This document shows positions 1-64,000 of a DNA stretch of 64,000 bases, in pieces. This stretch comes from a virus. A program made the translations under genes and the position numbers. The stretch spans positions 33,307 to 97,306 of IMG/VR virus record IMGVR_UViG_3300031576_000011, one strand, 5' to 3'. Within the stretch, counting starts at the first letter, position 1. The number at the start of each line of letters is the position of its first letter. The notes beneath the pieces were generated by a model. It had not been told where the DNA came from. It ran no database searches and saw nothing but the letters and a program-made list of their open reading frames with translations.

Positions 1-1
1 C

Positions 2-550
2 GGGGCGATCACGGCCTCCGAGGCGCCCGCCCTAGCGAACCTGGACGCCACCGTCTCCTCGCGCGCGGTCCCAGGCGACGCGATGGACCTAATCCCGGGA
101 TCGGTGGATGCGGCCGCGCTCGCCGCGGACGCGGTGGCCGAGATCGCCGACGGCGTGTGGGACGAACCCCTCGCCGGGCACTTGGCCGCCGGCTCGACCG
201 GGAAGGCGCTCGACGACGCCCAGGACGCCGGCAGCCCTGCGCAGATCGCGGCGGCGGTCTGGGACGAGGCGCTCCCTGGGGCGCACGCCGCAGGCTCTGC
301 CGGCGAGCGTCTGGCGACGACCGACGATCGGGTGGACGTCGTCGTGAGCACGCGCGCCGAACTCACTCGCCAGGTGCTCATCGAGAAGATCCTGCGGAAC
401 AAGCTCATCACGGATCCCGTCGCGGGCACCATCACGATCTTCGACGACGACAGCGTCACCCCGCTCATCACCGCCGCGCTGTTCGAGGACGTCGCGGGCA
501 CGCAGACCTACCGCGGCTCGGGCGCCGACCGGCGGAACAGGATGACGTAG
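2..550 (+). CDS. virion-associated protein, 5' end outside window
   Basis: The frame is open from the left edge, so the N-terminus is missing; the first internal ATG is at 83. The visible 182 codons contain two copies of a VWDE...GxxAAGSxGxxL segment, around the codons at 158-215 and 260-315. Segments of this kind recur in phage virion and fibre-associated proteins, but I do not recognise a specific function. It ends with TAG directly before the GTG of the next gene, so the two are likely translated together. It lies at the left end of the tail module, which favours a structural or decoration role. Confidence 0.6.
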   Translation, partial: GAITASEAPALANLDATVSSRAVPGDAMDLIPGSVDAAALAADAVAEIADGVWDEPLAGHLAAGSTGKALDDAQDAGSPAQIAAAVWDEALPGAHAAGSAGERLATTDDRVDVVVSTRAELTRQVLIEKILRNKLITDPVAGTITIFDDDSVTPLITAALFEDVAGTQTYRGSGADRRNRMT

Positions 551-551
551 C

Positions 552-824
552 GTGGCTGCCACCATCACCGCCCACGGGTACGGCCGCAGCGGGGGCCTGA
601 TCCCGTCGTTCGGCTACGGTCTCGCGCCCATCGTGCGCGTCCCGGCCGTGGCGATCATGCTGATCGGTGCGGACCCTTCGGTACGTATCCTCGTCGGTGC
701 GGATCCATCGATACGTACCCTCGTGGGTGCGGACCCGTCGGTACGTACCCTCGTCGGTGCGGACCCGTCGGCGATCGTGCTCGAGGGTGCCGACCCGAGT
801 AGAATCACGCTGGAGGGCGAGTAG
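552..824 (+). CDS. small repeat protein (GADPS decapeptide repeats)
   Basis: 90 aa from a GTG start one base after the upstream stop. Residues 1-36 are unremarkable. Residues 37-86 consist of five decapeptides of the form L-x-G-A-D-P-S-x-x-x, followed by LEGE. The regular beta-strand/turn pattern suggests a short beta-solenoid or an elongated tether, perhaps a decoration or fibre-linking piece. The function is unknown. The repeat is nearly perfect at DNA level for its first three copies, so it grew recently by duplication. Confidence 0.6.
   Translation: MAATITAHGYGRSGGLIPSFGYGLAPIVRVPAVAIMLIGADPSVRILVGADPSIRTLVGADPSVRTLVGADPSAIVLEGADPSRITLEGE
660..809 (+). repeat. five tandem 30-bp coding repeats
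   Basis: Direct 30-bp repeats within the small protein above, built on GGTGCGGACCCGTCG. Copies 1-3 are near-identical, copies 4-5 diverged. Each copy is exactly ten codons, so copy-number change keeps the frame. Confidence 0.85.
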
Positions 825-826
825 CG

Positions 827-1171
827 ATGCCCGACGTCGTCTTCGGACCCACGAAGGTCGGCGACCGCAAGGACGCGCTTCTCCTTCAACTCAAGCACGG
901 CGACGGCACGCCGGCGGACCTGACCGGCCTCACGACGGCCGACGTCCGCATTCACATCAAGAATCTCGTGACCGGGGTCGTGCAGCAGTCGAACGTGAGC
1001 GCGATCGTGACGCCGGCGAGCGGGATCGTGCGCTACGACCCGACGGCGGCGGACGTGGCCGAGATCCGGGACTACGAGATCGAGGTGAAGGTCACGTTCT
1101 CGGTGGGGATCACGAAGCGGTTCCCGAACTGCGATCGGTTCCTTTGGCCGGTGGTCGCCAACCTCGCGTAG
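827..1171 (+). CDS. BppU-like structural protein
   Basis: 114 aa. It has a short N-terminal strand pair, a segment of the kind ADLTGLTTADVRIHIKN, and a C-terminal part with YDPTAADVAEIRDYEIEVKV. This layout resembles the N-terminal domain of baseplate upper proteins (BppU/DUF2479), an immunoglobulin-like fold in virion accessory proteins. Assignment is by pattern only. The gene sits between the decapeptide-repeat protein and the head-tail connector, 2 nt after the previous stop. Confidence 0.5.
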   Translation: MPDVVFGPTKVGDRKDALLLQLKHGDGTPADLTGLTTADVRIHIKNLVTGVVQQSNVSAIVTPASGIVRYDPTAADVAEIRDYEIEVKVTFSVGITKRFPNCDRFLWPVVANLA

Positions 1172-1181
1172 GATGTAGCCC

Positions 1182-2156
1182 ATGGCGTACTGCACGCTCA
1201 CCGATCTTCGGGACGAGGGGTTCGCCAAGTGCGACGTCACGGACCGCCGCGCCCAGAGTAAGCTCGACGACGCGGCGGCGCTCATCGAGTCGCTGCTGGG
1301 TCAGTGGTTCGAGCCGCGGGCGCTGACCATCCGGGTGGATGGGCGCGGCACGAGCGAGCTTCTGCTCGAGACCCCGATCATCTCGGTGGCCGAGGTGCGG
1401 GTCGTGAACTTCGATGGCACGCTGCAGGAACCCATCCCGGCGACCGAATACGTGGTCTACAACCGCCACCTGTCCATGGGCCTGCTGAATCCCGACGATC
1501 GGCAGAACCCGCGGATCGCGTTCACCGGCACGAAGTCGTGGATCGCGCCTGGCCATCCCCTGCCGGGGGTGACCCGGTCCGAGCGCTTCTTCCACGAGGA
1601 GCGCCAGAACTTCCAGATCCTCGGCAGGTTCGGCTACACGGATCCGAGCTTCGCGGTCGCGCGCGCCATCGCCTCCGGGGTGGGGGACGCGCTCACGGCG
1701 CCGAAGACCCTGAAGATGGTCAACGCGGCCTTCACGGGCGCCGACGTCGGGGCCACGCTCACGATCACCGGAGCAGTGAATGGCGCCAACAACGCGGCCC
1801 GCACCATCGCGGCCGTCCTGGCCGCCGACACGGTCGAACTCACGCCCGAGACGATCGTGACCGAGGCCGCCGGCTTCACGGCATCGATCGCGGCGTTCCC
1901 ACAGACCGGCGTCACGCCGCGGGCGATCAAGCAGGCGTGCCTGCTCCTGGCGGCCAAGAACATGGCGACGCTGTCGGAGCGCGATGCCACCGACCTGGCC
2001 TCCGGGCGAATCGAATCCATGAGCGTGCGCGATCAGTCCCTCAAGTTCAGCGAGGATCCGCGCATCTCTTCGGGCATGGCCTACTTGACCGGCGATCCCG
2101 AGGTCGACGCGCTCCTGATCGGCTTCCGAAGGCAGCTCTCGCTCGGGGCGGCCTGA
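1182..2156 (+). CDS. head-tail connector/adaptor protein
   Basis: 324 aa. The N-terminus (MAYCTLTDLRDEGF) followed by helices through residue 50 and a beta segment around TPIISVAEVRVVNFDGT is typical of head-tail adaptor proteins of the gp6/gp15 type, which form a ring below the portal. It is longer than the usual 100-200 aa because of an inserted Thr/Ala-rich beta domain at about residues 170-245 (GADVGATLTITGAVNGANN). Its position before the other completion proteins and the sheath agrees. The stop codon overlaps the next ATG. Confidence 0.65.
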   Translation: MAYCTLTDLRDEGFAKCDVTDRRAQSKLDDAAALIESLLGQWFEPRALTIRVDGRGTSELLLETPIISVAEVRVVNFDGTLQEPIPATEYVVYNRHLSMGLLNPDDRQNPRIAFTGTKSWIAPGHPLPGVTRSERFFHEERQNFQILGRFGYTDPSFAVARAIASGVGDALTAPKTLKMVNAAFTGADVGATLTITGAVNGANNAARTIAAVLAADTVELTPETIVTEAAGFTASIAAFPQTGVTPRAIKQACLLLAAKNMATLSERDATDLASGRIESMSVRDQSLKFSEDPRISSGMAYLTGDPEVDALLIGFRRQLSLGAA

Positions 2157-2671
2157 TGGCGTTCCTCGGCCGGGCCATCTTTCCGATGCGGATCGTGATC
2201 CGGCAACTGCTCACGAACACCACACGGGCGGCATCGGGTTATGACGATCGCTTGCGCGAATTCAAGATGGTCGACACCAACAGCGACGGCATCGGGACGC
2301 CCGCCCGCAGCGAGAGCGCCGAGCTCGTGATCCCCGGCCAGGTGACGACCCGGGTGCTGGATCGCGGCGATCAGCGCGAAGGCGGGCGCGTTCCTGAAAC
2401 GCCCAATCTCGAAGTGACGCTGCACCGGCGCGACCTGAAGGCCGCGGGCCTTCTGGCGGCGGACGGACGATGCAAGATCGTGCCAGGCGACCGGCTGGTG
2501 CGCATCGAGAGTCGGTCCGGCGACGTGATTCAGGACTTCCCGGATCCCCCGGGGATGTACCTGGCCAGCAGCCGGGTGTCGGGGTTCCTGGGATCGACCG
2601 CCAATCTGGTGGTCTGCACCTTCACGGACCGCCGCGAGGCGCCGGGCGAGCCGGTGGAGACCCAGCTCTAG
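2156..2671 (+). CDS. head-tail joining / tail completion protein
   Basis: 171 aa, start overlapping the upstream TGA (TGATG). It is a beta-rich protein with no motif I can name. Order in the module, after the connector and before the gpG/gp10-like protein, points to a head-closure or stopper role. The alternative of an unrelated virion protein cannot be excluded. Its stop TAG overlaps the GTG of the next gene. Confidence 0.6.
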   Translation: MAFLGRAIFPMRIVIRQLLTNTTRAASGYDDRLREFKMVDTNSDGIGTPARSESAELVIPGQVTTRVLDRGDQREGGRVPETPNLEVTLHRRDLKAAGLLAADGRCKIVPGDRLVRIESRSGDVIQDFPDPPGMYLASSRVSGFLGSTANLVVCTFTDRREAPGEPVETQL

Positions 2672-3378
2672 TGGCCCGCCCCCTCTCGGGCATCGTTCCT
2701 GGGCCCGAGCACTTCCGGGTGCCACGCCGATTCGTCGGCGGATTCAGTCCCGCGAGGCTGCTGCCGAGTTCGGTCCGCCCCACGCCGGGGCCTGGCGGAC
2801 GCATGCGATTCCACGTCGTCCGCACGGGACCGGACTGGGATCGGCTCAGGAAGATCTTCACGCGGCTGCGGACCTGGCCCGTCGACAAGACTGCGGAGGG
2901 GATCGCCCGCTTCCTCGTGGCGCGGACCCGGGAAGGCATCCTGCGTGGCGCCCCTGGCGGGAAGCAGTTCAACCGCCTCGCCGCGTTCACGATCGCGCGG
3001 AAGGGCCACGACCGCCCCCTCATCGACACCCGGCAACTGCTCGAGGCGTTGCGGGCCGAGCGGATGGGCCAGGGGCGCAACTGGTCCCAGTGGTACGCGG
3101 GCATCCCCGCGGACCTTCCGCACCGCGAGCCGCGCCGGATCGCCGGATTCACCCCGGAGCGCCTGATCGCGATCCGGCGGACGATCGCCCGGATCGGCGC
3201 CTTCCACGAGTTCGGGTTCCGCCCCAGCAAGATCCAGACGACCCGTCCATTCCTGGGGCCCACGCTCGAGAGCGAGCGCCAGACCATCGAGCAGCTCGCC
3301 GAGGCCAGGCTCGCCCAGTGGATCGGGCTGGATGGCCCGCGCATGCCGCCACGGTCGGGTGGTATCTTTCGGGTGTAG
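2671..3378 (+). CDS. HK97-gp10/gpG-like tail completion protein
   Basis: 235 aa from a GTG that overlaps the previous stop (TAGTG). A later ATG at 2803 (MRFHVV) would give 191 aa and is the main alternative start. The body is helical and basic; WPVDKTAEGIARFLVARTREGI followed by a GFRPSK...RPFLGP segment near the C-terminus resembles virion-morphogenesis proteins of the phage_tail_S / HK97 gp10 kind, whose C-terminal arm often carries RPFLGPT. It probably completes the tail terminator region. Confidence 0.55.
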   Translation: MARPLSGIVPGPEHFRVPRRFVGGFSPARLLPSSVRPTPGPGGRMRFHVVRTGPDWDRLRKIFTRLRTWPVDKTAEGIARFLVARTREGILRGAPGGKQFNRLAAFTIARKGHDRPLIDTRQLLEALRAERMGQGRNWSQWYAGIPADLPHREPRRIAGFTPERLIAIRRTIARIGAFHEFGFRPSKIQTTRPFLGPTLESERQTIEQLAEARLAQWIGLDGPRMPPRSGGIFRV

Positions 3379-4266
3379 ATGCCGCCCCCCACCGTCACGT
3401 CCGTGTCCCCGTCCTCGGGGCTCTCGCGCGGCGGCTCCCTGGTGTTCGTGAACGGCACGAACTTCGCCACCGTTGGGGCGGTGACCGTGTCGTTCGGCAC
3501 GCGCCTGGCGACCAGCGTCGAGGTCCGATCTGCGACGAAGCTCTCCTGTCTGCCCCCGCGCGGCGAGATCGCGCTGGGTGCCACGTCGCTGGCCGTCACG
3601 GTCACGGTCACGAACGTCGTGGCCGCCGAGAGTGACTTCCTGGCCTCCGCGTACACCTACCGACGTCCGGACCTCACGGTGGAGTCCCACCTGCTGACGG
3701 TGATCCGGACGCTCATGACCCGTATGTCGGAACAGTTGCTCGAGAACACGGTGCTGACCACGCACACGGACTTCGACCTGGCGACGTCCGATCTCCAGAA
3801 CCGGGTGGAGCTGGCGAAGGTGCCGGTGGTCATCCTGGCGGGTCCCACGCTCATCCCCCACCGGATCGTGAACTACAACGACCGGCCTCCCGTCTTCACG
3901 GGCAGCCCCAACCCCACGGCCTACAAGAAGTACGACCAGCACCGGGCCGTCACCCTCGAGTTCGACGTCCGGATCCTCTCGAAGGCCAAGAGCGAGCTGC
4001 TGAACCTGGTCCACCAGGCCATGGCCTTCCAGATGGGGAACGAGATGCTGGAAGTCCTCCGAGACCCCTTGAACCCGGGGGCCGGCTCGGTACACTACCC
4101 GCTTATGGTCGTGGGGGAGTTCGTGGCGGCGGATCGGCCGTCCAGGGCCAACCTCCGCGAGGCCGTCGGGCGCTGGAGTGTGGAGGGCGTGCTGATCGAG
4201 GACGGCGACCTCGTCGAGGACTACCCGACGGTCGACGTCACCACGCTGACGACCGAGGCGTTGTAG
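3379..4266 (+). CDS. IPT/TIG-domain tail terminator-like protein
   Basis: 295 aa, starting immediately after the previous stop. Residues 1-95 form an IPT/TIG immunoglobulin-like domain (PTVTSVSPSSGLSRGGSLVF, then NGTNFATVGAVTVSFG). The rest (about 105-295), with LTVIRTLMTRMSEQLLENT and WSVEGVLIEDGDLVEDYP, has the size and position of a tail terminator/neck protein directly upstream of the sheath. An extra Ig-like domain on such a protein is plausible as surface decoration. Function is inferred from order. Confidence 0.6.
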   Translation: MPPPTVTSVSPSSGLSRGGSLVFVNGTNFATVGAVTVSFGTRLATSVEVRSATKLSCLPPRGEIALGATSLAVTVTVTNVVAAESDFLASAYTYRRPDLTVESHLLTVIRTLMTRMSEQLLENTVLTTHTDFDLATSDLQNRVELAKVPVVILAGPTLIPHRIVNYNDRPPVFTGSPNPTAYKKYDQHRAVTLEFDVRILSKAKSELLNLVHQAMAFQMGNEMLEVLRDPLNPGAGSVHYPLMVVGEFVAADRPSRANLREAVGRWSVEGVLIEDGDLVEDYPTVDVTTLTTEAL

Positions 4267-4275
4267 GAGGGGACG

Positions 4276-5850
4276 ATGGCGGAGCTCCTGTCTTCGAAGA
4301 TCGTCGTCGTCGAGCGTCCCCCGGTCCTCCGCACGATCCCTGGCCAGCCGACGGCAATCGCGTCCACGCCCGTCGTGACGGAGAAGGGTCCGGTCCGGAC
4401 GCCCTCCCGTACCACGAGCTTCGAAGAGTGGGTCGGGATCTACGGGGGCTACATCGCGGCCTCGAAGTCCGCGGCGATCATCGAGAAGGCGTTCCAGAAC
4501 GGGCTGCGCGATCTCTGGACGTCGCGGGTGGTCCACTACACGGACATCACCAACCCGCTGACCAAGACCTCGGCGAAGGCCCAGGTCATCATTCCCGACT
4601 CCACGCCGGCGAACACGCTGCAGGTGGACGGGAAGTACGACGGCGCCTACGCGAACGGCCCGACGACCACGCAGGTGATCGTGGCCAACGCGAGCAACGG
4701 CGCGGCCGCGAATTACAACCTGGCGGTCAAGTACAAGGGCGTGGTCATCGAGGTCTTCCCGAACGTCGTGAACACGGCGGGGCTCCCCAACTCCGTGGAC
4801 ACCGTCGTGAACGCGACGGGCACCGGATCGAAGTACATCGCCGTGACCCGGCTGCTCACGACCCGTCCGGTGAACGGGACGTACAACCCCACGGGCGGGA
4901 ACGACGGGCTCACCGGGCTGGCGGACACCGACTACACGGGCAGCCAGGCGGGCGGGACCGGGGTGTACGCCTTCGACGCCACGCAGGGCCTGCGCCTGAT
5001 GTTCGCGCCGGATCGCCTCACCAGCGCCGTCGAGAACGCGATCATCGACTACTGCGAGGTGACGCGGAACGGCTCGATCTTCCCGGTCGTGGACCTCCCG
5101 GCTGGCCTGACGGTGAACGCGGCCATCACCCACGTGGAGACCACGGCCCTGCTGCTGAACAAGTCCGAGTTCGGCGTCGTGTACCACCCGCACCTGAAGA
5201 TCCTGAACCCGAGCCGGTCCGTGTTCGGGGACACCGACGAGATCGTGGTCCCGAGCTCCGGGCACCTGGTCGGGCTGTTCGCGCAGGTGGACGGGGCCCG
5301 CCCTGGCGGAGTCCACGACGAGCCCGCCGGCATCGAGCGCGGGATCCTGATCGGCGTGACCGGCCTCGAGTCCGACGAGGTGCTGGACGAGCGGAAGCGC
5401 GACCTCCTGTACCCGAAGCGGATCAACCCGATCCATTCCGATCCGGGCATCCCGATCTACGTGGACGGGGCGCGTGTGCTCAAGGGCGACAGCAACTTCC
5501 CGACGGTCGCGCAGCGCCGCGGCGTGATCGACATCGAGCAGTCGATCAAGGACGGGCTGCAGAGCATCCGGTTCCGGGCGAACGACGAGGAGACGCGCGA
5601 AGAGGTCTCCCGCACGATCTTCGCGTTCCTGCTCACGAAGTTCAACCAGAAGGCGTTCCGCGGTTCGACGCCCGAGACCGCGTTCTTCGTGGACGTCTCC
5701 GAGGAGATCAACCCGCCGACGGAGCGCGAGGCGGGGCGCCTGAACGTGAAGATCGGGCTCGCGACCCAGCGGCCGATCGAGTTCATCGTGCTCACCTTCC
5801 AGCAGGATCTCCGGGACCTCGAGGCCCAGTTGGCGTCGGCGGGAGCCTAG
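4276..5850 (+). CDS. contractile tail sheath protein
   Basis: 524 aa, preceded by AGGAGGGGACG. The N-terminal segment SFEEWVGIYGGYI is the usual sheath N-terminal motif. The C-terminal domain (about 400-524) has the NQKAFRG...FVDVSEEIN...GRLNVKIGLATQRPIEF pattern of the sheath C-terminal domain, which makes the inter-subunit mesh. Length is normal for sheaths. It defines the phage as a myovirus, and the tube gene follows as expected. Expression is probably high, since a stem-loop and a strong ribosome site separate it from the tube gene. Confidence 0.93.
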   Translation: MAELLSSKIVVVERPPVLRTIPGQPTAIASTPVVTEKGPVRTPSRTTSFEEWVGIYGGYIAASKSAAIIEKAFQNGLRDLWTSRVVHYTDITNPLTKTSAKAQVIIPDSTPANTLQVDGKYDGAYANGPTTTQVIVANASNGAAANYNLAVKYKGVVIEVFPNVVNTAGLPNSVDTVVNATGTGSKYIAVTRLLTTRPVNGTYNPTGGNDGLTGLADTDYTGSQAGGTGVYAFDATQGLRLMFAPDRLTSAVENAIIDYCEVTRNGSIFPVVDLPAGLTVNAAITHVETTALLLNKSEFGVVYHPHLKILNPSRSVFGDTDEIVVPSSGHLVGLFAQVDGARPGGVHDEPAGIERGILIGVTGLESDEVLDERKRDLLYPKRINPIHSDPGIPIYVDGARVLKGDSNFPTVAQRRGVIDIEQSIKDGLQSIRFRANDEETREEVSRTIFAFLLTKFNQKAFRGSTPETAFFVDVSEEINPPTEREAGRLNVKIGLATQRPIEFIVLTFQQDLRDLEAQLASAGA

Positions 5851-5862
5851 TCGCGTCGCGTC

Positions 5863-5879
5863 GGCCCGCGTAGCGGGCC
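5863..5879 (+). promoter_or_regulatory. stem-loop between sheath and tube genes
   Basis: A perfect 7-bp inverted repeat (GGCCCGC/GCGGGCC) with a 3-nt loop lies between the sheath stop and the tube ribosome site GGGAGGAG. It follows the words GTCGCGTCGCGTC at 5850-5862. It lacks a U-run, so an mRNA stabiliser or processing site is more likely than a terminator. Confidence 0.55.
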
Positions 5880-5891
5880 GGGAGGAGTCGG

Positions 5892-6422
5892 ATGCCCGTC
5901 ATCGCCACGTCCACGCTGGTCAAGCAGCGGCTCCGGTTCATCGTCGAGATCCCGGGCGTCAACGGGTCGCCCCCGCTGCGCGCGCGGTTCCGCACCTGCT
6001 CCGAGCTTTCGTTCGAGGTCGCGCCGTCCGAGATCCGGCACGGCGGGTCCGTCATCCCCTACTCGCAGCCCGCTGGGGTCACCTACACCCCGGTCACGCT
6101 CGAGATGGGCGCCACGAACGACGGGCGGCTGTTTCTGTGGGCCATGCAGTGCGCCCTGGCGGGTGGCGGGATCGGCGGGGCGGGCGACGCCCACAAGCGG
6201 ATCGTGGATATCGTCGAACAGGACCGGACGGGGCTGACCATCAACCGCTGGCGGTGCTTCAACGCGTGGGTGACCAAGTTCGTCGCCGGCGACTGGGACA
6301 ACGAGTCGAACGACTTCCTGATCTCGTCGGTGACCCTGAAGTACGACTTCTTCGCGCCCACGCTGATGCAGGGCCAGCCCGCGATCGCGGAGGTCGCGCG
6401 GATCGCCGCGCGCCTCGGGTAG
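5892..6422 (+). CDS. tail tube protein (T4 gp19-like)
   Basis: 176 aa, with ribosome site GGGAGGAG 5 nt upstream. The pattern RFIVEIPGV...FRTCSELSFEVAPSEIRHGG...TYTPVTLEMGATNDGRLFLW is characteristic of T4 gp19-type inner tube proteins. It forms the rigid tube that the sheath drives through the envelope. It is flanked by two stem-loops, each next to a GTCGCGTCGCGTC word, consistent with separate control of a highly expressed gene. Confidence 0.9.
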   Translation: MPVIATSTLVKQRLRFIVEIPGVNGSPPLRARFRTCSELSFEVAPSEIRHGGSVIPYSQPAGVTYTPVTLEMGATNDGRLFLWAMQCALAGGGIGGAGDAHKRIVDIVEQDRTGLTINRWRCFNAWVTKFVAGDWDNESNDFLISSVTLKYDFFAPTLMQGQPAIAEVARIAARLG

Positions 6423-6431
6423 CATTGGACC

Positions 6432-6449
6432 GCCCGCGGGGGCGCGGGC
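6432..6449 (+). promoter_or_regulatory. stem-loop after tube gene
   Basis: GCCCGCG/CGCGGGC, 7 bp with a GGGG loop, 9 nt after the tube stop and followed by CGTCGCGTCGCGTC and the ribosome site AGGAGG of the next gene. It mirrors the element before the tube gene. Confidence 0.5.
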
Positions 6450-6476
6450 AACGTCGCGTCGCGTCAGGAGGATCGC

Positions 6477-7292
6477 ATGCCAGAGCTCACGGGGTTTCCC
6501 AGCGGCCTCGCCGTCGAGGTCCGGGAGTTCTCGGTCGGGGACCGAGATGCCATGCTGGCCGAGCGGGAGCGCCCTGGGCCCCGGACGGTGGAACAGGCGG
6601 CGGCCGAGGAACGGCCGATGGAGCCCATCACGCGGGTGCTGCAGAGCACCTGGGTCCGCACGATCGACCCGGCGCACTACAAGTTCTCGGACGGGCGCTT
6701 CGACATCCGGAAGCTGCTCGACGGGGACCGCTGGTACTTCCTGCTGCAGCACCGCCTCATGACCTGGGGCAAGATCGCGCACATGCCCCTGATCTGCCGG
6801 CGGAAGCACGCGTGGGAGCACGCGTTCGACCTCTCGCTGGCGCCGATCCTGACGATCCGTCCGGAGGTCGCCAAGGCGCTGGCGGGCGGCCAGCCGCTCG
6901 AGTTCCTGCTGCCGCGCTCGCAGCGCCGGATCTGGTTCCGGCTGCTCGACGGCGAGATCGGGGACCGGATCGCCGAGGACATCGAGGCGTATCCCATGGA
7001 CCCGGAAACCGTCGCGCTGGCCGCGCGCATCGTCAAGGTCGATGGCTGGGACGACAAGACGGGCCTCGACGCGAAGACCGGCCTCGACTTGAAGACCTGG
7101 GTGAAGCAACTGCCCATGGCTGACGATGAGGCGTTCCGGGACCACCTCGAGGCGGTCGAGCCGGGGGTCGACTTCGAGGCGGACGTCGCGTGTCCCGCGT
7201 GCGGGCTGGTCGTGCCCGTGGATGCGACCGATGCCCCGGATTTTTTCCCGACCCGGCGACAGCGGCGGCGGCGCATGAGGCCGAAATCCTGA
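6477..7292 (+). CDS. tail assembly chaperone (short, frame-0 product)
   Basis: 271 aa. It follows the tube gene and precedes the tape measure, the standard position of the tail assembly chaperone. The body is helical; around residues 236-245 there is a single CPACG zinc-ribbon-like knuckle. A canonical -1 slippery heptamer, T TTT TTC, lies at 7241-7247 in this frame near codon 256. Ribosomes that do not slip end with a basic tail (RRQRRRRMRPKS). Those that slip make the longer product described separately. The two-product arrangement is conserved in tailed phages and coats the tape measure during assembly. Confidence 0.8.
   Translation: MPELTGFPSGLAVEVREFSVGDRDAMLAERERPGPRTVEQAAAEERPMEPITRVLQSTWVRTIDPAHYKFSDGRFDIRKLLDGDRWYFLLQHRLMTWGKIAHMPLICRRKHAWEHAFDLSLAPILTIRPEVAKALAGGQPLEFLLPRSQRRIWFRLLDGEIGDRIAEDIEAYPMDPETVALAARIVKVDGWDDKTGLDAKTGLDLKTWVKQLPMADDEAFRDHLEAVEPGVDFEADVACPACGLVVPVDATDAPDFFPTRRQRRRRMRPKS
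7241..7247 (+). promoter_or_regulatory. -1 frameshift slippery heptamer T TTT TTC
   Basis: In the chaperone frame the codons are GAT TTT TTC CCG. This gives a perfect X XXY YYZ heptamer that allows both tRNAs to re-pair after a -1 slip, and the -1 frame is open to 7453. The GC-rich stretch downstream could form the stimulatory structure. Confidence 0.8.
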
Positions 7293-7453
7293 TGCTCCTG
7301 CAGCGGCGGCCGATGCAGACGGCCTTGGGCCTCACGTACGCCGACATCCTGCAGTTGCCGGTGCATCGCGCGCGGGCGATGTGCGAGTGGCTGGCCGAGC
7401 GGTGGGAGGCGGAGGCTGCGGAACTCGGTAGACTGCCTCGCGGAGGCGCCTGA
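7241..7453 (+). CDS. tail assembly chaperone C-terminal extension (-1 frame)
   Basis: After slipping, translation continues as FFPDPATAAAAHEAEIL and ends at 7453, giving a fusion of about 325 aa with the upstream frame. The extension is helical and contains RRPMQTALGLTYADIL and CEWLAERWEAEAAELG. The same -1 reading frame also has an ATG at 7289, so an independent small product is possible, but no strong ribosome site precedes it. Its stop overlaps the start of the tape measure gene, as in many phages. Confidence 0.75.
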   Translation, partial: FFPDPATAAAAHEAEILMLLQRRPMQTALGLTYADILQLPVHRARAMCEWLAERWEAEAAELGRLPRGGA

Positions 7454-9270
7454 TGCCCATCGGCCTTGGGATCACCGTCTTCCTGCGGGACCTCGCTTCG
7501 ACCGGGATCGACCGGCTGGATCGGGGCTTCGGCCGGTTCGTGAACACGGTCGACCGAGGCGCCGCCGGCCTCGCCGAGTCGGCGATGAACGTCGGCGTGG
7601 CCGGCCGGACCGCCGCGCTCGGGGCGGTGGCGGGGATCACGGCGGTGGGGGCCGGCCTCCTGGCGGCGGCCGCAACCGAGGGCGAGTTCGAGCGCCAGTT
7701 GCGGTTCGCGGCGTTCGCCGCCAATGCGACCACCGACGAGATGGAGGAGATGCGGGCGACGGCCCTTGGCGTGGCGCGCGCCTTCGCCGTCGCGCCGGTC
7801 GAGGTCGCCCGCATGGAGTCGATCCTCGCCCGGTTCGGGCTCACGGCCAAGGAGACGACCGAGATTGTCCGGCCGGCGGCCGCGCTGCTCGCGGCCTCCC
7901 TCGGCGAGCTTGGGCCGGACAAGGCCGGTGGCCTGCTGATCCAGACCCTCAAGACCTTCAACATTCCGGCCACCCAGGCGAGTCGCGTGGCCGATCAGCT
8001 TTCCGAAGCGGTCATCAGCAGCGCGCTCGACTTCAAGAAGCTCGACCTCGCGCTGTCGATCGCGGGCCCCAGCATGACGAACTTCGGTGCGAGCCTCGAG
8101 GAGACGCTCGTCCTGCTCGGCCTCACCCGCGACGTGATCTCGCGGGTGGAGCGTGGCGGTACGGGGCTCTCCCGGGTGTTCGAGGAGCTCTCGAAGAAGG
8201 AGAAGCAGCGCGAGGTCCAGGCCCGCTTCGGTATCCGGGTCACGGACGAGACGGGGAAGCACTTCCGGAACGCCACCGACATCATCGCGGAGCTCGCCGC
8301 CGCGCTGTCGGGGATGGGCGAGGTGCAGCGCGCGGCCGCCTTGGAGTCGCTGTTCGGACGCGAGGCGACGCGCGAGTTGCTCGCCCTCACGCAGCGTCTG
8401 GGCAGCTCGCTGGGGGGCGGCGCCGCGACCGCGGAAGGCTTCGCGGCCGCGATGCGGGACATGGTGAAGGCCAACCGCGCAGCCACCGGCACGACGGAGA
8501 AGCTCATCCAGACCCAGGAGGGGACGTTCCCCAGGGCGCTGGAACGCCTGAAGGTGTCGTTCGCGGAGTTCGGGATCGAGGCGGGCAAGGCCCTGAACGA
8601 GAACCTGGTCCCCGCCATGATGGCGCTGTCTGACACGATCAACAGCGTGACCGAATTCCTGCGGGAGCTCTCGCCGGAGACGAAGTCCTTCCTCGGCTGG
8701 GTCTTCGCCGCCACGGTCGCCGTCGGCGGGCTGACGGCCGCCATCACGGCGATGGGATTCGCGATCCGTGGGGTCGGGTTCGGGCTCGGGGGACTCGGGC
8801 TCGGCCGCCTGCTTGGGCGCGGGGCGGCGGGCGCCGGGGGCGCGGTTGGAGGCGGGCTGGCGGCAGGGGCAGCCGGCGCGGCGGGTGCGGCAGGCTTCCA
8901 GGTCACCGCTGCAGGGATCGGCACGCAGCTCTCGCCAGCGGCCAGACTGGCGGCGGCCGGGGCGGCCACCGCCCCTGGACTCGGCGCAGGCGTCGGCGGG
9001 GTGATCGCCCCCATCGGGATCGCGGCGCTGCTGACCGAGATGATCGCTGGCCCAATTGCGGCGGCGATCGATGCGGCGAGTCAGCGAAGTTTCGAAGCGA
9101 CCCAAGAAGCCGCGAACCGCCGAGCCGTGGCCGAAACCGAAGCCCTGCGAGGGGAGTCGGAGATCGTGATCGAACTCGACGGAGCCGCGGTCGGACACCT
9201 CATGGGCGCGCGGGTGGCGAGGGAAACCAAGCGGCGCTTCGGCGCCCAGGTGCGCGAGGGGATGCGGTAG
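7453..9270 (+). CDS. tail tape measure protein
   Basis: 605 aa, start overlapping the chaperone stop (TGATG). Long helical protein with alternating Ala-rich and charged stretches; residues 1-75 and about 410-530 are Gly/Ala-rich hydrophobic segments that could act as membrane-inserting helices. The TMP core (RQLRFAAFAANATTDEMEEM ... FGREATRELLALT) matches the phage minor tail/tape measure family. It sets tail length; at 605 aa it would specify a fairly short tail. Position after the frameshifting chaperone is diagnostic. Confidence 0.9.
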   Translation: MPIGLGITVFLRDLASTGIDRLDRGFGRFVNTVDRGAAGLAESAMNVGVAGRTAALGAVAGITAVGAGLLAAAATEGEFERQLRFAAFAANATTDEMEEMRATALGVARAFAVAPVEVARMESILARFGLTAKETTEIVRPAAALLAASLGELGPDKAGGLLIQTLKTFNIPATQASRVADQLSEAVISSALDFKKLDLALSIAGPSMTNFGASLEETLVLLGLTRDVISRVERGGTGLSRVFEELSKKEKQREVQARFGIRVTDETGKHFRNATDIIAELAAALSGMGEVQRAAALESLFGREATRELLALTQRLGSSLGGGAATAEGFAAAMRDMVKANRAATGTTEKLIQTQEGTFPRALERLKVSFAEFGIEAGKALNENLVPAMMALSDTINSVTEFLRELSPETKSFLGWVFAATVAVGGLTAAITAMGFAIRGVGFGLGGLGLGRLLGRGAAGAGGAVGGGLAAGAAGAAGAAGFQVTAAGIGTQLSPAARLAAAGAATAPGLGAGVGGVIAPIGIAALLTEMIAGPIAAAIDAASQRSFEATQEAANRRAVAETEALRGESEIVIELDGAAVGHLMGARVARETKRRFGAQVREGMR

Positions 9271-9953
9271 TGGCCCTGCCGTACGCCAGCCTCACGGACA
9301 TGCTGCGCAAGGAGCGGCTGTTCTGCCAATTCAATCCCGAGACGCTCGACGAGTCCCTCGAGGTGGACTGGACGTCGCACCTCCCGCTCGGGGGCAGCCG
9401 CGAGATCTCGCACTACAACGGGACGCGCAGCGTGCGGATCCCGCTCACGCTCTACTTCACGATCGTGGGCCGCCCCGGCAACGGCGTCCCAGGCTTCTCG
9501 GATCTGCTGGTGGCCACGAGCGAAGCCGGAGGGTCGCCAGGCATCGAGTTCGGGCTGGCGGCCGCTGGCCAGCGCGGACCGGCCGTGGTGCGGCAGAGCC
9601 TCGCGGGGCCCGAACGGTTCCTCAAGGCGCTGTGCTACAAGAACGGCGGGCCAGGGGCGCGCGGAGGATTCAGCACCGAGCCGCCCACCGTGATCTTCGA
9701 TTGGCCCGGCATCGTCCGGCTCGAGGGACACCTGCTCCGGTTGCGGACCCGGTATCAGCAGTTCTCGACCGAGGATCTGCGCGGGCTGTTCCTCGTGGCT
9801 GAGACGGAGTTCCGCGAGGATGCGGCCGAGGGGATCGGGAACGAGGACGTCCGGGTGAAGGGCTCCAATCGGTCGCCGACGCTGCTGCCGCATCGCATTC
9901 AAGAGCCGCCAGAGCAGAAGTTGATCGTCCAGTTCACGAGGCCGGGCGTGTGA
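9270..9953 (+). CDS. contractile-injection tube/baseplate adaptor (Afp7/Pvc7-like)
   Basis: 227 aa from a GTG overlapping the tape measure stop. The N-terminal pattern CQFNPETLDESLEVDW ... SREISHYNGTRSVRIPLTLYF is that of the CIS tube protein N-terminal domain (Afp7/Pvc7-like), which links the tube to the hub. The next gene is LysM-like, as in other contractile systems. Confidence 0.7.
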   Translation: MALPYASLTDMLRKERLFCQFNPETLDESLEVDWTSHLPLGGSREISHYNGTRSVRIPLTLYFTIVGRPGNGVPGFSDLLVATSEAGGSPGIEFGLAAAGQRGPAVVRQSLAGPERFLKALCYKNGGPGARGGFSTEPPTVIFDWPGIVRLEGHLLRLRTRYQQFSTEDLRGLFLVAETEFREDAAEGIGNEDVRVKGSNRSPTLLPHRIQEPPEQKLIVQFTRPGV

Positions 9954-10258
9954 TCAATCCCTCCCCCAATTCGCGCAACCTCGCCAACCGTGTCGTTACC
10001 GACGCGGCCGGACGCGAGCTCTACGAGATCCGGACGCCCATGCCGTACGCCCCGGTGCCAGGCATCGCGCGGGCCATTATCCAGGCCGGCGACTCGCTGT
10101 TCGCGATGGCCTACCGGGCCTACGGCAGCGCCCAGCTCTGGTGGGCGATCGCGGACTTCAATGAGATCTTCGACCCCACGACGGAGACGACGCCGGGCCG
10201 CGAGATCCTGATCCCGCCCCGCGACTACGTCGAGGCGTGGCTCTCGAGGAGCGAATGA
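9950..10258 (+). CDS. LysM-like baseplate protein (gp53-like)
   Basis: 102 aa, GTGA overlap with the preceding gene. Residues 35-85 (IIQAGDSLFAMAYRAYGSAQLWWAIADFNEI ... GREILIPP) form a LysM fold. In contractile tails this small protein binds at the tube-baseplate junction. Role assigned from family and order. Confidence 0.75.
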   Translation: MINPSPNSRNLANRVVTDAAGRELYEIRTPMPYAPVPGIARAIIQAGDSLFAMAYRAYGSAQLWWAIADFNEIFDPTTETTPGREILIPPRDYVEAWLSRSE

Positions 10259-11604
10259 CCGGGCGCGGCCCCTACCTACGGATCCGGACCAGCCACGGCT
10301 TCGGCGGCTCGCCCCAGCCGCTGCCGGAGTCGATCCTCGAACGCATCCTCTCGGTGGAGGTGCTCGACTCCGATCTGGGGATGGACGAGATCACCGTCAC
10401 GTTCGACAACGCGGACCTCGCGCTGTGGGGCCAGGCCATGTCGCGCGCGGCGCTGGCGTTCAACACGCGCTGGCACATCCAGTTCGGCTGGGAGGGCGGC
10501 ACGCTCAGCCCCATCCGGGCCTTCCTCGTGAAGAGCCTCAAGGGGAACCGAACGCTGACGATGCGCGCGTACGGGGGAGCCGCCGTGCGGCTCGACTACC
10601 CGGCCCGGCACGTCGTGTTCCGGAACTCCGGCGGCGACGGCAAGATCACGCGCTCCCAGGTGGCGCGCCAGATCGCGCTGGAGGCCGGGCTGGTCGTAGA
10701 GACCGGAGCGATCCAGACCACGTTCGGCGAATTCGAGTCGATCACCCAGCACGGGATCTCCGACGGCGCCATGCTGACGAAGATGGCGGACGACCTCGGG
10801 TTTGTGTGGTGGGCCAAGGATTTCGGGGACGACCGGGCCTACTTCTTCTTCGGGCAGCGCGAGATGGACAAGCGCGCTGACCGCCGGATCGACCTCGGCG
10901 ACGAAGGCGTCGTGGGGGAGCCGGAGATCGAGGTCGACGTCTTCCAGATCCCCAACACGGCGATCTCCCTGACGATCGATCCGCTGAACAATGTCCTGAA
11001 GGAGCACGAGGGCTCGAACGACGCAACGGAGCGGGCCGTGTCGGGGTCCTCGACGCCGATCTCCAAGGACATCGCCGGCCAGAACACGGTGGAGCCGCAC
11101 GAGGGCGGGACCATCCCCTCACTGCCCGCGATGTCGGAGAAGCGCCTCGAGGAGGAGATCGATGGGCTGTTCAAGAAGGTGGAGGAGAACCTGATCCGGA
11201 TCCGCCTGACCGTGGTGGGGGATCCCTCGATCGCGGTGGGCCACACGCTCGAGCTCGTGGGGTTCGGACAGGCGCTCGACAGCTCCCCGCAGTCGCCGGG
11301 TGGCGGCAACTACTACGTGTCGGAGGCCAGGCACCGGATCCGGCAGGGAGGCGGCTTCCTCACGGAGTTGTCCCTGATGCGGAACGCGCTCGGGGACTTC
11401 GACGTGCCGGCGAAACGCGACCGCCTGCGGGCGCGCGTGGCGTCGGAGCGGCGGGCCGCCCAGGGCGGCGTCACGACGCCGTCGGCCCCTGGCGTGCCGC
11501 CCGTCGCCGTGGCGGATCGCACCTTGGGGACCTCCCCGGACGCGGAGTCCGTGAAGGTCCCGGTGCGGGCGGTCGGATTCTCCACGGGAAGCACCGGGCA
11601 GTAG
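10255..11604 (+). CDS. baseplate hub protein (gpD/gp27-like)
   Basis: 449 aa from the ATG at 10255 (ATGA overlap with the LysM gene, GAGGAG just upstream); an in-frame ATG at 10237 is less likely. Features include ILSVEVLDSDLGMDEITVTFDN near the N-terminus and a central SQVARQIALEAGL segment seen in gpD/gp27-like hub proteins, which form the trimeric ring holding the spike. The C-terminal third is low-complexity and may be flexible. Confidence 0.8.
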   Translation: MTGRGPYLRIRTSHGFGGSPQPLPESILERILSVEVLDSDLGMDEITVTFDNADLALWGQAMSRAALAFNTRWHIQFGWEGGTLSPIRAFLVKSLKGNRTLTMRAYGGAAVRLDYPARHVVFRNSGGDGKITRSQVARQIALEAGLVVETGAIQTTFGEFESITQHGISDGAMLTKMADDLGFVWWAKDFGDDRAYFFFGQREMDKRADRRIDLGDEGVVGEPEIEVDVFQIPNTAISLTIDPLNNVLKEHEGSNDATERAVSGSSTPISKDIAGQNTVEPHEGGTIPSLPAMSEKRLEEEIDGLFKKVEENLIRIRLTVVGDPSIAVGHTLELVGFGQALDSSPQSPGGGNYYVSEARHRIRQGGGFLTELSLMRNALGDFDVPAKRDRLRARVASERRAAQGGVTTPSAPGVPPVAVADRTLGTSPDAESVKVPVRAVGFSTGSTGQ

Positions 11605-11605
11605 C

Positions 11606-12265
11606 ATGTCCGACTTCGGACCCCCCTTCTTCGGTATGTACCTCGGACGGGTCGCGGAAACCGCGGACCCGCTCAAGCTGGGGCGGATCCGACCGATCGT
11701 GCCGGCCATCGCGGGCGCCGCGAAGATGGGGTGGGCCTCCCCGCTCGGGACCGTCGGCGGCGGTGCGAAGGACCGCGGCCTCTTCGCCGTGCCGCCGTTC
11801 GGGGCCCTCGTGGCGGTGTTCTTCGACGCCGGGGACGTGGACTCCCCCTACTACCTGGCGGGCCCATGGGCCGCCCCGTCAGGGGCGCCGGATCCTCCCG
11901 TGCCCTCCCAGATTGCGCCGGCGCTCGGCACCCAGGGAGATCCCAAGCACGTGGTGTGGGAGACGGAGAAGTTCAAGGTCACCTTCGCGGGCGGCTCCAC
12001 CGACAAGATGCGGATCGAGAGCAAGTCCACGCCTGGGAGCTACGTGGAGATCGACGGGGCGACGGGTAAGATCGTCCTCTCGACGACCGATCTGCGTCTG
12101 GCGGACGCCGCGGCGGTGGAGGCCATCATCCTGGGCACGTCGTTCCAGACCTTCTTCAACGCGCACATCCACAGCGGCGTCACCACCGGCGCTGGGTCGA
12201 GCGGCGCCCCAGTGACGGCGATGCCGGCCTCCCTCCTATCGGCGAAGGCGAAGGTGGGCGCGTAG
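11606..12265 (+). CDS. baseplate spike protein (gp5/gpV OB-fold)
   Basis: 219 aa. The N-terminal region, MYLGRVAETADPLKLGRIRP ... WASPLGTVGG ... VPPFGALVAVFFDAGD, is the OB-fold of T4 gp5/P2 gpV-type spikes. Residues 105-180 are a repetitive beta-helix-like segment (FKVTFAGGSTDKMRIES). The C-terminus has HIHSGVTTGAGSSGAP, a motif common at the end of gpV-like tips. No lysozyme domain is present. It is the membrane-piercing tip of the tail. Confidence 0.85.
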   Translation: MSDFGPPFFGMYLGRVAETADPLKLGRIRPIVPAIAGAAKMGWASPLGTVGGGAKDRGLFAVPPFGALVAVFFDAGDVDSPYYLAGPWAAPSGAPDPPVPSQIAPALGTQGDPKHVVWETEKFKVTFAGGSTDKMRIESKSTPGSYVEIDGATGKIVLSTTDLRLADAAAVEAIILGTSFQTFFNAHIHSGVTTGAGSSGAPVTAMPASLLSAKAKVGA

Positions 12266-12768
12266 TGCCGATCAAGCCCGAGCAGGACTTCCTCGGATCG
12301 ACGCCAGCATTCCCGTTCCGGGAGGCCGACGCCGGTCTACCGGACCTTGCCTTCGTGTCTGGCGAGGCGGCGGTCGCGGCCGGGATCGGCTTCCTGCTGC
12401 GCACGGCGCCAGGCGATCTGCCGTTCGATCCGGAGCTTGGGATGGATCCGGAAGTGCTCCGGTTCGACCCGGCGGACCCCGGCACGGCGAGCGACGCCCA
12501 CGCGATGATCGCCGCGTCGATCATCCGGGGCGAGCCCCGCGCCACGGCCGTGCGCCCAGAGATCGTGGTGGACCCCCACCAGAACCGTCTGGACATCCAC
12601 CTCGCCTACCGCACGATCCAGCGGGACGTCCCTGGCAACCAGGTTCGCCTGCCTTCGGGCAAGCACGAGGACATCCTGAAGCAGCCGGACACGCGGCGGC
12701 TCGCGATCCAGGGCTACTTCGACTCGATCACGATCGCGCTCGGCATCGGGCGCACGGGGAGCGCGTAG
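12265..12768 (+). CDS. gp25-like baseplate wedge protein
   Basis: 167 aa from a GTG overlapping the previous TAG. VAAGIGFLLRTAPGDLPFDPELG and the diagnostic RGEPRA (about residues 91-96) mark the gp25/IraD-like family; the EPR motif makes a conserved contact in the wedge core. It precedes the baseplate J gene, the universal order in contractile tails. It links the inner baseplate to the sheath. Confidence 0.88.
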   Translation: MPIKPEQDFLGSTPAFPFREADAGLPDLAFVSGEAAVAAGIGFLLRTAPGDLPFDPELGMDPEVLRFDPADPGTASDAHAMIAASIIRGEPRATAVRPEIVVDPHQNRLDIHLAYRTIQRDVPGNQVRLPSGKHEDILKQPDTRRLAIQGYFDSITIALGIGRTGSA

Positions 12769-14247
12769 ATGGCCACGACCCCGACGAATATCCCGCTCAT
12801 CCCCGCGCCGACCGACTACACGGCTGCGGACTTCGACGCGTGCCTCGTCGCGGTCCAGAACGCCATGAGCACGGCGTTCCCCCAGTGGACGGACTACAAC
12901 CGGGCGGCCGCCGGGAACAACGTGCTCCGCGCCTTCTGCCACCTGGCCGACATCGTCACGAAGTATCAGAATGACCAGGGCCGGGAGGCCGGCTGGGCGA
13001 CCGTCAAGCGCCGGAGGAACGCGATCGCGCTCGGGCGTGGGGTGGGGATCCGCCTGAAGGGCATCTCGGCCGCGACCGTCGATCTGACGTTCTCGATCCC
13101 GGCGGCGCTGACCCGGGACGTGCTGATCCCGCGCGGCACCCGGGTCTCCACGTCCGGGCAGGAGACGGCGCTCGAGTTCTTCACGACGGCGGACGCGCGG
13201 ATCCTCGCGGGGGCCACCAGCGTCATCGTGTCGGCCCGCAACGCGAAGCCGCGGGCGGAGACCCTGACCTCAACGGGACTACCGGACCAGCGTCTGCCCA
13301 CCGCCTTCCTGGGCTTCGTCGAGGGCTCCGCCGTCGTAACGATCGCGAGCGACATCTGCGTGCCGGTGTCCAACTTCTTCGCCTCGGGGCCCACCAGCAA
13401 GCACTACATGGTGCTCGTGGATGAGGAGGACCGCTTCTCGCCCCTGTTCGGGAACGGCACCAACGGCGCGGTCCCGGCGGTCGGGGACGTGGACATCGCC
13501 TACGAGACCGGCGGCGGGGCCGGCGGCAACGCGGGGGTCGGCACCATCGACGCGCTGGTCAGCACGCTGTTCGACACGGGGGGCAACGCGATCAACGCGA
13601 GCGTCACCAACGTCTCGGCCGCCGCCGGCGGTTCGGACCGGGAGACGGTGGAGCAGGCGCGCCGCCGGGTTCCCGGCGCCATCCGCGCGCTCACCCGCAC
13701 GGTGGCGCGAGAGGACTTCGAGATCGTGGCGCTGGGCGTCCCAGGCGTCGCTCGGTCGATGATGCTGACGACCGACGAGGATGCCACGGTGCTGGACAAC
13801 CACGGCCAGCTCGTGATCGTGCCGGTCGGGGGCGGGGCCCCGTCGACGACGCTCAAGGACCAGGTCAAGGCCGAGGTCACGACGGTGTTCCCGACGATGC
13901 TGACGTTCAAGGTCGACATGACCGATCCGACCTACCTCACCGTGAACGTGTCGTGCCAGGTGAAGAAGCGGCCGAACTTCACGAACACCCAGGTCGAGGC
14001 GAACATCACCGCGGCGCTGACCGCGTTCTTCGCGATCCAAGACGCGGACGGAGCGCCGAACCCGGCCATCGACTTCGGTCAGAACCTGACCGACGGACTG
14101 CTCGCGTGGTCCGACATCTTCGCGGCCGTGCGCGGGGCCACCGGGGTGCAGCGGGTGGAGGAAGACACCTTCGTGCCGGCGGACGACGTGGTGGTCACGA
14201 AGAAGCAGTTCCCGGTGCTCGGGACGGTCACGGTGACCTTCCTGTAG
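12769..14247 (+). CDS. baseplate J-like wedge protein (gp6/gp47-like)
   Basis: 492 aa. N-terminal YTAADFDACLVAVQNAM and QWTDYNRAAAGNNVLRAFCHLAD match the helical start of baseplate J/gp47 proteins. Central GGSDRETVEQARRRVPGAI ... ALTRTVAREDFEIVALGVPGVA is the hallmark of the family. It dimerises to form the wedge ring around the hub. No sign of truncation. Confidence 0.9.
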   Translation: MATTPTNIPLIPAPTDYTAADFDACLVAVQNAMSTAFPQWTDYNRAAAGNNVLRAFCHLADIVTKYQNDQGREAGWATVKRRRNAIALGRGVGIRLKGISAATVDLTFSIPAALTRDVLIPRGTRVSTSGQETALEFFTTADARILAGATSVIVSARNAKPRAETLTSTGLPDQRLPTAFLGFVEGSAVVTIASDICVPVSNFFASGPTSKHYMVLVDEEDRFSPLFGNGTNGAVPAVGDVDIAYETGGGAGGNAGVGTIDALVSTLFDTGGNAINASVTNVSAAAGGSDRETVEQARRRVPGAIRALTRTVAREDFEIVALGVPGVARSMMLTTDEDATVLDNHGQLVIVPVGGGAPSTTLKDQVKAEVTTVFPTMLTFKVDMTDPTYLTVNVSCQVKKRPNFTNTQVEANITAALTAFFAIQDADGAPNPAIDFGQNLTDGLLAWSDIFAAVRGATGVQRVEEDTFVPADDVVVTKKQFPVLGTVTVTFL

Positions 14248-14256
14248 GAGGGCGAG

Positions 14257-14622
14257 ATGGCAGCGATCAAGAGCGCGGTGTCGATCTTCACGGCGCAGGC
14301 GCTGGCCGGCGACAGCGGCGTCACGACCTCCGGCTGGCTCAACCTCGACACCCGGTACGGCGGGATCGTCCAGGGGAAGGTCACGAACGGCGGCACCACG
14401 CTCGGCAAGGGCGCGGTCATCCAGGCGCAGATCTCGCCCAACCAGGCGGCGGGGGCCGAGGCCGACTTCGAGTGCCGGCGCGTCATGGGCAAGGACGCGT
14501 CCGAAGTCACGACGTTCGAGATTCGGATCCCGCCCGAGGTCCAGAACCTGCGGCTCAAGGTGAACCGCGGGGATGCGGCCGCCACGATCGACGCGATCTT
14601 CTCGAGGTTGGACGAGGTCTAG
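14257..14622 (+). CDS. baseplate-region virion protein, function unknown
   Basis: 121 aa, preceded by AGGAGGGCGAG. It is a compact beta-rich protein (YGGIVQGKVTNGGTTLGKGAVIQ; FECRRVMGKDASEVTTFEIR). Lying between baseplate J and tail protein I, it is probably a baseplate accessory subunit. Confidence 0.65.
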   Translation: MAAIKSAVSIFTAQALAGDSGVTTSGWLNLDTRYGGIVQGKVTNGGTTLGKGAVIQAQISPNQAAGAEADFECRRVMGKDASEVTTFEIRIPPEVQNLRLKVNRGDAAATIDAIFSRLDEV

Positions 14623-14625
14623 GCC

Positions 14626-15375
14626 ATGGCCGAGGTCTGCGAAAAGGACCCCTGCGACCCGAAGGCGGACCCGTCACTGGCGGTCGCGCTGCTCGCCAAC
14701 GCCACGCCCGTGGCCACGGACACGGCGCCGGACGACTGCGAGCTCGACCGCGACTTCCGGATGCGGTCGCTGTTCCCCCGCCGGGTGATCGGGGACGACG
14801 AGGACTCGCCCGAGCCCTTCATCAGCCGGTTCCTCGACGCGCTGGACGCGGAAGCCAACGCGATGTTCCACCGGGTGGACTGCTTCCCAACCATCGCCGA
14901 TCCCCTCCGGTGCCCGGCGCCCCTGCTCGATCAGTTGCTCTACCACCTGGGGAACCCCTTCATCCTGGAGGAGGGGATGCCCGCGGACCGGAAGCGCATG
15001 CTCGCGCTCTCGCTCTTCACGATCTACGCGCTGAAGGGCACGTGCTACGCCATCATCGGGGCCGTCCGGCTGATCTACCGGGTCGAGGTCACCGAGTGCG
15101 TGCAGCCCAACATCGAGTGCTGGATCCTGGGGATCGACACCCTCAACCAGACGGCGATCCTCTGTCCCAGCACCGCGGCCGGGCGGCGCTCGTTCTCGAT
15201 CATGGTCCACAGGAACCTCACCGACACGGAGCGGGCCCAGATCCGGAACGTCGTGAACTACCTGAAGCCGGCGAACACGCACTTCATCCGGATCATCGAG
15301 CCGGGATCGCCGGGACACGTGGCTCACTGGGTGCTGAGAAAATCAAAGCTTAATCTGAATGCTTTCCTCCATTAG
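14626..15375 (+). CDS. tail protein I-like (P2 gpI) baseplate protein
   Basis: 249 aa. RFLDALDAEANAMFHRVDCFPTI, DPLRCPAPLLDQLLYHLG and LALSLFTIYALKGTCYAIIG follow the P2 gpI pattern, in which the wedge protein connects baseplate J to the fibres. The final 15 or so codons (LRKSKLNLNAFLH) are conspicuously A/T-rich compared with everything around them and may be a recombination joint ahead of the fibre gene. Confidence 0.75.
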   Translation: MAEVCEKDPCDPKADPSLAVALLANATPVATDTAPDDCELDRDFRMRSLFPRRVIGDDEDSPEPFISRFLDALDAEANAMFHRVDCFPTIADPLRCPAPLLDQLLYHLGNPFILEEGMPADRKRMLALSLFTIYALKGTCYAIIGAVRLIYRVEVTECVQPNIECWILGIDTLNQTAILCPSTAAGRRSFSIMVHRNLTDTERAQIRNVVNYLKPANTHFIRIIEPGSPGHVAHWVLRKSKLNLNAFLH

Positions 15376-15470
15376 CGATCTGCTGGCCCTTTCTCCGCAT
15401 GGCGCAGCTCCGCGAGCAACACGGAGCTGTGACGTCGCGTTTCGTAGGATTCATAGAAAGGCAAGACAAC

Positions 15471-16922
15471 ATGGCTGCCCGTAGGGACTATTTCATATTC
15501 CAGGCTGTCACCGAAGCAGAACTGGACGCAGGGTTCGACGGTCTCGAGTTCGCCGAGTTCAACATCAAGGCCGACGCCTTCTCCGGATCGGCCGGGTTCA
15601 TCATCGCCGGCGTGACCGTGACGCAGGCTGGGGTGCCGAACCAGACGGTCCTCGTCGGCTCGTGCCTGGCCTGGGACAACCTGGGACAGCGCGTCTTCAA
15701 GTCCACGACCGGGACGGTGTTCGACTTCTCGCCCGACGACGATCCGATCAACCCCCGGATCGCGCGGCTCTACATCAAGTTCGCGCGCGCGCTCTCCGAT
15801 CCCCGCGTCGATGGGCTGGGCGCCACGGTGAACTTCGTGCGCGCGGAGTCGTTCGTGCTCGAGCGCGACCTGGGCGCCGCGGCGGCCGTTCCGGTCGCGC
15901 CGGCGCTCCGGATCGACGAGTCGATCCTGCTCGCCAACATCACGATCCCGGCGGCGGCCGGCGTGATCAACAACGCGCAGATCACCACGACGATCCAGAC
16001 CCTGAACTCGAAGTTCAAGGTCCGCCAGCTCTTCGGTGCGACCCAGGGCCTCGACGACGCGTTCATCGCGGCGGCCTCGGCCTCGCCGCTGCCCACGACG
16101 GCGAACCGGGTGGCCCTGTTGTCGGACGTCCCGGCCGGGATCGCCGGGTTCATGGGCCAGAACAAGATCGTGACGACCGGGGTCTTGGCCATCGACATCG
16201 AGCGGTTCGATGGCGTGGACCGCACGGCCGCGAAGCGGCTGCGGCTGCGGAACCGCTCGCTCACCCTCACCGGCGGAGCCGGAGCCGTGAACGACAAGGA
16301 CTACCCGGGCGCGATCGCGCCGTCGTCGTTCCACTACATCTACGCGATTGGCGACAGCACGCTCGTCAACCCCGATGCGTCGCTGGCCTCGCTCGCCAAG
16401 GGCGCGGGATTCGCGCCATTCACGAATCCCACCCTCCCGGCCGGATACGACCTCTACCGTCTGATCGGCGTGATGCTCACGAACGGCGCCGGCACCGACA
16501 TCTTGCCGTTCCGGCAGATCAACGGCGAGGTCATCTACGACGACTCGTTCCTGGCGAACGTCTACGCCGGCGGCCTGCCGCCGGCCGCCTTCACCGCCCT
16601 CGCGCTTGGCGGATTCGTGCCCCCGATCGCCGAGCGGGCGATCGTCGGCGTGGCCATCACGTTCGCCACGTCGCAGAACGCGATCATGGAGTTCCGGTCG
16701 CTCGGCGGGCCGACCGTCGTCAACTACACGACCCTGTTCCGCGCCGGCGCGAACGACACCCTGGACGGCGCCGTGCTCGCCGCGGACTCCGACTGGGAGA
16801 AGCGCCTGCACGTGAGCCTCACGGGCGGGATCGAGTGGCGAACCGCAGCCGGGACCGTCGGGGCCCACGCCGTCCGGGTGGACGTCCGGGGATTCGTGCC
16901 AGACCTTCACTACGACGTCTAG
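15471..16922 (+). CDS. tail fibre / receptor-binding-like protein
   Basis: 483 aa from ATG 15471, which has an AAAGG site 9 nt upstream; the frame extends to an ATG at 15399, but that start lacks a ribosome site. The N-terminal part, MAARRDYFIFQAVTEAELDA, looks like a baseplate-attachment domain. The remainder is beta-rich with many short strands. Its position as the last gene of the baseplate set suggests a fibre or adhesin. No chaperone-like gene follows clearly. Confidence 0.65.
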   Translation: MAARRDYFIFQAVTEAELDAGFDGLEFAEFNIKADAFSGSAGFIIAGVTVTQAGVPNQTVLVGSCLAWDNLGQRVFKSTTGTVFDFSPDDDPINPRIARLYIKFARALSDPRVDGLGATVNFVRAESFVLERDLGAAAAVPVAPALRIDESILLANITIPAAAGVINNAQITTTIQTLNSKFKVRQLFGATQGLDDAFIAAASASPLPTTANRVALLSDVPAGIAGFMGQNKIVTTGVLAIDIERFDGVDRTAAKRLRLRNRSLTLTGGAGAVNDKDYPGAIAPSSFHYIYAIGDSTLVNPDASLASLAKGAGFAPFTNPTLPAGYDLYRLIGVMLTNGAGTDILPFRQINGEVIYDDSFLANVYAGGLPPAAFTALALGGFVPPIAERAIVGVAITFATSQNAIMEFRSLGGPTVVNYTTLFRAGANDTLDGAVLAADSDWEKRLHVSLTGGIEWRTAAGTVGAHAVRVDVRGFVPDLHYDV

Positions 16923-16996
16923 CCTCGGCAGTTGCACGGGGCGCCGCAGGTGGTAGGATCTGAACCGGGTGGCCGCAGCCGCCCGTGGAGGTCGCG

Positions 16997-17365
16997 ATGG
17001 CGTTCAACGGCGGTGGGACGGCCCTGCTCGAGACCGACGAGGCCGTCCCAGTCAGGCTCTCGAAGGTGCTCTCGGCCCTCACGGCGGGGGCGAAGGTGCT
17101 GGTGGACGAGCAGCTCACGGGCCCGGCGACGCTCTTCGACCTGGCCCCGCATGTCGCGTCGATCGCGGCCCCCAAGCTCGGGCTGCTGGTCTGCGACGGC
17201 GACGGGGCGCGGCTCAAGTTCGACGGGGCCGCCGCCTTCACCGCGAAGGCGTTCAAGGTGTTCCTGTTCGAGCTCGCGGCGACGCCGTCCGGCGTCTTCG
17301 ATCTCGAGCTCGAGATCCAGGGCGCGACCCAGCAGCGCGTCCAGTTCTTCGTCATCGGCGACTAG
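16997..17365 (+). CDS. small virion protein, function unknown
   Basis: 122 aa from ATG 16997, 5 nt after GGAGG (a GTG at 16985 overlaps that site and is unlikely). Beta-rich with no recognised motif. It lies just after the fibre gene, so it could be a fibre-associated protein. Confidence 0.6.
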   Translation: MAFNGGGTALLETDEAVPVRLSKVLSALTAGAKVLVDEQLTGPATLFDLAPHVASIAAPKLGLLVCDGDGARLKFDGAAAFTAKAFKVFLFELAATPSGVFDLELEIQGATQQRVQFFVIGD

Positions 17366-17368
17366 GAC

Positions 17369-17680
17369 ATGCGTGCGCCCTCCTACGCCCTCGCGCTCCT
17401 TTCCGTGTTCCTGGCGGTCCCAGGATGCGGGAAGGCGCTCGTCGCCAAGGACCATCCCATCGCGGTCGCGGCGCACTCCAACACGGAGGATCTCCGTGGC
17501 ATCCGCGCCGAGGTGGTTGGGTTGCTCCCGGAGGCGTCGCGTTCCACGTGGAACACTCGCCTGATCGCCTACGTCGTCCGGTCGCTCTCCATCGAGGCGG
17601 GGCTGGCCGGCGACACCGACTTCGACGTGCGCCGCGCGCTCACCGAAGAGCAGGGGAAGACGGATGCCGGAACTCGCTGA
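17369..17680 (+). CDS. small lipoprotein
   Basis: 103 aa. Residues 1-20 are a signal peptide with lipobox VPGC (Cys 20), so the mature protein would be lipid-anchored. The rest is soluble. A short lipoprotein beside small membrane proteins after the tail genes suggests an outer-membrane spanin or superinfection-exclusion lipoprotein, but it lacks the proline-rich character of typical Rz1. Function is inferred from context only. Confidence 0.65.
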   Translation: MRAPSYALALLSVFLAVPGCGKALVAKDHPIAVAAHSNTEDLRGIRAEVVGLLPEASRSTWNTRLIAYVVRSLSIEAGLAGDTDFDVRRALTEEQGKTDAGTR

Positions 17681-17960
17681 GGTCATCGCCGACGCGAAGG
17701 ACGTGCTCCGGGACGCCCGGATCACCCCGGAGGTTCTCGACTCCGCGCTCGACATCCTCGAGCTCGCCAAGACGCTCGCCGAGAAGGACGCGCTCGACAT
17801 CACCGACCTCCTCAGCGGCGACCCGAAGGCCGACCGGGCGATCTTCGAGGCGGCGAAGGTGCAGGCCGAGATCGGGCGCTCGATCGACTGGAAGGCCGTG
17901 GGGAACCTCGCGTTCCAGGTTGCGGGCGCGCTGGCGAAGGTCGCCGCGGTGTTGGTGTAG
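17664..17960 (+). CDS. small helical protein, function unknown
   Basis: 98 aa, overlapping the end of the lipoprotein gene by 17 nt with GGGGAAGA upstream. It is mostly amphipathic helices, with a hydrophobic C-terminal helix (VGNLAFQVAGALAKVAAVLV) that may associate with membrane. Probably in the same lysis-like cluster. Confidence 0.6.
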   Translation: MPELAEVIADAKDVLRDARITPEVLDSALDILELAKTLAEKDALDITDLLSGDPKADRAIFEAAKVQAEIGRSIDWKAVGNLAFQVAGALAKVAAVLV

Positions 17961-17968
17961 GAGGCGGA

Positions 17969-18220
17969 ATGAGCGATGCGACGCCAGCGACGGCGGCCCC
18001 AGGTGCGGTGGCCCGCAAGCGCAAGCCGTTCTGGCGGAGCCACAAGGTCTGGGCGGCGGCGCTCGCGGCCGCGGTCCCGATCCTGAACCGCCTGCTCAAG
18101 ATCGAACTCTCGCCAACCGAGGTGGCCGAGGCCATGGCGCCGTTCCTGGCCCTGATCGGCGTCGAGGGGGGCGCCGACCTCGCCAAGGTCTGGCACGAGG
18201 CGAAGCGGGCCAACGCGTAG
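17969..18220 (+). CDS. holin-like small membrane protein
   Basis: 83 aa, preceded by GGAGGCGG. A basic stretch (RKRKPFWRSHK) leads into one hydrophobic segment at about 28-43 and a weaker one at about 55-68. Size, charge pattern and location fit a holin or holin-like protein, but no family motif is visible. Confidence 0.5.
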   Translation: MSDATPATAAPGAVARKRKPFWRSHKVWAAALAAAVPILNRLLKIELSPTEVAEAMAPFLALIGVEGGADLAKVWHEAKRANA

Positions 18221-18327
18221 TCCACCCGTCGGACCGGGAGGCACGATGCGGTCCCTGAACGACACGGAGACCCGGCTGCTGCTCGAAGTCTCCGCGTTGG
18301 CCGCCGAAACGCGGCTGAAGGTCGAGG

Positions 18328-18603
18328 ATGCCGGATCTCGAGCCGCTGCTCCTGTCGCTGCGGGACAACATCCTGTTCCTGAAGGACAGCCTGACCGAGC
18401 GGGGCGACGCTCAGGGCAAGTTGATCGAGGGGCTGGCCGACTCGCAGGGGAAGCTCGCGGATCGCCTGCGAACGGTGGAGCTGGAGCAAGCACGCGAGTC
18501 TGGCGCCGGGTCGTCGCGCTCCTCCGCCTGGGCCGCCATCGCCACGGTGGTGGGCATCCTCCTGTCCCTGGTGCTCGGGGTGCTGGCCCTGGTCTTTAGG
18601 TAG
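18328..18603 (+). CDS. coiled-coil protein with C-terminal membrane anchor
   Basis: 91 aa: a helical region with heptads (about 10-60) followed by one membrane segment at the C-terminus (AAIATVVGILLSLVLGVLAL). It resembles small spanin- or holin-accessory proteins. The start is uncertain. A much stronger ribosome site (GGGAGG) precedes an ATG at 18246 in another frame whose first 30 codons (MRSLNDTETRLLLEVSALAA) look coding. Either a short leader peptide overlaps this gene or the two frames are joined by a frameshift. Confidence 0.55.
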   Translation: MPDLEPLLLSLRDNILFLKDSLTERGDAQGKLIEGLADSQGKLADRLRTVELEQARESGAGSSRSSAWAAIATVVGILLSLVLGVLALVFR

Positions 18604-18699
18604 GCGGCCACGGCGCGGAGGGCTGCCCACCTGGATCGGCTCCACGCGGCCTGGCAGGCCCGTGGCGGCTCAGAGGGCGACACGCCGGTCCCGGATGGC

Positions 18700-18969
18700 T
18701 TGCCGCCCGTCGGGCAGGGCCCTGGGGGCCACAACCGGGCTGCCCGGTGGCTTCGGGCGCGCGGCTGGGTCGCGCTCAGGGATCTGGCGCTGGCCTGGAA
18801 CGTGAACCGCCCCTGGCTCTGGCGACAGGCCAAGGCCGGGCGCATGCCGTACCTCCGGGTGGGCGAGCGCGCGATTTTCTTCGCGCCGAGCGACGTCCAG
18901 AGGCACGCCGACAGACTTGCCGATCCCGGCATACGGGTTGCGGTAGACTCGGCGGAGGCTCGTCCATGA
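18700..18969 (+). CDS. excisionase-type HTH DNA-binding protein
   Basis: About 89 aa from a TTG; the frame is open back to the previous stop, and a CTG at 18631 behind GGAGGG could also be the start. Residues 20-75 (VALRDLALAWNVNRPWLWRQAKAGRMPYLRVGERAIFF) form a winged-helix/MerR-like HTH of the excisionase type. It begins a run of regulators joined by ATGA/GTGA overlaps and probably controls the early genes or directs recombination. Confidence 0.6.
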   Translation: MPPVGQGPGGHNRAARWLRARGWVALRDLALAWNVNRPWLWRQAKAGRMPYLRVGERAIFFAPSDVQRHADRLADPGIRVAVDSAEARP

Positions 18970-19361
18970 GGCCGCACACGAAGCCGTACCTGGAAACCGC
19001 GATGGTACGCACCGGCCTGGGGGCCGTGGAGATCGCGGCGAAGGCCCAGATGCCACTCCGCACGCTCTACGACATCCGGACGCGGGTCTACCCGCTGCGT
19101 GCGCGCGGGCCCAACCGCGCATCCTTGCAGCGCTTGGCGGACGTTTTGCACATCGACCTCATGGTGTTGCTGCGCTGGATTGGCCTCGTGAAGCGCCGGA
19201 AGCCCAAGCCGAATCCGGACACGGCGTTGCCGCTAGTGGCAAGTCCATGTCCTGTGGCGCCGCCGCCGGTGGCGGCAAGCGAGTTGCCACTGGCGCCGGC
19301 CACGCAGACCGCCGCGTCCGGCAAAGACGGCACGGCTCATGCGACGTCGCAGGCGACATGA
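18966..19361 (+). CDS. HTH regulator (Cro/XRE-like)
   Basis: 131 aa, ATGA overlap with the previous gene. Residues 15-65 (VEIAAKAQMPLRTLYDIRTR ... SLQRLADVLHIDLMVLL) form a Cro/CI-type HTH. The C-terminal half is Pro/Ala-rich and probably unstructured. Likely a repressor or antirepressor of the rightward early operon. Confidence 0.65.
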   Translation: MRPHTKPYLETAMVRTGLGAVEIAAKAQMPLRTLYDIRTRVYPLRARGPNRASLQRLADVLHIDLMVLLRWIGLVKRRKPKPNPDTALPLVASPCPVAPPPVAASELPLAPATQTAASGKDGTAHATSQAT

Positions 19362-19483
19362 GACCTTGCGCGCATTGCGGGATCAGATTCTCGGCATGCA
19401 GGCCGTGGCTCGAAGGAGTCCAGCGGTACTGCATCTCGGTTGCGTGCAAGGCCATCAAGGGCCGGACCTGGAGGTTCGCGTGA
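19358..19483 (+). CDS. 41-aa zinc-knuckle protein
   Basis: ATGA overlap on the left and GTGA overlap on the right place it firmly in the operon. The sequence begins MRPCAHCGIRFSACRP and has a later YCISVAC, giving CxxC plus a CxxxxxC-like pair, a probable zinc site. Too small for a family call. Confidence 0.6.
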   Translation: MRPCAHCGIRFSACRPWLEGVQRYCISVACKAIKGRTWRFA

Positions 19484-20631
19484 TCAGCGAGCTCATTCCA
19501 AAGATTGCCGCCTGGGAGGCCAGCGAGGAGAAGAGGGGCCGCTGGCGGCCGCGGTGCTCCAACAGCGGGACCGAGCGATGCGTCCGCGCGGACGTCTACT
19601 CGGCCGCGGGTGAGTCTCCAGCCCCGCTCCCTGGTCGGGCCGCTCTCATATTTTCTGACGGAAATTGGGCGGAGGAGTTGGTCCTGGACTGGATCCGGAA
19701 GACCGCCTTCCGTGTCCACTCGGAGCAGATGGTGGTCGAGCCACTCCTGGCGCCAGGCACGCACCACGGATACACCTGCGGCCAGAAGGGCTGCGGCCAG
19801 AAGGTCGGGGCCGACGTCGTCCACGGACACATCGACGGGATCGTCACTGACCCGATGGGCCAGGATTTCCTGCTCGAGATCAAGACCGCGAACCACTTCA
19901 CGTGGGGCCGCTGGGCGAGCGGGGCGGACGCGCCGTGGGACTACATCACGCAGGCATCGCTCTACGCGATCGGCATCCGGAAGGTCAGCTCGAACGTCGA
20001 TCGGGTCCTGATCGTGATCAAGAACAAGAACACCTCGCAGTTCCTCGAGTACGTCATCACCGTGCCGAAGGAACTGGACGGTGTCACCGTGATCGAGTCG
20101 GCACTCTTCACCGAGGGCGAGCACCCGGTGCCGTTCACGGTGGCCGCGCCGACGCGCGACCGGCTGATCCCGGCCGCGGTCGTCCGCTGGCAGGACGTCG
20201 CGCGGTTGGCCGCGGCGAAGACGTTGCCGCCCCGGCCGTTCGTCTTCGGCTACTGGAGGTGCGACTACTGCCCGTTCTCGGGCACGTGCTGGAAGGGCTA
20301 CGAGGAGGAGGCGGGCGCGGCCGGGGACGCCGAGGCGAAGCTGTTGTCGCCGGAGGTCCAGGCGATGGTGCTCACGTACGTCGATCTCCGCCGGCGCCAC
20401 AGCGGGCTCGAGAAGGAGAAGGACGCGCTGAACGATCGGATCTGTGTCGCGATGGCCGCGGCCGGCATCCGTCACTCCCTCGTGCCTGGGCCCTCCGGGA
20501 ATGTGGACGTGAAGCTTGAGATGAAGTCGCGGAAGAAGCTGGACGCCGATCTGATCCCGGAGGCGATCGCGAAGGCGGCGACGATCGAGAAGCCCTACGA
20601 GACGCTGACGGTGAAGGAGCGCAATCGATGA
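19480..20631 (+). CDS. RecB/Cas4-type PD-(D/E)XK nuclease with Fe-S cluster
   Basis: 383 aa from a GTG (GTGA overlap, GGAGG 5 nt upstream). Catalytic motifs in order: GHIDG (Asp 119), LLEIKTA (Glu 133, Lys 135) and QASLY (Gln 158 to Tyr 162), the RecB-family nuclease signature. A C-terminal CDYCPFSGTC (Cys 261, 264, 270) with an N-terminal Cys (26 or 34) would hold a 4Fe-4S cluster, as in Cas4 and AddB. It probably processes DNA ends in recombination or replication with the next gene. Alternatives are a host-DNA-degrading exonuclease or a stray Cas4-like protein. Confidence 0.85.
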   Translation: MISELIPKIAAWEASEEKRGRWRPRCSNSGTERCVRADVYSAAGESPAPLPGRAALIFSDGNWAEELVLDWIRKTAFRVHSEQMVVEPLLAPGTHHGYTCGQKGCGQKVGADVVHGHIDGIVTDPMGQDFLLEIKTANHFTWGRWASGADAPWDYITQASLYAIGIRKVSSNVDRVLIVIKNKNTSQFLEYVITVPKELDGVTVIESALFTEGEHPVPFTVAAPTRDRLIPAAVVRWQDVARLAAAKTLPPRPFVFGYWRCDYCPFSGTCWKGYEEEAGAAGDAEAKLLSPEVQAMVLTYVDLRRRHSGLEKEKDALNDRICVAMAAAGIRHSLVPGPSGNVDVKLEMKSRKKLDADLIPEAIAKAATIEKPYETLTVKERNR

Positions 20632-21854
20632 AGTTCACGAGCCTCAAGGGTGTGTCCGACCAGCGGCGGCTGCCGCGCCTCGGCAAGATCCGGCTGGGCC
20701 TGAAGGTCCGGCGCGGGAAGCAGGAGCGGTGCCAGCACGACGACAAGGGCTCCTGCTGGTTCTGCACCTACCCGAGGGAGGTCGACTACTTCGTCGTGCC
20801 GCCCGAGGTCGCGAAGGTGTATGGGCCGCAGCCGAAGAAGCTCGAGGTCATGCTCCCGGTCGAGGCCGTGGAGACGGTCCTCCCCGTGAGCCTCAAGGCG
20901 TACCGGGCGTCGGGCCTGGTGTGCGCGGGCAACGGGGAGATCGCGGTGCGGCGCGACGAGCACGGGGCCATGATCGAACGGACCTGTCCGTGCAACTGGC
21001 TCCAGAAGCGGTCCAAGGAGAACCCCGAAGGCGGGCGATGCGCCCGGATGGGGGTCCTCAACGTGGTGCTGCACAAGGTCATGCTCGGCGGGGTCTATCA
21101 GATCGCGACGGGCTCGTGGAACTCGATCGTCGACTGCCTCTCCGGCATGGACTACATCCGGGCGATGCTCGGCAAGGTGTCGTGGGTGCCGCTCGTACTC
21201 GAGCGGGTGCCGACCGTGGTCCAGCACACCGAGGACGGCGGGGAGTCCCGGCAGCAGACCCACTACACGCTGCGCCTCACGTTCGAGGGCGGCATCGACT
21301 TCGTGAACGAGATCCGCGCGGAGGCGAAGCGGATCCTGGCGGCGCCGCAGCCGACGTACCTGCTGCCGGCGCCGGACGTGGATCCGGTGTCGGATCCCCC
21401 GGATCTCGAGGAGGCCGAGGGCCCGGTGCGCGAGGCCGAGGGCCCGGTGCGCGAGGCCGAATTCACGGAGCCGCCGGAGGCCAAGCCCGCGGCCGCGGGC
21501 GCGCCCCCCGCGCCGCCCGAGCAGCCGAAGCCGGCCCAACCGGCGGAGGCGAAGCCCGCGGCCAAGCCCGCGCCGAAGCCGGCGAAGCCGGCCGCGAAGG
21601 CGCACCCGCTCGATGCGCTGGCCAGCAAGGACGAGTGCCGCGCCCTCTGGCAGCGGCTCCGCGCACTCGCCCAGACCGAGCCCGAGGCGGTCGCGGCCTG
21701 GGAGTTCCTGCTGAAGGACTACTGCGGGGTCGACTCGTCCGAGGCGCTGCGGTCCGTGAAGGTCGGGTGGATCATGGCCGAGCTCGCCAAGCTCCGGAAG
21801 CCGGAGGATCTCGCGGGGTTCCTCGCGTCGTGCCGCGAGATGCTCAAGCTCTAG
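20628..21854 (+). CDS. gp3-like recombination directionality factor homologue
   Basis: 408 aa, ATGA overlap with the nuclease gene. The pattern GKIRLGLKV ... VDYFVVPPEV ... LEVMLPVEAVETVLPVSLKAY ... CPCNWLQ ... GVLNVVLHKVMLGGVYQIATGSWNSI matches the gp3-like/RDF-like family widespread in phages. A 4-Cys zinc site (about residues 34-46 and 123-140) is present. The linker (about 245-330) is Ala/Pro/Lys-rich with a duplicated EGPVREA unit. In other phages this protein acts with recombination nucleases; in integrating phages it reverses the serine integrase. No integrase is in the window. Confidence 0.7.
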   Translation: MKFTSLKGVSDQRRLPRLGKIRLGLKVRRGKQERCQHDDKGSCWFCTYPREVDYFVVPPEVAKVYGPQPKKLEVMLPVEAVETVLPVSLKAYRASGLVCAGNGEIAVRRDEHGAMIERTCPCNWLQKRSKENPEGGRCARMGVLNVVLHKVMLGGVYQIATGSWNSIVDCLSGMDYIRAMLGKVSWVPLVLERVPTVVQHTEDGGESRQQTHYTLRLTFEGGIDFVNEIRAEAKRILAAPQPTYLLPAPDVDPVSDPPDLEEAEGPVREAEGPVREAEFTEPPEAKPAAAGAPPAPPEQPKPAQPAEAKPAAKPAPKPAKPAAKAHPLDALASKDECRALWQRLRALAQTEPEAVAAWEFLLKDYCGVDSSEALRSVKVGWIMAELAKLRKPEDLAGFLASCREMLKL

Positions 21855-21863
21855 GGATGCGTC

Positions 21864-22301
21864 GTGCCGCGCTGGATCCGCCTCCACTGCGACATCGACC
21901 GCGAGCCCGAGTGTCGGGATCTCGACGGCGACGCGCTGCACCTGTACCTCACGCTCGTCCGGATCGCCGCCGACCGCATGGACCCTGACGGGTGGGTCGC
22001 GCCGAACCACTCGACCGTGAAGTACCTGGCCGGGCGCGCCAAGTGGAGCGGGCCGCCGGGCCCGGACGGGATGCCGGCGCCGAGCGACGAGACGTGCGAA
22101 CGCGTGCGCCGAGCCTTCAACGCGCTGGCCGTCGCGGGACTGGCGAAGCGGATCGGCGTGGAGATCAAGGTGCTGGTGTTCGACCGATTCATCAACCCGG
22201 ATCTGCAGCGCGCGCGCGCGCGCAGGGAGCGAGCCGATGCCGACGCCTCCGCCCGAGTCCCAGGCCCCGAAGGACTACGTCCTGGTCCCGGTGGAGGTTG
22301 A
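21864..22301 (+). CDS. replisome organiser-like N-terminal domain protein
   Basis: 145 aa from a GTG. The winged-helix-like start MPRWIRLHCDIDREPECR...GDALHLYLTLVRIA and the WVAPNHSTVKYLAG segment resemble the N-terminal DNA-binding domain of phage replisome organisers/DnaD-like initiators. The C-terminal 20 residues overlap the next gene and look like unconstrained sequence. It may recognise an origin or a promoter. Confidence 0.55.
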   Translation: MPRWIRLHCDIDREPECRDLDGDALHLYLTLVRIAADRMDPDGWVAPNHSTVKYLAGRAKWSGPPGPDGMPAPSDETCERVRRAFNALAVAGLAKRIGVEIKVLVFDRFINPDLQRARARRERADADASARVPGPEGLRPGPGGG

Positions 22302-22566
22302 CGAGGGCGAGGTCCGGATCGCGCCCGACAAGGTCGTGCCAGTCTCGCTGCGGGATCTTGAGCACGGCCTGGTCTTTGTGGGCGTGCCGGACCACTTGTC
22401 GCCAGCGGAGCATCGGACGCTGATCGACGCGATCCACAAGGCCCGGACGGGGCCGGCGCAGTACGTCGTGGTCACGGAGTCCGACGCGCGGCGCTGGGGG
22501 GCGTGGCGGCTGGTGCCACGCGCGCGCTACGATGCGCTGCTGCGCGAGGAGCGGCCCACCCGATGA
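22237..22566 (+). CDS. early protein, function unknown
   Basis: 109 aa. It overlaps the previous gene by 65 nt and the next by ATGA. A beta-rich N-terminus (PKDYVLVPVEVDEGEVRIAP) leads into a helical C-terminus. No motif recognised. Confidence 0.6.
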   Translation: MPTPPPESQAPKDYVLVPVEVDEGEVRIAPDKVVPVSLRDLEHGLVFVGVPDHLSPAEHRTLIDAIHKARTGPAQYVVVTESDARRWGAWRLVPRARYDALLREERPTR

Positions 22567-23369
22567 GCGACCCCCAGAAATCCAGGCCCCCCGGGCCCGT
22601 TGAGGGCCAAGCCTTCGCGGTGGCGCTCTCCCAGTTCATTCGGGACCACTCGGGCAAGCCCCAGGATCCGAACGCGCCGCCGGAGCCGGTGTCGGCGCTC
22701 GCGGCATCGGCGCAGTACCTCGCGCCGTTCGTCGAGCGGCTGCAGGCACTCGAGCGGGACCTCCCGCCGTTCCCTTCGAACCACGGGGGCGCCCCGTGGG
22801 CGGAGGCCGAGGCGGCGGCGCTCGACATCTCGCGTCGCGAGTCCCTCGCGAGCCTCCGCCAGCGGTTCGGTCTGCAGACGAACGCGCTCTACGCCTGGGC
22901 CGCCAAGCGTCGCTGGAAGGAGCGCCGCGCGGTGCTCTCCGAGCTGCTGGCGCGGCGGACGTCCGCGGCCGTGCTGGTCGACTCCGGCAAGGCGCTGGGC
23001 GTCGAGCCGCCGGAGAACCCCATCCGCCCGGAGAGCCTGGACGAGCGGGAGACGCGGCTGATCGACCTGTGCGAGCTCGCCTTGAAGCAGTTCGCCACCC
23101 GGCTCGGCAAGGAGGAGATCGACTTCAAGAACGGGGTCCGGGACCTCGACGTGCTCGCCCGGCTCATCGCGTTCCTGCGCGGCCAGGCCGAGCGGATCGT
23201 CGAGCGCCGGAACACGGTCTCGGTCATCGATCTCGAGCGCGCGGCCGCCCAGGTGGCGCGCCGCATGCGCACGATCGATCCCGCCCTGGCAGGGGTCGTG
23301 CGCGACGCGGAGTTCAGGCCCGCCGAGGACGGCATGCCGTCCCCGACACCGCGCGACGCCGCAGAGTAG
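22563..23369 (+). CDS. HTH protein, possible terminase small subunit
   Basis: 268 aa from the ATG overlapping the previous TGA. Residues 90-120 (SLASLRQRFGLQTNALYAWAAKRRW) are a clear HTH followed by a basic helix. The remainder is helical with many Arg/Glu. This architecture fits a terminase small subunit or a recombinase-like regulator. It ends the rightward operon and overlaps the convergent leftward gene by 56 bp. Confidence 0.55.
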   Translation: MSDPQKSRPPGPVEGQAFAVALSQFIRDHSGKPQDPNAPPEPVSALAASAQYLAPFVERLQALERDLPPFPSNHGGAPWAEAEAAALDISRRESLASLRQRFGLQTNALYAWAAKRRWKERRAVLSELLARRTSAAVLVDSGKALGVEPPENPIRPESLDERETRLIDLCELALKQFATRLGKEEIDFKNGVRDLDVLARLIAFLRGQAERIVERRNTVSVIDLERAAAQVARRMRTIDPALAGVVRDAEFRPAEDGMPSPTPRDAAE

Positions 23370-23679
23370 CGGCCTCCCGCAACTGCGCCTTCACGTCCTC
23401 GCTCATGGGGGGCGGCGCCGGCATCATCCCGGCCGCGATCGCGGCCTTCCGCACGGCGCGATCCGCGGAGATCCCGTCGGCCATGAGGCTCCGGACGGAC
23501 GTCTCGAACGCCTCCCACTGCCGGTCCACGATCCGGTCCCCGGACGAGAGGCGCCCGAAGCGGTTGGGGCAGACCGGCGTGTGCGCACGGAAGGTCGCCG
23601 GGTCCTGGCCGGTCGCCGGGCAGCGGGCGCAGGCCCACGACGGGTTGCGCGCGAGCGGGGAGACGTAGGGCTGCTTCAC
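23314..23679 (-). CDS. small zinc-finger protein
   Basis: 121 aa from a GTG overlapping (GTGA) the upstream leftward gene. CARCPATGQDPATFRAHTPVC gives a CxxC...C/H zinc-binding site near residues 16-36; the rest is helical. Its 3' end overlaps the convergent rightward gene. Function unknown. It would be the last gene of the leftward transcript that crosses the repeat array. Confidence 0.6.
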   Translation of the reverse strand: MKQPYVSPLARNPSWACARCPATGQDPATFRAHTPVCPNRFGRLSSGDRIVDRQWEAFETSVRSLMADGISADRAVRKAAIAAGMMPAPPPMSEDVKAQLREAATLRRRAVSGTACRPRRA

Positions 23680-23897
23680 GCGATTGCCGGTGCGGCGTCC
23701 CGGCGCGCGTCGAGCGCCCCGTAGACCGCGTCCTCGATCGTGAGCACCCATCGCTCAGGATCCCCGCCGTCCTTCGGATGCAGATCCACGATCAGGGGGC
23801 CTGGCGTTCCCACGCTGATCGTGATCTTGAACTCCGGCGTCTCCGTCGTGGCCAGATGCATCGCCAGCCACATCCGCTCGTCCCGCCTGAACTCCAT
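23676..23897 (-). CDS. small protein downstream of the guide-like array
   Basis: 73 aa, with ribosome site GCAGGAGG 5 nt before ATG. It has a short beta-rich fold (FKITISVGTPGPLIVDLHPK). It lies directly after the array and the tRNA-like stem on the same transcript. No recognised family. Confidence 0.65.
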   Translation of the reverse strand: MEFRRDERMWLAMHLATTETPEFKITISVGTPGPLIVDLHPKDGGDPERWVLTIEDAVYGALDARRDAAPAIA

Positions 23898-23911
23898 CAG
23901 TCACCTCCTGC

Positions 23912-23955
23912 GGCACGGGCGGGACTCTGAACCCGCCGAGCGACCTGTCCGTGCC
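23912..23955 (-). other. tRNA-minihelix-like stem at the distal end of the array
   Basis: Read leftward, GGCACG pairs with CGTGCC (23950-23955 with 23912-23917). This encloses a second stem, GGCGGG/CCCGCC (23932-23937 with 23918-23923), with the loop TTCAGAGT. The stacked 6+6 bp helix with a TTC-loop is shaped like an acceptor/T-arm. There is no D-arm, anticodon or CCA, so it is not a functional tRNA. It may mark the array end, terminate it, or be a chance structure. Confidence 0.4.
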
Positions 23956-23972
23956 ATGAGCGAGGCTAGGGG

Positions 23973-25579
23973 CTCCTCGCGGATCTTTCACGTTCCTCGG
24001 GTTCGACGGCTCGCGACTCGTAGACGTCCCTGGGTCTGGGCGGCTCGCGGTCGATTCGCGTTCCTGTCACCTTCCGGCTCGCGGGCTCCTTCCGTGCCTC
24101 CGGTACATCGGCTCGCGCTGAAGGTCCGTGCCTGTGCATCGACGGCTCGCGTGGCGTCCACGTTCCTCTCGCTCACCGGCTCGCGCGCTCCGGTCGTTCC
24201 TCTCTTCGGACGGCTCGCGAACCCTTCTCGTGCCGGTCTTCACACGGCTCGCAGGCTATCAGCGTTCCGGTTCATCTTCGGCTCGCTCGCCAGATACGGT
24301 CCGTACCTCAAACGGCTCGCGCAACTCATACGTCCCTTACCTGCACCGGCTCGCGCCTGCGTCACGTTTCTCGGAGGGTGCGGCTCGCGTGCTCGGCTCG
24401 TGCCTCACGGTTCTCGACTCGCGCACCTCGTACGTCCCGTGGTTTCAGAGGCCCGCGACCTCGGTTCGTTCCGGTTCCTGGACGGCTCGCGCCCTTCTGG
24501 CGTCCCTCCCAGTCCTCGGCTCGCGCCGATTCTCCGTCTCGCCGGTAGTGCGGCTCGCGAACGCTTTCCGATCCTGGCCTGCCACGGCTCGCTGGCTTCC
24601 ATCGATCCGATGGAGATGCGGCTCGCTCTGTCCGTACGTGCCTCGATTCCGACGGCTCGCTTCCCTTCAACGCTCCTTCCGGTGCGCGGCTCGCGCCCCC
24701 TTTCCGTTCCGAGTCCACTACGGCTCGCGCTTTGTCAACGTACCGAGATACCTTCAGCTCGCGGACGATCTCCGTTCCGGAGCGAATCCGGCTCGCTACT
24801 TCCGTACGTTCCTCGCCTCGCTCGGCTCGCGGCCTCCATGCGTTCCTTGACTCGAACGGCTCGCGCTTCCCACCACGTGCCCACTGTTATACGGCTCGCG
24901 TCGCTCCCACGACTCTCTTGTCGTTCGGCTCGCTCGGGAGTTCTCGTTCCTGCCGTCCCGCGGCTCGCTGGCAACTCACGTTCCTCGCCCATTCCGGCTC
25001 GCTGCGCCGCCTCGTCCCGGTCGTACCACGGCTCGCTTCTCTTGGACGGACCTTGGCCAGCACGGCTCGCGATCAATCAGCGCTCCTCAACTTCTTCGGC
25101 TCGCCCATCTTCCACGTGCCGAACCCTGTCGGCTCGCTCCTTCTCTTCGTGCCTCCCGTCGCACGGCCCGCGATCCTTGGTCGCCCCTCTCGTACTGCGG
25201 CTCGCGCAGATCTGGCGTTCCTCGACCCTTGCGGCTCGCTCCTGATCCACGTACCGAGTTTCCTCCGGCTCGCGTCTAGCGAGCGTGCCTCCTTCCTCGC
25301 GGCTCGCGCACCTTCCACGTTCCGAGCGATCCCTGGCTCGCGACTCATAGACGTCCCTGGGTGTGGGCGGCTCGCGATGGTCGCACGTTCCTGCCGCATG
25401 ACGGCTCGCTCCCGCTCGACGTTCCGGTGGCTCATCGGCTCGCGTCCATTTTGCGGATCTGCATGACCTCGGCTCGCTACTGGTCGGCGTGCCTAGTACC
25501 GGGCGGCTCGCGAGCGGTCCACGTTCCTTGGACAACACGGCTCGCGATCGGTTCACGTTCCTGAACGCTCTCGGCTCGC
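23973..25579 (-). repeat. TIGR-like array: 47 clear 34-bp units, two conserved boxes and two variable spacers
   Basis: Forty-seven clear units start with CGGCTCGC (+ strand) from 24007 to 25572, plus a decayed unit at 23973. Each is CGGCTCGC, 10 variable nt, CGTNCCT or CGTNCCG, 9 variable nt. Of 46 intervals, 43 are exactly 34 bp, two are 35 (after 24857 and 24926, an extra base in the 10-nt spacer) and one is 33 (after 25097). Box A is degenerate in only a few units (24415, 24449, 24755, 25164, 25334). The spacers are all different except that units 24007 and 25334 are near-duplicates. It lies 30 nt after the HNH stop and reads leftward with the tas-like gene. The alternating edge/loop repeats with paired 9-10-nt spacers match TIGR arrays, processed into short dual-spacer RNAs. 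It does not match CRISPR arrays. Confidence 0.85.
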
Positions 25580-25608
25580 GGTAAGAGGACGGGCCGACCA
25601 CGGAACGG

Positions 25609-26304
25609 CTAGTCCTTCGTCTCCTTGCGCGACCCGATCCATCTCGCCCCCTTGACCAGGTTGCATCGAAGGTGCGACGTCGCGCAGTTCTTCTTCGTGT
25701 GCGACCCGCCACGAGCAAGCGGCACGACGTGATCCAGCGAGAACGACATCGGATGCCTCCCGGCTGGCCATTGCGCGAACCGCCCGCAGAGATGGCATCG
25801 TCGTCCGTCGCGCAGGTAGACCTGGCGGGCGTCGACCTTCTCGGTGCGACTTCCGCGCATCTTGGCGCGCCGCCGATGCTGCTTCTCGGCTCCGCGTGCG
25901 CGAACCCGTTCAGGATTCTTCGCTCGATTCTCTCGATGCCACCGGTTGACCATGAGCCTATAGCGCTCGTAGTTCGCCGAGATCCATGCCAGAATGTTTT
26001 CGCGGATCCTGGTTCGGTTGGCCTTTCGATATCGCGCAGCGTTGGCGCGAGCCCTCTCCATGTTCTCCTGCCACCAGCGTTTCGCGTACGCTCGGCATCG
26101 GTACCTGAACTTGGCGTCGCTCCGGTACTTGGATCGTCTCTCTGCGTTGTACCTGTCCTTATTCCTGGCGTAGAACCGTCGCTCGAGTCTGCGCCACTGC
26201 TTCGGGTTCTTCGACTTCCAGAGTTCGTGGTAGCAGGTACCACACCGCTCGTGGGCGTGGATCTTCCTGATTCGTCCACACTCGCAGCAGCGCCTCGTTC
26301 TCAC
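25609..26304 (-). CDS. HNH endonuclease, translationally coupled to the Tas-like gene
   Basis: 231 aa from a GTG overlapping the upstream TGA (GTGA). N-terminal zinc site C6xxC9...C21xxC24. The middle (about 35-150) is a long, very basic helical region rich in Arg/Tyr/Trp. The C-terminus holds the HNH nuclease: CHLC (170-173), DHVVPLARGG (His 192), KKN (Asn 206) and HLRC (211-214). Catalytic residues all look intact. It resembles free-standing phage HNH homing enzymes. Here it is wedged between the Tas-like gene and its array, so it may supply the nuclease activity of the system in trans (compare TasH, where HNH is fused) or be a selfish insertion. Confidence 0.85.
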   Translation of the reverse strand: MRTRRCCECGRIRKIHAHERCGTCYHELWKSKNPKQWRRLERRFYARNKDRYNAERRSKYRSDAKFRYRCRAYAKRWWQENMERARANAARYRKANRTRIRENILAWISANYERYRLMVNRWHRENRAKNPERVRARGAEKQHRRRAKMRGSRTEKVDARQVYLRDGRRCHLCGRFAQWPAGRHPMSFSLDHVVPLARGGSHTKKNCATSHLRCNLVKGARWIGSRKETKD

Positions 26305-27503
26305 GCAGAAGCCTCGCGGTCCATGAGGGGCGGGATCGGGGTCTGGTGTCCGAGGTGGTCGATCGCGTACGGGGCTGGAGCCGGGAGCCCCTCGAGCTCG
26401 CGCCAGACCTTCCAGACCGTTCCGCCGAACACCTTGGCGAGCCACCGCCGCGCCTGCGCGTCGATGTGCCCCTTCCTCCACCCGAGGCGTACGGACCCGC
26501 CGGGGAGGTCGCGCCTCAGCCTGGCGAGGACGGCGCCCGTGACCATGCGTCCGGCCTCGAGGCCGGCGGTCGGCTCGATGAGCAGGCGGCCGAGCAGCCG
26601 CGGATCCGGCTGGTCGAGGCGCTCGAACATCGGCTCGCGCTTGGCGAGGCGCTCCTTCGTCTGGCGGTACAGGTCGTAGTACGCCCCGCCGGCGAGCACG
26701 AGGACGCTCGAGCACTTCCAGCTGTGGACCTTGAGGACCGGGGACCAGTTGCCCCGGACCCCCTTCTCGCGCCGCTGGATCGTCCCGTCCGGCCGCAGGC
26801 CCAGCCCGCAGTACGTCCACCACTTGCTGACCGTCGCCCAGGTGGCGATCCCGTCCGTCTCCTCGTACCAGCCCTTGGCCAGCGGCTCGTCGGTGCCGCC
26901 CCCATCGCCCTCCCCGTCCTCCTTCTCCCACGGCTTCATCCCGGGCTGCGCCGCGTGCAGTTCGCGCAGCATGACCTTCTTCCCCTGCCGCTCGAGCGCC
27001 TTGGCCTCGGACTCGTCGCGGAGCGCGTGGTAGTGGGGCCCGCCCGCGTAGGCAAGGAACCCGCCGAGGACGATCGGGCCTGCGCCCCGCACGCGCGAGA
27101 GCCAGGTCGTCCAGATCGGGTGGTCGAGGACGATCCGACTGATCGCCGCCTTGAGCTCCGCCTCGATGCGCTCGACGCGCGCGCCGAGGTAGTCGTGGAA
27201 CGCCTCGGCCTTCTCCTGGGGCATGCCCGCGTCACGCTTCAGGCCCCCGATCCGGTTGCCGATCCCGATGCGGGTCGCCTGGATCTGGTAGTACGTGTCG
27301 ACGTAGAGCCGGAGCTCCGCGAGCAGCGCGCGCTTGGCGTCGCCACCCTGGACCGTGGCCCAGGTCTGTGGGATCGGCGGCGTCGCGTCCCGCGCGTCGA
27401 CTTTGGAGATGCCGAGCAGCTCCTCGACCTCGCGCTTGCGACGCACGGCCTTCTTCTTCGTGGGCGTCGTGCCCAGCTTCGTCTTCGTCCCGATGCCTCC
27501 CAT
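26301..27503 (-). CDS. Tas-like protein (Nop/IS110 C-terminal-like domain)
   Basis: 400 aa from ATG 27503, 7 nt after AGAGGAG; the frame runs on to 27653 without a better start. A basic N-terminus (5-25) leads to a long helical region (55-125), then HPIWTTWLSRVRGAGPIVLG (128-147), YCGLGL (231-236), a basic KGVRGNW (247-253) and helices through 370. The order of a G-x-G-P hairpin, an xCGLG turn, RG and a terminal helical pair is that of the IS110 transposase C-terminal domain. TIGR-Tas Nop domains are structurally related to that domain. No DEDD/RuvC domain is present, so it is not an IS110 transposase. It would bind guide RNA from the adjacent array. Confidence 0.75.
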   Translation of the reverse strand: MGGIGTKTKLGTTPTKKKAVRRKREVEELLGISKVDARDATPPIPQTWATVQGGDAKRALLAELRLYVDTYYQIQATRIGIGNRIGGLKRDAGMPQEKAEAFHDYLGARVERIEAELKAAISRIVLDHPIWTTWLSRVRGAGPIVLGGFLAYAGGPHYHALRDESEAKALERQGKKVMLRELHAAQPGMKPWEKEDGEGDGGGTDEPLAKGWYEETDGIATWATVSKWWTYCGLGLRPDGTIQRREKGVRGNWSPVLKVHSWKCSSVLVLAGGAYYDLYRQTKERLAKREPMFERLDQPDPRLLGRLLIEPTAGLEAGRMVTGAVLARLRRDLPGGSVRLGWRKGHIDAQARRWLAKVFGGTVWKVWRELEGLPAPAPYAIDHLGHQTPIPPLMDREASA

Positions 27504-27516
27504 GTCGTACTCCTCT

Positions 27517-27531
27517 GCCGCCTGTGGCGGC
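27517..27531 (-). promoter_or_regulatory. hairpin upstream of the Tas-like gene
   Basis: GCCGCC/GGCGGC with a 3-nt loop ends 1-2 nt before the AGAGGAG ribosome site. It may gate translation of the Tas-like protein or end the DUF932 transcript. Confidence 0.4.
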
Positions 27532-27672
27532 GTTCTGTGTCCTGGCCAGGGTCCGGGGTTGACCGCGAGGTCCCTTCCTTCGCGCGCCTGGCCTCGCGCG
27601 AGCTCGGCGACGGTCGGTGTGGCCGGAGCCGTCAGGCAGTCGTTGACGCGCACTCCCGGCGCACGCGCGGGG

Positions 27673-28425
27673 CTAGTTCAGGGTCACCAGCCCGTCGAAG
27701 AACTTCCCGATGTGCGTCCCCACCTGCAGCGCCCGCTCCGGCGGGAGCCCGCGGGCCGCGCGCGTGCAGGCGTTGTTCAGCCCCCACAGCGTGCGGGGCC
27801 GCACGTCCGTCCACGTCTCCTCCGGCGCGAAGTAGGTCTGGGCGACGCTCTTCAGCCTGCGGAGCGGGATCACCCCCTGGCGGAAGGCGTCGAAGAGCGT
27901 GGCCCGCGCCTCGAGGTCCGTGAGCGGCCACGCCTTCATGCGGTCGATCCGGATCGTCTGCTCCGCCGAGACCTTGGCGACCCGGTTCATCGCCAGCTCG
28001 CACTGGACCTCCGCGTCGAAGCCCGCGGTGTGCTTGCGGCGCAGCACGAGCACGTCGCCCGCGAAGGCCATGTTGTCGCAGACGAAGACGCGCCGGCCCA
28101 CGACCAGGCTCACCGAGAACGCCTGGTCGTTCGCGCTCCGCACCCCGATCATGAGGCCGCTCTCGTCGTCGGTGGTGAGCCGCGCGTCCCCGCCAGCCCC
28201 GACCCGCTCGAAGTCGAGGATCCCGAAGAGCCGGGAGCCCTCCTTCTTCACGCCGAACTTCTGGGCCTTCAGGACGAGGCCCCGGCGCTCGGCCGCCTGC
28301 TGCAGGCGGTCGATCAGGACGGCGTGCGGCACCGGCGTGTGCCGGGGCCCCATGGATTCCGGGGGCGGCAGCGCCGCGAGATCCTCGCGCCGGATCACGG
28401 TCGAACCCTTCATGAGCACCAGCAT
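27673..28425 (-). CDS. DUF932 phage/plasmid protein
   Basis: 250 aa from ATG 28425 with AGAGGAGA 6 nt upstream. FGVKKEGSRLFGILDFER, GVRSANDQAFSVSLVVGRRVFVCDNMAF and the terminal LWGLNNACTRAARGL...IGKFFDGL follow the DUF932 family found on phages and plasmids, often beside recombination and replication genes. Biochemical role unknown. It sits between the helicase and the Tas-like gene in the same direction. Confidence 0.75.
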   Translation of the reverse strand: MLVLMKGSTVIRREDLAALPPPESMGPRHTPVPHAVLIDRLQQAAERRGLVLKAQKFGVKKEGSRLFGILDFERVGAGGDARLTTDDESGLMIGVRSANDQAFSVSLVVGRRVFVCDNMAFAGDVLVLRRKHTAGFDAEVQCELAMNRVAKVSAEQTIRIDRMKAWPLTDLEARATLFDAFRQGVIPLRRLKSVAQTYFAPEETWTDVRPRTLWGLNNACTRAARGLPPERALQVGTHIGKFFDGLVTLN

Positions 28426-28564
28426 CCGCGTCTCCTCTGGGCCGAAGCCCTTGGGCCACCGGACCATCCGGTTGCCATCGATCGGACCATCGCAAACGAC
28501 GGTCCTTGCCGACGCCCGGGACGCTGGCGGCACACGCCGCTACTTACGCCAGAGCGATCACGAA

Positions 28565-31186
28565 CTATCCGGTTACGGTCGTGCCATCTGGCATGGCCGC
28601 CGGCATCGTGGCGTTGATCAGTTGCTGCTTCCGCACCAGCAGCCCGTGAACGCGACGGTCGAGCTCGTGGTCAGCCACAAGGCGCTGCACGAGCACGCCG
28701 CGGTGCTGCCCGATCCTGCAAAGGCGATCTTCCGCCTGCTGGTTCAGGGCCGGGGTCCAGTCTAGGGACACGAACACGACGTGCGCCGCCTTGGTCAGTG
28801 TGAGCCCTGTCCCGGCCGCCTGGATGGTGCCGGCGAGCCCGCGGTGCGTCCCGGACTGGAAGGCCGCGGCCACCTCGGCCCGCCGCTCGTCTGGGGTGTC
28901 GCCGGTGATGGTGAGCCAGCCCGGCCGCGCGGCCACGAGGTCGATCGCGGCGCGATGGGGCGAGAACACGATCAGCGGCTCCTCCGCCTCCTCGTACGAC
29001 TCGACGAGCTCGAGGAGCGCCGGGATCTTCGCGGCCGAGAGCGCCGTGCGCGCCGCCGAGATCCGGCGCATCACGTCCTCGGGAATCCGGAGATCGACTT
29101 CCAGGGCGGCCTCCGAGAGCTCAATCCCGCAGCCCCGGAGCATCTCGAGGACGTCGTCGCACATCGTGCGCGTCGCCTTGTCGATGCCGTTCACGAGGAT
29201 GTCCTGGTACCGCTTCGGCGGCAGCTCAGGGAGCACGTCCATGCGCCGCCTGCGGAGGCAGACCTTGGCCAGCAGCCCAGGGACCTCGGGCGCAGGCATG
29301 CCCCACTCATACCCCCCGAAGTAGCCCTTGCGCGCGTCGAAGAGCCGGAGGAACCGGGGCCAGGATCCGAACGCCTCCTCGGCCAGGCTGGCGGCGTGGA
29401 GCACGTACCAGAGTTCGCTCGGGCGGTTGAGCATCGGGGTTCCAGAGAGCATCCAGGTCCGTCCCATCCGGTCGAGCACCGCTCGCGACACCGCCTCGAA
29501 CTTTCGTGTCCGCTTGGACTGCCCGTTCTTCACGAGGTGGCAGTTGTGGACCAGGAGACCGTTCACCGAGTACGACGGGTGCCCTGCAACCTCGAGATTG
29601 TGGACGACAACCTCGCCGCCGTCGTAGCCCAGCGCTTCAAGATCTCGTCGTTCGAGAATCTCGACACCGTCCAGCCGAGCGAAGCCAGGACGCGGTCCTT
29701 GCGCCGATCCTGCGCCTGGCGATCGAGGGCCCGGTGTGATCCGCCATCTGCCTCGATCGCCAGGCGCAGGGCCGGGATGGCGACGTCGATCTTGTAGTGA
29801 CACGGGGATCCCATCCGCCTGCCAGTCCGTATCACGAAGTTCGACTCGGCCATCGGACCAAGGAATCGCAAGAGCCTCCGCTCCGGTCTGGTCGGTCCGG
29901 CGCCATTCCCGCCGCGCACCGACGGCCGATGACCCATCGCACGAAGGGTCGCCGACAGCCGTTGCCTGACCGCGGCCCGCCACATCGGGTTGCGCGTCCG
30001 CATCCGCTTTGACGAGCGCGCCGCCAGCGATGGATCCCTTCGGTTGGCCGCTCGGCCGGCCGCGCTGATCCTGGCGCGCACCTTCGCACAGTAGACCTTG
30101 GCTCTGATCTCTGGTTGCCACATTCTCCACGTCGCCGAGCAGGATGTTCCGCAGAATCTGGTGGGCCACGGGCGGTCCGGATACAGCCTTCGACAGTACG
30201 CGCATCGCCGTGAGGGCTTGGGATGCATGGGTAGTCATCATCCACTGTCCAGGCACTAGGTCAAGAGCGCGGCGCCAGCCACGGCCTGTCATGAACTTGT
30301 GGTTCTGGGTGACCACGATCGTGCTATCTCCAACGGTCAGCCGCACCATGCTCCGGGCTCGGCGGACGGACAACGCGAGCACGCGTCCAGCCCCTACCGC
30401 GTTGCAGACAACCTCGCCGACCCGCACACGCTCGATCGCCTTCGGGCCGCGCGGCGTGTCCACGAGCGTCCCGGATGGAAAGCACTCGTCCGCGATGAGG
30501 ATGGTGCCATCTGGCGGCGGGCCGTACTTCTCGTGCAGCACCTCACGCCGGTGCTCCCCGGGCTTGACGACGTCTGGCAAGACGTCGTAGTTGAGTACGA
30601 CCGCGTGCCCAGGCTGCGGCCAGTGGAAGGACTTGCGCCCTCGCAGCACCTCGACCTTCAGGTCCGGGCGCCACTTCGCCGCCTCCGCCCGCCACACGCC
30701 CTTGACAGAAGCCGGACAGACCACTACACTTGGTGCGCGCTTCGGTATCGCCAGAAGCGCCTGACACGTCTTGCCCAGACCGGGCTCGTCCGCAAGCAGC
30801 GCCCGGTCCCGGCCCGAGAGCCAGGCGACGCCGGTCTTCTGGTACGGGTAGAGCGCCGCCCCGTCGTCGGCCGCGGTCGCCGCCTCGGCCCCATGCGTGA
30901 GCCGGACCGCGGTCCGGGTCCGGTTGTGCTGGGCGACCGCGTACGCCTCGAGCGCCGCCCGGAGGTCCGGCTGCACGTAGGAGACCAGCTCCCGGATCCG
31001 GAGGGCGTCCAGCACCGCCTGGGTCTGCCCGCGCTCGCAGACCTGGGCCTTGCAGACCGGGTCGTACCGGGCGCCGGCCTCCCGGCACGCCTCGCGGTAC
31101 GACTCGAAGTCCCGGCGCGGGACGTAGCCCTGTGGCTCGATCCGGGTGCGGCCGTCGACCATCAGAGAGAGGGCGATCGTGCTCAT
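28565..31186 (-). CDS. SNF2-family helicase interrupted by an intein
   Basis: 873 aa precursor, ATGA overlap with the upstream gene. Residues 1-110 are an N-terminal domain. YPYQKTGVAWL and LLADEPGLGKT (131-140) are motifs Q/I. The DExH motif II is split as IADE(234)|intein|CH(549-550). SGTPMLNRPSELW is motif III. The C-terminal lobe has ITGDTPDERR, AAGTGLTLTKA and QAEDRLCRIGQ. The spliced protein would be about 559 aa, close to SMARCAL1-like annealing helicases of phages. It probably remodels forks or branched DNA. Activity requires splicing because motif II is interrupted. Confidence 0.9.
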   Translation of the reverse strand: MSTIALSLMVDGRTRIEPQGYVPRRDFESYREACREAGARYDPVCKAQVCERGQTQAVLDALRIRELVSYVQPDLRAALEAYAVAQHNRTRTAVRLTHGAEAATAADDGAALYPYQKTGVAWLSGRDRALLADEPGLGKTCQALLAIPKRAPSVVVCPASVKGVWRAEAAKWRPDLKVEVLRGRKSFHWPQPGHAVVLNYDVLPDVVKPGEHRREVLHEKYGPPPDGTILIADECFPSGTLVDTPRGPKAIERVRVGEVVCNAVGAGRVLALSVRRARSMVRLTVGDSTIVVTQNHKFMTGRGWRRALDLVPGQWMMTTHASQALTAMRVLSKAVSGPPVAHQILRNILLGDVENVATRDQSQGLLCEGARQDQRGRPSGQPKGSIAGGALVKADADAQPDVAGRGQATAVGDPSCDGSSAVGARREWRRTDQTGAEALAIPWSDGRVELRDTDWQADGIPVSLQDRRRHPGPAPGDRGRWRITPGPRSPGAGSAQGPRPGFARLDGVEILERRDLEALGYDGGEVVVHNLEVAGHPSYSVNGLLVHNCHLVKNGQSKRTRKFEAVSRAVLDRMGRTWMLSGTPMLNRPSELWYVLHAASLAEEAFGSWPRFLRLFDARKGYFGGYEWGMPAPEVPGLLAKVCLRRRRMDVLPELPPKRYQDILVNGIDKATRTMCDDVLEMLRGCGIELSEAALEVDLRIPEDVMRRISAARTALSAAKIPALLELVESYEEAEEPLIVFSPHRAAIDLVAARPGWLTITGDTPDERRAEVAAAFQSGTHRGLAGTIQAAGTGLTLTKAAHVVFVSLDWTPALNQQAEDRLCRIGQHRGVLVQRLVADHELDRRVHGLLVRKQQLINATMPAAMPDGTTVTG
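29543..30484 (-). mobile_element. intein inserted in the DExH box
   Basis: Residues 235-548 of the helicase ORF (314 aa). Block A starts CFPSGTLVDTPRGPKAIE with Cys 1. Block B is VVTQNHKFMTGRGW, with the TxxH-type His. Block F/G ends in SYSVNGLLVHN followed by the extein Cys 549, so all splicing residues (Cys, His, His-Asn, +1 Cys) are present. The middle, about 330-505, is low-complexity Arg/Gly/Pro-rich and looks like an out-of-frame reading of the endonuclease gene nested there. Block G is intact, so splicing is likely. Confidence 0.88.
29563..30228 (-). CDS. Vsr/EDxHD-type homing endonuclease inside the intein, overlapping frame
   Basis: 221 aa in the +1 frame relative to the intein. N-terminal zinc finger C9xxC12...C26xxxC30. 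A DNA-binding region (about 70-108: RSSKRMRTRNPM ... LSATLRAMGHRPSVRGGNG) is typical of phage homing enzymes. The nuclease domain has YKIDVAI (Asp 148), LAIEADGGSH (Glu 159, His 165), RRKD and LGWTVSRFSNDEIL, the Vsr-like PD-(D/E)XK family associated with inteins. No strong ribosome site precedes the ATG; production could be by internal initiation or a +1 frameshift from the intein. The gene ends 20 nt before the last intein codon. Confidence 0.82.
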   Translation of the reverse strand: MHPKPSRRCAYCRRLYPDRPWPTRFCGTSCSATWRMWQPEIRAKVYCAKVRARISAAGRAANRRDPSLAARSSKRMRTRNPMWRAAVRQRLSATLRAMGHRPSVRGGNGAGPTRPERRLLRFLGPMAESNFVIRTGRRMGSPCHYKIDVAIPALRLAIEADGGSHRALDRQAQDRRKDRVLASLGWTVSRFSNDEILKRWATTAARLSSTISRLQGTRRTR

Positions 31187-31431
31187 CGACCCCGCAGGCC
31201 CGAGCGGCGGTCCTGGGACACCATGTCGATCTCGATTCCGCTCACCTCACAGACCGCCGCGGTGGGCCCGCCGATGTCCAGGCGGGACAGGACGATGTTG
31301 CGGGCCACCTGCTCGGCCTCCTTCTCGTTGCGTGCGAGCACGCCCCAGAGCTCCACGGAAAGATCCCCGCGGAGCTGCACCTCGAAGCGCTGTCGCCGCG
31401 CCTGGGGCTTCGTCTTCCTTCGCGTCTTCAT
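31183..31431 (-). CDS. small protein, function unknown
   Basis: 82 aa with a basic N-terminus (MKTRRKTKPQARRQR) and one beta-helix-beta unit. ATGA overlaps at both ends couple it to the helicase and to the gene upstream. Confidence 0.65.
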   Translation of the reverse strand: MKTRRKTKPQARRQRFEVQLRGDLSVELWGVLARNEKEAEQVARNIVLSRLDIGGPTAAVCEVSGIEIDMVSQDRRSGLRGR

Positions 31432-31802
31432 GCGTGGTCCTTCCGGGCCTCGCCCGGGGTTCGGGTCTCCTGCAGGGCGTCGGCGATCTCGGCGCCGATC
31501 ACGTCGTTGATCTCCATCGGGTCCGCGGGCCGCTCCCCGTTGGCGCAGGCCCGTGCGATCTCCTCGACCACCGAGTGGGACGCGCGGTCCCAGACCGCGC
31601 GCAGCGCGAGCAGCGCGTCTGCCACGGTCTCCGCCTCGGCCTGGTCGAGGTAGATCGCCACGATGTGCTCGGGCACGAGACCGCCCTTGAACTGCTGGGC
31701 GAGCCCCTGCACGTGGGTCTGGAACAGGATGTCCCCGCGCGTCGGGCGCCCCGACAGGGATCCCAGCGGGGTGCAGACCACCCAGAACTTCTCGATCTTC
31801 AT
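31428..31802 (-). CDS. small protein, function unknown
   Basis: 124 aa. FWVVCTPLGSLSGRPTRGDILFQTHV suggests a compact mixed fold; the C-terminal half is acidic and helical (IYLDQAEAETVADALLALR). ATGA overlaps on both sides. Confidence 0.65.
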   Translation of the reverse strand: MKIEKFWVVCTPLGSLSGRPTRGDILFQTHVQGLAQQFKGGLVPEHIVAIYLDQAEAETVADALLALRAVWDRASHSVVEEIARACANGERPADPMEINDVIGAEIADALQETRTPGEARKDHA

Positions 31803-31951
31803 GGCATGCTCCTTTCGGTTGCGTGTTCGTTGAACGCCAGGGCTCGGGCCGCCCGCGCCAAGCGCACGGCCCGCGGCCAGTTGCGCTTGGACGCCCGCTC
31901 GGCCAGCTGGGTGAGGCGCCAGGCGCGCTGGATGCGCGCCAGGTCCGCCAT
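31799..31951 (-). CDS. 50-aa basic helical protein
   Basis: Starts at ATG 31951 and ends in an ATGA overlap with the next gene. Composition is Arg/Ala-rich (MADLARIQRAWRLTQLAERA), probably a helical nucleic-acid-binding or RNA-polymerase-binding peptide. Below the usual length cut-off, but the overlap supports it. Confidence 0.5.
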   Translation of the reverse strand: MADLARIQRAWRLTQLAERASKRNWPRAVRLARAARALAFNEHATERSMP

Positions 31952-31967
31952 CACCGCGGCGTGTCGA

Positions 31968-32135
31968 TCAGTTTCCACGGGTCTCCTCCGGCGGGAGTCG
32001 GTCCCGCAGGACGCGCAGGACTCTGGCGATCAGCGCGAGCTCCATCTCTCGGGCTGGGCCCGGGTGCTCCTGGAGCAGCTCGGCCACGCACGACTCGATG
32101 CGGTTCGCCACCGTCGCCTTCTGCGCCTCGGTCAT
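31968..32135 (-). CDS. 55-aa helical protein
   Basis: Starts at MTEAQKATVANRIESCV; the frame is open further upstream without a good start. Predicted all-helical. No family. Confidence 0.5.
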   Translation of the reverse strand: MTEAQKATVANRIESCVAELLQEHPGPAREMELALIARVLRVLRDRLPPEETRGN

Positions 32136-32140
32136 GGGCG

Positions 32141-32422
32141 CTACGCCCCCTCGCTGGCCTGTGGCGGGGCAGCACGCGCGAGCCACGCCGTCACCTTGTC
32201 GGGACTTCCCCAGGCTTCGGCCGGGCACTCGTTGTAGAGCCAGGCCGCCCAGTCCCGCATCGCGGCGGTGTTCTCCTCGTCCGCCGCGCTGTAGGCGCCG
32301 ACGAGATCGTTTTCGAGCACGGCAGTCAGGAAGGACCCGACCCGGCAGTGCTGCTCGACGTAGCGGCGCGCCCCATCCTGCATGTGCGCCGGCAAGCGGG
32401 AGTAGTCGATCTCGCTGGGCAT
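32141..32422 (-). CDS. small protein, function unknown
   Basis: 93 aa, helical and acidic (MPSEIDYSRLPAHMQDGARR ... MRDWAAWLYNECPAEAWGSP). Compact size typical of host-takeover peptides. Confidence 0.6.
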   Translation of the reverse strand: MPSEIDYSRLPAHMQDGARRYVEQHCRVGSFLTAVLENDLVGAYSAADEENTAAMRDWAAWLYNECPAEAWGSPDKVTAWLARAAPPQASEGA

Positions 32423-32424
32423 GG

Positions 32425-33141
32425 CTAGCGGCTCCCTTCTGGCACTGTGGCCAGAGCGGTTCCTTCCCGAATCACCTCGGCGGTACGGACCTCGAGCAGC
32501 CGCTCCACCGTGTCAACCTGCACGCGCAGCGGGTGGTCGGTCGGCAACGTGGACAGGGTGTCCATGTCCTGCCACCCGAGGAACGTCCGCGCGGCACACG
32601 GGTCGCCAAATATCCAGGCGGTCAGCGCGGCGTACTTCTCCTTGCAGAGCGCGTGGTTCGCGAGCGAGATGCTCGGGTCCATCGCGGCCATCCCGACGGT
32701 CGCGTTGCTGGCCGGATCGAAGATCGCCACGCGGGTGACGGCGCTCCCGGGGATCGTGCCCCGGTGTCCGATCGTCCCCAGGCCCTCGAGCGAGGCGCGC
32801 CACTGGCCGGCGTACAGGTGGGCGCGCCGCCGCCACCACAACGTGCGCTCGCGCAGGTTCCCGGTCGGCTGGCCGGGGTGTCCGCGCATGGCCTGCTCGC
32901 ACCAGTCCTCGTCCGGCTGCAGGCGGGACTGCTCGAGCCGGTTCACGTCGATCTCCACCAGCCCCCAGCGCCCGCCGCCGGTGGCGTTCGCCGCGAAGTA
33001 CCCGGCGTAGACGTCGGTGAGGTACACGGTCTTCGCGTTGCTGGGCAGCGTCCAGTTCCCGGCGGCCCGCCCGCGCGGCCGGAGCCCGTGCGTGAAGGCG
33101 CCGCGCGCCACCGCCTCGGTCGTGCCGTGGTAGAGCCTCAC
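32425..33141 (-). CDS. ADP-ribosyltransferase-fold-like protein
   Basis: 238 aa from a GTG overlapping (GTGA) the upstream gene. VRLYHGTTEAVARGAFTHGL at the start, a later KTVYLTDVYAGYFAANA, then WGLVEIDVNRLEQSRL follow the order of Tpt1/KptA-like and other ART folds (LYHGT, a VYLT strand, a V-x-V-D strand). The usual acidic catalytic residue cannot be fixed by eye. It may be an ART-type modifier of host proteins or nucleic acids, common in phage takeover modules. Confidence 0.45.
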   Translation of the reverse strand: MRLYHGTTEAVARGAFTHGLRPRGRAAGNWTLPSNAKTVYLTDVYAGYFAANATGGGRWGLVEIDVNRLEQSRLQPDEDWCEQAMRGHPGQPTGNLRERTLWWRRRAHLYAGQWRASLEGLGTIGHRGTIPGSAVTRVAIFDPASNATVGMAAMDPSISLANHALCKEKYAALTAWIFGDPCAARTFLGWQDMDTLSTLPTDHPLRVQVDTVERLLEVRTAEVIREGTALATVPEGSR

Positions 33142-33506
33142 GCGCCACCCGGCGTCGCGGGCGGCGCTGGGGCATGGGCTGCGGCATTCCTCGCCGCCTC
33201 CTCCTGGGCGTGGGACATGATGTGGCCGTGCCTGAGAATGCTCTCGACCATCCAGTCGTAGCCACAGAACCCGGCCGACTTCTTCGCCCGCTCGCCCTTC
33301 GGGAGTGCGCGCGCCGACACGCTCGCGCACCACCCGTCGCCGAAGTTGTACGACCACGAGGCACGGCCGTTCGCATCGAGGTTCAGCCGCGCCGTGATCT
33401 TTTCCGCGAGCGTGCGGACGATGGCGTAGTGCTTGCCCTCGCCGCTCCACTTGCCGTTCCATGAGGCGACACCGGGCATGGTCAGAACGAACTCGATGCG
33501 CTTCAT
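33138..33506 (-). CDS. small protein, function unknown
   Basis: 122 aa from ATG 33506 with GGAGGCACC. The N-terminus is a beta-sheet type (RIEFVLTMPGVASWNGKW); the later YNFGDGWCASVSAR suggests a small alpha/beta fold. Confidence 0.6.
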   Translation of the reverse strand: MKRIEFVLTMPGVASWNGKWSGEGKHYAIVRTLAEKITARLNLDANGRASWSYNFGDGWCASVSARALPKGERAKKSAGFCGYDWMVESILRHGHIMSHAQEEAARNAAAHAPAPPATPGGA

Positions 33507-33736
33507 GGTGCCTCCTCCGGCGCGAACAGGTCGTCGATCTGGACCCACACCGCGGCGCCTCGGACTGCGGCGCGACCCACGTAGCCGCGCAGCAACGTCT
33601 CCCGGATGTCGATCTCCCAGCTGGTCGCGCATCGGACGATGCGAAAATCCAGGCTCGGCCCGTGCCGATGCGTGCGCGCCGCGACGTCTGTCAGGAAGTC
33701 GAACAGCGCGACGGCGCTGGTGAACTCGCGTTCCAT
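33503..33736 (-). CDS. small protein, function unknown
   Basis: 77 aa, ATGA overlaps at both ends. Mixed alpha/beta, no motif recognised. One copy of the GAAAATCCAGGCTC word (33643-33658) falls inside its coding sequence. Confidence 0.6.
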   Translation of the reverse strand: MEREFTSAVALFDFLTDVAARTHRHGPSLDFRIVRCATSWEIDIRETLLRGYVGRAAVRGAAVWVQIDDLFAPEEAP

Positions 33737-34026
33737 CACGCCTCCTTCAGCCACTCCCCGCAGGCCACGCACTCGTGTGTGGCCCGGCCGTAGAAGCCAA
33801 CTCCCGTGATCGGCCGCCGGTTCATGTGCCGGCACCCAGGCTTCGGCTCGCGCCGGCGCACCACCGCGCCGGGGTGGTGGTGCAGCGCCTCGGAGAGCGC
33901 GGCCGCGAACGTGGGGTGTGGCCCATGGTCCGAGCGGGGATCCCACGTCTCGTACGCGGCGCCAATCGGCTCCCAGCACCAGCCGGTCTCGATCTCGTAC
34001 AACCGGATGGCGAAGCCCGCGCTCAC
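33736..34026 (-). CDS. small zinc-ribbon-like protein
   Basis: 96 aa. A C-terminal CRHMN...HECVACGEWL gives C...H...CxxC, a likely zinc site. Overlaps neighbours by ATGA. Confidence 0.6.
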   Translation of the reverse strand: MSAGFAIRLYEIETGWCWEPIGAAYETWDPRSDHGPHPTFAAALSEALHHHPGAVVRRREPKPGCRHMNRRPITGVGFYGRATHECVACGEWLKEA

Positions 34027-34502
34027 GACAGCAAGCCCCGCTCGGCCAGGGACACGTACTTCCCCTCACTCCCGATCACGACGTGGTCGAGCAGCTCGAT
34101 CGCCAGGATCTTCCCGGCCGCGGAGAGTCGGCGCGTGAGCGCCACGTCCTCCGGGCTCGGCTCGGGATCGCCACTGGGATGGGCGTGCGCGACCAGGATC
34201 GCGGCGGCCGACTCGTGGATCGCGCGGCGGAACACGTCGCGCGGAGACACCAGCGAGGCGTCCAGCGTCCCCAGGCTCACGAGGTGGATGGCGGTCACGC
34301 GTCGCTGCGTGTTCACGTGCAGCACCACGAACATCTCCTGGGACGCCGACCAGATCATCGGGGCGAGGAAGGCGACGGCGTCCGCGGCCTTCCCGATCAC
34401 CGGGCCGATCGGCGCCGGCGCCACGCCGCTGGCCGCCGCGACGTCACGCACGAGGCTGGCCCCACGCAGGGGGCCAGAGAATCCTGGGCTCCGCCGGCGC
34501 AT
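34023..34502 (-). CDS. RadC/JAMM-domain protein
   Basis: 159 aa from ATG 34502. LVAHAHPSGDPEPSPEDVALT (His 106, His 108, Asp 119) is the JAMM motif of the RadC/MPN family. RadC-like genes are frequent on phages and other mobile elements and are linked to counter-defence, though the substrate is not established. The usual N-terminal HhH domain of chromosomal RadC is missing, as in other mobile-element versions. Confidence 0.8.
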   Translation of the reverse strand: MRRRSPGFSGPLRGASLVRDVAAASGVAPAPIGPVIGKAADAVAFLAPMIWSASQEMFVVLHVNTQRRVTAIHLVSLGTLDASLVSPRDVFRRAIHESAAAILVAHAHPSGDPEPSPEDVALTRRLSAAGKILAIELLDHVVIGSEGKYVSLAERGLLS

Positions 34503-34915
34503 CAGACTCCCTGCCGCGCGAAGTACGCGTCGCTCCGGGCCTCGGCCTCGGCCTGCTCCTGCGCCACGCGCGCCTCGGCCGCAGCCCGCTCGGCCTGCTC
34601 CGCCAGCCAGTTGAGCTCGATCCACATCACCGCCTCGTGGACCGTCTCGAAGTAGTGGGACGCCTGGCACGGCCCCAGCCGCGCCCCGGCGATCCCGTCG
34701 TAGACCGCGTGGACCGTGCCGGGCTCGCGCCGCGGGCAGCGGCAGTCGTCCGGGCGGCAGAACTCGTGACCGCTGCGGTAGTGGTTGGGCCCGTAGTCGA
34801 GGTAGTTCCCGACGCTCGATTCCTGGCCGGTCGGGACGGCCCAGCCCCGATCGGTCGTGGCCCACTCCGGGCTCTCGAATGGGGCCCGGCACGTGTGGTG
34901 GTCCCAGCGGATCAT
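34502..34915 (-). CDS. Cys/His-rich small protein
   Basis: 137 aa. HHTCRAPF...GHEFCRPDDCRCPRREP carries a likely metal site; the C-terminus is a long helix rich in Ala/Glu. Confidence 0.6.
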   Translation of the reverse strand: MIRWDHHTCRAPFESPEWATTDRGWAVPTGQESSVGNYLDYGPNHYRSGHEFCRPDDCRCPRREPGTVHAVYDGIAGARLGPCQASHYFETVHEAVMWIELNWLAEQAERAAAEARVAQEQAEAEARSDAYFARQGV

Positions 34916-35295
34916 GCGCTCTCCCTTCGGCGGACGCGCCGCCACTGTCGCTCGGGCCATGCCGAGCGGTCCCGCGCCCAGCGATCGATCACTCGGGGCG
35001 GGAACATCCCGTCCGGCATCCGCGACGGGGGCACGAGCGTGGCGCGCTGCGCGTTGAGCGTCCCGAGCGGGTAGGGCCGTCCCTTCACCCCCGCCGTGCC
35101 GAAGGCGTACCAGACGGCCCTCCGGTCCTGGTCCTCGCACCACCGCCGCACGATCCTGACGCGGTGCTGGGCCTCCGCGTGTGTCGAGAACGGGCCCAGC
35201 AACAGGGCGGAGCGTCCGGCGTCCTGCACCGAGACGTAGAACCGCTCGTCGCGTGGGTGCGACTGGTTCGCGCAGCGCTCGCAGGGGTCGTGCAT
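34912..35295 (-). CDS. small protein, function unknown
   Basis: 127 aa. MHDPCERCANQSHPRDERFY starts with a CxxC pair. The remainder contains a WYAFGTAGVKGRPYPLG stretch. No family recognised. Confidence 0.6.
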   Translation of the reverse strand: MHDPCERCANQSHPRDERFYVSVQDAGRSALLLGPFSTHAEAQHRVRIVRRWCEDQDRRAVWYAFGTAGVKGRPYPLGTLNAQRATLVPPSRMPDGMFPPRVIDRWARDRSAWPERQWRRVRRRESA

Positions 35296-35670
35296 CTAGT
35301 ACCCCATCGCCTCGGCGGCGTGGTCGCGCTGGTCGCGCGTCACGACGGTCCACTCCGGGTAGCGGAATCCCTCGATCTCGTGGGCGGCCAGGCGGTCGAG
35401 CGGGCAGAACGACACGGTGGTCCGCTCGAGGAGGCCGTCGCAGTCCCGACTGCGGAAGTGCTCCTCGCGCCGGATCCCGTCGCCCACGTGCTCGTAGGTC
35501 GTCTCCACGTATTCGTAGCCTTCCTCGCTCGGACCGCCCTCGCGCAGCGTCACGGACTCGCCCTCGATCATGGCGAACCCGCGGGGCCCGCTCTCGCCCG
35601 CGTTCGGATCGCCGTGGTCGTGCCACGCCCAGAAGATCGCGCGGCCGCGTGCATCGCCGTTCGGATTCAC
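35296..35670 (-). CDS. paralogue of the gene at 42465-42803
   Basis: 124 aa from a GTG (GTGA overlap). The C-terminal 75 residues (YEHVGDGIRREEHFRSRDCD ... EGFRYPEWTVVTRD ... AMGY) match the C-terminal half of the product at 42465-42803, including the central RDC and the ending xGY. Probably a duplicated structural domain of unknown use. Confidence 0.6.
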   Translation of the reverse strand: MNPNGDARGRAIFWAWHDHGDPNAGESGPRGFAMIEGESVTLREGGPSEEGYEYVETTYEHVGDGIRREEHFRSRDCDGLLERTTVSFCPLDRLAAHEIEGFRYPEWTVVTRDQRDHAAEAMGY

Positions 35671-35951
35671 GATCGGTCCTCCTTCACGCTCAGGACCGGC
35701 AACACCTCGTTGCCGATCGTCTCGGCGCACAGCGCCGCGGTGTCGTCCCCGAGCCGTTCGTAGATGCCTGCGCCGGTGAACGCGACGAGGTCCGCGTCCG
35801 TACGCATCTGGTGGTTGACATCCAGCAGCAGTTCGTGGGCGGAGAGGATCCACGCCTTCGTCCGAGACCACGCCGCCTCCTCTGTGGTGCGTCCCCGGAG
35901 CGCCGCGTCCAGCACCGCGATGTCTGCCCGCGCTTGATCCCACTTCGTCAT
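35667..35951 (-). CDS. small helical protein
   Basis: 94 aa. MTKWDQARADIAVLDAALRG opens a helical protein; ATGA/GTGA overlaps tie it into the operon. Confidence 0.6.
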   Translation of the reverse strand: MTKWDQARADIAVLDAALRGRTTEEAAWSRTKAWILSAHELLLDVNHQMRTDADLVAFTGAGIYERLGDDTAALCAETIGNEVLPVLSVKEDRS

Positions 35952-36178
35952 GACGCCTCCTTGCGATCCCGAAGTTCCTCGGCGCACCATTCCACCAGCT
36001 GTCTCCCGGCCGCGAAGATGCCTGCGAACTTCATGTGCTCGATCATGAGCGCCCGCACGACCGCCGCAGGATGCCGGGCGAGGATCTCGCGCACCGCGGC
36101 GCGTCCCCACGTGGCGCCCAGGCGGCTGATCTCGATCTGCGCCTGCGCGGCGAGTTGCCGGTCGGTGAAGGCGGTCAC
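35948..36178 (-). CDS. small helical protein
   Basis: 76 aa from a GTG (GTGA overlap). QLAAQAQIEISRLGATWG could be a short HTH-like helix pair but is not diagnostic. Confidence 0.55.
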   Translation of the reverse strand: MTAFTDRQLAAQAQIEISRLGATWGRAAVREILARHPAAVVRALMIEHMKFAGIFAAGRQLVEWCAEELRDRKEAS

Positions 36179-36459
36179 CGGCACGCCGCGCCCCAGGCCG
36201 CCTTCATGCCGTAGCCGAGCTGCGACCCCTCGACGATGAAGACGTCGGTGGCCCGGTTCTCCGTGCCGATCGCCGGCACGGCGTCTCCCGCGTCCTCGCC
36301 GTGCGACTCGCGCTCGACGCGTTCCTGGCGCAGGCAGTCCTCGCGGCTGACCACACCAGCGATGCCGTACTCGAACGGCCAGTTCGACTGGCACATCAGA
36401 CGCACGGTTGCCTCGGGTTCGTGGTCTTCGAGCAGGCGGATCAACTCTCGCGCCTTCAT
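36175..36459 (-). CDS. small protein, function unknown
   Basis: 94 aa. MKARELIRLLEDHEPEATVR is a common start in small phage proteins of unknown function; the central part is acidic. Confidence 0.65.
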   Translation of the reverse strand: MKARELIRLLEDHEPEATVRLMCQSNWPFEYGIAGVVSREDCLRQERVERESHGEDAGDAVPAIGTENRATDVFIVEGSQLGYGMKAAWGAACR

Positions 36460-36665
36460 ACGCCGCTCCTCTCCCTGAGGGCGTGGCCCTCCGCGTTCCG
36501 GATCGCTCCCTCCACCGACTTCAGGGCCCGCCGGCAGTAGGCGGCCGCGTGGTGCGCGCTCGCGTGCCGGCACTGGTAGGCGGCCGCCCGCAGGTACGCG
36601 ACCGCGTCGCGGAGCCGCTTCAGGTCGTTCGGATGCACGGGCCGCCCGCGCTGTCGAATCCCCAT
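36456..36665 (-). CDS. small basic protein
   Basis: 69 aa, Arg/Ala/His-rich helices (LRDAVAYLRAAAYQCRHASA). ATGA overlaps on both ends. A copy of the ATCCAGGC word lies just upstream at 36681-36697. Confidence 0.55.
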   Translation of the reverse strand: MGIRQRGRPVHPNDLKRLRDAVAYLRAAAYQCRHASAHHAAAYCRRALKSVEGAIRNAEGHALRERSGV

Positions 36666-37573
36666 CACGCGCCTCCCTCCGAAGATCCAGGCCCAGGGTC
36701 GGGCGTCAGCGACGTCCCCTGCGACTCGGCGACCGCGATGGCCGCGGCCACCAGCTGCTCGATCCGCTGGCGCGACACCCGCAGCAGCCCCGCCACCTCG
36801 ACCTCCTTGAACCCGATCGCCACGAGGCAGACCGCCGCCGCCTTCCGAACGGTGACGACCGGCTTGTGTCGGGCGTCTGGCCACGGGCAGCCGAGTTGGC
36901 GCGCGATCAATCGCAGGTACATCGGCGTCAGCCCGAGGCGCGCCGCGACTCCCATCAGCGACTCCCCGGACGCGCGCGCGGCGATCACCGCGTCGTGACG
37001 CGCGGCCCGCACGGTCTTGGACGGTATCTTCGCCGCTCGTCGCCACGACGCGACCGTGCTCCGGTCCACGTTCAGACGGTCGGCGACCCAGTTGTCCGGC
37101 TCCTTGCCGAGCCACGCGAACTCCTCGGGCGTGGCGATCCGCGCCAGGGGTCCGCCGCGGGGCCGGCTCAGGCCGAGATCCCGGCGCTTCTTGTTGTAGG
37201 TCGCCGGGCAGAGGTCGTGGCGCACCGCGAAGTCCCGATACCGGAGCGTCCGGACATCCTCCAACATCTTGTCGGTCCAGAGGACCGCGCCAGGTCGTCT
37301 GGCCAGGCCCAGGCGGACGCGCTTCTGGGAGACGGTGTACGGTTTGAGTCCGTACTTCCTCGCGACCTCGATCGGCCGGAGCACGTGGAGGTCCGCAAGC
37401 ATCGCCTCGGTCCAGCTGGTCTGGGCCACTCTAGGCTCCGAGATCCCCAGGCGTCGTCGCTTGGTCGACACCGTGGCCAAGGACATGTGGTACCGCTCCG
37501 CGAAGACGCGGCGCCGCATCGTCCGGAGGTCCGCGATCATCTCGGCGCTCCACTCGATCGCCCGTGCGCTCAT
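36665..37573 (-). CDS. multi-HTH DNA-binding protein
   Basis: 302 aa from ATG 37573. Residues 1-135 consist of three tandem HTH/Myb-like repeats of about 42 aa, each beginning with W-S/T-x-x-M-x-x-D-x (WSAEMIADL, WTEAMLADL, WTDKMLEDV) and ending with KRxRLGL-like helices. Two further HTH segments follow (DNWVADRLNVDRSTVASWRR and GVAARLGLTPMYLRLIARQL), then a RQRIEQLVAAAI helix. Many HTH units in a row suggest a protein that binds an extended or repeated site. It may be a transcription regulator or chromatin-like factor. No catalytic motif. Confidence 0.75.
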   Translation of the reverse strand: MSARAIEWSAEMIADLRTMRRRVFAERYHMSLATVSTKRRRLGISEPRVAQTSWTEAMLADLHVLRPIEVARKYGLKPYTVSQKRVRLGLARRPGAVLWTDKMLEDVRTLRYRDFAVRHDLCPATYNKKRRDLGLSRPRGGPLARIATPEEFAWLGKEPDNWVADRLNVDRSTVASWRRAAKIPSKTVRAARHDAVIAARASGESLMGVAARLGLTPMYLRLIARQLGCPWPDARHKPVVTVRKAAAVCLVAIGFKEVEVAGLLRVSRQRIEQLVAAAIAVAESQGTSLTPDPGPGSSEGGA

Positions 37574-37830
37574 GCGACGAACACCACCCGCGCGTACTCC
37601 GGCATGGGGATGGCCGTCCCGCATGGCGCGCTCGCGCCGTTCGCTTGGATGCATCGCAGGGCGCGCGTCGCGATCGCGCGCATCCGCCCTGGCCGCACGC
37701 GCACCTCCCAGACTCCGTACCGCACCTCGATCTCCAGAACCTGGAAGTCCCCGTGCTCGGTCATCACCAGTTCGTAGGGCCCGGTGTGCCCACACGCCGG
37801 ACACCGCGGCCCCTCGTACTCGTTAGCCAT
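37570..37830 (-). CDS. zinc-ribbon protein
   Basis: 86 aa. The N-terminal CPACGHTGPYELV and later C (LRC, APC) form a four-Cys zinc ribbon; the middle is beta-rich. Confidence 0.65.
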   Translation of the reverse strand: MANEYEGPRCPACGHTGPYELVMTEHGDFQVLEIEVRYGVWEVRVRPGRMRAIATRALRCIQANGASAPCGTAIPMPEYARVVFVA

Positions 37831-38026
37831 CGGTCCTCCCTGGGGTCGCGCGGTGGATCGGCGTGCGGCCGCGGTTCCACACGCGGACCACCTGCCCCGC
37901 GATCACCGCCGCGTAGATCCCGAAGTCCTGGCCTTCGTGCCGCAGCCACACCACGCCCTCGTCCACCACGAAGGTGTGGCCCGGGTTCTCGGTCCGTAGA
38001 TCGTGCGCCAGCGCGTCGAGCGTCAC
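37823..38026 (-). CDS. small protein, function unknown
   Basis: 67 aa from a GTG (GTGA overlap). Compact beta fold (FVVDEGVVWLRHEGQDFGIY). No family. Confidence 0.55.
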   Translation of the reverse strand: MTLDALAHDLRTENPGHTFVVDEGVVWLRHEGQDFGIYAAVIAGQVVRVWNRGRTPIHRATPGRTDG

Positions 38027-38316
38027 GCCTGCACCAGCTTGCCGACCCGCTTCGCCGCCGCGATCCCCGCGAGCACCATGCTGGCGAGGAAGGTCTGGGT
38101 CGCGATCTCCGGAGGCAGCAGGGAGTCGGTCGCCTGCTTCGCGTCCGCGACCGCGGCGCGCCAGGTGTTGCGTACCTCCTCGAGCACGGCCGCGCCCACG
38201 TCGGCATCGCTCGCCTCGAGGTGGTGCTCCCGAAGGTACGCCATGGCCCCGCGCACGGCCGTCGCCATCGCGCGCTCCGCCAGCGCCCGCAGCGCCGGGT
38301 CCGTCTCGGTCGTCAT
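38023..38316 (-). CDS. small helical protein
   Basis: 97 aa, helical throughout, with a hydrophobic stretch near the C-terminus (TFLASMVLAGIAAAKR) that could contact membrane. Confidence 0.6.
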   Translation of the reverse strand: MTTETDPALRALAERAMATAVRGAMAYLREHHLEASDADVGAAVLEEVRNTWRAAVADAKQATDSLLPPEIATQTFLASMVLAGIAAAKRVGKLVQA

Positions 38317-38516
38317 CGCGTCCGCCTCCCGTCGCCGTCGCGCCCACACACCATCGCGAGGGCGCGGTCGATCTCGTCCTGGAGTTGCTTCGCCCCGCAG
38401 GTGCATGGCCCGTGCCGCTGGCCCATCCGCCAGTACGGGCACTCCCGGGCGTGACAGGTCGTCACCGCGACGCCCGGATTCATCAGCAGGCGTCGGACGG
38501 CATCCCACGCCACCAC
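38313..38516 (-). CDS. Cys-rich small protein
   Basis: 67 aa. CHARECPYWRMGQRHGPCTC contains five Cys in a cluster, probably a zinc site. Confidence 0.6.
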   Translation of the reverse strand: MVAWDAVRRLLMNPGVAVTTCHARECPYWRMGQRHGPCTCGAKQLQDEIDRALAMVCGRDGDGRRTR

Positions 38517-38558
38517 CGATCGCCTTCCCGCGATTCCTCTGCGCGCGGCCCGGCGCGT

Positions 38559-38828
38559 TCACGCGCCATCCCTCTCGGGATCGAACGGACCGGGGCCCGG
38601 GGCGAAGCCCGCGAACCGCTCGCCCGCCACCCGCAGCTCGTCGATCGTGCCCTCGCTGTCGCGGCAGAACAGGCGGCGCCCCCGCAGCCGATCGGCCGCC
38701 ACCAACTCGGCGACCACCTGCTCGGCGTCGTTCGTGACCGTGGGGTGTCGATCCCACGGCCCGAGGTCCCGGATCAGGATGGCCTCGGGCGTCTCCCGCA
38801 CCACCCGGTACCGTGCGCGCTTCAGCAT
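38559..38828 (-). CDS. small protein, function unknown
   Basis: 89 aa. ILIRDLGPWDRHPTVTNDAEQVVAEL resembles short phage proteins of unknown function. Preceded by a gap holding the GAAATCCTGGGCCCCGG word at 38840. Confidence 0.6.
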   Translation of the reverse strand: MLKRARYRVVRETPEAILIRDLGPWDRHPTVTNDAEQVVAELVAADRLRGRRLFCRDSEGTIDELRVAGERFAGFAPGPGPFDPERDGA

Positions 38829-38839
38829 CTGTCCTCCTC

Positions 38840-38856
38840 GAAATCCTGGGCCCCGG
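38840..38856 (-). promoter_or_regulatory. recurring GAAATCCaGGCtCcG word, gap copy
   Basis: Member of a family of near-identical 15-17-bp words in the leftward block. Read leftward it is CCGGGGCCCAGGATTTC and sits just before the GAGGAGG ribosome site of the gene ending at 38559. Other gap copies are at 42378-42394, 43048-43063, 44906-44922, 47247-47260 and 47939-47956. Coding copies are at 33643, 34476, 36681, 46911 and 48531. Confidence 0.5.
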
Positions 38857-38927
38857 CCGCGCCTCCACCAGTCCGTCGCACGCCACGTCGTGTGGCATGT
38901 CGCATGGCACGTGGTGTGGCGAGGGGT

Positions 38928-39422
38928 CTACCGCGTGTTCAGCGTCTCGCAGAGCAGCCCGACCTCCTCGGGATCCATCGCCGCGACCGTCCCGCCGTTC
39001 GTGAGCACGTCCGCGATCGCCGGGTCGAGCGTCCCCGCCGCGAGCGCCGCCTCGAGCAGGCGGAGCCCCGCGAGGATCGGGTGGATCGCGCGCCCACCCC
39101 AGGGCTCGTCGAACTTCACGCCGAGCATGCCGCGCGCCAGGTCCGTCGCGATCGCGGCCGCCTGCTTCGCCCCGTCGCTTCCCGTCCCGATCTCGAACCT
39201 CGGACGCGCCCCGGACGGCAGCACCACGACTCGGTAGAACCGTGCGGGCCACGCCTCGGCCCAGACACACACGTGCCGGCCGTCGCTGGCGGGCGCGTAC
39301 TTGGCGACGAGCACCCACTGCGCGTGCGGGAACGCCGCGGGCCCGCACCAGTGCGTGCCGAACGGCACGCGGTCGGTGTCCCGCACCTCGTACATCGACT
39401 GCATGATGTCGTCGCTCCGCAT
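38928..39422 (-). CDS. small protein, function unknown
   Basis: 164 aa. WVLVAKYAPASDGRHVCVWA and FYRVVVLPSGARPRFEIGTG form an alpha/beta domain; an acidic C-terminus follows. Starts with tandem Mets; the first is used here. Confidence 0.6.
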   Translation of the reverse strand: MRSDDIMQSMYEVRDTDRVPFGTHWCGPAAFPHAQWVLVAKYAPASDGRHVCVWAEAWPARFYRVVVLPSGARPRFEIGTGSDGAKQAAAIATDLARGMLGVKFDEPWGGRAIHPILAGLRLLEAALAAGTLDPAIADVLTNGGTVAAMDPEEVGLLCETLNTR

Positions 39423-39437
39423 GGGTGCCTCCTTCGG

Positions 39438-39650
39438 TTAGGCCGCGACCACCCACTGCCCTGGGTGGCGCGCCAGCACGGCTCGGATCGCCTCGTCCTG
39501 CTCGACCCGGCAGTCGGCCGTCGCCGTGTAGCGCGCGACCGGACGCCGGGTGCCCAGCAGGATCTCGTTGCACCTCCACCACTCGGCTCCGGCCGCGCAC
39601 TCGAGGCACGCGCACGTCGGCCAGACGGTCAGGTGGTAGAGCGCCTCCAC
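39438..39650 (-). CDS. Cys-rich small protein
   Basis: 70 aa. CACLECAAGAEWWRC provides a probable metal-binding cluster. Confidence 0.55.
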   Translation of the reverse strand: MEALYHLTVWPTCACLECAAGAEWWRCNEILLGTRRPVARYTATADCRVEQDEAIRAVLARHPGQWVVAA

Positions 39651-39651
39651 G

Positions 39652-39885
39652 CTACTCGACCTCGACCTCGCACCACTTCATGGCCGTCGCGAGCAGCTTG
39701 TTGTAGTCGCCGCTCATCGCCTCCTTGAGGAACGCGTCGCGCTCCTCCTTCGTGAAGCCGGCCTTGGCGAGGGCCTTCACGCACGCGCCCATCACCGCGA
39801 ACGCGTTGCCGTCGCGACCGATGAGCTTCACTCGGGGACGTGGCCGCTCGGGCGGTGGTGTCGGGATCTTCGTCTCGGTCTCCAT
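39652..39885 (-). CDS. small acidic/helical protein
   Basis: 77 aa. After a Pro-rich N-terminus, VMGACVKALAKAGFTKEERD is a helical unit that recurs in phage proteins of unknown function. Confidence 0.65.
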   Translation of the reverse strand: METETKIPTPPPERPRPRVKLIGRDGNAFAVMGACVKALAKAGFTKEERDAFLKEAMSGDYNKLLATAMKWCEVEVE

Positions 39886-39904
39886 CGTCGTCTCCTCTCC
39901 CGCC

Positions 39905-40345
39905 TCAGCGGGTCTCCGGGCACGTCCAGTAGCCGTAGACGCAGCGCGTGCCCTCGCGCGACGGGTCGTGCGTGTCGCGCACCTCGCCGTCGATCACCGC
40001 CGCGTAGTGCTTGCTCAACACCACCACCAGCCTCCCGCGCGGCAACTCGTCCGACAGGAGATGCACCCGGCAGCCGGTCCCGATCCCCATCGTCGGAGTC
40101 CAGGGCCAGCCGAGGGCGTCCAGGATCCGCCGCATCGTCGTCCCGTACACGCCGGTCCGCGCCGACGACTTCGCGCGCCGGCGCTTGCTCGCCCGCTCGC
40201 GCAGGCCCCACGCGTTCACCATGTCGTACACCTGTGTGTACGGCCAGCGCGACGCGATGGTCAGCGCCCGCACCGCGCAGTCGCCGGCCTTCCCGCGGAA
40301 GCCCGCGGCCGCGCGTCCGCCGTCGTCGTAGACCCAGGAGGTCAC
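39905..40345 (-). CDS. papain/C39-like cysteine-peptidase-fold protein
   Basis: 146 aa from a GTG (GTGA overlap). GKAGDCAVRALTIAS (Cys 23), then SKHYAAVIDGEVRDTHDPSR (His 113, Asp 127) give a Cys-His-Asp order like C39/papain-fold peptidases. The ending RCVYGYW recurs in uncharacterised phage homologues. It could cleave a host or phage protein or ubiquitin-like tag; activity is unproven. Confidence 0.5.
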   Translation of the reverse strand: MTSWVYDDGGRAAAGFRGKAGDCAVRALTIASRWPYTQVYDMVNAWGLRERASKRRRAKSSARTGVYGTTMRRILDALGWPWTPTMGIGTGCRVHLLSDELPRGRLVVVLSKHYAAVIDGEVRDTHDPSREGTRCVYGYWTCPETR

Positions 40346-40728
40346 GCCGGCCTCGTCTCGCTCCGCGCGAGCACCGCGCGGGCGTCCGTCAGGAACCTGT
40401 CCATCCTCGTGATCCCGCGGATCACGCCGAGCGGCACGTCCTCGCCCCGGCGGTCGGCCGCCTTCTTCGTCTCGCGCCGGTAGTACGCGAGGATCGCGTC
40501 GAGCACATGCAGCGGGCTGTTCTCCTCTGACGACTGATCGCCGCGCAGCACCGCGAGAAGGTCGGGCGCGGCGGCGATCAACTGGGCATCGGCCTCGGCC
40601 TGCTCGTGGGTCATGGCCACGCGAGCGATGAGGCGCTTGCCAACGGACTCGATGTGGTAGGCGAGGGTGTGGCCTTCGCCAACTCGGTAGGCGGACCACG
40701 GTCCAGTTGTATGGCTCGTCGTCCTCAT
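40342..40728 (-). CDS. small protein, function unknown
   Basis: 128 aa. HTTGPWSAYRVGEGHTLAYHIES and AMTHEQAEADAQLIAAAPDL are features of a small family common in phages (ERF-independent, function unknown). Confidence 0.65.
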   Translation of the reverse strand: MRTTSHTTGPWSAYRVGEGHTLAYHIESVGKRLIARVAMTHEQAEADAQLIAAAPDLLAVLRGDQSSEENSPLHVLDAILAYYRRETKKAADRRGEDVPLGVIRGITRMDRFLTDARAVLARSETRPA

Positions 40729-41153
40729 GCTCTCGCCTCCGTTGCCGTTCCCATCTCGGCCGCCGTGATCGCCCGCGCCCGCAGCCGATCGCGCGCGTCC
40801 CGCCGCACGTTCGCCTCGGCCATGTGCTTCTCCGCGACGGCCTGGTGCATGCTCGCCTCCGCGAGCCGCGCGCGGAACACCACGTCGTCTCCGCGCGACC
40901 ACGATTGCATCCCCTCTTCGGCCCGGCGCTTCGCGTTCGCGAGTTGCTCGGCAGCGAGCCGCTCGAGGCCCGTGATCGCGACTGCCTCGCGGGTGATCCA
41001 GTCCCGTAGCACGGCGCCGTCCGTGTCGTTCCAGCGCCGGCACACCTCCCGCAAGAAGGCGTCGCTCGCGGCGCCGTCCAACAGGACGTAGCCGGTCCCG
41101 GGGGCGAACAGCTTCCCAGGCGTGTACCCGAGGCTGTGCTTGAAGTCCGCCAT
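40725..41153 (-). CDS. small helical protein
   Basis: 142 aa. N-terminal MADFKHSLGYTPGKLFAPG, then long helices. ATGA overlap downstream. No family. Confidence 0.6.
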   Translation of the reverse strand: MADFKHSLGYTPGKLFAPGTGYVLLDGAASDAFLREVCRRWNDTDGAVLRDWITREAVAITGLERLAAEQLANAKRRAEEGMQSWSRGDDVVFRARLAEASMHQAVAEKHMAEANVRRDARDRLRARAITAAEMGTATEARA

Positions 41154-41163
41154 CGTGTGCCTC

Positions 41164-41454
41164 CTACCGCCCCGCCGCGGCGTCGCGGCTCCTCACGTCC
41201 GGGGTGTAGATGTCCGTGAGCGTGACCACGGCGCGCCCCGCCTTCCGGGCACGCCCACCCCGCGCGGGCGGGCACTCCACGCTCGCCACGACGTCGTTGA
41301 TCGGGACTTCGTCCCCCGAGCACTCGTCCTCGTCACGCTCGCCGGTGCGCTCGAAGACCACGACCGCGCTCCCGGGATGGGCCGCGCCCATTTCGCGCAA
41401 CTCGACTTCGGCCAGCGCGAGCAACGCGCGCAGCCGGTCCAGAGTCATCGTCAC
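41164..41454 (-). CDS. small protein, function unknown
   Basis: 96 aa from GTG 41454 (GTGA overlap with the gene upstream). Acidic middle (RTGERDEDECSGDEVPINDV), beta-rich C-terminus. Confidence 0.55.
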   Translation of the reverse strand: MTMTLDRLRALLALAEVELREMGAAHPGSAVVVFERTGERDEDECSGDEVPINDVVASVECPPARGGRARKAGRAVVTLTDIYTPDVRSRDAAAGR

Positions 41455-41783
41455 GGCGACCCCCTCTCGATCAGGACCACGTTGCCAGACCGCAGAAGCA
41501 CGGCGAGACCTTCGCTGGCACTTCCGTTCAGGTTCAGTCTCGCCATGCCGCCCGGTCCCTCCTCGAGGCGCGCCGTGACGGTGAAGCGCTCGCCCAACAG
41601 GAACTCGATCGGAAGTTCCGGCAGCACGAGGTCTGGCCCTTCCCAGGTCCGCATGCGCACGCGAGTCTGTCCCGTGGAGATTTTCAAGGCGTTCTCGCGC
41701 TCCTCTGCGAGCCGCATCGTGAGGACGCGGATCTCTTCCTGCGCCCACCGGGGCAGCCGCGCGAGCATCTCGGGCGTCACCAT
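41451..41783 (-). CDS. small protein, function unknown
   Basis: 110 aa. WAQEEIRVLTMRLAEERENAL is a long helix; the C-terminal half is beta-rich. It resembles small phage proteins that occur near exonuclease genes. The frame also opens at the adjacent ATG/GTG pair. Confidence 0.6.
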   Translation of the reverse strand: MVTPEMLARLPRWAQEEIRVLTMRLAEERENALKISTGQTRVRMRTWEGPDLVLPELPIEFLLGERFTVTARLEEGPGGMARLNLNGSASEGLAVLLRSGNVVLIERGSP

Positions 41784-42016
41784 CACGGCCTCCTCCGGCA
41801 CGCCTCGCACGGCTCCACGATCTTCAGGTCCGCCACCTCGGCGAGGAACGCTGCCACGTCGGCCGCGCTCAACCGCCGCACGCGCTGACCGGAGAGGTCG
41901 CGCCCCGTGTACCGGGCCGAGGCGCCGCAGCACCGCCCGTGCAGGATGCAGCCGTTGTCGCCCGAGTAGTAGGCGGCGTCCTGCAGCACGGGCGTGGGAT
42001 CGACGGCCTTACTCAT
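41783..42016 (-). CDS. Cys-rich small protein
   Basis: 77 aa. GCILHGRCCGASARYTGRDL and a C-terminal PCEAC give at least five Cys, likely metal-binding. Confidence 0.6.
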   Translation of the reverse strand: MSKAVDPTPVLQDAAYYSGDNGCILHGRCCGASARYTGRDLSGQRVRRLSAADVAAFLAEVADLKIVEPCEACRRRP

Positions 42017-42368
42017 TCGCCTGCTTCCACAGGCGGAGGCGCGCCGCGGATCGGATCGCTCGCTCGACGCTGTCGATCTCGGCCACCGTCTCCGTCGCCA
42101 GGGACTCGACCGTCGCCCACGCCGCTTGGTAGACGCGCGAGCCGCAGTTGGTCTCGATGTCGGCGTCCAGTCGGATCTTCTCCGCCTCCTCGCGCAGGGG
42201 CGGGAGGCTGGCGACGTCCGCGACGAGGTACCGCCAGTCCCGATCCTCTCTCTTCGCCGCTTCGTGGAGGCGGAGCGTCTGCTTCCGGATCGCAGCCAAC
42301 TCCTCCACCGCGGCCTCGACGTCTTGGGCGACGTCCGCGGCGAGCACGCCATCGGTCTTCTTCGTCAT
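42009..42368 (-). CDS. helical coiled-coil protein
   Basis: 119 aa, acidic helices with heptad character (DVEAAVEELAAIRKQTLRLH). The word GGATTTCAAGGCCCCGG lies 10 nt before its start. Confidence 0.6.
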   Translation of the reverse strand: MTKKTDGVLAADVAQDVEAAVEELAAIRKQTLRLHEAAKREDRDWRYLVADVASLPPLREEAEKIRLDADIETNCGSRVYQAAWATVESLATETVAEIDSVERAIRSAARLRLWKQANE

Positions 42369-42464
42369 GGTCCCTCCGGATTTCAAGGCCCCGGCCGTGC
42401 CGTCTGGCGGGCGCGCGCCTGGCGCGGCGTCGCGTCCGTCCAGCGGCACGGTCCGGGGCGTCCG

Positions 42465-42803
42465 CTAGTAGCCCGCCTCCTCCAGCACCTCGTCCAGCCC
42501 CCTCGCCGACACCGACTCCCACGCCGGGAACCCGATGCCCGTCTCCGGGTCCACCTCGGCCGCCAGCCGGGAGGCGTCGCACCGCATCTGCACCGTGCGG
42601 CTGCACGGGCCCTCGCAGTCCCGCCCCTCGTCGATCGACTCTCGGTAGACCACGTCCCCCACCCGCTCGAAGTTCTCCGTCAGCGCGCGCCAGCCCTGCT
42701 CGGTCGACACGCTCCCGGTCGTGAGGCACGCGCGCCCGCCGTCGTCCAGCGCGATCCCGCGGGGCTCGTTGTCCCACCAGATCCAGAAGGTCAGCCGGCG
42801 CAT
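42465..42803 (-). CDS. paralogue of the gene at 35296-35670
   Basis: 112 aa. FERVGDVVYRES...RDCEGPCS...FPAWESV...EEAGY parallels the other gene across its whole C-terminal half. Likely a duplicated small domain of unknown role. Confidence 0.65.
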   Translation of the reverse strand: MRRLTFWIWWDNEPRGIALDDGGRACLTTGSVSTEQGWRALTENFERVGDVVYRESIDEGRDCEGPCSRTVQMRCDASRLAAEVDPETGIGFPAWESVSARGLDEVLEEAGY

Positions 42804-43009
42804 CGGGTCACCTCCGTCGGGTCGTTCGGATCGCCAGGCTCCCCGTGGTAGGCGCGAGCGACCACGCCACCAAGACCCGGGCCGCGATAGGTGTGGACGC
42901 TCGAGCGCCCGCCGTGCCGCGACTCCAGGCGCAGCGTCCAGCCCTCGCCCGTCGCGCAGAGCGTGAGGTCCCAGTCCCGCCCCAACTCCACCAGCCGCTC
43001 GCCTACCAC
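42791..43009 (-). CDS. small protein, function unknown
   Basis: 72 aa from GTG 43009, 7 nt after GAGGAGG. Compact beta fold (DLTLCATGEGWTLRLES). A GC hairpin and a copy of the ATCCAGGC word lie upstream in the gap. Confidence 0.55.
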   Translation of the reverse strand: MVGERLVELGRDWDLTLCATGEGWTLRLESRHGGRSSVHTYRGPGLGGVVARAYHGEPGDPNDPTEVTRCAG

Positions 43010-43073
43010 GGCACCACCTCCTCGCGCTGGGCCAGCGCCAGCGGCGCAGGAAATCCAGGCTCGCCGCGCGCGG

Positions 43074-43349
43074 TCATGCGCGCTCCGCCGTCGCCATGTC
43101 GAACTCCCCGACGAACACCGTGCGACCCAGTTCCAGGCGCTCCGTGCCGCTGAACACATCCCACGCCTCGACCGGCTCAAGCAGCGTGGCCCAGTACCGC
43201 CAGCCCGTCTCGTCGTCGTGCCACGCCTTCGTGATCTTCGCGGAGAACGACAGCGCGCCGCGGAGGTCCATGGCGGTCCCGCCGGACGCGTTCAGCCAGA
43301 CCACCTTCTTGAACTTCACCACGTCGCCGACCTCAGGGATCTGCCGCAC
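43074..43349 (-). CDS. small protein, function unknown
   Basis: 91 aa from a GTG with AGGAGG upstream. EVGDVVKFKKVVWLNASGG is a beta-rich opening; the C-terminus has TVFVGEFDMATAER. Confidence 0.55.
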   Translation of the reverse strand: MRQIPEVGDVVKFKKVVWLNASGGTAMDLRGALSFSAKITKAWHDDETGWRYWATLLEPVEAWDVFSGTERLELGRTVFVGEFDMATAERA

Positions 43350-43357
43350 GCGCCCTC

Positions 43358-43774
43358 CTATCCACGCGCCATCGTGTCGATGGCCGCGTCCAGCAGGCGG
43401 AGCACGTCCTCCTGCGTCCGCTCCTCCGCGTCGTTCCAGTCGTCCAGGGTCCGCACGTACGGACGGTCGTTCGGATCCAGCCGCCGGTCGCACCCCGCCT
43501 CCGCGTCTTCGGCCAGCGCGTCGTCCAGCGCCTCCGTGACCAGCGCGCGAATCGCGCCCGCCACCGGCCACATCATCCACAGCCCCACGCCGTGCTCTGC
43601 GCACGCCACGTCCACCGCCCCCTCGATGTCCCAGGCGACCGCCGACGGGCTCCCGATCTCCACGGGATTCCCGAGGTGGTTCACCGCGCCGAAGTCCCGC
43701 GTCCAGCCCTTCTGCAGGAGCGCCTTCGCGCGCACGAGGATCGCGAGCGCCGTGAGTTGGTCCTTGTGGTCCAC
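43358..43774 (-). CDS. DUF6197-like protein, copy 1
   Basis: 138 aa from a GTG. DWNDAEERTQEDVLRLLDAAI near the C-terminus and VRAKALLQKGWTRDFGAVN near the N-terminus match the genes at 44108 and 45182. The family is of unknown function and occurs on many actinobacterial and other phages. Three copies in 2.2 kb mark a local expansion. Confidence 0.65.
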   Translation of the reverse strand: MDHKDQLTALAILVRAKALLQKGWTRDFGAVNHLGNPVEIGSPSAVAWDIEGAVDVACAEHGVGLWMMWPVAGAIRALVTEALDDALAEDAEAGCDRRLDPNDRPYVRTLDDWNDAEERTQEDVLRLLDAAIDTMARG

Positions 43775-43775
43775 G

Positions 43776-43946
43776 TTACGCCTCCGCCATCGCGGCGCGG
43801 ACCTCGGCCTCGGTCGCCTGCACGAGCAGTTCCAGGTAGTGCTCCGGGCTGTCGCCCTCCATGCGCACCAGGGCGTCGTCCACGCGAGATCCACGGTCGA
43901 GTTCCACCAAGTTCTGGGCCGTGATGGGGCGACTCCGCGTCGGCAC
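43776..43946 (-). CDS. 56-aa small protein (short ORF)
   Basis: GTG start with AGG just upstream, product of the type VPTRSRPITAQNLVELDRG...EGDSPEHYLELLVQ. It fills a gap otherwise lacking a gene and reads as a sensible acidic/helical peptide. Below the usual length cut-off. Confidence 0.4.
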   Translation of the reverse strand: MPTRSRPITAQNLVELDRGSRVDDALVRMEGDSPEHYLELLVQATEAEVRAAMAEA

Positions 43947-43973
43947 CGCCTCACAGGCGGCGAGCCACGCGGG

Positions 43974-44126
43974 TCAGCCCGCGCCGGAGACGGTCACGAA
44001 CGCCCGCGCGTCGTCCCCGCAGGCGATCGGCGTGCGGCGCTTCGCGTGCCGCCGCAGCCGCGCCCGTTGGGCCTTCGGCAGAGTGCGGAAGCGATCCCGC
44101 AGGCCACTCACGACTGCGCTGCGCAT
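43974..44126 (-). CDS. 50-aa basic protein
   Basis: MRSAVVSGLRDRFRTLPKAQ is very Arg/Lys-rich, with GGAGGACAC before the ATG. Possibly a DNA- or RNA-binding peptide. Its first 19 nt overlap the gene upstream. Confidence 0.5.
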   Translation of the reverse strand: MRSAVVSGLRDRFRTLPKAQRARLRRHAKRRTPIACGDDARAFVTVSGAG

Positions 44127-44488
44127 GTGTCCTCCGACCTCCCGGGCTCTCCGGCCGCGATCGCGATCGCCTCGTCCAGCACCGCCAGTACCTCCGCCTG
44201 GGTCCGGCCCTCCGCGTCGTTCCAGCTCGCGAGCGACCCAGGCAAGCGCTTCTCCGGGTCTCGCATCGCGATGGCGGACGTCACGAACGCGCCCGATCCG
44301 TACCCGGCTCTCCCCTGGGGCAGGCCAGCGAATCCGAGCGCCCCGAGCAGGCACCACACGCACGCGGCCGGGTCGCTCGGCTCGACGGTGGACCCGGTGG
44401 AGTCGCGCGCGAAGGACCGCTGGGTCCAGCCCTGCGCGATCAACACGCGCGCGCCCCGCAGCACCTCGAGTCTCGGGTTCGGGCTCAT
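44108..44488 (-). CDS. DUF6197-like protein, copy 2
   Basis: 126 aa. LRGARVLIAQGWTQRSFARD...DPAACVWCLLGALGFAG...WNDAEGRTQAEVLAVLDEAI carries all the family signatures (GWTQ, CVWC, WNDxxGRTQxEVL). Start at ATG 44488. Confidence 0.7.
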   Translation of the reverse strand: MSPNPRLEVLRGARVLIAQGWTQRSFARDSTGSTVEPSDPAACVWCLLGALGFAGLPQGRAGYGSGAFVTSAIAMRDPEKRLPGSLASWNDAEGRTQAEVLAVLDEAIAIAAGEPGRSEDTCAAQS

Positions 44489-44652
44489 CGCTCCTCCACG
44501 GCCCTCGCGGTCGGCTCCCAGATGTCGGTGCGCACGCCTTCTCGCTCGACGTAGATCTCCTTCGTGGCGCCGCACCGACAGGTGAAGAACGCGTCGCAGG
44601 ACTGTGCCGCGCCCTTCCCGTCCTTCTGCCAGAGATGCTCGTGCGTCGTCAT
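44485..44652 (-). CDS. small zinc-ribbon protein
   Basis: 55 aa. CDAFFTCRCGATKEIYVER gives a C...CxC pattern typical of small phage zinc ribbons. ATGA overlaps on both sides. Confidence 0.6.
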   Translation of the reverse strand: MTTHEHLWQKDGKGAAQSCDAFFTCRCGATKEIYVEREGVRTDIWEPTARAVEER

Positions 44653-44888
44653 CGCGCCACCACCACGAAGGACATCCCGTCGTCGTACAGGGCGACGATC
44701 CCGTGCCGCAGCAGCCGGGTCAGGCTCGCCGCGAGCTCGTGGTCCGCCACGTACTCGCCCACGATGTTGTTCCGCAGCCACCAGGCGATGCTCGTGAACG
44801 AGGTTGGGAAGTCCAGCCGCACGTGGATCACGACGAGGTCGTCGATCTGCATCTCGCGGGATGTCAGGACGTGCTCGATGAGCGCCAT
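44649..44888 (-). CDS. small protein related to the C-terminus of the 46107 product
   Basis: 79 aa from ATG 44888 with AAGGAGG 8 nt upstream. Its last 28 residues (LAASLTRLLRHGIVALYDDG) match the C-terminus of the product at 46107-46550 (VAAALTVLIRLGTVALYDDG), so the two genes share a duplicated domain, probably a winged helix. Confidence 0.6.
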   Translation of the reverse strand: MALIEHVLTSREMQIDDLVVIHVRLDFPTSFTSIAWWLRNNIVGEYVADHELAASLTRLLRHGIVALYDDGMSFVVVAR

Positions 44889-44905
44889 GCTCAATCCTCC
44901 TTGCC

Positions 44906-44922
44906 AGAAAATCCAGGCTCCG
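44906..44922 (-). promoter_or_regulatory. recurring AGAAAATCCAGGCTCCG word, gap copy
   Basis: Best copy of the recurring word. Leftward it reads CGGAGCCTGGATTTTCT and stands immediately before CAAGGAGGATTGAGCATG. The same word precedes the starts of the genes ending at 38559, 42009, 42791 and 47679. Candidate leader element. Confidence 0.5.
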
Positions 44923-44966
44923 CCCCGCGCCTCGTGCCCGCCCGCGCTGCGTCGCGTCGGGTCAGG

Positions 44967-45185
44967 TCACGAGGCGCGGGGCTCCGGTGCCGTCAGGCAC
45001 TCGAGGACCCACAGGACCACGCCCCACGCCACGGGCAGCGTCGTGTTCGTCCGATCCGTGTACTGCTCGGCCGCCGCGTCCAGACGGTAGCGGTAGACCT
45101 CCGCCATCTCCTCCCGGTTCAGCGTGAGGTGGTGGCTGGGGTCGAACCCCGGTGGCACCGTCCACGGGATCGGCTCGAGCGTCAT
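44967..45185 (-). CDS. small protein, function unknown
   Basis: 72 aa. NREEMAEVYRYRLDAAAEQY is a helix; the C-terminal hydrophobic segment (PVAWGVVLWVLECL) may be buried or membrane-associated. Confidence 0.55.
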   Translation of the reverse strand: MTLEPIPWTVPPGFDPSHHLTLNREEMAEVYRYRLDAAAEQYTDRTNTTLPVAWGVVLWVLECLTAPEPRAS

Positions 45186-45535
45186 GCGCCCTCCGCGGCG
45201 ATCGCCGCGTCGAAGAGCCCGATCACCTCCGCCTGCGTCCGCCCCGGGCGGTCGTTCCAGACGACCAGCGGGTTCTGCTCGAGCGACGCCACCCGAGGAT
45301 CCCAGGCTTTCGCCTCGACGGTCAGCAGCCCCATCGCGACGCCTCGCGCCTCGGAATCCTCCGGGGGCTCGTGCGGCGTGGTCGTCGCGAACAGCGCCCC
45401 GGCCGCGCACCACACGCACGCCAGCGGATGCTCCGGCTGGACCCGTCTCTGCGCCGCGTCGCGCGCCATCGCGCCCTGCGTCCAGCCGGTCCGGATGCGC
45501 TCGCGCGCCGCCCGCAGGATTTCCAGCACCGTCAT
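45182..45535 (-). CDS. DUF6197-like protein, copy 3
   Basis: 117 aa. ILRAARERIRTGWTQGAMARD...PLACVWCAAGALFATT...WNDRPGRTQAEVIGLFDAAI. Same three signatures as the copies at 43358 and 44108. Confidence 0.7.
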   Translation of the reverse strand: MTVLEILRAARERIRTGWTQGAMARDAAQRRVQPEHPLACVWCAAGALFATTTPHEPPEDSEARGVAMGLLTVEAKAWDPRVASLEQNPLVVWNDRPGRTQAEVIGLFDAAIAAEGA

Positions 45536-45669
45536 CGGCCACTCCTCGCACGGGCGTGCTTCTGGATGTGGTGGGCCACCAGCCGGCGCGGATAGGGGTG
45601 CCGACACACCGGGCACGTCCACCGCTTCGCTCCCAGCCGCGCCCGCTCACGCTTCGCCGCGCTGCTCAT
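45532..45669 (-). CDS. 45-aa C2H2-like zinc-finger protein
   Basis: ATG 45669, ends with an ATGA overlap on the next gene. CPVCRHPYPRRLVAHHIQKH is a classical CxxC...HHxxxH finger preceded by a basic stretch, a probable DNA-binding peptide. Below the usual length cut-off but strongly supported by the motif and overlap. Confidence 0.65.
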   Translation of the reverse strand: MSSAAKRERARLGAKRWTCPVCRHPYPRRLVAHHIQKHARARSGR

Positions 45670-45816
45670 GATCCCTCCGATCTAACGGGTGGCCACCCTC
45701 GGGAGGTCGACCACCCACTGGGACTGTCTCCCCGTCCCGCGGGACAACTCCGATGCGGGGGACACCGATGCGCTAGACCATGGGACACCTCCGCCGCCGT
45801 GTGCGGCCCGTTGATC

Positions 45817-46107
45817 CTACTCCGCACGCGCCTGGCCGACGCCAGGCTCGGGGCCATCCCCGCGTGCGCATTCGGTCTCCCTGTCTGGGATCGTGCAGAC
45901 CTCCAGCCACCACGCCACCAGCCGCTGCCCCATGAGATAGGTCCCTCGTGTCCGCGCCGCCCATTGCTCCGCCGCGCACGCGAAGAGCCCTTGCCAGCAC
46001 GCGGAGACTTCCTCGCGGTCGAGCGGGGTGAGCCCCTCCACCTGAGCGAGCGTCACCTCTCCCCACGGGAATGGCCAGGGACCAGGGAACAGCCAGTCGT
46101 TCTCCAT
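45817..46107 (-). CDS. small protein, function unknown
   Basis: 96 aa, Trp-rich (LFPGPWPFPWGEV, CWQGLFACAAEQWAA). Preceded by an ATGA overlap with the longer gene upstream. Confidence 0.6.
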   Translation of the reverse strand: MENDWLFPGPWPFPWGEVTLAQVEGLTPLDREEVSACWQGLFACAAEQWAARTRGTYLMGQRLVAWWLEVCTIPDRETECARGDGPEPGVGQARAE

Positions 46108-46550
46108 CACGGCCTCCCGACGGTGAACGACACCCCGTCGTCGTACAGGGCCACCGTCCCCAACCGGATCAGCACGGTCAACGCCGCCGCCACCTCGTGG
46201 TCCGCGGCGTCGTCCGGACCCTGCTGCCGCACGAACCACACGAGGCTGCGGAACGAGACCGGACCGACCGTGCGCACGAGCCGCTCGACGAGCCCCGCGA
46301 TCTCCACCGCCCGCGGCGGCACGCACACCACCGCGGCGCACGTCTCGCAGACCGTCCCCTTGGCGCCACGCGCCGTCAGGATTCCAGGCGTCAGGATCCG
46401 GCTCTGCTCCACGTAGTCCCGTGTCGGCTGCGTCCCGATCCGCGCTTGCATCGCGTCGCACCGCCGGCGCCAGCACCCCGGGCAGTAGTCGAGCGCGTCC
46501 ACGTCCACCCGCCATCCCGCGAAGCCGTCCAGCATCGTCTCCATGATCAT
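46107..46550 (-). CDS. Cys-rich protein with winged-helix-like C-terminus
   Basis: 147 aa. DYCPGCWRRRC and VCETCAAVVC make two zinc knuckles in the first half. The C-terminal half (SLVWFVRQQGPDDAADHEVA ... LGTVALYDDG) looks like a small winged helix and is shared with the gene at 44649. Confidence 0.6.
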   Translation of the reverse strand: MIMETMLDGFAGWRVDVDALDYCPGCWRRRCDAMQARIGTQPTRDYVEQSRILTPGILTARGAKGTVCETCAAVVCVPPRAVEIAGLVERLVRTVGPVSFRSLVWFVRQQGPDDAADHEVAAALTVLIRLGTVALYDDGVSFTVGRP

Positions 46551-46753
46551 GCCGCCTCCACGTGCGCGTCCCACGCCACCCGCGTCGCGTCCGCACGGCC
46601 GCGCACGGACGACAGGAAGACCACCATCTCGATCCCCTCCGCGTGTTCCGCACACGCGCGCCACTGGTACGTCTCCGGGTCGGGCACCACCGTCGCGACC
46701 GCGGGCTTCCCGCAGCGCGCCCCCTGCACCCAGCGCTGGCACGTCCTGTCCAT
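46547..46753 (-). CDS. small zinc-binding protein
   Basis: 68 aa. CQRWVQGARCGKPAVATVVP followed by CAEHAE gives C...C...CxxH. ATGA overlap downstream. Confidence 0.6.
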   Translation of the reverse strand: MDRTCQRWVQGARCGKPAVATVVPDPETYQWRACAEHAEGIEMVVFLSSVRGRADATRVAWDAHVEAA

Positions 46754-46754
46754 G

Positions 46755-47213
46755 CTACGCCGTCTCCTGCATGGCCTTCGCCACCGCCGCCACCACGCTC
46801 TCCGGCGCCGCCTTCGTCAGCACCACGGTCACCCCCGTGTCCGACCAGGCCATCCGCGTGCCGCTCGCCGTGTGCTCCGCCGTCGCCGTCCCGAGGTCCA
46901 CGTTCGCGTAGCAAATCCAGGCTCCGCCCGGGGCGAAGCGCTGCTCGGCTGCCGCCAGCCGACGTCCGGCCGCCTCCGCCCGCGCCCGCGCCGGCTTCCC
47001 CAACCCCACGAGGCGCTCCACGTGCCGCGCCCCGCGCGTCGCCACCTTCCGCAGCCCCGCCTCGAGCAGCGCCCGCACGTCCGGGTGCAGGTGCGGCGCC
47101 CGCAGCATCACCTCCAGCCGCGCCGCCTCCTGCGTCGCGTCGGTCACGCGGGCGCGCGCCTGCGCCGTCTGGCTCGCCACATCGAAGTCCAGCAGCCTCG
47201 GGTTCACCCACAT
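46755..47213 (-). CDS. helical protein, function unknown
   Basis: 152 aa from ATG 47213 with GGCGGAGGG upstream. Long helices in the N-terminal two-thirds, a short beta-rich C-terminus (WICYANVDLGTATAEHTASG). Its C-terminal part resembles that of the coiled-coil protein at 48177 (PGGAWICYANVDLGTATA versus PAWKISINPDLGLATA), suggesting a shared module. Confidence 0.6.
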   Translation of the reverse strand: MWVNPRLLDFDVASQTAQARARVTDATQEAARLEVMLRAPHLHPDVRALLEAGLRKVATRGARHVERLVGLGKPARARAEAAGRRLAAAEQRFAPGGAWICYANVDLGTATAEHTASGTRMAWSDTGVTVVLTKAAPESVVAAVAKAMQETA

Positions 47214-47334
47214 CGTCGTACCCTCCGCCCCTCGCCAGGGGCTGTCGATTTCCAGGGCCACCTGCGCGCGTCACCGCGCGTCGGGTCGCCGCCTCCGCGC
47301 GCGCGTCGCGTGCGCAGACGGGGCGCCCCGCGCC

Positions 47335-47586
47335 CTACCCGATCTCGACGGGCTCCTCCACCTGGTCGGCCTCCCCCATCGGGAGGTCGTCGGCCGTGTC
47401 GTCGGCCCCGAACGTCGGGAGGTCGTCGTCCTCCACCAGGCCCAGGCCGACCGACCGCAGGCACTCCTCCGTCCACATCGCGGTCAGCGTCCCGTGCGAC
47501 ATGGCGTGCCGCGCGCGACACCCCGTGCAGAGGATCCCCTCGCTCGCCACCATCGCCACTCCGCACACCAGGCACTCGCTGTCCAT
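47335..47586 (-). CDS. small acidic zinc protein
   Basis: 83 aa. CLVCGVAMVASEGILCTGC is a four-Cys zinc ribbon; the C-terminus is strongly acidic (LVEDDDLPTFGADDTADD), a common feature of proteins that mimic DNA or bind polymerases. Confidence 0.6.
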   Translation of the reverse strand: MDSECLVCGVAMVASEGILCTGCRARHAMSHGTLTAMWTEECLRSVGLGLVEDDDLPTFGADDTADDLPMGEADQVEEPVEIG

Positions 47587-47678
47587 GGTCCCCTCGGGGG
47601 GGCGCCCCCGCCCCGGGTCTTCCCCCTGGCACCCTCCGCGTCGGGACACCCCGCGCGCGGGCCCAGGATTCTCGGGCG

Positions 47679-47927
47679 CTACGCGCCCGTCTGTGGCCAC
47701 CCGTAGAGGCTCCCGACCGCGCGATCCTCGGCCGTCCCGAAGGGGTCCGCGGCGAACGCGCGTCGATCGTGCATCCCCAGTCCGCAGCCCGCGAGCCCGC
47801 GCGTGGCGACCGCCACGGCGCGCCGCAGCACCCCGAGATGCCACGCGGCGCGCATCCCCCCCGCCTCGTCGCGGGCCCGCGCCGTCCGCAGGGCGCGCGC
47901 CGCGATCTCTCGGAACGTCGTGGTCAT
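47679..47927 (-). CDS. small basic protein
   Basis: 82 aa. MTTTFREIAARALRTARARD starts a helical basic domain; the rest is mixed. The word AGAAAATCCGGGCTCCG lies 12 nt upstream of its start. Confidence 0.55.
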   Translation of the reverse strand: MTTTFREIAARALRTARARDEAGGMRAAWHLGVLRRAVAVATRGLAGCGLGMHDRRAFAADPFGTAEDRAVGSLYGWPQTGA

Positions 47928-48020
47928 GGGTCGCTCCTCAGAAAATCCGGGCTCCGCGTCGCGCCTTCTGCGTCCCGAGCCCCCCGCCCCGCGCTCGGGG
48001 CGGACCCTCTCCCCGACCAG

Positions 48021-48041
48021 GCGCCCGGACCGTCCGGGCGC
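48021..48041 (-). terminator. GC hairpin, terminator-like
   Basis: GCGCCCGGA/TCCGGGCGC, 9 bp with a 3-nt loop, in the non-coding gap between the genes ending at 48177 and starting at 47927. No U-run follows on the leftward strand. Probable terminator or RNA-processing signal. Confidence 0.45.
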
Positions 48042-48103
48042 ACCCTGGCTGCCCGGGGTGGCGCTCGCCTTTTTCTAGGCGGAGCGTCCCCCCGTCACGA
48101 CCC

Positions 48104-48140
48104 CAACCCCCGCCGGGCCCGGTCGGCCCGGCAGGGGTTG
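48104..48140 (-). terminator. long GC hairpin, terminator-like
   Basis: CAACCCCcGCCGGGCC paired with GGCCCGGCaGGGGTTG, 15 bp plus one mismatch, 5-nt loop. The strongest hairpin in the window, placed just after the stop at 48177. A second stem, GGGGGCGC/GCGCCCCC (48142-48162), sits beside it. Confidence 0.6.
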
Positions 48141-48176
48141 AGGGGGCGCTACGGGCGCCCCCCCGAGCGCCCCGCG

Positions 48177-48614
48177 CTAGGCGAGGCGCCCGTCGAGCAC
48201 CGCGAGGATCTTGAACACGTACTTGCTCCCGTCCCGGACCGTGACCTTGAGTCCGTCCCCGTCGTTCAGGGTGACCCGCCCCTCCCCGTTCTCCGCCGTG
48301 GCCAACCCCAAGTCGGGATTGATCGAGATCTTCCAGGCAGGGTTGGAGCCCACCAGGCCCCGGAGGGTCTCGGCGTGTGCCTCCGCCGCCTTGGCGCGCT
48401 CGGCCGGGGTGCTCGACGCGCGGGTCGCGCGCGCCTCGGTGTTGGCGAGCACCGTCTTGGCACGGTCCAGGTTCGTCTGGAGCATGCGCTGGACGCTCCC
48501 CTCGGGAGCGTTCGCCACGCAGATTTCCAGGCTCGCGACCTTCTCCTTCAGGCTCGCGACCTTCTCGGTCAGCCGCTCGCCCTTCTCGGACTCCCTCTGC
48601 TGCAGGATGGTCAT
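48177..48614 (-). CDS. coiled-coil protein
   Basis: 145 aa. Repeated EKVASLKEKVASLE heptads near residues 15-40 make a coiled coil. The C-terminal half has SINPDLGLATAENGEGRVTL and may be a beta domain shared with the 46755 product. It is the first gene left of the non-coding island. Confidence 0.65.
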   Translation of the reverse strand: MTILQQRESEKGERLTEKVASLKEKVASLEICVANAPEGSVQRMLQTNLDRAKTVLANTEARATRASSTPAERAKAAEAHAETLRGLVGSNPAWKISINPDLGLATAENGEGRVTLNDGDGLKVTVRDGSKYVFKILAVLDGRLA

Positions 48615-48860
48615 GGTCCCTCGCCATGGCTTCGGGGTGCCAGGCTACCCGTGGTTTCGCGCCGCGCGTGCCCCCGTCGTCGGGGGCGCCTACCGCGCCG
48701 CGCCGCTCCCAGGTACGCGAACCGCGTACCGCGCCACCGCCGCTAGCGGCAACTACTACCAGTAGCGGTCTACCGCCGCTACCGGCGGTATACCCCCATA
48801 GGTAGCGCGTAGTCGTTCCGGTCTGTTCGGGTGCCGTACGGATTACGACCCTACCGCCTA

Positions 48861-48878
48861 TGTAAAAAAGGCTTTACA
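48861..48878. promoter_or_regulatory. inverted repeat TGTAAA-N6-TTTACA
   Basis: A 6-bp palindromic pair in the only A/T-rich patch of the island, followed by the 8-bp CCCCTAGG hairpin. An operator or promoter element is possible. Confidence 0.45.
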
Positions 48879-48897
48879 CCCCTAGGCGCCCTAGGGG
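48879..48897. repeat. inverted repeat CCCCTAGG/CCTAGGGG
   Basis: Perfect 8-bp inverted repeat with a 3-nt loop. Copies of CTAGG-containing words recur across the island. Confidence 0.6.
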
Positions 48898-49351
48898 TTA
48901 CGGCGATCGTACTGGTTGCAAACCAGAAACCCGAACAGGGAAAAGTGTACCCGAACTCGGCGTACGCCTATACCGCCCTAGCACTTACGGAGTAGTGTCA
49001 CGGCCGTAGTCAACCACTACAGACCGCCGCTACCCGCGCCGCTACGTAGAACGTTACCGTAGGGTAGCGGTAGCAAACGGCGTAAAGCCGTACGGGGCCG
49101 GGACTAACGGAGGCCGGCTACTACGGGTACGGCTATTCGATAGGCGAGGCCGCGCGGCCGGCTGCTAGCGGCGCGCCTAGGCGCGCGCCGGCGCCTACCT
49201 AACCAGAACGGATACCGTACAGTATATCCTACCGGAACCCGTACGGACGCGCTCTATCATGTGCGGCGCGCCGCTACCGGCCGTCTAGGCGCCGGCATCG
49301 CGTAAACCCTAGCGGCCCTAGGGGATACCGCGTACTACACGGACCCGTGCC

Positions 49352-49369
49352 GTACGGCTATAGCCGTAC
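49352..49369. repeat. 18-bp perfect palindrome GTACGGCTATAGCCGTAC
   Basis: Longest uninterrupted palindrome seen in the island. Typical size for a dimeric protein site; also contains GTAC words at each end. Confidence 0.6.
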
Positions 49370-49836
49370 CTATCCCGTACGGCCGGGCCAGGTACGCGGC
49401 TTGCTACGGCGCCAGCAAGCCCTAGTCCATTCCGTATCGCCTACGGCGGTACGGGTTTACGCCTGAAACCGAACTAGCACCCTACTGGCGCTAGGTCTGA
49501 GTACGGTACGCGCTACAGCAAACGACGGTCCGCGCCGTAAGCCCTAGGGCCGTCGGCGCTTACGTTTCCGCCGTAAGCCTAGGGGCCCCACGGGCTTGCG
49601 TTTGGTAGGTGTTTTTTAGGGCCGCGCAGCACGCGGCACCCACCAGAGAAAGTGCGCCCCATTCCAAACGCGCCGGTCTAGGCGCCGGCTACGATGGCAC
49701 TTTTCCGCGGGTGCCTGCCTTCGTGGGTTGCGCTGGCGCGATTCTGGTACCTGGGCCCGCGTTTTCGTCCGTTCGCGTCCTGGGGCAACGTGGCGCGAAT
49801 GGGGCCCCACCCAGAAATCCTGGGTGGCGGTGCATT

Positions 49837-51339
49837 TCAGGCTGCCGGAGGCGTGGCCGGTTCATGGGCTGGCGCGCGGGCGACCTTGAGTGCGGCGTCG
49901 ACCCACGTGTCCTGGGCGCGGGCATCGCTGCTGGCGACAGGCGTCCCCGAGAGCCCGACCCAGCCGTCGCCGGTGGCTGGTGGGACTGGCCTGAGCCCGA
50001 GGTTGGGCTTGTCGGTGGCGTAGGGGTGGGCGTAGGCGCAGGCGCAGCGTCCGGCGATCCAGGAGCCGTTGCGTGCCTGGAAGCGCAGGCCGGGGCGGGA
50101 CTCGCTGCAGGCGTCGCAGGTGTGTGGCGTGGGGGGTGGGGTGGTGCTTCGTGTGGCGGCTGACTTCCGGAAGTCGGCGGCGGAGGTCGCAGCGGCGGCG
50201 ATCCAGCGCTTGGCGTCGGCGGGTCGCATGGATCCGGCGGGTGTGAGTCCGAGGGCGACCCAGTGTCCGGCGTTCCAGGTGGCGAGTTCTGGGAGCCGGA
50301 GCTGGTGGCCGTCGAGGGTGGGGGCGGCGTATGGGTCGGTGACGCAGCCGCGGCAGGCGGCGGCGAGCCAACCGGCGGTGGGGTGGTTCCGGAAGACGGT
50401 CTGTGGGGCGCGCCAGTCGCAGGCGCTGCACTCGTGGCCGCGGGCGCGGGGGTTGGTGCCGCGTTGGCGTGGGGAGCCCTCGAGGCGGAAGTGGGAGCCG
50501 CCTGGGGGGTCGGGATCTGGGTCTGGCGGGAGGGGTGGCGGATCGAGAACGGCGTCGGACAGGGGCTGGGGGTCTGGGCTCGGGTGTTGTGCCTTCGGAT
50601 GGCCCATCCGCTGCGCCCGGCCGTCGCCGGCCCCATCAAGGGCCGAGCGAGCGGCCGGCACATCGACCGCGGTGGTTGCGGGGGTGGGGGGGTCTTGAAT
50701 AGGACTCGGACTCGGAGCGGACCGAGAGCGGTCCGCTCTCCGGTCCGCTGACGGTCCACTGGTCCCAGCGGGGGTAGAGCGGTCCGAACTTGTGGGGCCG
50801 CTGGGCCCAGTGGTGATTTCTCCGCTGGGTCCAGCGGTGGAACTTGTGGGCTTTTCTGTCGGAGTCGGATCATGCACTATACTGCCGTACCGCTCTCGGT
50901 CCGCTCCCGGTCCGCTGGGCCCAGCGGTCGTTTTCACCGCTCTAGGTCCGCTGGGCCCAGCGGTCGGTGAGCGGTGCTTTCCGAAGCGACCATCGTTGCC
51001 GCGAGCGGCGGCGGAAGCCTCGGCCCCGCGGCGGCGGCCGCGCGCGAGATTCTCGCGCGAAACGCGGACCTGGGCGGCCGATCGGTTCCAGTGGAGGAAG
51101 TCGTGGATCTGGTAGTTGGTCCCATCGGGATCGAGGAGGCGGACCGCGAGGAGGCGGGCGATCGTCTCGGCCGCCCCAGGGGCGGAGAAGCTCTCGGCGA
51201 TCTCGCGGGGAATCCGGCCGTCGGTGCCGTGACAGTTGGACCACGAGATCATGCGGAACCACGGGCCGAGGTGCTCCTTGCCGGCCCCCACGATCTTCGG
51301 ATGCGAGTGGGCCTGGTCGTCGATCTTGCCCCAGCTCAT
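49837..51339 (-). CDS. replication initiator/replisome-organiser-like protein
   Basis: 500 aa from ATG 51339 with GCGGAGG upstream. Residues 1-110 (MSWGKIDDQAHSHPKIVGAG ... IHDFLHWNRSAAQVR) are a replisome-organiser-type N-terminal domain. Residues 115-200 form a low-complexity linker with repeated TAGPSGP units encoded by GC palindromes. The C-terminal half holds two Cys-pair zinc knuckles (CSACDW...CRGC, CDACS...CAC). In lambda O and related initiators the origin lies inside the initiator gene's linker, and the layout here is the same. Function assigned by N-terminal similarity and this geometry. Confidence 0.6.
   Translation of the reverse strand: MSWGKIDDQAHSHPKIVGAGKEHLGPWFRMISWSNCHGTDGRIPREIAESFSAPGAAETIARLLAVRLLDPDGTNYQIHDFLHWNRSAAQVRVSRENLARGRRRGAEASAAARGNDGRFGKHRSPTAGPSGPRAVKTTAGPSGPGADRERYGSIVHDPTPTEKPTSSTAGPSGEITTGPSGPTSSDRSTPAGTSGPSADRRADRSRSAPSPSPIQDPPTPATTAVDVPAARSALDGAGDGRAQRMGHPKAQHPSPDPQPLSDAVLDPPPLPPDPDPDPPGGSHFRLEGSPRQRGTNPRARGHECSACDWRAPQTVFRNHPTAGWLAAACRGCVTDPYAAPTLDGHQLRLPELATWNAGHWVALGLTPAGSMRPADAKRWIAAAATSAADFRKSAATRSTTPPPTPHTCDACSESRPGLRFQARNGSWIAGRCACAYAHPYATDKPNLGLRPVPPATGDGWVGLSGTPVASSDARAQDTWVDAALKVARAPAHEPATPPAA
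50798..50963. repeat. cluster of CCGCTGGGCCCAGCGG palindromes in the initiator gene
   Basis: Four copies, two of them perfect 16-bp palindromes, at 50798, 50822, 50912 and 50948; starts differ by 24, 90 and 36 bp, all multiples of three, so they encode TAGPSGP-like units. Related partial words continue to about 50700. They look like iterons within a replication-initiator gene. Confidence 0.6.
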
Positions 51340-51556
51340 GGGTGCCTCCGCGAAGAGTTCCCCCCGGGCCCGGGCACACCCGGCCGCCGGAAGTAGCGCC
51401 GCCACCAAGGGCGCGGACCACGCCGAGCATGGCCCCGACCGTGCGGCCTGGACCCGGGGGGACAATCGGTGGGTGGCCAGGGCATGTCGGCTCGGCGCGC
51501 GGCGCCTTCCGGTGCCACCACGCGCGGCGGAACCGTAGGCCGATCGATCGGAGAAG

Positions 51557-52021
51557 TCAAGGAGAATCCGCCTCGAAATCCGGCGGCACCATCGGGAGCA
51601 GCCGGTCGACGATCGAGGGCGAGACGCGCCAGAACTTCTGGGCCCCCTTGGCGGGAACGGGCGCGAGGAGCGGGACGACCCGGTCGAGGACCCAGCCGAT
51701 CGGGCCGCGGAACCAGGGACGCTGGTCGAGAGGAAGTTCGTCGACGTGGTGGACCAGGTGCGAGATCCGCGCGAGCCCGATCAGGGCGCCGCGCACGTCG
51801 GCGTGGGGGGGCCAGGCTGGGGGGCGCGCGATCGTGTCGGGCTTGAGCCCCGCGTGGACGAGGAACCACCGGCGCTGCTTCCCGGTCCCGAGGAACGTGG
51901 GCCCGTACCCGAAGGGGCCCCAGCTCCGGTTCTCGACGCGCTTGGGGCCCCACACGATGCAGGCGGCCCACGGCTGGAAGAGCGTGAGGGCCCGCCACCG
52001 GGTGTGGTTCTGGCCCGTCAT
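51557..52021 (-). CDS. ASCH-domain protein
   Basis: 154 aa. LTLFQPWAACIVWGPKRVEN is the ASCH N-terminal motif, with KRRW and RPWF parts following. ASCH domains bind RNA or modified nucleosides, and phage examples may regulate host translation or protect modified RNA. Starts at ATG 52021. Confidence 0.75.
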   Translation of the reverse strand: MTGQNHTRWRALTLFQPWAACIVWGPKRVENRSWGPFGYGPTFLGTGKQRRWFLVHAGLKPDTIARPPAWPPHADVRGALIGLARISHLVHHVDELPLDQRPWFRGPIGWVLDRVVPLLAPVPAKGAQKFWRVSPSIVDRLLPMVPPDFEADSP

Positions 52022-52425
52022 CGGCGCGCGGCCCGCCCCGGGGCCGGGCGCGCGCGGGGCGAGATGGGAGCCGCCGGCGCGGGGAGCCGCGCGACCATCG
52101 CCGCGGCCTTCGTGTAGGTGGCGACGGCGCGCGCGCGGCGCAACAGATGGGCGGCGCCGGACTGCGCCTCCTGCGCCGCGGACAGGAGGGCGTCGGCGTC
52201 CTTGGCCTCGCGGGCGCGCCGGGCGATGGCCTCGAGCGCATGGGTCTCGCGCCAGGCCAGGTCCCACTGCTCGTACGCGTTCCCGCGCAGCCCCGCCGCG
52301 ACCTCGGGATCCAGCGGCCGGCGGCCGGGGCCCGGGAGCGTGCGGGCGGCGGGATGGGCGGCGGCGAGCGCGCGGACGAACTTGCCGCCCGTCAGGTAGC
52401 GGCGGTCCGGATCGGTGAGGGTCAT
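52018..52425 (-). CDS. helical protein, function unknown
   Basis: 135 aa, Ala/Arg-rich helices (HALEAIARRAREAKDADALL). ATGA overlap at the C-terminal end. Confidence 0.6.
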   Translation of the reverse strand: MTLTDPDRRYLTGGKFVRALAAAHPAARTLPGPGRRPLDPEVAAGLRGNAYEQWDLAWRETHALEAIARRAREAKDADALLSAAQEAQSGAAHLLRRARAVATYTKAAAMVARLPAPAAPISPRARPAPGRAARR

Positions 52426-52844
52426 GGGCACTCCTTCTGGGGGGCGGGTGCCCCTCCATCCCCTACTCGCTCCGGCGGGCCGCGTCGCCCCACGGAAATC
52501 CGAGAACTCTCGTTGGGGCGGATCATGGCCGGGGAGTCCGGGCCCGCGCCAGGAGCGCGAGCGTGCGCATGTCGCGGGCCCCGAGCGTGAAGTGCCAGTC
52601 CTTGAGGACCGACGCCCGACAGATGTGCGAGGCCGCACGTAGGAGATCGCCACTGGGCGGCGTAGGCGATGCAGCGGCGGACGGTCGGGTCCTCCTTCGT
52701 CGCATCGGCCGTGCTCGGATTGAGCAGGACGAACGCCACGGCGCCAGCCCGAGTCGGCTCCTCCAGGCGGAGGCGCCGGGTCAGGTCGTAGCGGTAGACC
52801 CGGTCCGGCGAGAAGGTCGCCTTGCGGTCCACGATCTCGATCAC
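52422..52844 (-). CDS. DUF1643-like protein, C-terminus replaced
   Basis: 140 aa from GTG 52844 (GTGA overlap). RAGAVAFVLLNPSTADATKE and VRRCIAYAAQW are DUF1643 motifs. After AAQW the family normally continues GYG..VxNLFAxRxTxP, but here the frame gives RSPTCGLAHLSGVGPQ instead. The C-terminal half is therefore lost or shifted by a mutation or recombination, and the gene may be decaying. Confidence 0.6.
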   Translation of the reverse strand: MIEIVDRKATFSPDRVYRYDLTRRLRLEEPTRAGAVAFVLLNPSTADATKEDPTVRRCIAYAAQWRSPTCGLAHLSGVGPQGLALHARGPRHAHARAPGAGPDSPAMIRPNESSRISVGRRGPPERVGDGGAPAPQKECP

Positions 52845-53629
52845 GACGTCGCGACCTCCTGGGGCGGCTGGATCGTCCCGCCGTAGCGCAGCCGGTTCCG
52901 ATAGACCGTCGCCACCATCTCGCCCACCGCGTCCGCGACCGACTCGGTCGGGCACGGGCACGAGAGGCCGTAGGTCGCGTCGGGCCCGCAGTCCCAGGAG
53001 TTCTCGCCCTTGCCGTAGCCGGGGATACCCTTGTCTGGCTTGATGTCGGCGGAGATCCAGTGGCGCGCGAACCACCGCGGCCGCTTCCAGGTGCGCTCGA
53101 CGATCTTGACCGTGGCGGGGTAACCTGCCTCGGGCATCGGGATCGTCGTGCGGGTCTCCTTTAGGATGCGCTCCGAGTAGACGGGCTCGCCCAGGAGCCA
53201 CGTGATGGGGCGCAGGCGGAAGCCGCGCACCCACCAGGGATCGGCGGCCTTCCACTCCCACACCCGTCCCCACGGGGTCACCGAGAGTTCCCACGAATCC
53301 GTCACATAGATCCAGAACTGCCGCCCCTCCTTCGGGAGCCGCCGGTGGAGCCAGCCGCCCCAGCGCGGGACGAAGTGGAAGTAGAAGGCGAAGAAGAGGA
53401 AGAGGAAGGCCACGCTCGCCTGGATCGGATGCTCGGAGGAGGGCTCATGCAGGGCGAACGACACGGACGGCCGGGTGAACCCGAAGTGCCAGCTCCAGCC
53501 GAGCGTGCGCGTCGCGCTCCCGTGCTCGTCGCGCCCGAGCCAGAGCCACGCGCGGCCGTACCGCAGGATCGTGCCCAGCCGGTTGCCGGACTTCTCGTTC
53601 AAGTTCTGCCAGTGCAGGCGCAACTTCAT
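52841..53629 (-). CDS. membrane-associated protein, function unknown
   Basis: 262 aa from ATG 53629. One hydrophobic helix at about 73-90 (ASVAFLFLFFAFYFHFVP) separates two soluble parts; a C-terminal CGPDATYGLSCPC cluster may bind metal. Confidence 0.6.
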   Translation of the reverse strand: MKLRLHWQNLNEKSGNRLGTILRYGRAWLWLGRDEHGSATRTLGWSWHFGFTRPSVSFALHEPSSEHPIQASVAFLFLFFAFYFHFVPRWGGWLHRRLPKEGRQFWIYVTDSWELSVTPWGRVWEWKAADPWWVRGFRLRPITWLLGEPVYSERILKETRTTIPMPEAGYPATVKIVERTWKRPRWFARHWISADIKPDKGIPGYGKGENSWDCGPDATYGLSCPCPTESVADAVGEMVATVYRNRLRYGGTIQPPQEVATS

Positions 53630-54123
53630 CGTTCCTCCTCGGTGAGCGGCACGAGCCCTGACTCCATCTCTGCTGGGCTCTTGCCGGCGGCTGGATCTTC
53701 GTTGAAGCCGCACCCGCGCATCGTCCCGGGGTTGTCTTGTGGAACGTGGTCGCCCATCCGGACCTGTTTCGTCATGCTGTAGTTGGGGTAGCCGCTACAC
53801 ATGCGCGGCTTGTTTGCGTGGATGGCGCATCCGGCCACGCGGAGATCCCCGACCATCTCGGTCGTCAGGTTCCCGCACGGCCCGTAGATGTAGCGGCCGG
53901 TCCGAGGATCACGGCCGAGACATCGTCCCGCGAGCATCGGGTAGATCAGATAGATGTCCTCGTACTCGATCATCTTCGGCGTGCTGTCGCGCCACGCCTG
54001 GTAGCCCTCGCGGAGTTGCCGTGGCGAGAGCGGGATCGGGATGCGCGTGCAGCAGCGCCCAGTCCGGAGGCAGGCCGGGACGAACGGCGTGGGGCGCGGA
54101 AGGCCATCGGGCGCGACGGTCAT
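53626..54123 (-). CDS. YkgJ-like Cys-cluster protein
   Basis: 165 aa. C18...RTGRCCTRIPIPLS...AGRCLG...CGNL...AGCAIHANKPRMCSGYP follows the YkgJ/Fe-S-or-zinc-chelating CxxxCxxxxxC pattern, with about eight Cys. Function of such phage proteins is unknown. Confidence 0.7.
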   Translation of the reverse strand: MTVAPDGLPRPTPFVPACLRTGRCCTRIPIPLSPRQLREGYQAWRDSTPKMIEYEDIYLIYPMLAGRCLGRDPRTGRYIYGPCGNLTTEMVGDLRVAGCAIHANKPRMCSGYPNYSMTKQVRMGDHVPQDNPGTMRGCGFNEDPAAGKSPAEMESGLVPLTEEER

Positions 54124-54461
54124 GCCCGGCCCCGCGGGACCCGTGGGCCGATCTTCATGGCCACGATGAACTTGACGATGTGCCCCGACCGATCGTCCGT
54201 GATCGCGACGATCGGGCTGCCCCCGCGGCGGTCGATCCCGAAGATCCCGTTCAGGAGCCCAAGCCACGACAGCAGGTAGGGCCCGCGCGGGGTGAGTCCA
54301 GAGACCTGGATCGTGCGATGTGCCGCGAGCGCCGCGTTGCAGCGCACGCGCTTCCTCCACAACCACATGATCGCACCGGGATCCGCGCCGAGCGCCTGGT
54401 TCAGGACCCGCACCGCGTCGATCGGCGTGATGGCCCACGACGTCGCCTGGGGTGTCGTCAT
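54120..54461 (-). CDS. small protein, function unknown
   Basis: 113 aa. IDAVRVLNQALGADPGAIMW suggests a helical N-terminus; GGSPIVAITDDRSGHIVKF a small sheet. ATGA overlaps on both ends. Confidence 0.6.
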   Translation of the reverse strand: MTTPQATSWAITPIDAVRVLNQALGADPGAIMWLWRKRVRCNAALAAHRTIQVSGLTPRGPYLLSWLGLLNGIFGIDRRGGSPIVAITDDRSGHIVKFIVAMKIGPRVPRGRA

Positions 54462-54775
54462 GCATCCTCCCGCGGCACGATCGCCGCCAGTTGCTGACAG
54501 AGCGCGCCGAAGCGGAGGTAGAACGCCTGGTGGTGCCCGCCCGTGCGATCGTCCGCGGGCCGGTGCGGGTACGTGTCGATGTGTGCGATCTCGTGCAGGA
54601 TGGCCTGCTTCGCGTACCACCACGGCTGGTCGCGGAGTCCCATGTAGAGCACGAGCGTCTTCCCCTTGTGGTGGACCTCGGACGGGGCCGCCGGGCTCAG
54701 GATCACACCCCAGTCGAAGTAGTCCGCGGCGCGGAGGAGCTGCATCGCCAGGGCCAGAAGTTCGGTCGCCGTCAT
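54458..54775 (-). CDS. HExxH metallopeptidase-like protein
   Basis: 105 aa. ILHEIAHIDTYP gives His 61, Glu 62, His 65, and GHHQAFYLRF (His 81-82) could be the third ligand, as in SprT-like metallopeptidases. Very short for the family. Substrate unknown. Alternatively a zinc-binding relative without catalysis. Confidence 0.6.
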   Translation of the reverse strand: MTATELLALAMQLLRAADYFDWGVILSPAAPSEVHHKGKTLVLYMGLRDQPWWYAKQAILHEIAHIDTYPHRPADDRTGGHHQAFYLRFGALCQQLAAIVPREDA

Positions 54776-55134
54776 CAGGCGCTCCGGACCCGTGGGGCGT
54801 ACACGAGGTGGACCGAGAACGTGGCGTGGCACGGCAGGCTGTGGCGGATGCTGCCATCGATCTGCACGAGGAAGCGGCAGTGCCCACAGGGCTGCGGTTC
54901 GAGTTCCACGACGACCCGATGCCCGGGGACTTCGCACCGGGAGACGACGTAGTCTCGGAACCTCCGTGGTTCCTCTTGCATCTCGAGGTGGTGGATCCAG
55001 GTCGAGATCATCCCGCAGAGATCGGTGATCGCGCGTCCGACCATGGCGACGGCCATCACGTCCGCGGGCGCCGAGAGATCGATCGCCCGCGACCAGACGA
55101 CGGTCGATCGGCAGGGGCCTGTGCCGGTCGTCAT
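54775..55134 (-). CDS. small protein, function unknown
   Basis: 119 aa. VVSRCEVPGHRVVVELEPQPCGHC shows three Cys likely binding metal. ATGA overlap downstream. Confidence 0.55.
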   Translation of the reverse strand: MTTGTGPCRSTVVWSRAIDLSAPADVMAVAMVGRAITDLCGMISTWIHHLEMQEEPRRFRDYVVSRCEVPGHRVVVELEPQPCGHCRFLVQIDGSIRHSLPCHATFSVHLVYAPRVRSA

Positions 55135-55340
55135 GCCGGGAGCCTCCGATCCAGGATCTCCCGCGCGAACGCCGACTCCCGGTGCCCCATCCGGATCGCC
55201 TCGCAGCCCATCCTCAGCGCGTTCAGGTGCTCGACGGAGTTCACCCTGGAGCCGTGCTGGTGGGCGAGGTCTCGGAGGATCTCGGTCAGCGCCTCGACGG
55301 CCTTCAGGGCGTCCTCTGGGGTGGGCGGTGACTCCTTCAT
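55131..55340 (-). CDS. small helical protein
   Basis: 69 aa, two helices (DALKAVEALTEILRDLAHQH). No family. ATGA overlap. Confidence 0.55.
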   Translation of the reverse strand: MKESPPTPEDALKAVEALTEILRDLAHQHGSRVNSVEHLNALRMGCEAIRMGHRESAFAREILDRRLPA

Positions 55341-55348
55341 GGGTCCTC

Positions 55349-55642
55349 CTACGTCACGATCCGGCCGCGGCTCGCGTACTCGATCTCGATGTGGTCGAGC
55401 CGCATGCAGTCGAGCGACACCTCGACCAGTTCTCCGGTCTCGCGGATCGCCAGCATCACCAGCACGCCGTCCGTCATGACGCGCGCGGCCACGATCAGCG
55501 CCGCCTTCTCCGGATGCTGGACCTCGAGCGCCGTCCCGAGTCCGATCGGGATCCGGCGCGCCGTCAGGTATGCGCGTCGTCCGATCAGGTTCTCGAGCAC
55601 CGCGGGGTAGCGGGTCGCGTCACGGTCGGGGATCGTCTGCAT
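55349..55642 (-). CDS. small protein, function unknown
   Basis: 97 aa. PAVLENLIGRRAYLTARRIP and a beta-rich C-terminus; no family. Confidence 0.55.
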   Translation of the reverse strand: MQTIPDRDATRYPAVLENLIGRRAYLTARRIPIGLGTALEVQHPEKAALIVAARVMTDGVLVMLAIRETGELVEVSLDCMRLDHIEIEYASRGRIVT

Positions 55643-56372
55643 GTGGCGCTCCTTCCGGCGGCGGGGCCGCCGCCTCCTCTGCCTCCGTCATTCGGTTCAG
55701 CTCATCGAACATCCCGGCATCCAGCAGGAGCCAGTACGCCTCGGCGTACCTCCCGGGACACACGCGATCCGCGAACCCGCGCCACGTATCCTCCTCTGCC
55801 ATGGCCTCGGCCAACAACGCGGCGAAGTCCCGAGGCTCCCCGCACACGGGACACACCCCGCCGGCCATCAGCCGCTCGCAGGCTGGCGACATCGGCAGCG
55901 GCGCCTTCACCTTGGGCGCCGCGGCCGCCGTGGCATCGGCCAGCGGCACCATGTTGTCGAACTCGTACCGGAACCTGCGCCGATGGTCCTCGAGGCAGTC
56001 CTGGCAGATCGTCCAGCTGATGGGAAAGCCGGACGCGACGACGAAGGCGCCGGGCTTGCCGCACCGCGGCTTCTCTTCGCTGTTGCGTTGCTCGCAGGTG
56101 AGCGAGAGGGGCCGCGATGCCGGCGTCGCGGGCGCCGGCGCATGGATCGCCGCGCCCTCTACGCGGACGCGGACGACTACGCGAAGCGCGGCGATGCACC
56201 GTGGGCATCCGCCACCCAGAATCAGGTCGGTCGTGAGGCCGTCGTGGGCCATCACCCGCTCGCCAGGCAGGGCGTCGCAGAGGCGCCGCGCCGCGGAGAG
56301 ATCCGCGGCCGTTGCGCCTTCGATCCCGTGCGGCCACGGGGAACTCTGCCGATCGCTCGGCGCGTTAGGCAT
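55620..56372 (-). CDS. Cys-rich protein, function unknown
   Basis: 250 aa. GCPRC, LTCEQRNSEEKPRC, CQDC and GVCPVCGEPRDF provide several CxxC pairs, so two zinc modules are likely. The C-terminus is acidic. Its last 23 nt overlap the next gene. Confidence 0.6.
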   Translation of the reverse strand: MPNAPSDRQSSPWPHGIEGATAADLSAARRLCDALPGERVMAHDGLTTDLILGGGCPRCIAALRVVVRVRVEGAAIHAPAPATPASRPLSLTCEQRNSEEKPRCGKPGAFVVASGFPISWTICQDCLEDHRRRFRYEFDNMVPLADATAAAAPKVKAPLPMSPACERLMAGGVCPVCGEPRDFAALLAEAMAEEDTWRGFADRVCPGRYAEAYWLLLDAGMFDELNRMTEAEEAAAPPPEGAPHADDPRP

Positions 56373-56667
56373 GTGGACCCTCCTTCGTCGTCGGACTGGC
56401 GCCCGGGAACGCCGCGCGCCCGAACCGCTTGGGTTGCCGCCGCCGCCGGCCATCCGCGGGCTCGGCCCACAGGAATCGCACGCCGCTTGGTGGGATGGCC
56501 ATCGAGGCCGCATCTTCAGGCCACGACCGCACGATCAGCGTCGCCTCGTCGGGTCGTCGGAACGCGACCAGCGCCGCGCTCGCGGACTCGGCCTCGACGA
56601 CGCGGCGCTCCGGCGTCCGGGTCGGGTGGTTCCGTGTGGGCTCGATGCGCTCGCAGAGGAAGGTCAT
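56365..56667 (-). CDS. small protein, function unknown
   Basis: 100 aa. FLCERIEPTRNHPTRTPERR opens a basic protein with a beta-rich middle (TLIVRSWPEDAASMAIPP). Overlaps both neighbours by a few bases. Confidence 0.55.
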   Translation of the reverse strand: MTFLCERIEPTRNHPTRTPERRVVEAESASAALVAFRRPDEATLIVRSWPEDAASMAIPPSGVRFLWAEPADGRRRRQPKRFGRAAFPGASPTTKEGPHA

Positions 56668-57350
56668 GGATGTACTCGCACGGCCCGAAGCCGGTTCAGG
56701 AGTGCCTGCACGGTGTCCCAGGCGCCCCGGGTCGCAACATACGCGCAGTCCGCGGCGTGGGGGAAGTCGTGGGTCTGGTCGAAGTACTGGGCCGTGTAAT
56801 CGACGACCAGCATCGATCGGTCACACGACCGGCACCAGACCGTGCGCCGGCCGGGCGCGGCCGTGTCTTCGCGCTGCCATTCGATCGCGTCGTGCGAGTT
56901 CGGACACGGGAAGGCGATGAGCCTCGCGTGGAGGCCCACGCACTCTTCGTGCGAGAGCGTCAGGCCGCCAGCCTGATCCGGCGCTGGTGCGGCGGACCAG
57001 AAAACCTCGCGCACCGTCGCGATCATCAGGGCGCGGTTGGTCGCCGGCACGTTCGCCCAAGGGACGGCAGACTCTCGACGAGTCTCGTAGCCGAAGGCCG
57101 GCGCCAGGCGCTCATAGGTGTCATGGAACCGCTGGGCCAGCTGTTCGGCGTCTGCCGGCGGAGGTTGGGGATCGGGCCGCCCCTTCTGCTCGACGTTCAC
57201 CCACGCCTCGAGGTCCGCGAGGGTGAGCAGGCCGATGGCCTCGACGTGTTGCGCGAGCGCGAGCACGATGCGGTGCCCATCCTTGTCGGGATGGAGCAAG
57301 TGGAGCGCGTGCGCGAGATGCGTCAGCCACTCGGACAGGGACTCACCCAC
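56664..57350 (-). CDS. protein of unknown function with zinc finger
   Basis: 228 aa from GTG 57350, 6 nt after AAGGAGAAC. Residues 160-180 hold TVWCRSCDRS, and an earlier HDAIEWQRED segment. The N-terminal half is helical. Confidence 0.6.
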   Translation of the reverse strand: MGESLSEWLTHLAHALHLLHPDKDGHRIVLALAQHVEAIGLLTLADLEAWVNVEQKGRPDPQPPPADAEQLAQRFHDTYERLAPAFGYETRRESAVPWANVPATNRALMIATVREVFWSAAPAPDQAGGLTLSHEECVGLHARLIAFPCPNSHDAIEWQREDTAAPGRRTVWCRSCDRSMLVVDYTAQYFDQTHDFPHAADCAYVATRGAWDTVQALLNRLRAVRVHP

Positions 57351-57576
57351 GGGAGTTCTCCTTCTTCGGACGCCAGTTCCATTTTGCAAGCGCGCGGGCC
57401 TGATTCGATCCGGTCACGATTGGCATGGCCGCGCACGTCAAGTTGTCGCAGCCGATCAGTCGCTTCCGTGGGCCGCCCCCATGCCACGGCTCGATGCTCG
57501 GTTGCGAGCCGCAGAACGGGCACGGCCGCGCGACGGCGGACGACAGGACGACGGGATCACTCTTGGGATCACCCAC
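57343..57576 (-). CDS. Lar-like restriction alleviation protein
   Basis: 77 aa from a GTG. PCPFCGSQPSIEPWHGGG ... IGCDNLTCAAMP ... ALAKWNWRP is the Lar family pattern (CPFCG, C...C, W-N-R). Lar proteins weaken type I restriction, so this is a likely counter-defence gene. Overlaps the next gene by 8 nt. Confidence 0.8.
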   Translation of the reverse strand: MGDPKSDPVVLSSAVARPCPFCGSQPSIEPWHGGGPRKRLIGCDNLTCAAMPIVTGSNQARALAKWNWRPKKENSRG

Positions 57577-57829
57577 GGGGCGCCTCCCGCGTCGCGTCGA
57601 CGCGGCGGTAACTGATCCACGTCCCACACGGGGTGGTCGGGTGTCGGCAGGCGTACCCGCGCCCGCCCTGGCTGTCGGTGTCGAAGTGGATCCAGGGCCG
57701 GCCATGGGCGCGGCAGCGCCAGCCGTTCCAGACGCGGCGCTCGAGTCGGATCTCCCACGGCACACCGATCGAGAGGAACAACACGAGCGCGATCGCGATC
57801 GCGATGGGGATGCCGAATTCGATGGTCAC
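57569..57829 (-). CDS. small membrane protein
   Basis: 86 aa from a GTG (GTGA overlap). Residues 5-23 form one hydrophobic segment (GIPIAIAIALVLFLSIGV); the rest is soluble and basic with two Cys. Confidence 0.6.
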   Translation of the reverse strand: MTIEFGIPIAIAIALVLFLSIGVPWEIRLERRVWNGWRCRAHGRPWIHFDTDSQGGRGYACRHPTTPCGTWISYRRVDATREAPRG

Positions 57830-58113
57830 GTGGCCTCCGCTTCCGTTTCGGCCTTTCGCCGCGCCAGCGCCCGGATCGCGTTTGCGATTCGGAGGCACGC
57901 CTGCTCGGCCGCCTGGTTGCCCATGCCCAGACCATCGGCGTGCGAGGTGTGCTTGATGCGCTCGGATTCTTGCTCGGCGATCCGAATGCACTCTTCCGCC
58001 GAGAGCGTGAGGGGATGCGTCGGCCCCGCGAGGTAGTCGCAGCCTGCGTGCTCGCCCGGGAGGCAGAATCGGCCGCACTTGGTGCAGAACCAGCGCGTGT
58101 CAGGCGGGATCAC
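57826..58113 (-). CDS. small zinc protein
   Basis: 95 aa from a GTG (GTGA overlap). WFCTKCGRFCLPGEHAGCDY forms a CxxC...C...C site; the rest is helical. Confidence 0.6.
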   Translation of the reverse strand: MIPPDTRWFCTKCGRFCLPGEHAGCDYLAGPTHPLTLSAEECIRIAEQESERIKHTSHADGLGMGNQAAEQACLRIANAIRALARRKAETEAEAT

Positions 58114-58523
58114 TGGCAGTCTCCCGCGGCGCGGAGGCGATCCAGAAGCGGGCGCACGGCGGCGAGGGCCTTCTCTGCGATGTCCACCGCGTGGCCGTAC
58201 AGGTGAGGGCGGAGTCCTGGCACCGACGATTCCGTTCTCGCGATCCGCTCCAGCGCCTCGCCAAGCGCCACGACGCTCGCGGCCTCCGCTTGGGAGAGGA
58301 CGACCGCCGTCGCTTGCCGGCCGGCGACGAGCACGACACAGCCAGCATGGATCGCACGGCACACGTCACAGGTCACCTTTTCGGGATCGCCGGTATCGTG
58401 GGCGAACAGTTCCAGCCCACAGACGACGGCCCTGGGATGCCGGCGCTCTTGAAGATGAATCGGAGCGTCCGGCCGGACCGGGACAGCGGGCGGCTGGCCG
58501 GGACGACGCAGGCGGTCACTCAC
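58110..58523 (-). CDS. Cys-containing protein, function unknown
   Basis: 137 aa. TCDVCRAIHAGCVVL is a probable CxxC...C metal site; C-terminal helices follow. Starts at an ATG in the GTGA-linked run. Confidence 0.55.
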   Translation of the reverse strand: MSDRLRRPGQPPAVPVRPDAPIHLQERRHPRAVVCGLELFAHDTGDPEKVTCDVCRAIHAGCVVLVAGRQATAVVLSQAEAASVVALGEALERIARTESSVPGLRPHLYGHAVDIAEKALAAVRPLLDRLRAAGDCQ

Positions 58524-58875
58524 GGGCGGCCTCCGGGCCGAAGTCGAAGGCCATGGCCCTCTTGCCGTCGGGGTGCGTCACCGTGATGGGCGACACCTGG
58601 ATCAGCCCGTAGCCGGCGTAGTCGCACGGCCCTCCGGTGCGCTCTTCACCGACGCCGAGCCCACGCACCGGATTCGGGCGGTACCGTCCGATGCACTCCT
58701 GGTACATCCGGTTCGGGGGCGCGCCAGCATCCTTGAACTCCTGGCCGCTGGCGACGTTCCCACAGATCGGGCAGATGAAGCGCCAGTCCGTGAAGTTGGG
58801 CCCGAAGCGCCGGCGCCCCTCGGCGAGCCACTCGTCCAGGGTGTAGTTGACGCGGATCTGTGCGGGCGTCGTCAT
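58516..58875 (-). CDS. VVA0879-like family protein
   Basis: 119 aa. MTTPAQIRVNYTLDEWLAEG, CPICGNVASGQEFKDAGAPP and PCDYAGYGLIQVSP follow a small phage/plasmid family of unknown function with a CPxCG zinc knuckle. Starts at ATG 58875. Confidence 0.7.
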   Translation of the reverse strand: MTTPAQIRVNYTLDEWLAEGRRRFGPNFTDWRFICPICGNVASGQEFKDAGAPPNRMYQECIGRYRPNPVRGLGVGEERTGGPCDYAGYGLIQVSPITVTHPDGKRAMAFDFGPEAARE

Positions 58876-59483
58876 TCCGACAACTCCTCCTTCGGCAGAC
58901 TTCCGAGGGTGGGCCGCGTCTTTCCCTCCACCCACGACTTCGGCGCGTTCTTCTGGATCCAGTCGTCCACGATCTTCTCGATCTCCTCCGGCGGCGCGTC
59001 GAAGTCGCCGGCGCCGGCATCCTCGAACAACGAGTCGTGGAGGAAGTCCAGCACGTCGAACAGCGGCGTGCCGGCCTCCTCGCAGATCACGAGGTTGAGG
59101 TCGGAGGGCTTCACGTTCTCGTCGTCGCAGTAGTCGAGCAGCTCGTCTTCATCGTAGAAGTAGTGGTCGCCCCGGAAGAGCACGAGGGGCGTCGTGCCGT
59201 CCCATGCCACCTCGGGCATGGCCAGATAGTCGGCCGCGATCCGCTTCGCGGCGCAGGCCGGACAGTAGACCCATCCCTTCTCGTGGCGCCCCTGGCATCC
59301 GGCCGTCTCGCACGGGAGATCGGTCGCGCAGCACGATCGTGCGAGTCGCTCGTTCTCGCTGGGATCGCCAGCGGCGAACACCCGATTGCACGTCAGGCAC
59401 GCCCAGCCGTGGGCCGTGCCCTTCGGTGTGGTGATCGTCGCCGGGCCCGCGTTGTTCTCGTAGCGCACGACGGGGTCACCCAT
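58872..59483 (-). CDS. Cys-rich and acidic protein
   Basis: 203 aa. The first half has CLTCNRVF, SCCATDLPCETAGC and YCPAC, six or more Cys. The second half is acidic (YDEDELLDYCDDENVKPSDL ... EDAGAGDF) and could mimic DNA. ATGA overlap downstream. Confidence 0.65.
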   Translation of the reverse strand: MGDPVVRYENNAGPATITTPKGTAHGWACLTCNRVFAAGDPSENERLARSCCATDLPCETAGCQGRHEKGWVYCPACAAKRIAADYLAMPEVAWDGTTPLVLFRGDHYFYDEDELLDYCDDENVKPSDLNLVICEEAGTPLFDVLDFLHDSLFEDAGAGDFDAPPEEIEKIVDDWIQKNAPKSWVEGKTRPTLGSLPKEELSE

Positions 59484-59676
59484 GGCGGACTCCTCTCCTG
59501 GCCGTGGTCTCGACCATCGGAATGACGCGAACACGAACGATCCGAGCGCCAGGCATGGCGCGCGCCTCGACACCGGCGTACAGGGTGCCGAAGTCCTTGA
59601 TCCGGCTCGACGGCGGCGGATCGTAGACGGCCCACCCGAGGCGGGGCTTCGGAATGAATCGGTCGGGCTTCTTCAC
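59476..59676 (-). CDS. small basic protein
   Basis: 66 aa from a GTG (GTGA overlap). KKPDRFIPKPRLGWAVYDPP followed by a short basic tail. No family. Confidence 0.55.
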   Translation of the reverse strand: MKKPDRFIPKPRLGWAVYDPPPSSRIKDFGTLYAGVEARAMPGARIVRVRVIPMVETTARRGVRHG

Positions 59677-59972
59677 GGCGTCCCCTCCCCGCCCGCGGGC
59701 GGCGGAAAGCGATCCGCGCCAGGGAGCCAGTCCGCAGCCCTCGGCTCGCAGAACCGCCACTCCTTGGCCTCGGGCCAGTACCGCTGCACCACCGCCTTCG
59801 CGTCAGCCTCGGAGTCCGCGTCCACCACCGCGCACATCGTCCAAGAGTCGTCGGCGCACCGCTGGCCCGAGCACCAGTAGCGGTGCGCCAGCGGCGCGGC
59901 CTGACCCTTCGGATAGATCGGTCGATAGTCCTCGGTGGGCTGATACCACGAAATCCAGAATCGCTGGATCAT
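59673..59972 (-). CDS. small protein, function unknown
   Basis: 99 aa, Trp-rich (MIQRFWISWYQPTEDYRPIY; YWCSGQRCADDSWTMCAV). Probably a compact domain of unknown role. Confidence 0.55.
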   Translation of the reverse strand: MIQRFWISWYQPTEDYRPIYPKGQAAPLAHRYWCSGQRCADDSWTMCAVVDADSEADAKAVVQRYWPEAKEWRFCEPRAADWLPGADRFPPPAGGEGTP

Positions 59973-60916
59973 GACCGCGTCCCATCCCCGCCCACGTCCC
60001 GGGCGGGCTCGGCCATGGCGGCGATGGCTGGCAGACCGAGCGACTCACGCACCAGTGACTCGCTCGGCGGCGGTTCCAGTGGCGCGGTCAAGTCTTCCCG
60101 GGCGAGTGCCAGTGCCCGTGCTTCGTCCACGCGCGCCAGTGCGTGGCGGAGCCGAACCGACTGGTTTCTGAATCGCCACGCTTCGTCCAGCGCCGCCCGC
60201 AGCGCCGCGGCGTCAGCCTCGGCCGTGCTCCGACACGGCGCACACACCGTCACGCAGACGCCATCGGAACCGTGGTTGAGCTTGCAGTGCGCGCAGCGCC
60301 CGAACGCCGCCCGTGCCGCGTCCCGCTCGTCGATGATATTCAGGACTGCAGCCGTGGAACCAGCAGCCTGCCCGCCACCTTCGCCACCGATCGCGTCGGC
60401 AATCTCTTCGAGCCGTTGGTGCAGGCGCTCTCGCTCGGCCTCGGTCGTGAGCAGCGCCTCGCCCATCTCGTCGGCAAGATGCGTGAGCGACGGGAACCGC
60501 TCGGCGAGTCCGTGTTCCATAAGTTGCTGGCGGTGGTTCGCGTCCTGCGCCGCCATCGCGCCTCGTGCCAAATCCCGCTCCCGCTCCGCCTCGATCCGCA
60601 GGGCGTTTGCGGCGCGGTCCAGCTCGCAGGCCGACTCCCACTCGCGGCGGTACTCGTCGCGGTCAGCCTCGGCCTTGAGGCGCAGATCGTCCGCCTCGAT
60701 CTTGGCCTCGATGTAGCGCAGGCAGACGGCGGCCGATTCCGACTTCTCCCGCTCCGCCGCGTCGAGGCGGGCGAGGAGGGCGCGGAGGGCACCGAGTGAG
60801 AGCGCTGCGGTCACGACGAAATCACGCGACTTTGGAGGCAAGTCTGCATGCCGTCGGTCGTGCTCGGTGACGGTCTCGCGTGCCCAGGCCACTGGATCCT
60901 CTGGGGTGTCGGTCAC
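59969..60916 (-). CDS. long coiled-coil protein with zinc cluster
   Basis: 315 aa. Residues 40-190 are a long coiled coil (AEREKSESAAVCLRYIEAKI, AEADRDEYRREWESACELDR). A four-Cys cluster (CAHCKLNHGSDGVCVTVCAP, about 210-230) follows. The rest is helical. Possibly a scaffolding or partitioning factor. It is the largest gene in the right-hand block. Confidence 0.6.
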   Translation of the reverse strand: MTDTPEDPVAWARETVTEHDRRHADLPPKSRDFVVTAALSLGALRALLARLDAAEREKSESAAVCLRYIEAKIEADDLRLKAEADRDEYRREWESACELDRAANALRIEAERERDLARGAMAAQDANHRQQLMEHGLAERFPSLTHLADEMGEALLTTEAERERLHQRLEEIADAIGGEGGGQAAGSTAAVLNIIDERDAARAAFGRCAHCKLNHGSDGVCVTVCAPCRSTAEADAAALRAALDEAWRFRNQSVRLRHALARVDEARALALAREDLTAPLEPPPSESLVRESLGLPAIAAMAEPARDVGGDGTRS

Positions 60917-61152
60917 GGCGTCCTCCTGGCCTGGCAGGCCGGCGTCTGGCAGAGTGCCCGTACAGCGTCCCCGAGCGTGTCGTGCTCATCGTAGAGCCCC
61001 TCCCGCAGCGCATCCCGGACCTGCGTGGCCGTCCGGTATGCCTCCGTGTGGTCCCCGTCCAGCGGCACGGGCTTGTGGCAGTCCGGGCAGTACGCGGCAC
61101 ACCCGACCCAGCGACGGATCACGGCGCGGCGGCGGGGCTTGCGCGGGCTCAC
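60913..61152 (-). CDS. small zinc protein
   Basis: 79 aa from a GTG (GTGA overlap). YCPDCHKPVPLDGDHTEAYR and CQTPAC indicate a zinc site. Confidence 0.55.
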   Translation of the reverse strand: MSPRKPRRRAVIRRWVGCAAYCPDCHKPVPLDGDHTEAYRTATQVRDALREGLYDEHDTLGDAVRALCQTPACQARRTP

Positions 61153-61340
61153 GCTCCCTCGCATTCGAGGCAGAGCGTCCGGAACCCAGCCGGCGCGCAC
61201 TCCTCCACGCAGCACTCGCCCCCGCAGCCGGGGCAGAGGACGATCTGCTCCGTGGCCTTCCCGCAGCGTGGGCACTCGACATGCCTCTTGGCTTCTTGGC
61301 TGGCCTTGGGTGAGTTCTTCTTCGGCTTGCGTGGGCTCAT
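61149..61340 (-). CDS. small zinc-ribbon protein
   Basis: 63 aa. VECPRCGKATEQIVLCPGCG has two CxxC pairs, plus CCVEEC and CLEC; a cluster of about nine Cys. Confidence 0.6.
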   Translation of the reverse strand: MSPRKPKKNSPKASQEAKRHVECPRCGKATEQIVLCPGCGGECCVEECAPAGFRTLCLECEGA

Positions 61341-61747
61341 CGCGTCCGTCCTTCCTCGGGCTGGGCCGCGGGGAGCGCGCGGATCACTTTCGCAAGCCGC
61401 ACTCCACACCGTGGCGAGTGCTCAAGGCCGGCATCCGGTGCGTCACACGCACCGCAACGCCAGCCCTCTGGCATCCCCACACCGTGACAGGCCCGCGCAT
61501 CCGCCTCCCCGCGCTCCCGCCACCCCTGCGCCCGGCCCTCGGCGCGGAGGGTCTGCATGAGGCGTTCGACGACACTCCACGCGGCGCTCGCGATCAGCAC
61601 CGCCATCCGGCCTTCGACATCGCGGCGCGTCTTGCAGGGCGGATCGTAGAGGTCTTCAAAGCAGGCTCCGGCAGATACGCGAGCGAACTCGCGCACGGTC
61701 AAGCGCGCCGTCTCCCGGTCCGCCTCCGTCCCATGCGGCGCGCTCAT
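61337..61747 (-). CDS. Cys-containing helical protein
   Basis: 136 aa from ATG 61747. The C-terminal third has WRCGACDAPDAGLEHSPRCG, a probable zinc knuckle; the rest is helical. Confidence 0.6.
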   Translation of the reverse strand: MSAPHGTEADRETARLTVREFARVSAGACFEDLYDPPCKTRRDVEGRMAVLIASAAWSVVERLMQTLRAEGRAQGWRERGEADARACHGVGMPEGWRCGACDAPDAGLEHSPRCGVRLAKVIRALPAAQPEEGRTR

Positions 61748-61905
61748 CGGGCCTCCGGGGTGCGCCGGGCGTGATGCGTGCAGAATCGGAAGCCGGGCGG
61801 CGAGTGGAGAGCGCATCGGGTTCCTCGCCGCGTCGTTGCTTCGCAGCGGGGATCTTTCTTCCATTCCGCGATCCGCTCGTCGCGTTGCTTATCGCGCACG
61901 CTCAT
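61744..61905 (-). CDS. 53-aa zinc-binding protein
   Basis: ATG 61905 with an ATGA overlap at both ends. CEATTRRGTRCALHSPPGF and FCTHHAR give C...C...H...CxxHH, a typical small phage zinc finger of the type preceding MazG-like genes. Below the usual length cut-off. Confidence 0.6.
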   Translation of the reverse strand: MSVRDKQRDERIAEWKKDPRCEATTRRGTRCALHSPPGFRFCTHHARRTPEAR

Positions 61906-62270
61906 CGGGCCTCCGTGGGCGGCGGGGTACTGGCGTTCAGCGCCTCGATCATCGCGACCGCCACGGCGGCGACTTGCACGAGTTCGGTGCGGAACCGGCG
62001 CAAGTCGAAGATCCTGGCGTCCGACGACTCACCGGTGGGATCGGTGAGAATGCGCCTGGCGAACCGTCCAGCGACGGCCACCATCTCACGCACCATCTCG
62101 ACGCGGCCCTCAACCGGGCACACGCACTCGTCCATCACCTCGCCCACTTCCTCGGCGAAGACCATCAGCCAGAAGCCGATGCCGAGCGGTCGCGCTTCCG
62201 GCGTACCCCACTTGAGATCCTGGCGAGCACGCTCGGCGGTCACCAGCGCCAGGACGTCGGATGTGCTCAT
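61902..62270 (-). CDS. MazG-like pyrophosphohydrolase-family protein
   Basis: 122 aa. LALVTAERARQDLKWG and WLMVFAEEVGEVMDE (EExxE-like metal site) followed by LRTELVQVAAVAVAMIEAL fit the MazG-like NTP-pyrophosphatase fold. It may reshape nucleotide pools or blunt alarmone signalling. Starts at ATG 62270. Confidence 0.7.
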   Translation of the reverse strand: MSTSDVLALVTAERARQDLKWGTPEARPLGIGFWLMVFAEEVGEVMDECVCPVEGRVEMVREMVAVAGRFARRILTDPTGESSDARIFDLRRFRTELVQVAAVAVAMIEALNASTPPPTEAR

Positions 62271-62301
62271 CGTCCCTCCCGGCGCTGCGCGAGGGCCACG
62301 G

Positions 62302-62778
62302 CTACGCCTCCTTCGGCGGGGCGGCCAGCAGCGGCGGCAGGCGTCCAGCATCCAACGCGGTCGGCAACTCGCGCGCCAGCCGCTCCCCAACCGTCGCGCC
62401 GCCTGGCAGCACGAGGTACGCGAGGAACTCGTCGTCGAAGGTCGCGATGCCGCTGGCGACCGTCTCCAACTTGGCCTTGATCGCGAGCGCCAGCGCCCGC
62501 CAGCGCCTTCGCGTTTCCAGCGCGTGCGCCCGCTCGCGCGCACCCTGTCCGTGTCGCCGTCGTCCGGTTTCCGTGCGCTCGGCCTCGGCTGGCACGGGCA
62601 GCGGAAGAATGAATCGCACCCGCCGCGGCGGATCGGCGTACTGGAAGGCGACCATCGCCCCGCGTCCGTCGTCGTACCCGTAGACGAATCCGGTGGCGCC
62701 GTACCGCGCGCACGTCCGCTCGATTTCCATGCGGCTCCGCTCGGGCGCGACGCTGGTCTGGGAGGCGTACCTGTTCAC
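62302..62778 (-). CDS. phage protein of unknown function
   Basis: 158 aa. TCARYGATGFVYGYDDGRGA and AFQYADPPRRVRFILPLP, then RRRWRALALAIKAKLETVAS, match a small family common on phages. Probably an RNA- or DNA-associated protein, not proven. Confidence 0.7.
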   Translation of the reverse strand: MNRYASQTSVAPERSRMEIERTCARYGATGFVYGYDDGRGAMVAFQYADPPRRVRFILPLPVPAEAERTETGRRRHGQGARERAHALETRRRWRALALAIKAKLETVASGIATFDDEFLAYLVLPGGATVGERLARELPTALDAGRLPPLLAAPPKEA

Positions 62779-63053
62779 GAGACACCAGGCTGAGGCTCGG
62801 ACGCCGGCGCCCCTTCGAGGAATACGTCGTACACGGACGGCATGGAAACCTCAACGATCTCCCCATCAATCGGCGTGCCGAAGTCGACCGCCAGCGGGGT
62901 GATCCGGAAGTCGCGGCCGCAGCCGGCGCACCGGATGATCAGCGTGGGCGCGCCGGCGATGGGACCACGATCGATTACCAGGAAACCACTCGCAGCGTCG
63001 CAGCGGGGGCAGCGCCCTGGCAGCGTCGATCCGATCGCGAATAGACCGCTCAC
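62775..63053 (-). CDS. small zinc-ribbon protein
   Basis: 92 aa from a GTG (GTGA overlap). CPRCDAASGFLVIDRGP and CAGCGRDF make a four-Cys ribbon. Confidence 0.6.
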   Translation of the reverse strand: MSGLFAIGSTLPGRCPRCDAASGFLVIDRGPIAGAPTLIIRCAGCGRDFRITPLAVDFGTPIDGEIVEVSMPSVYDVFLEGAPASEPQPGVS

Positions 63054-63271
63054 GGCGTTGCCACTCGCTTCGCGGCCGTGGCCTCCAGGTCCGTCGGGAA
63101 GAAACGCGGGCTCTCTCCTGGGTCTCTCCGCTTCGGTGGAGGCGCTGTCGGCGGAACGGCCGGACGCCACACCCGCTGGGGCGGCGGGTTGTAGTGGGAA
63201 CTGCCCCGCTCATCGGATGGCAGCATGGCCAGAAGGAGGAACACGAGCACAAGCAGAAAGACGACCGTCAT
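63050..63271 (-). CDS. small membrane/secreted protein
   Basis: 73 aa. Residues 2-17 form a hydrophobic segment (TVVFLLVLVFLLLAML), then a Pro/Arg-rich tail. May act at the membrane as a superinfection-exclusion or lysis-timing peptide. Confidence 0.6.
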   Translation of the reverse strand: MTVVFLLVLVFLLLAMLPSDERGSSHYNPPPQRVWRPAVPPTAPPPKRRDPGESPRFFPTDLEATAAKRVATP

Positions 63272-63492
63272 CGGGATGTGGCCTCCCTGAGCAGCGCCTC
63301 GCGGCGCGCCCGCAACTTCCGGATCCGCCACCCAGTCCAGCACCAGCCCACCACGAAGATGGGCAGCGGCAGCACCAGCATCGCGGCCGGGATCATGAGC
63401 AGCATCCACCAGAACTGCTGATCGATCAGGCGCGCGATCTTGGCATGCGTCGCCTGGGCCTCCGCGACGGCGCCGATCGGGTGCAGCATCAT
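63268..63492 (-). CDS. small membrane protein
   Basis: 74 aa. One hydrophobic segment (about residues 28-52: WWMLLMIPAAMLVLPLPIFV), then a basic C-terminus. Confidence 0.6.
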   Translation of the reverse strand: MMLHPIGAVAEAQATHAKIARLIDQQFWWMLLMIPAAMLVLPLPIFVVGWCWTGWRIRKLRARREALLREATSR

Positions 63493-63785
63493 CGGGACCT
63501 CCCCAGCTTCCGGCGACGCGCGGCGGCCTTCCGGTAGTGCGCGTTCAGCAACTTCAGGGCCTTGCGCAGCACGACGCGGAGATCCCGCTTGCCCCAGAAC
63601 GTCACGGCGCTCGAGTCGTCGTCTCCCGGGTGGTGCAGGAACGGCCCGCGGTACTGCCGGCCACGCACGGTGACCGGGAGTTCGAGGTAGAACCGAAGGC
63701 CAGTGAAGCGTTCCCCGCCCGTTGCGATCTTGTCGATGATCTCGACGCGATGGGTCTGCTCCTCGGCGTAGATATTCAGGCGCAT
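63489..63785 (-). CDS. small protein, function unknown
   Basis: 98 aa. MRLNIYAEEQTHRVEIIDKI, GLRFYLELPVTVRGRQYRGP and RDLRVVLRKALKLL follow a small phage family of unknown role. Starts at ATG 63785. Confidence 0.7.
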   Translation of the reverse strand: MRLNIYAEEQTHRVEIIDKIATGGERFTGLRFYLELPVTVRGRQYRGPFLHHPGDDDSSAVTFWGKRDLRVVLRKALKLLNAHYRKAAARRRKLGRSR

Positions 63786-64000
63786 GGTTCCGCCTCCTCT
63801 GGCCTGGGGCCACGCCCAGGCATGTCTAGGTGCTTCCCGCACACCCGCTCGTAGCCGCCGTTCGCCGTCGGTTGACCGCAGTCCGCGTACGCGGGGCAGC
63901 CCTCGCGCTGGCATTTGTTCTCTGGACAGGGCTGGGGATCGTCCCACCCGAGCACCTCGAATGCATCCTCGAGCGCAGAGAGGCCGCCGGTGTAGTAGCA
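63776..64000 (-). CDS. Cys-rich protein, start outside window
   Basis: The frame is open from the right edge. The visible 74 residues contain PCPENKCQREGCPAYADCG and VCGKH, seven or more Cys, a likely zinc cluster. Overlaps the next gene by 10 nt. Confidence 0.5.
   Translation of the reverse strand, partial: CYYTGGLSALEDAFEVLGWDDPQPCPENKCQREGCPAYADCGQPTANGGYERVCGKHLDMPGRGPRPEEAEPCA

Follow-up and report, generated by a model that had tools for sequence, protein, structure and literature searches.

A TA-rich array of degenerate dyads beside a replication initiator gene: a candidate replication origin in a soil phage

What does a phage do with 1.2 kb of DNA that encodes no protein? The question is raised by a gap between two minus-strand genes of IMG/VR record IMGVR_UViG_3300031576_000011, which derives from a soil phage with a genome of approximately 70% GC. 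A preliminary description had singled out this gap as a noncoding island with deviant word usage and many palindromes, and had offered as possible roles an origin, packaging, a late-early switch, small RNAs, or a decoy for palindrome-cutting host enzymes. Here, we analyze the gap within a window of 64,000 nucleotides (bases 33307 to 97306 of the 97,306-base record; positions are those of the window unless stated otherwise) and tentatively propose a replication origin as its best explanation.

The phage and its record

At 143 of 144 positions, the 144 bases with which the record begins (L002 1-144) are identical to those with which it ends (window 63857-64000); though classed as linear, the record therefore probably closes to a complete circular map of approximately 97,162 bp. 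Genes for a tail sheath, tape measure, and baseplate identify a contractile-tailed phage, which also encodes a terminase, a portal, and a capsid-type protein. By tail sheath, the closest isolates are BRock-kind Streptomyces phages (27% identity), and a scan of IMG/VR with this protein returned one 26-kb contig. By capsid, the closest isolates are Stenotrophomonas and other phages (approximately 35%), the most numerous matches being to Streptomyces phages, and a single-protein scan of IMG/VR yielded no relatives of the capsid gene.

Several other features of the genome deserve mention. An SNF2-type helicase gene (window 28565-31186) contains a weak internal Hint-domain match, possibly an intein. 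There are two transposase-like genes, one with TnpB-type (OrfB_IS605, Cas12f1-like) domains in the scan covering it (L002 12684-13859) and one matching the phrog_4285 transposase (window 26301-27653). At window 24001-27000, where plus- and minus-strand gene blocks meet, the plus strand displays a strong excess of T over A (AT skew of -0.43 to -0.24).

Composition of the noncoding gap

The features on which the following sections build are:

48615..49836, no strand: noncoding gap between two minus-strand genes (gene calls, periodicity)
48685..49625, no strand: TA-rich core, largely degenerate dyad elements near GTAANCCSTASGG (composition, shuffles, motif search)
49837..51339, minus strand: replication initiation protein gene (phrog_2447, E 1.2e-18)

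The gap, hereafter also called the island, extends exactly from a 145-codon gene of unknown function (48177-48614, minus strand) to the 500-codon initiator gene (49837-51339, minus strand). Within the core, the longest open reading frame starting with ATG, GTG, or TTG measures 54 amino acids, and three-base periodicity vanishes there. Coding in another frame was rejected on this ground, and the description of the gap as noncoding is borne out.

The deviant word usage is equally clear. Counting both strands, and with expectations taken from the rest of the window, the island holds 194 TA (20.7 expected), 30 CTAG (0.9 expected), 12 CCTAGG (0.0 expected), and 12 CGTACG (0.7 expected); CCTAGG and CCGTACGG are nearly absent from the rest of the record. 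The TA ratio (rho) is 2.59 in the core versus 0.38 in the rest of the window, with TpA raised approximately 9-fold and with GA (0.50), CA (0.57), and AT (0.67) depleted. Every word that marks the island contains TA, as do TACCG, CTAGG, and CGTACG, which had been named as dominant; GGCGCC, named alongside them, is not distinctive (4 copies versus 1.6 in shuffles) and is missing among the top enriched words. Per 300-bp window, we count 33 TA in the gap versus 12 in the richest window elsewhere in the 97-kb record, within which the composition of the core is unique.

Palindromes, too, are as abundant as had been claimed. The island contains 21 palindromes of 8 bp versus 10.4 in shuffles, 11 TA-centered ones versus 2.7, 15 hairpins with arms of at least 7 versus 1.4, and 114 repeated 8-mers versus 34, each number being reached in none of 400 dinucleotide-preserving shuffles of the island. 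No regular spacing emerged, as a spectral peak is lacking; TA-TA distances that are multiples of 12 or of 36 are slightly overrepresented, a pattern spotted post hoc, and some diverged copies are spaced by 36 bp or inverted. We found no tRNA and no sigma-70-like promoters in 48400-51600, and a blastn search of records from phages and plasmids gave no homologues of the island.

An array of dyad elements

By motif discovery, the core comes down to one element near GTAANCCSTASGG, of which approximately 20 degenerate copies, some in each orientation, are spread over 0.94 kb. With a first-order background from the island itself, the de novo search yielded a 12-mer near AANCCSTASGGC with a log-likelihood of 64.8 (24-29 in shuffles) and a 22-mer, the same 12-mer stretched leftwards to CCGTAA, with a log-likelihood of 89 (51-57 in shuffles). 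Allowing up to two mismatches, 9 of the 10 matches to GTAANCCSTASGGC in the 97-kb record fall inside the 1.2 kb of the island, a count that is biased by the discovery of the motif in the sequence being scored and for which the shuffles are the only control. Individual element copies and the structures around them are as follows:

48834..48846, minus strand: element copy GTAATCCGTACGG (motif match)
48889..48901, minus strand: element copy GTAACCCCTAGGG, within the CCCCTAGG hairpin (motif match)
48976..48988, minus strand: element copy GTAAGTGCTAGGG, 2 mismatches (motif match)
49083..49095, plus strand: element copy TAAAGCCGTACGG, 2 mismatches (motif match)
49234..49246, plus strand: element copy GGAACCCGTACGG (motif match)
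49302..49314, plus strand: element copy GTAAACCCTAGCG (motif match)
49316..49328, minus strand: element copy GTATCCCCTAGGG (motif match)
49370..49382, plus strand: element copy CTATCCCGTACGG (motif match)
49434..49446, plus strand: element copy GTATCGCCTACGG (motif match)
49537..49549, plus strand: element copy GTAAGCCCTAGGG (motif match)
49352..49369, no strand: 18-bp perfect palindrome GTACGGCTATAGCCGTAC
48878-48898: hairpin ACCCCTAGG-cgc-CCTAGGGGT
48864..48869, minus strand: T6 run downstream of the CCCCTAGG hairpin, pointing out of the core
49612..49617, plus strand: T6 run downstream of a hairpin, pointing out of the core
49803..49832, minus strand: hairpin CCACCCAG-gattt-CTGGGTGG right after the initiator stop codon, a possible transcription end

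The 18-bp palindrome and the hairpin with the cgc loop, both quoted in the preliminary description, are present. T6 runs are rare in this genome: the whole 97 kb has just three, and two of them lie in the gap. An exact 15-base pattern derived from two element copies matched six viral contigs, in none of which (0/6) it lies in a TA-rich island.

The adjoining initiator gene and its relatives

The N-terminal 100 residues of the initiator share 34-41% identity with proteins of Streptomyces, Gordonia, Mycobacterium, and Propionibacterium phages. In its C-terminal part (window 49840-50400), two related Cys-containing repeats, HECSACD... and HTCDACS..., can be recognized by eye and are possibly zinc-binding. 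Between these two parts of the protein, the gene carries repeats of its own:

50716..50975, no strand: second repeat set, inside the initiator gene, candidate iterons

This set includes five palindromic copies of CCGCTGGGCCCAGCGG, at 50756, 50798, 50822, 50912, and 50948 (span 50756-50963), and elsewhere in the window the motif finds only matches with three mismatches.

We compared the locus with those of 80 relatives of the initiator from IMG/VR and 5 isolates. Repeats in this family are most frequent 200-400 bp into the coding sequence of the initiator (mean of 7.2 versus about 2), and the studied phage conforms to this pattern. None of the 85 relatives has a comparable island beside the initiator; the position is thus not conserved with the family, and a TA-rich island as a general trait of the family is rejected. 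Like the negative blastn search, this speaks against the reading of the island as an origin that is proposed below. Four related isolates show no skew switch at the initiator either, and the initiator family consequently leaves both the island and the skew switch of this phage unexplained. Single-protein scans of IMG/VR with the two flanking genes gave no relatives.

Strand skew and duplex stability

Two further features place the gap apart from the rest of the genome:

49591, no strand: minimum of cumulative GC skew, in the linear and the circular detrended record
48787..49086, no strand: least stable 300 bp of the record, candidate unwinding region (nearest-neighbor energy; tied with 15282)

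The change in cumulative GC skew that had been suggested as a check is thus found inside the gap. No positive step in skew elsewhere in the genome is as large as the one located there, whether windows of 2 kb (48794), 4 kb (49444), or 6 kb (48894) are used. At 2 kb the step amounts to 0.276, with a runner-up of 0.134 and a standard deviation of 0.062. The direction of transcription does not change across the gap, the DUF6197 genes (44108, 45182), the initiator, and the DUF1643 gene (52422) all being on the minus strand. At fourfold-degenerate sites, the coding-strand skew is +0.25 in 38-48.6 kb and -0.50 in the initiator gene, becoming weaker with distance. The step could also correspond to a junction of modules with different ancestry. 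The least stable 1-kb stretch of the record likewise lies in the gap; at both lengths, the difference from a stretch at about 15.3 kb is slight.

A candidate replication origin

We consider it close to an even chance that the gap is the bidirectional replication-origin region of a theta-type phage, in which a phage protein would bind the dyads and the TA-rich DNA would open. The array, its composition, its low stability, the adjoining initiator, and the skew switch are direct observations on this DNA. In the proposed sequence of events, the approximately 20 dyads would be bound by a phage protein, most simply the adjacent initiator, which would wrap the DNA; the weakly stacked stretch rich in TA steps would then open, being weakest at 48.79-49.09 kb; and helicase and primase would be loaded, sending forks in both directions. 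The in-gene palindromes may act as the main iterons of the initiator, in which case the island would assist in unwinding or as an enhancer; alternatively, they may form a separate autoregulatory site.

Measured against iteron-type theta origins, the locus has an adjoining initiator gene (phrog_2447), a repeated motif in the gap and again in the in-gene palindromes, although as degenerate copies, a candidate unwinding stretch of low stability at both 300 bp and 1 kb, and a switch in strand composition (minimum at 49591). No DnaA boxes (TTWTNCACA) occur in the gap. Since both the family and the studied phage carry repeats within the initiator gene, the origin may lie there instead. A two-part origin, with iterons in the initiator gene and a separate 0.94-kb array of TA-centered degenerate dyads that a second protein or the initiator would wrap so as to open the DNA of this 70% GC genome, is conceivable, but we regard it as rather unlikely. 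Among the roles first suggested, the origin has gained independent support from initiator adjacency, skew, and lowest stability; a single structured RNA is disfavored and a decoy received no positive support.

Known systems offer partial likenesses. In the Streptomyces theta plasmid pWTY27, RepA binds a long inverted repeat and replication is bidirectional (PMC3583192). This locus and the similar ones of pFP1, pFP11, and SCP2 resemble the island: in each case a noncoding stretch of a high-GC replicon adjoins an initiator-type (rep) gene and contains many repeats, both direct and inverted. However, the pWTY27 locus spans 300 bp with exact 7-8-bp repeats, whereas the island spans 0.94 kb and is highly degenerate and rich in TA steps; unlike pWTY27, the studied phage also has further repeats within the initiator gene. 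The likeness concerns the way in which the site may work, and we do not claim membership in the Streptomyces plasmid rep/iteron loci, because the position is not conserved. As in a lambda-type origin, where the O iterons lie inside the initiator gene, the initiator gene studied here holds five palindromic repeats; in contrast to that type, the island is outside the gene, more than 1 kb from the in-gene repeats, and built from another motif.

Alternative explanations

The gap may instead be an operator, stoperator, or centromere-like array that a phage protein coats for early transcription, segregation, or genome organization, with replication starting at the in-gene palindromes. We see this as unlikely, albeit the likeliest of the alternatives. 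It would fit the dense, degenerate dyads in both orientations, the second candidate iteron set, which lies within the initiator gene as repeats tend to do in the family, and the position of the gap, which would include the promoter for the gene that begins at 48614. However, no ParA, ParB, integrase, or repressor appears among the 25 of 26 Pfam families listed for the 86 predicted genes, and the ParA/ParB-type genes that would accompany a par centromere are accordingly missing from that set. In addition, the elements form a single 1-kb cluster, whereas stoperators are dispersed, and such an array does not predict the skew switch.

Some precedent for an array of this kind comes from another mobile element. 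Within 4.2 Mb of fetched DNA, a biased sample in that many of the loci were chosen by TA-palindrome patterns, the nearest noncoding composition is a 0.85-kb CGTACG array in locus L041 (IMGVR_UViG_3300004481_001312, 4000-4840; rho TA of 2.8), downstream, by eye, of a DUF2637-like membrane protein gene. This array may serve a mobile element in transfer or stability. The sps palindromes of pIJ101, which are 12 bp long, occur in 1-3 copies, are bound by SpdA2, and affect stability (PMC4170104), share with L041 and the island the repetition of short palindromes in or near genes of high-GC mobile elements. Unlike the island, L041 is a near-uniform CGTACG array beside a DUF2637-like gene, and sps is limited to its 1-3 copies.

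Other loci were inspected as well. CCGTACGG palindromes are dense in the C-terminal coding parts of genes that we labeled by eye as DUF2637-like (L042 8398-8936, L045 11560-11760, L054 3657-4420), and those of L045 and L054 lie near genes labeled, also by eye, as FtsK/TraB-like translocases. All three were rejected as counterparts of the island, since CCGTACGG there falls inside coding sequence, and the high TA ratio of L194 and L159 reflects simple coding-type repeats. Further noncoding viral stretches rich in TA and CTAG are found at L280 7979-8378, which lies between divergent gene blocks, L252 480-1000, L236 6700-7250, and L336 5490-5740.

We find it quite unlikely that the gap encodes a structured noncoding RNA that would end at the T6 runs and might act as the primer or as a regulator at an RNA-based origin like that of cluster A mycobacteriophages. 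Hairpins do precede two of the three T6 runs of the genome, both pointing outwards, so that a transcript may exist, and predicted folding of the minus strand is strong relative to shuffles (z of -5.1, with -6.85 in an earlier run; excess of approximately 39 kcal). Structured RNAs, however, usually fold more strongly on one strand. The plus strand exceeds its shuffles equally strongly (z of -7.9; excess of approximately 48 kcal), contrary to the strand-specific folding expected of a large structured phage RNA, and G-U pairs are below shuffle level on both strands. Because the two strands fold in excess to a similar degree and G-U pairs are few, the elements appear to be mainly DNA dyads rather than one structured RNA. 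Searches of Rfam, including GOLLD, ROOL, and other families, gave no match up to an E value of 5, and there is no homologue for covariation. RNA-based origins do exist in prophages: cluster A mycobacteriophages have no repA and express an RNA beside parABS, and a noncoding stretch of a few hundred bases, comparable to the island, is needed for their replication (PMC7157519). The studied phage differs from these in encoding a protein initiator, in having no par genes found, and in folding without strand specificity.

That the gap is a degenerate repeat remnant, a functionless module junction, or a mis-assembled insert seems to us distinctly improbable. The unusual composition, the diverged copies that are 36-bp-spaced and inverted, and a skew change that could mark a mosaic junction would all agree with such an origin of the stretch. 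On the other hand, the island exactly fills the space between two genes with undamaged frames, its motif recurs above shuffle levels, and a rho(TA) of 2.6 is matched by almost nothing else in the 4.2 Mb of DNA fetched from viruses and bacteria, so that the island does not come from an ordinary genome.

A site of DNA packaging or other end processing would be noncoding, palindromic, and unique in the genome, as the gap is, and yet we think it very unlikely: the terminase (L003) is approximately 65 kb away on the linear record, the ends of the record overlap by 144 nt and so do not give the physical ends, and the skew switch and the adjoining initiator would be left unexplained. A decoy or sink for palindrome-cutting host enzymes would account for CTAG and GTAC sites that are concentrated in the island and rare elsewhere, but is hardly credible, as the excess is strongest for TA-centered dyads of at least 8 bp and the asymmetric 12-22-mer rather than for all 4- or 6-bp sites, and cutting in the island would still break the genome.

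Implications

Origins of uncultured phages are seldom located, and the locus described here is a sharp, testable candidate for which both the initiator and the repeated element can be specified. If the two-part origin were true, the TA-rich stretches in L041, L280, and perhaps L252 would represent a recurring, undescribed kind of nucleoprotein site. If the gap is indeed the replication origin that we favor, a phage with 70% GC would open its origin by means of dense palindromic TA steps and not of A+T-rich blocks.
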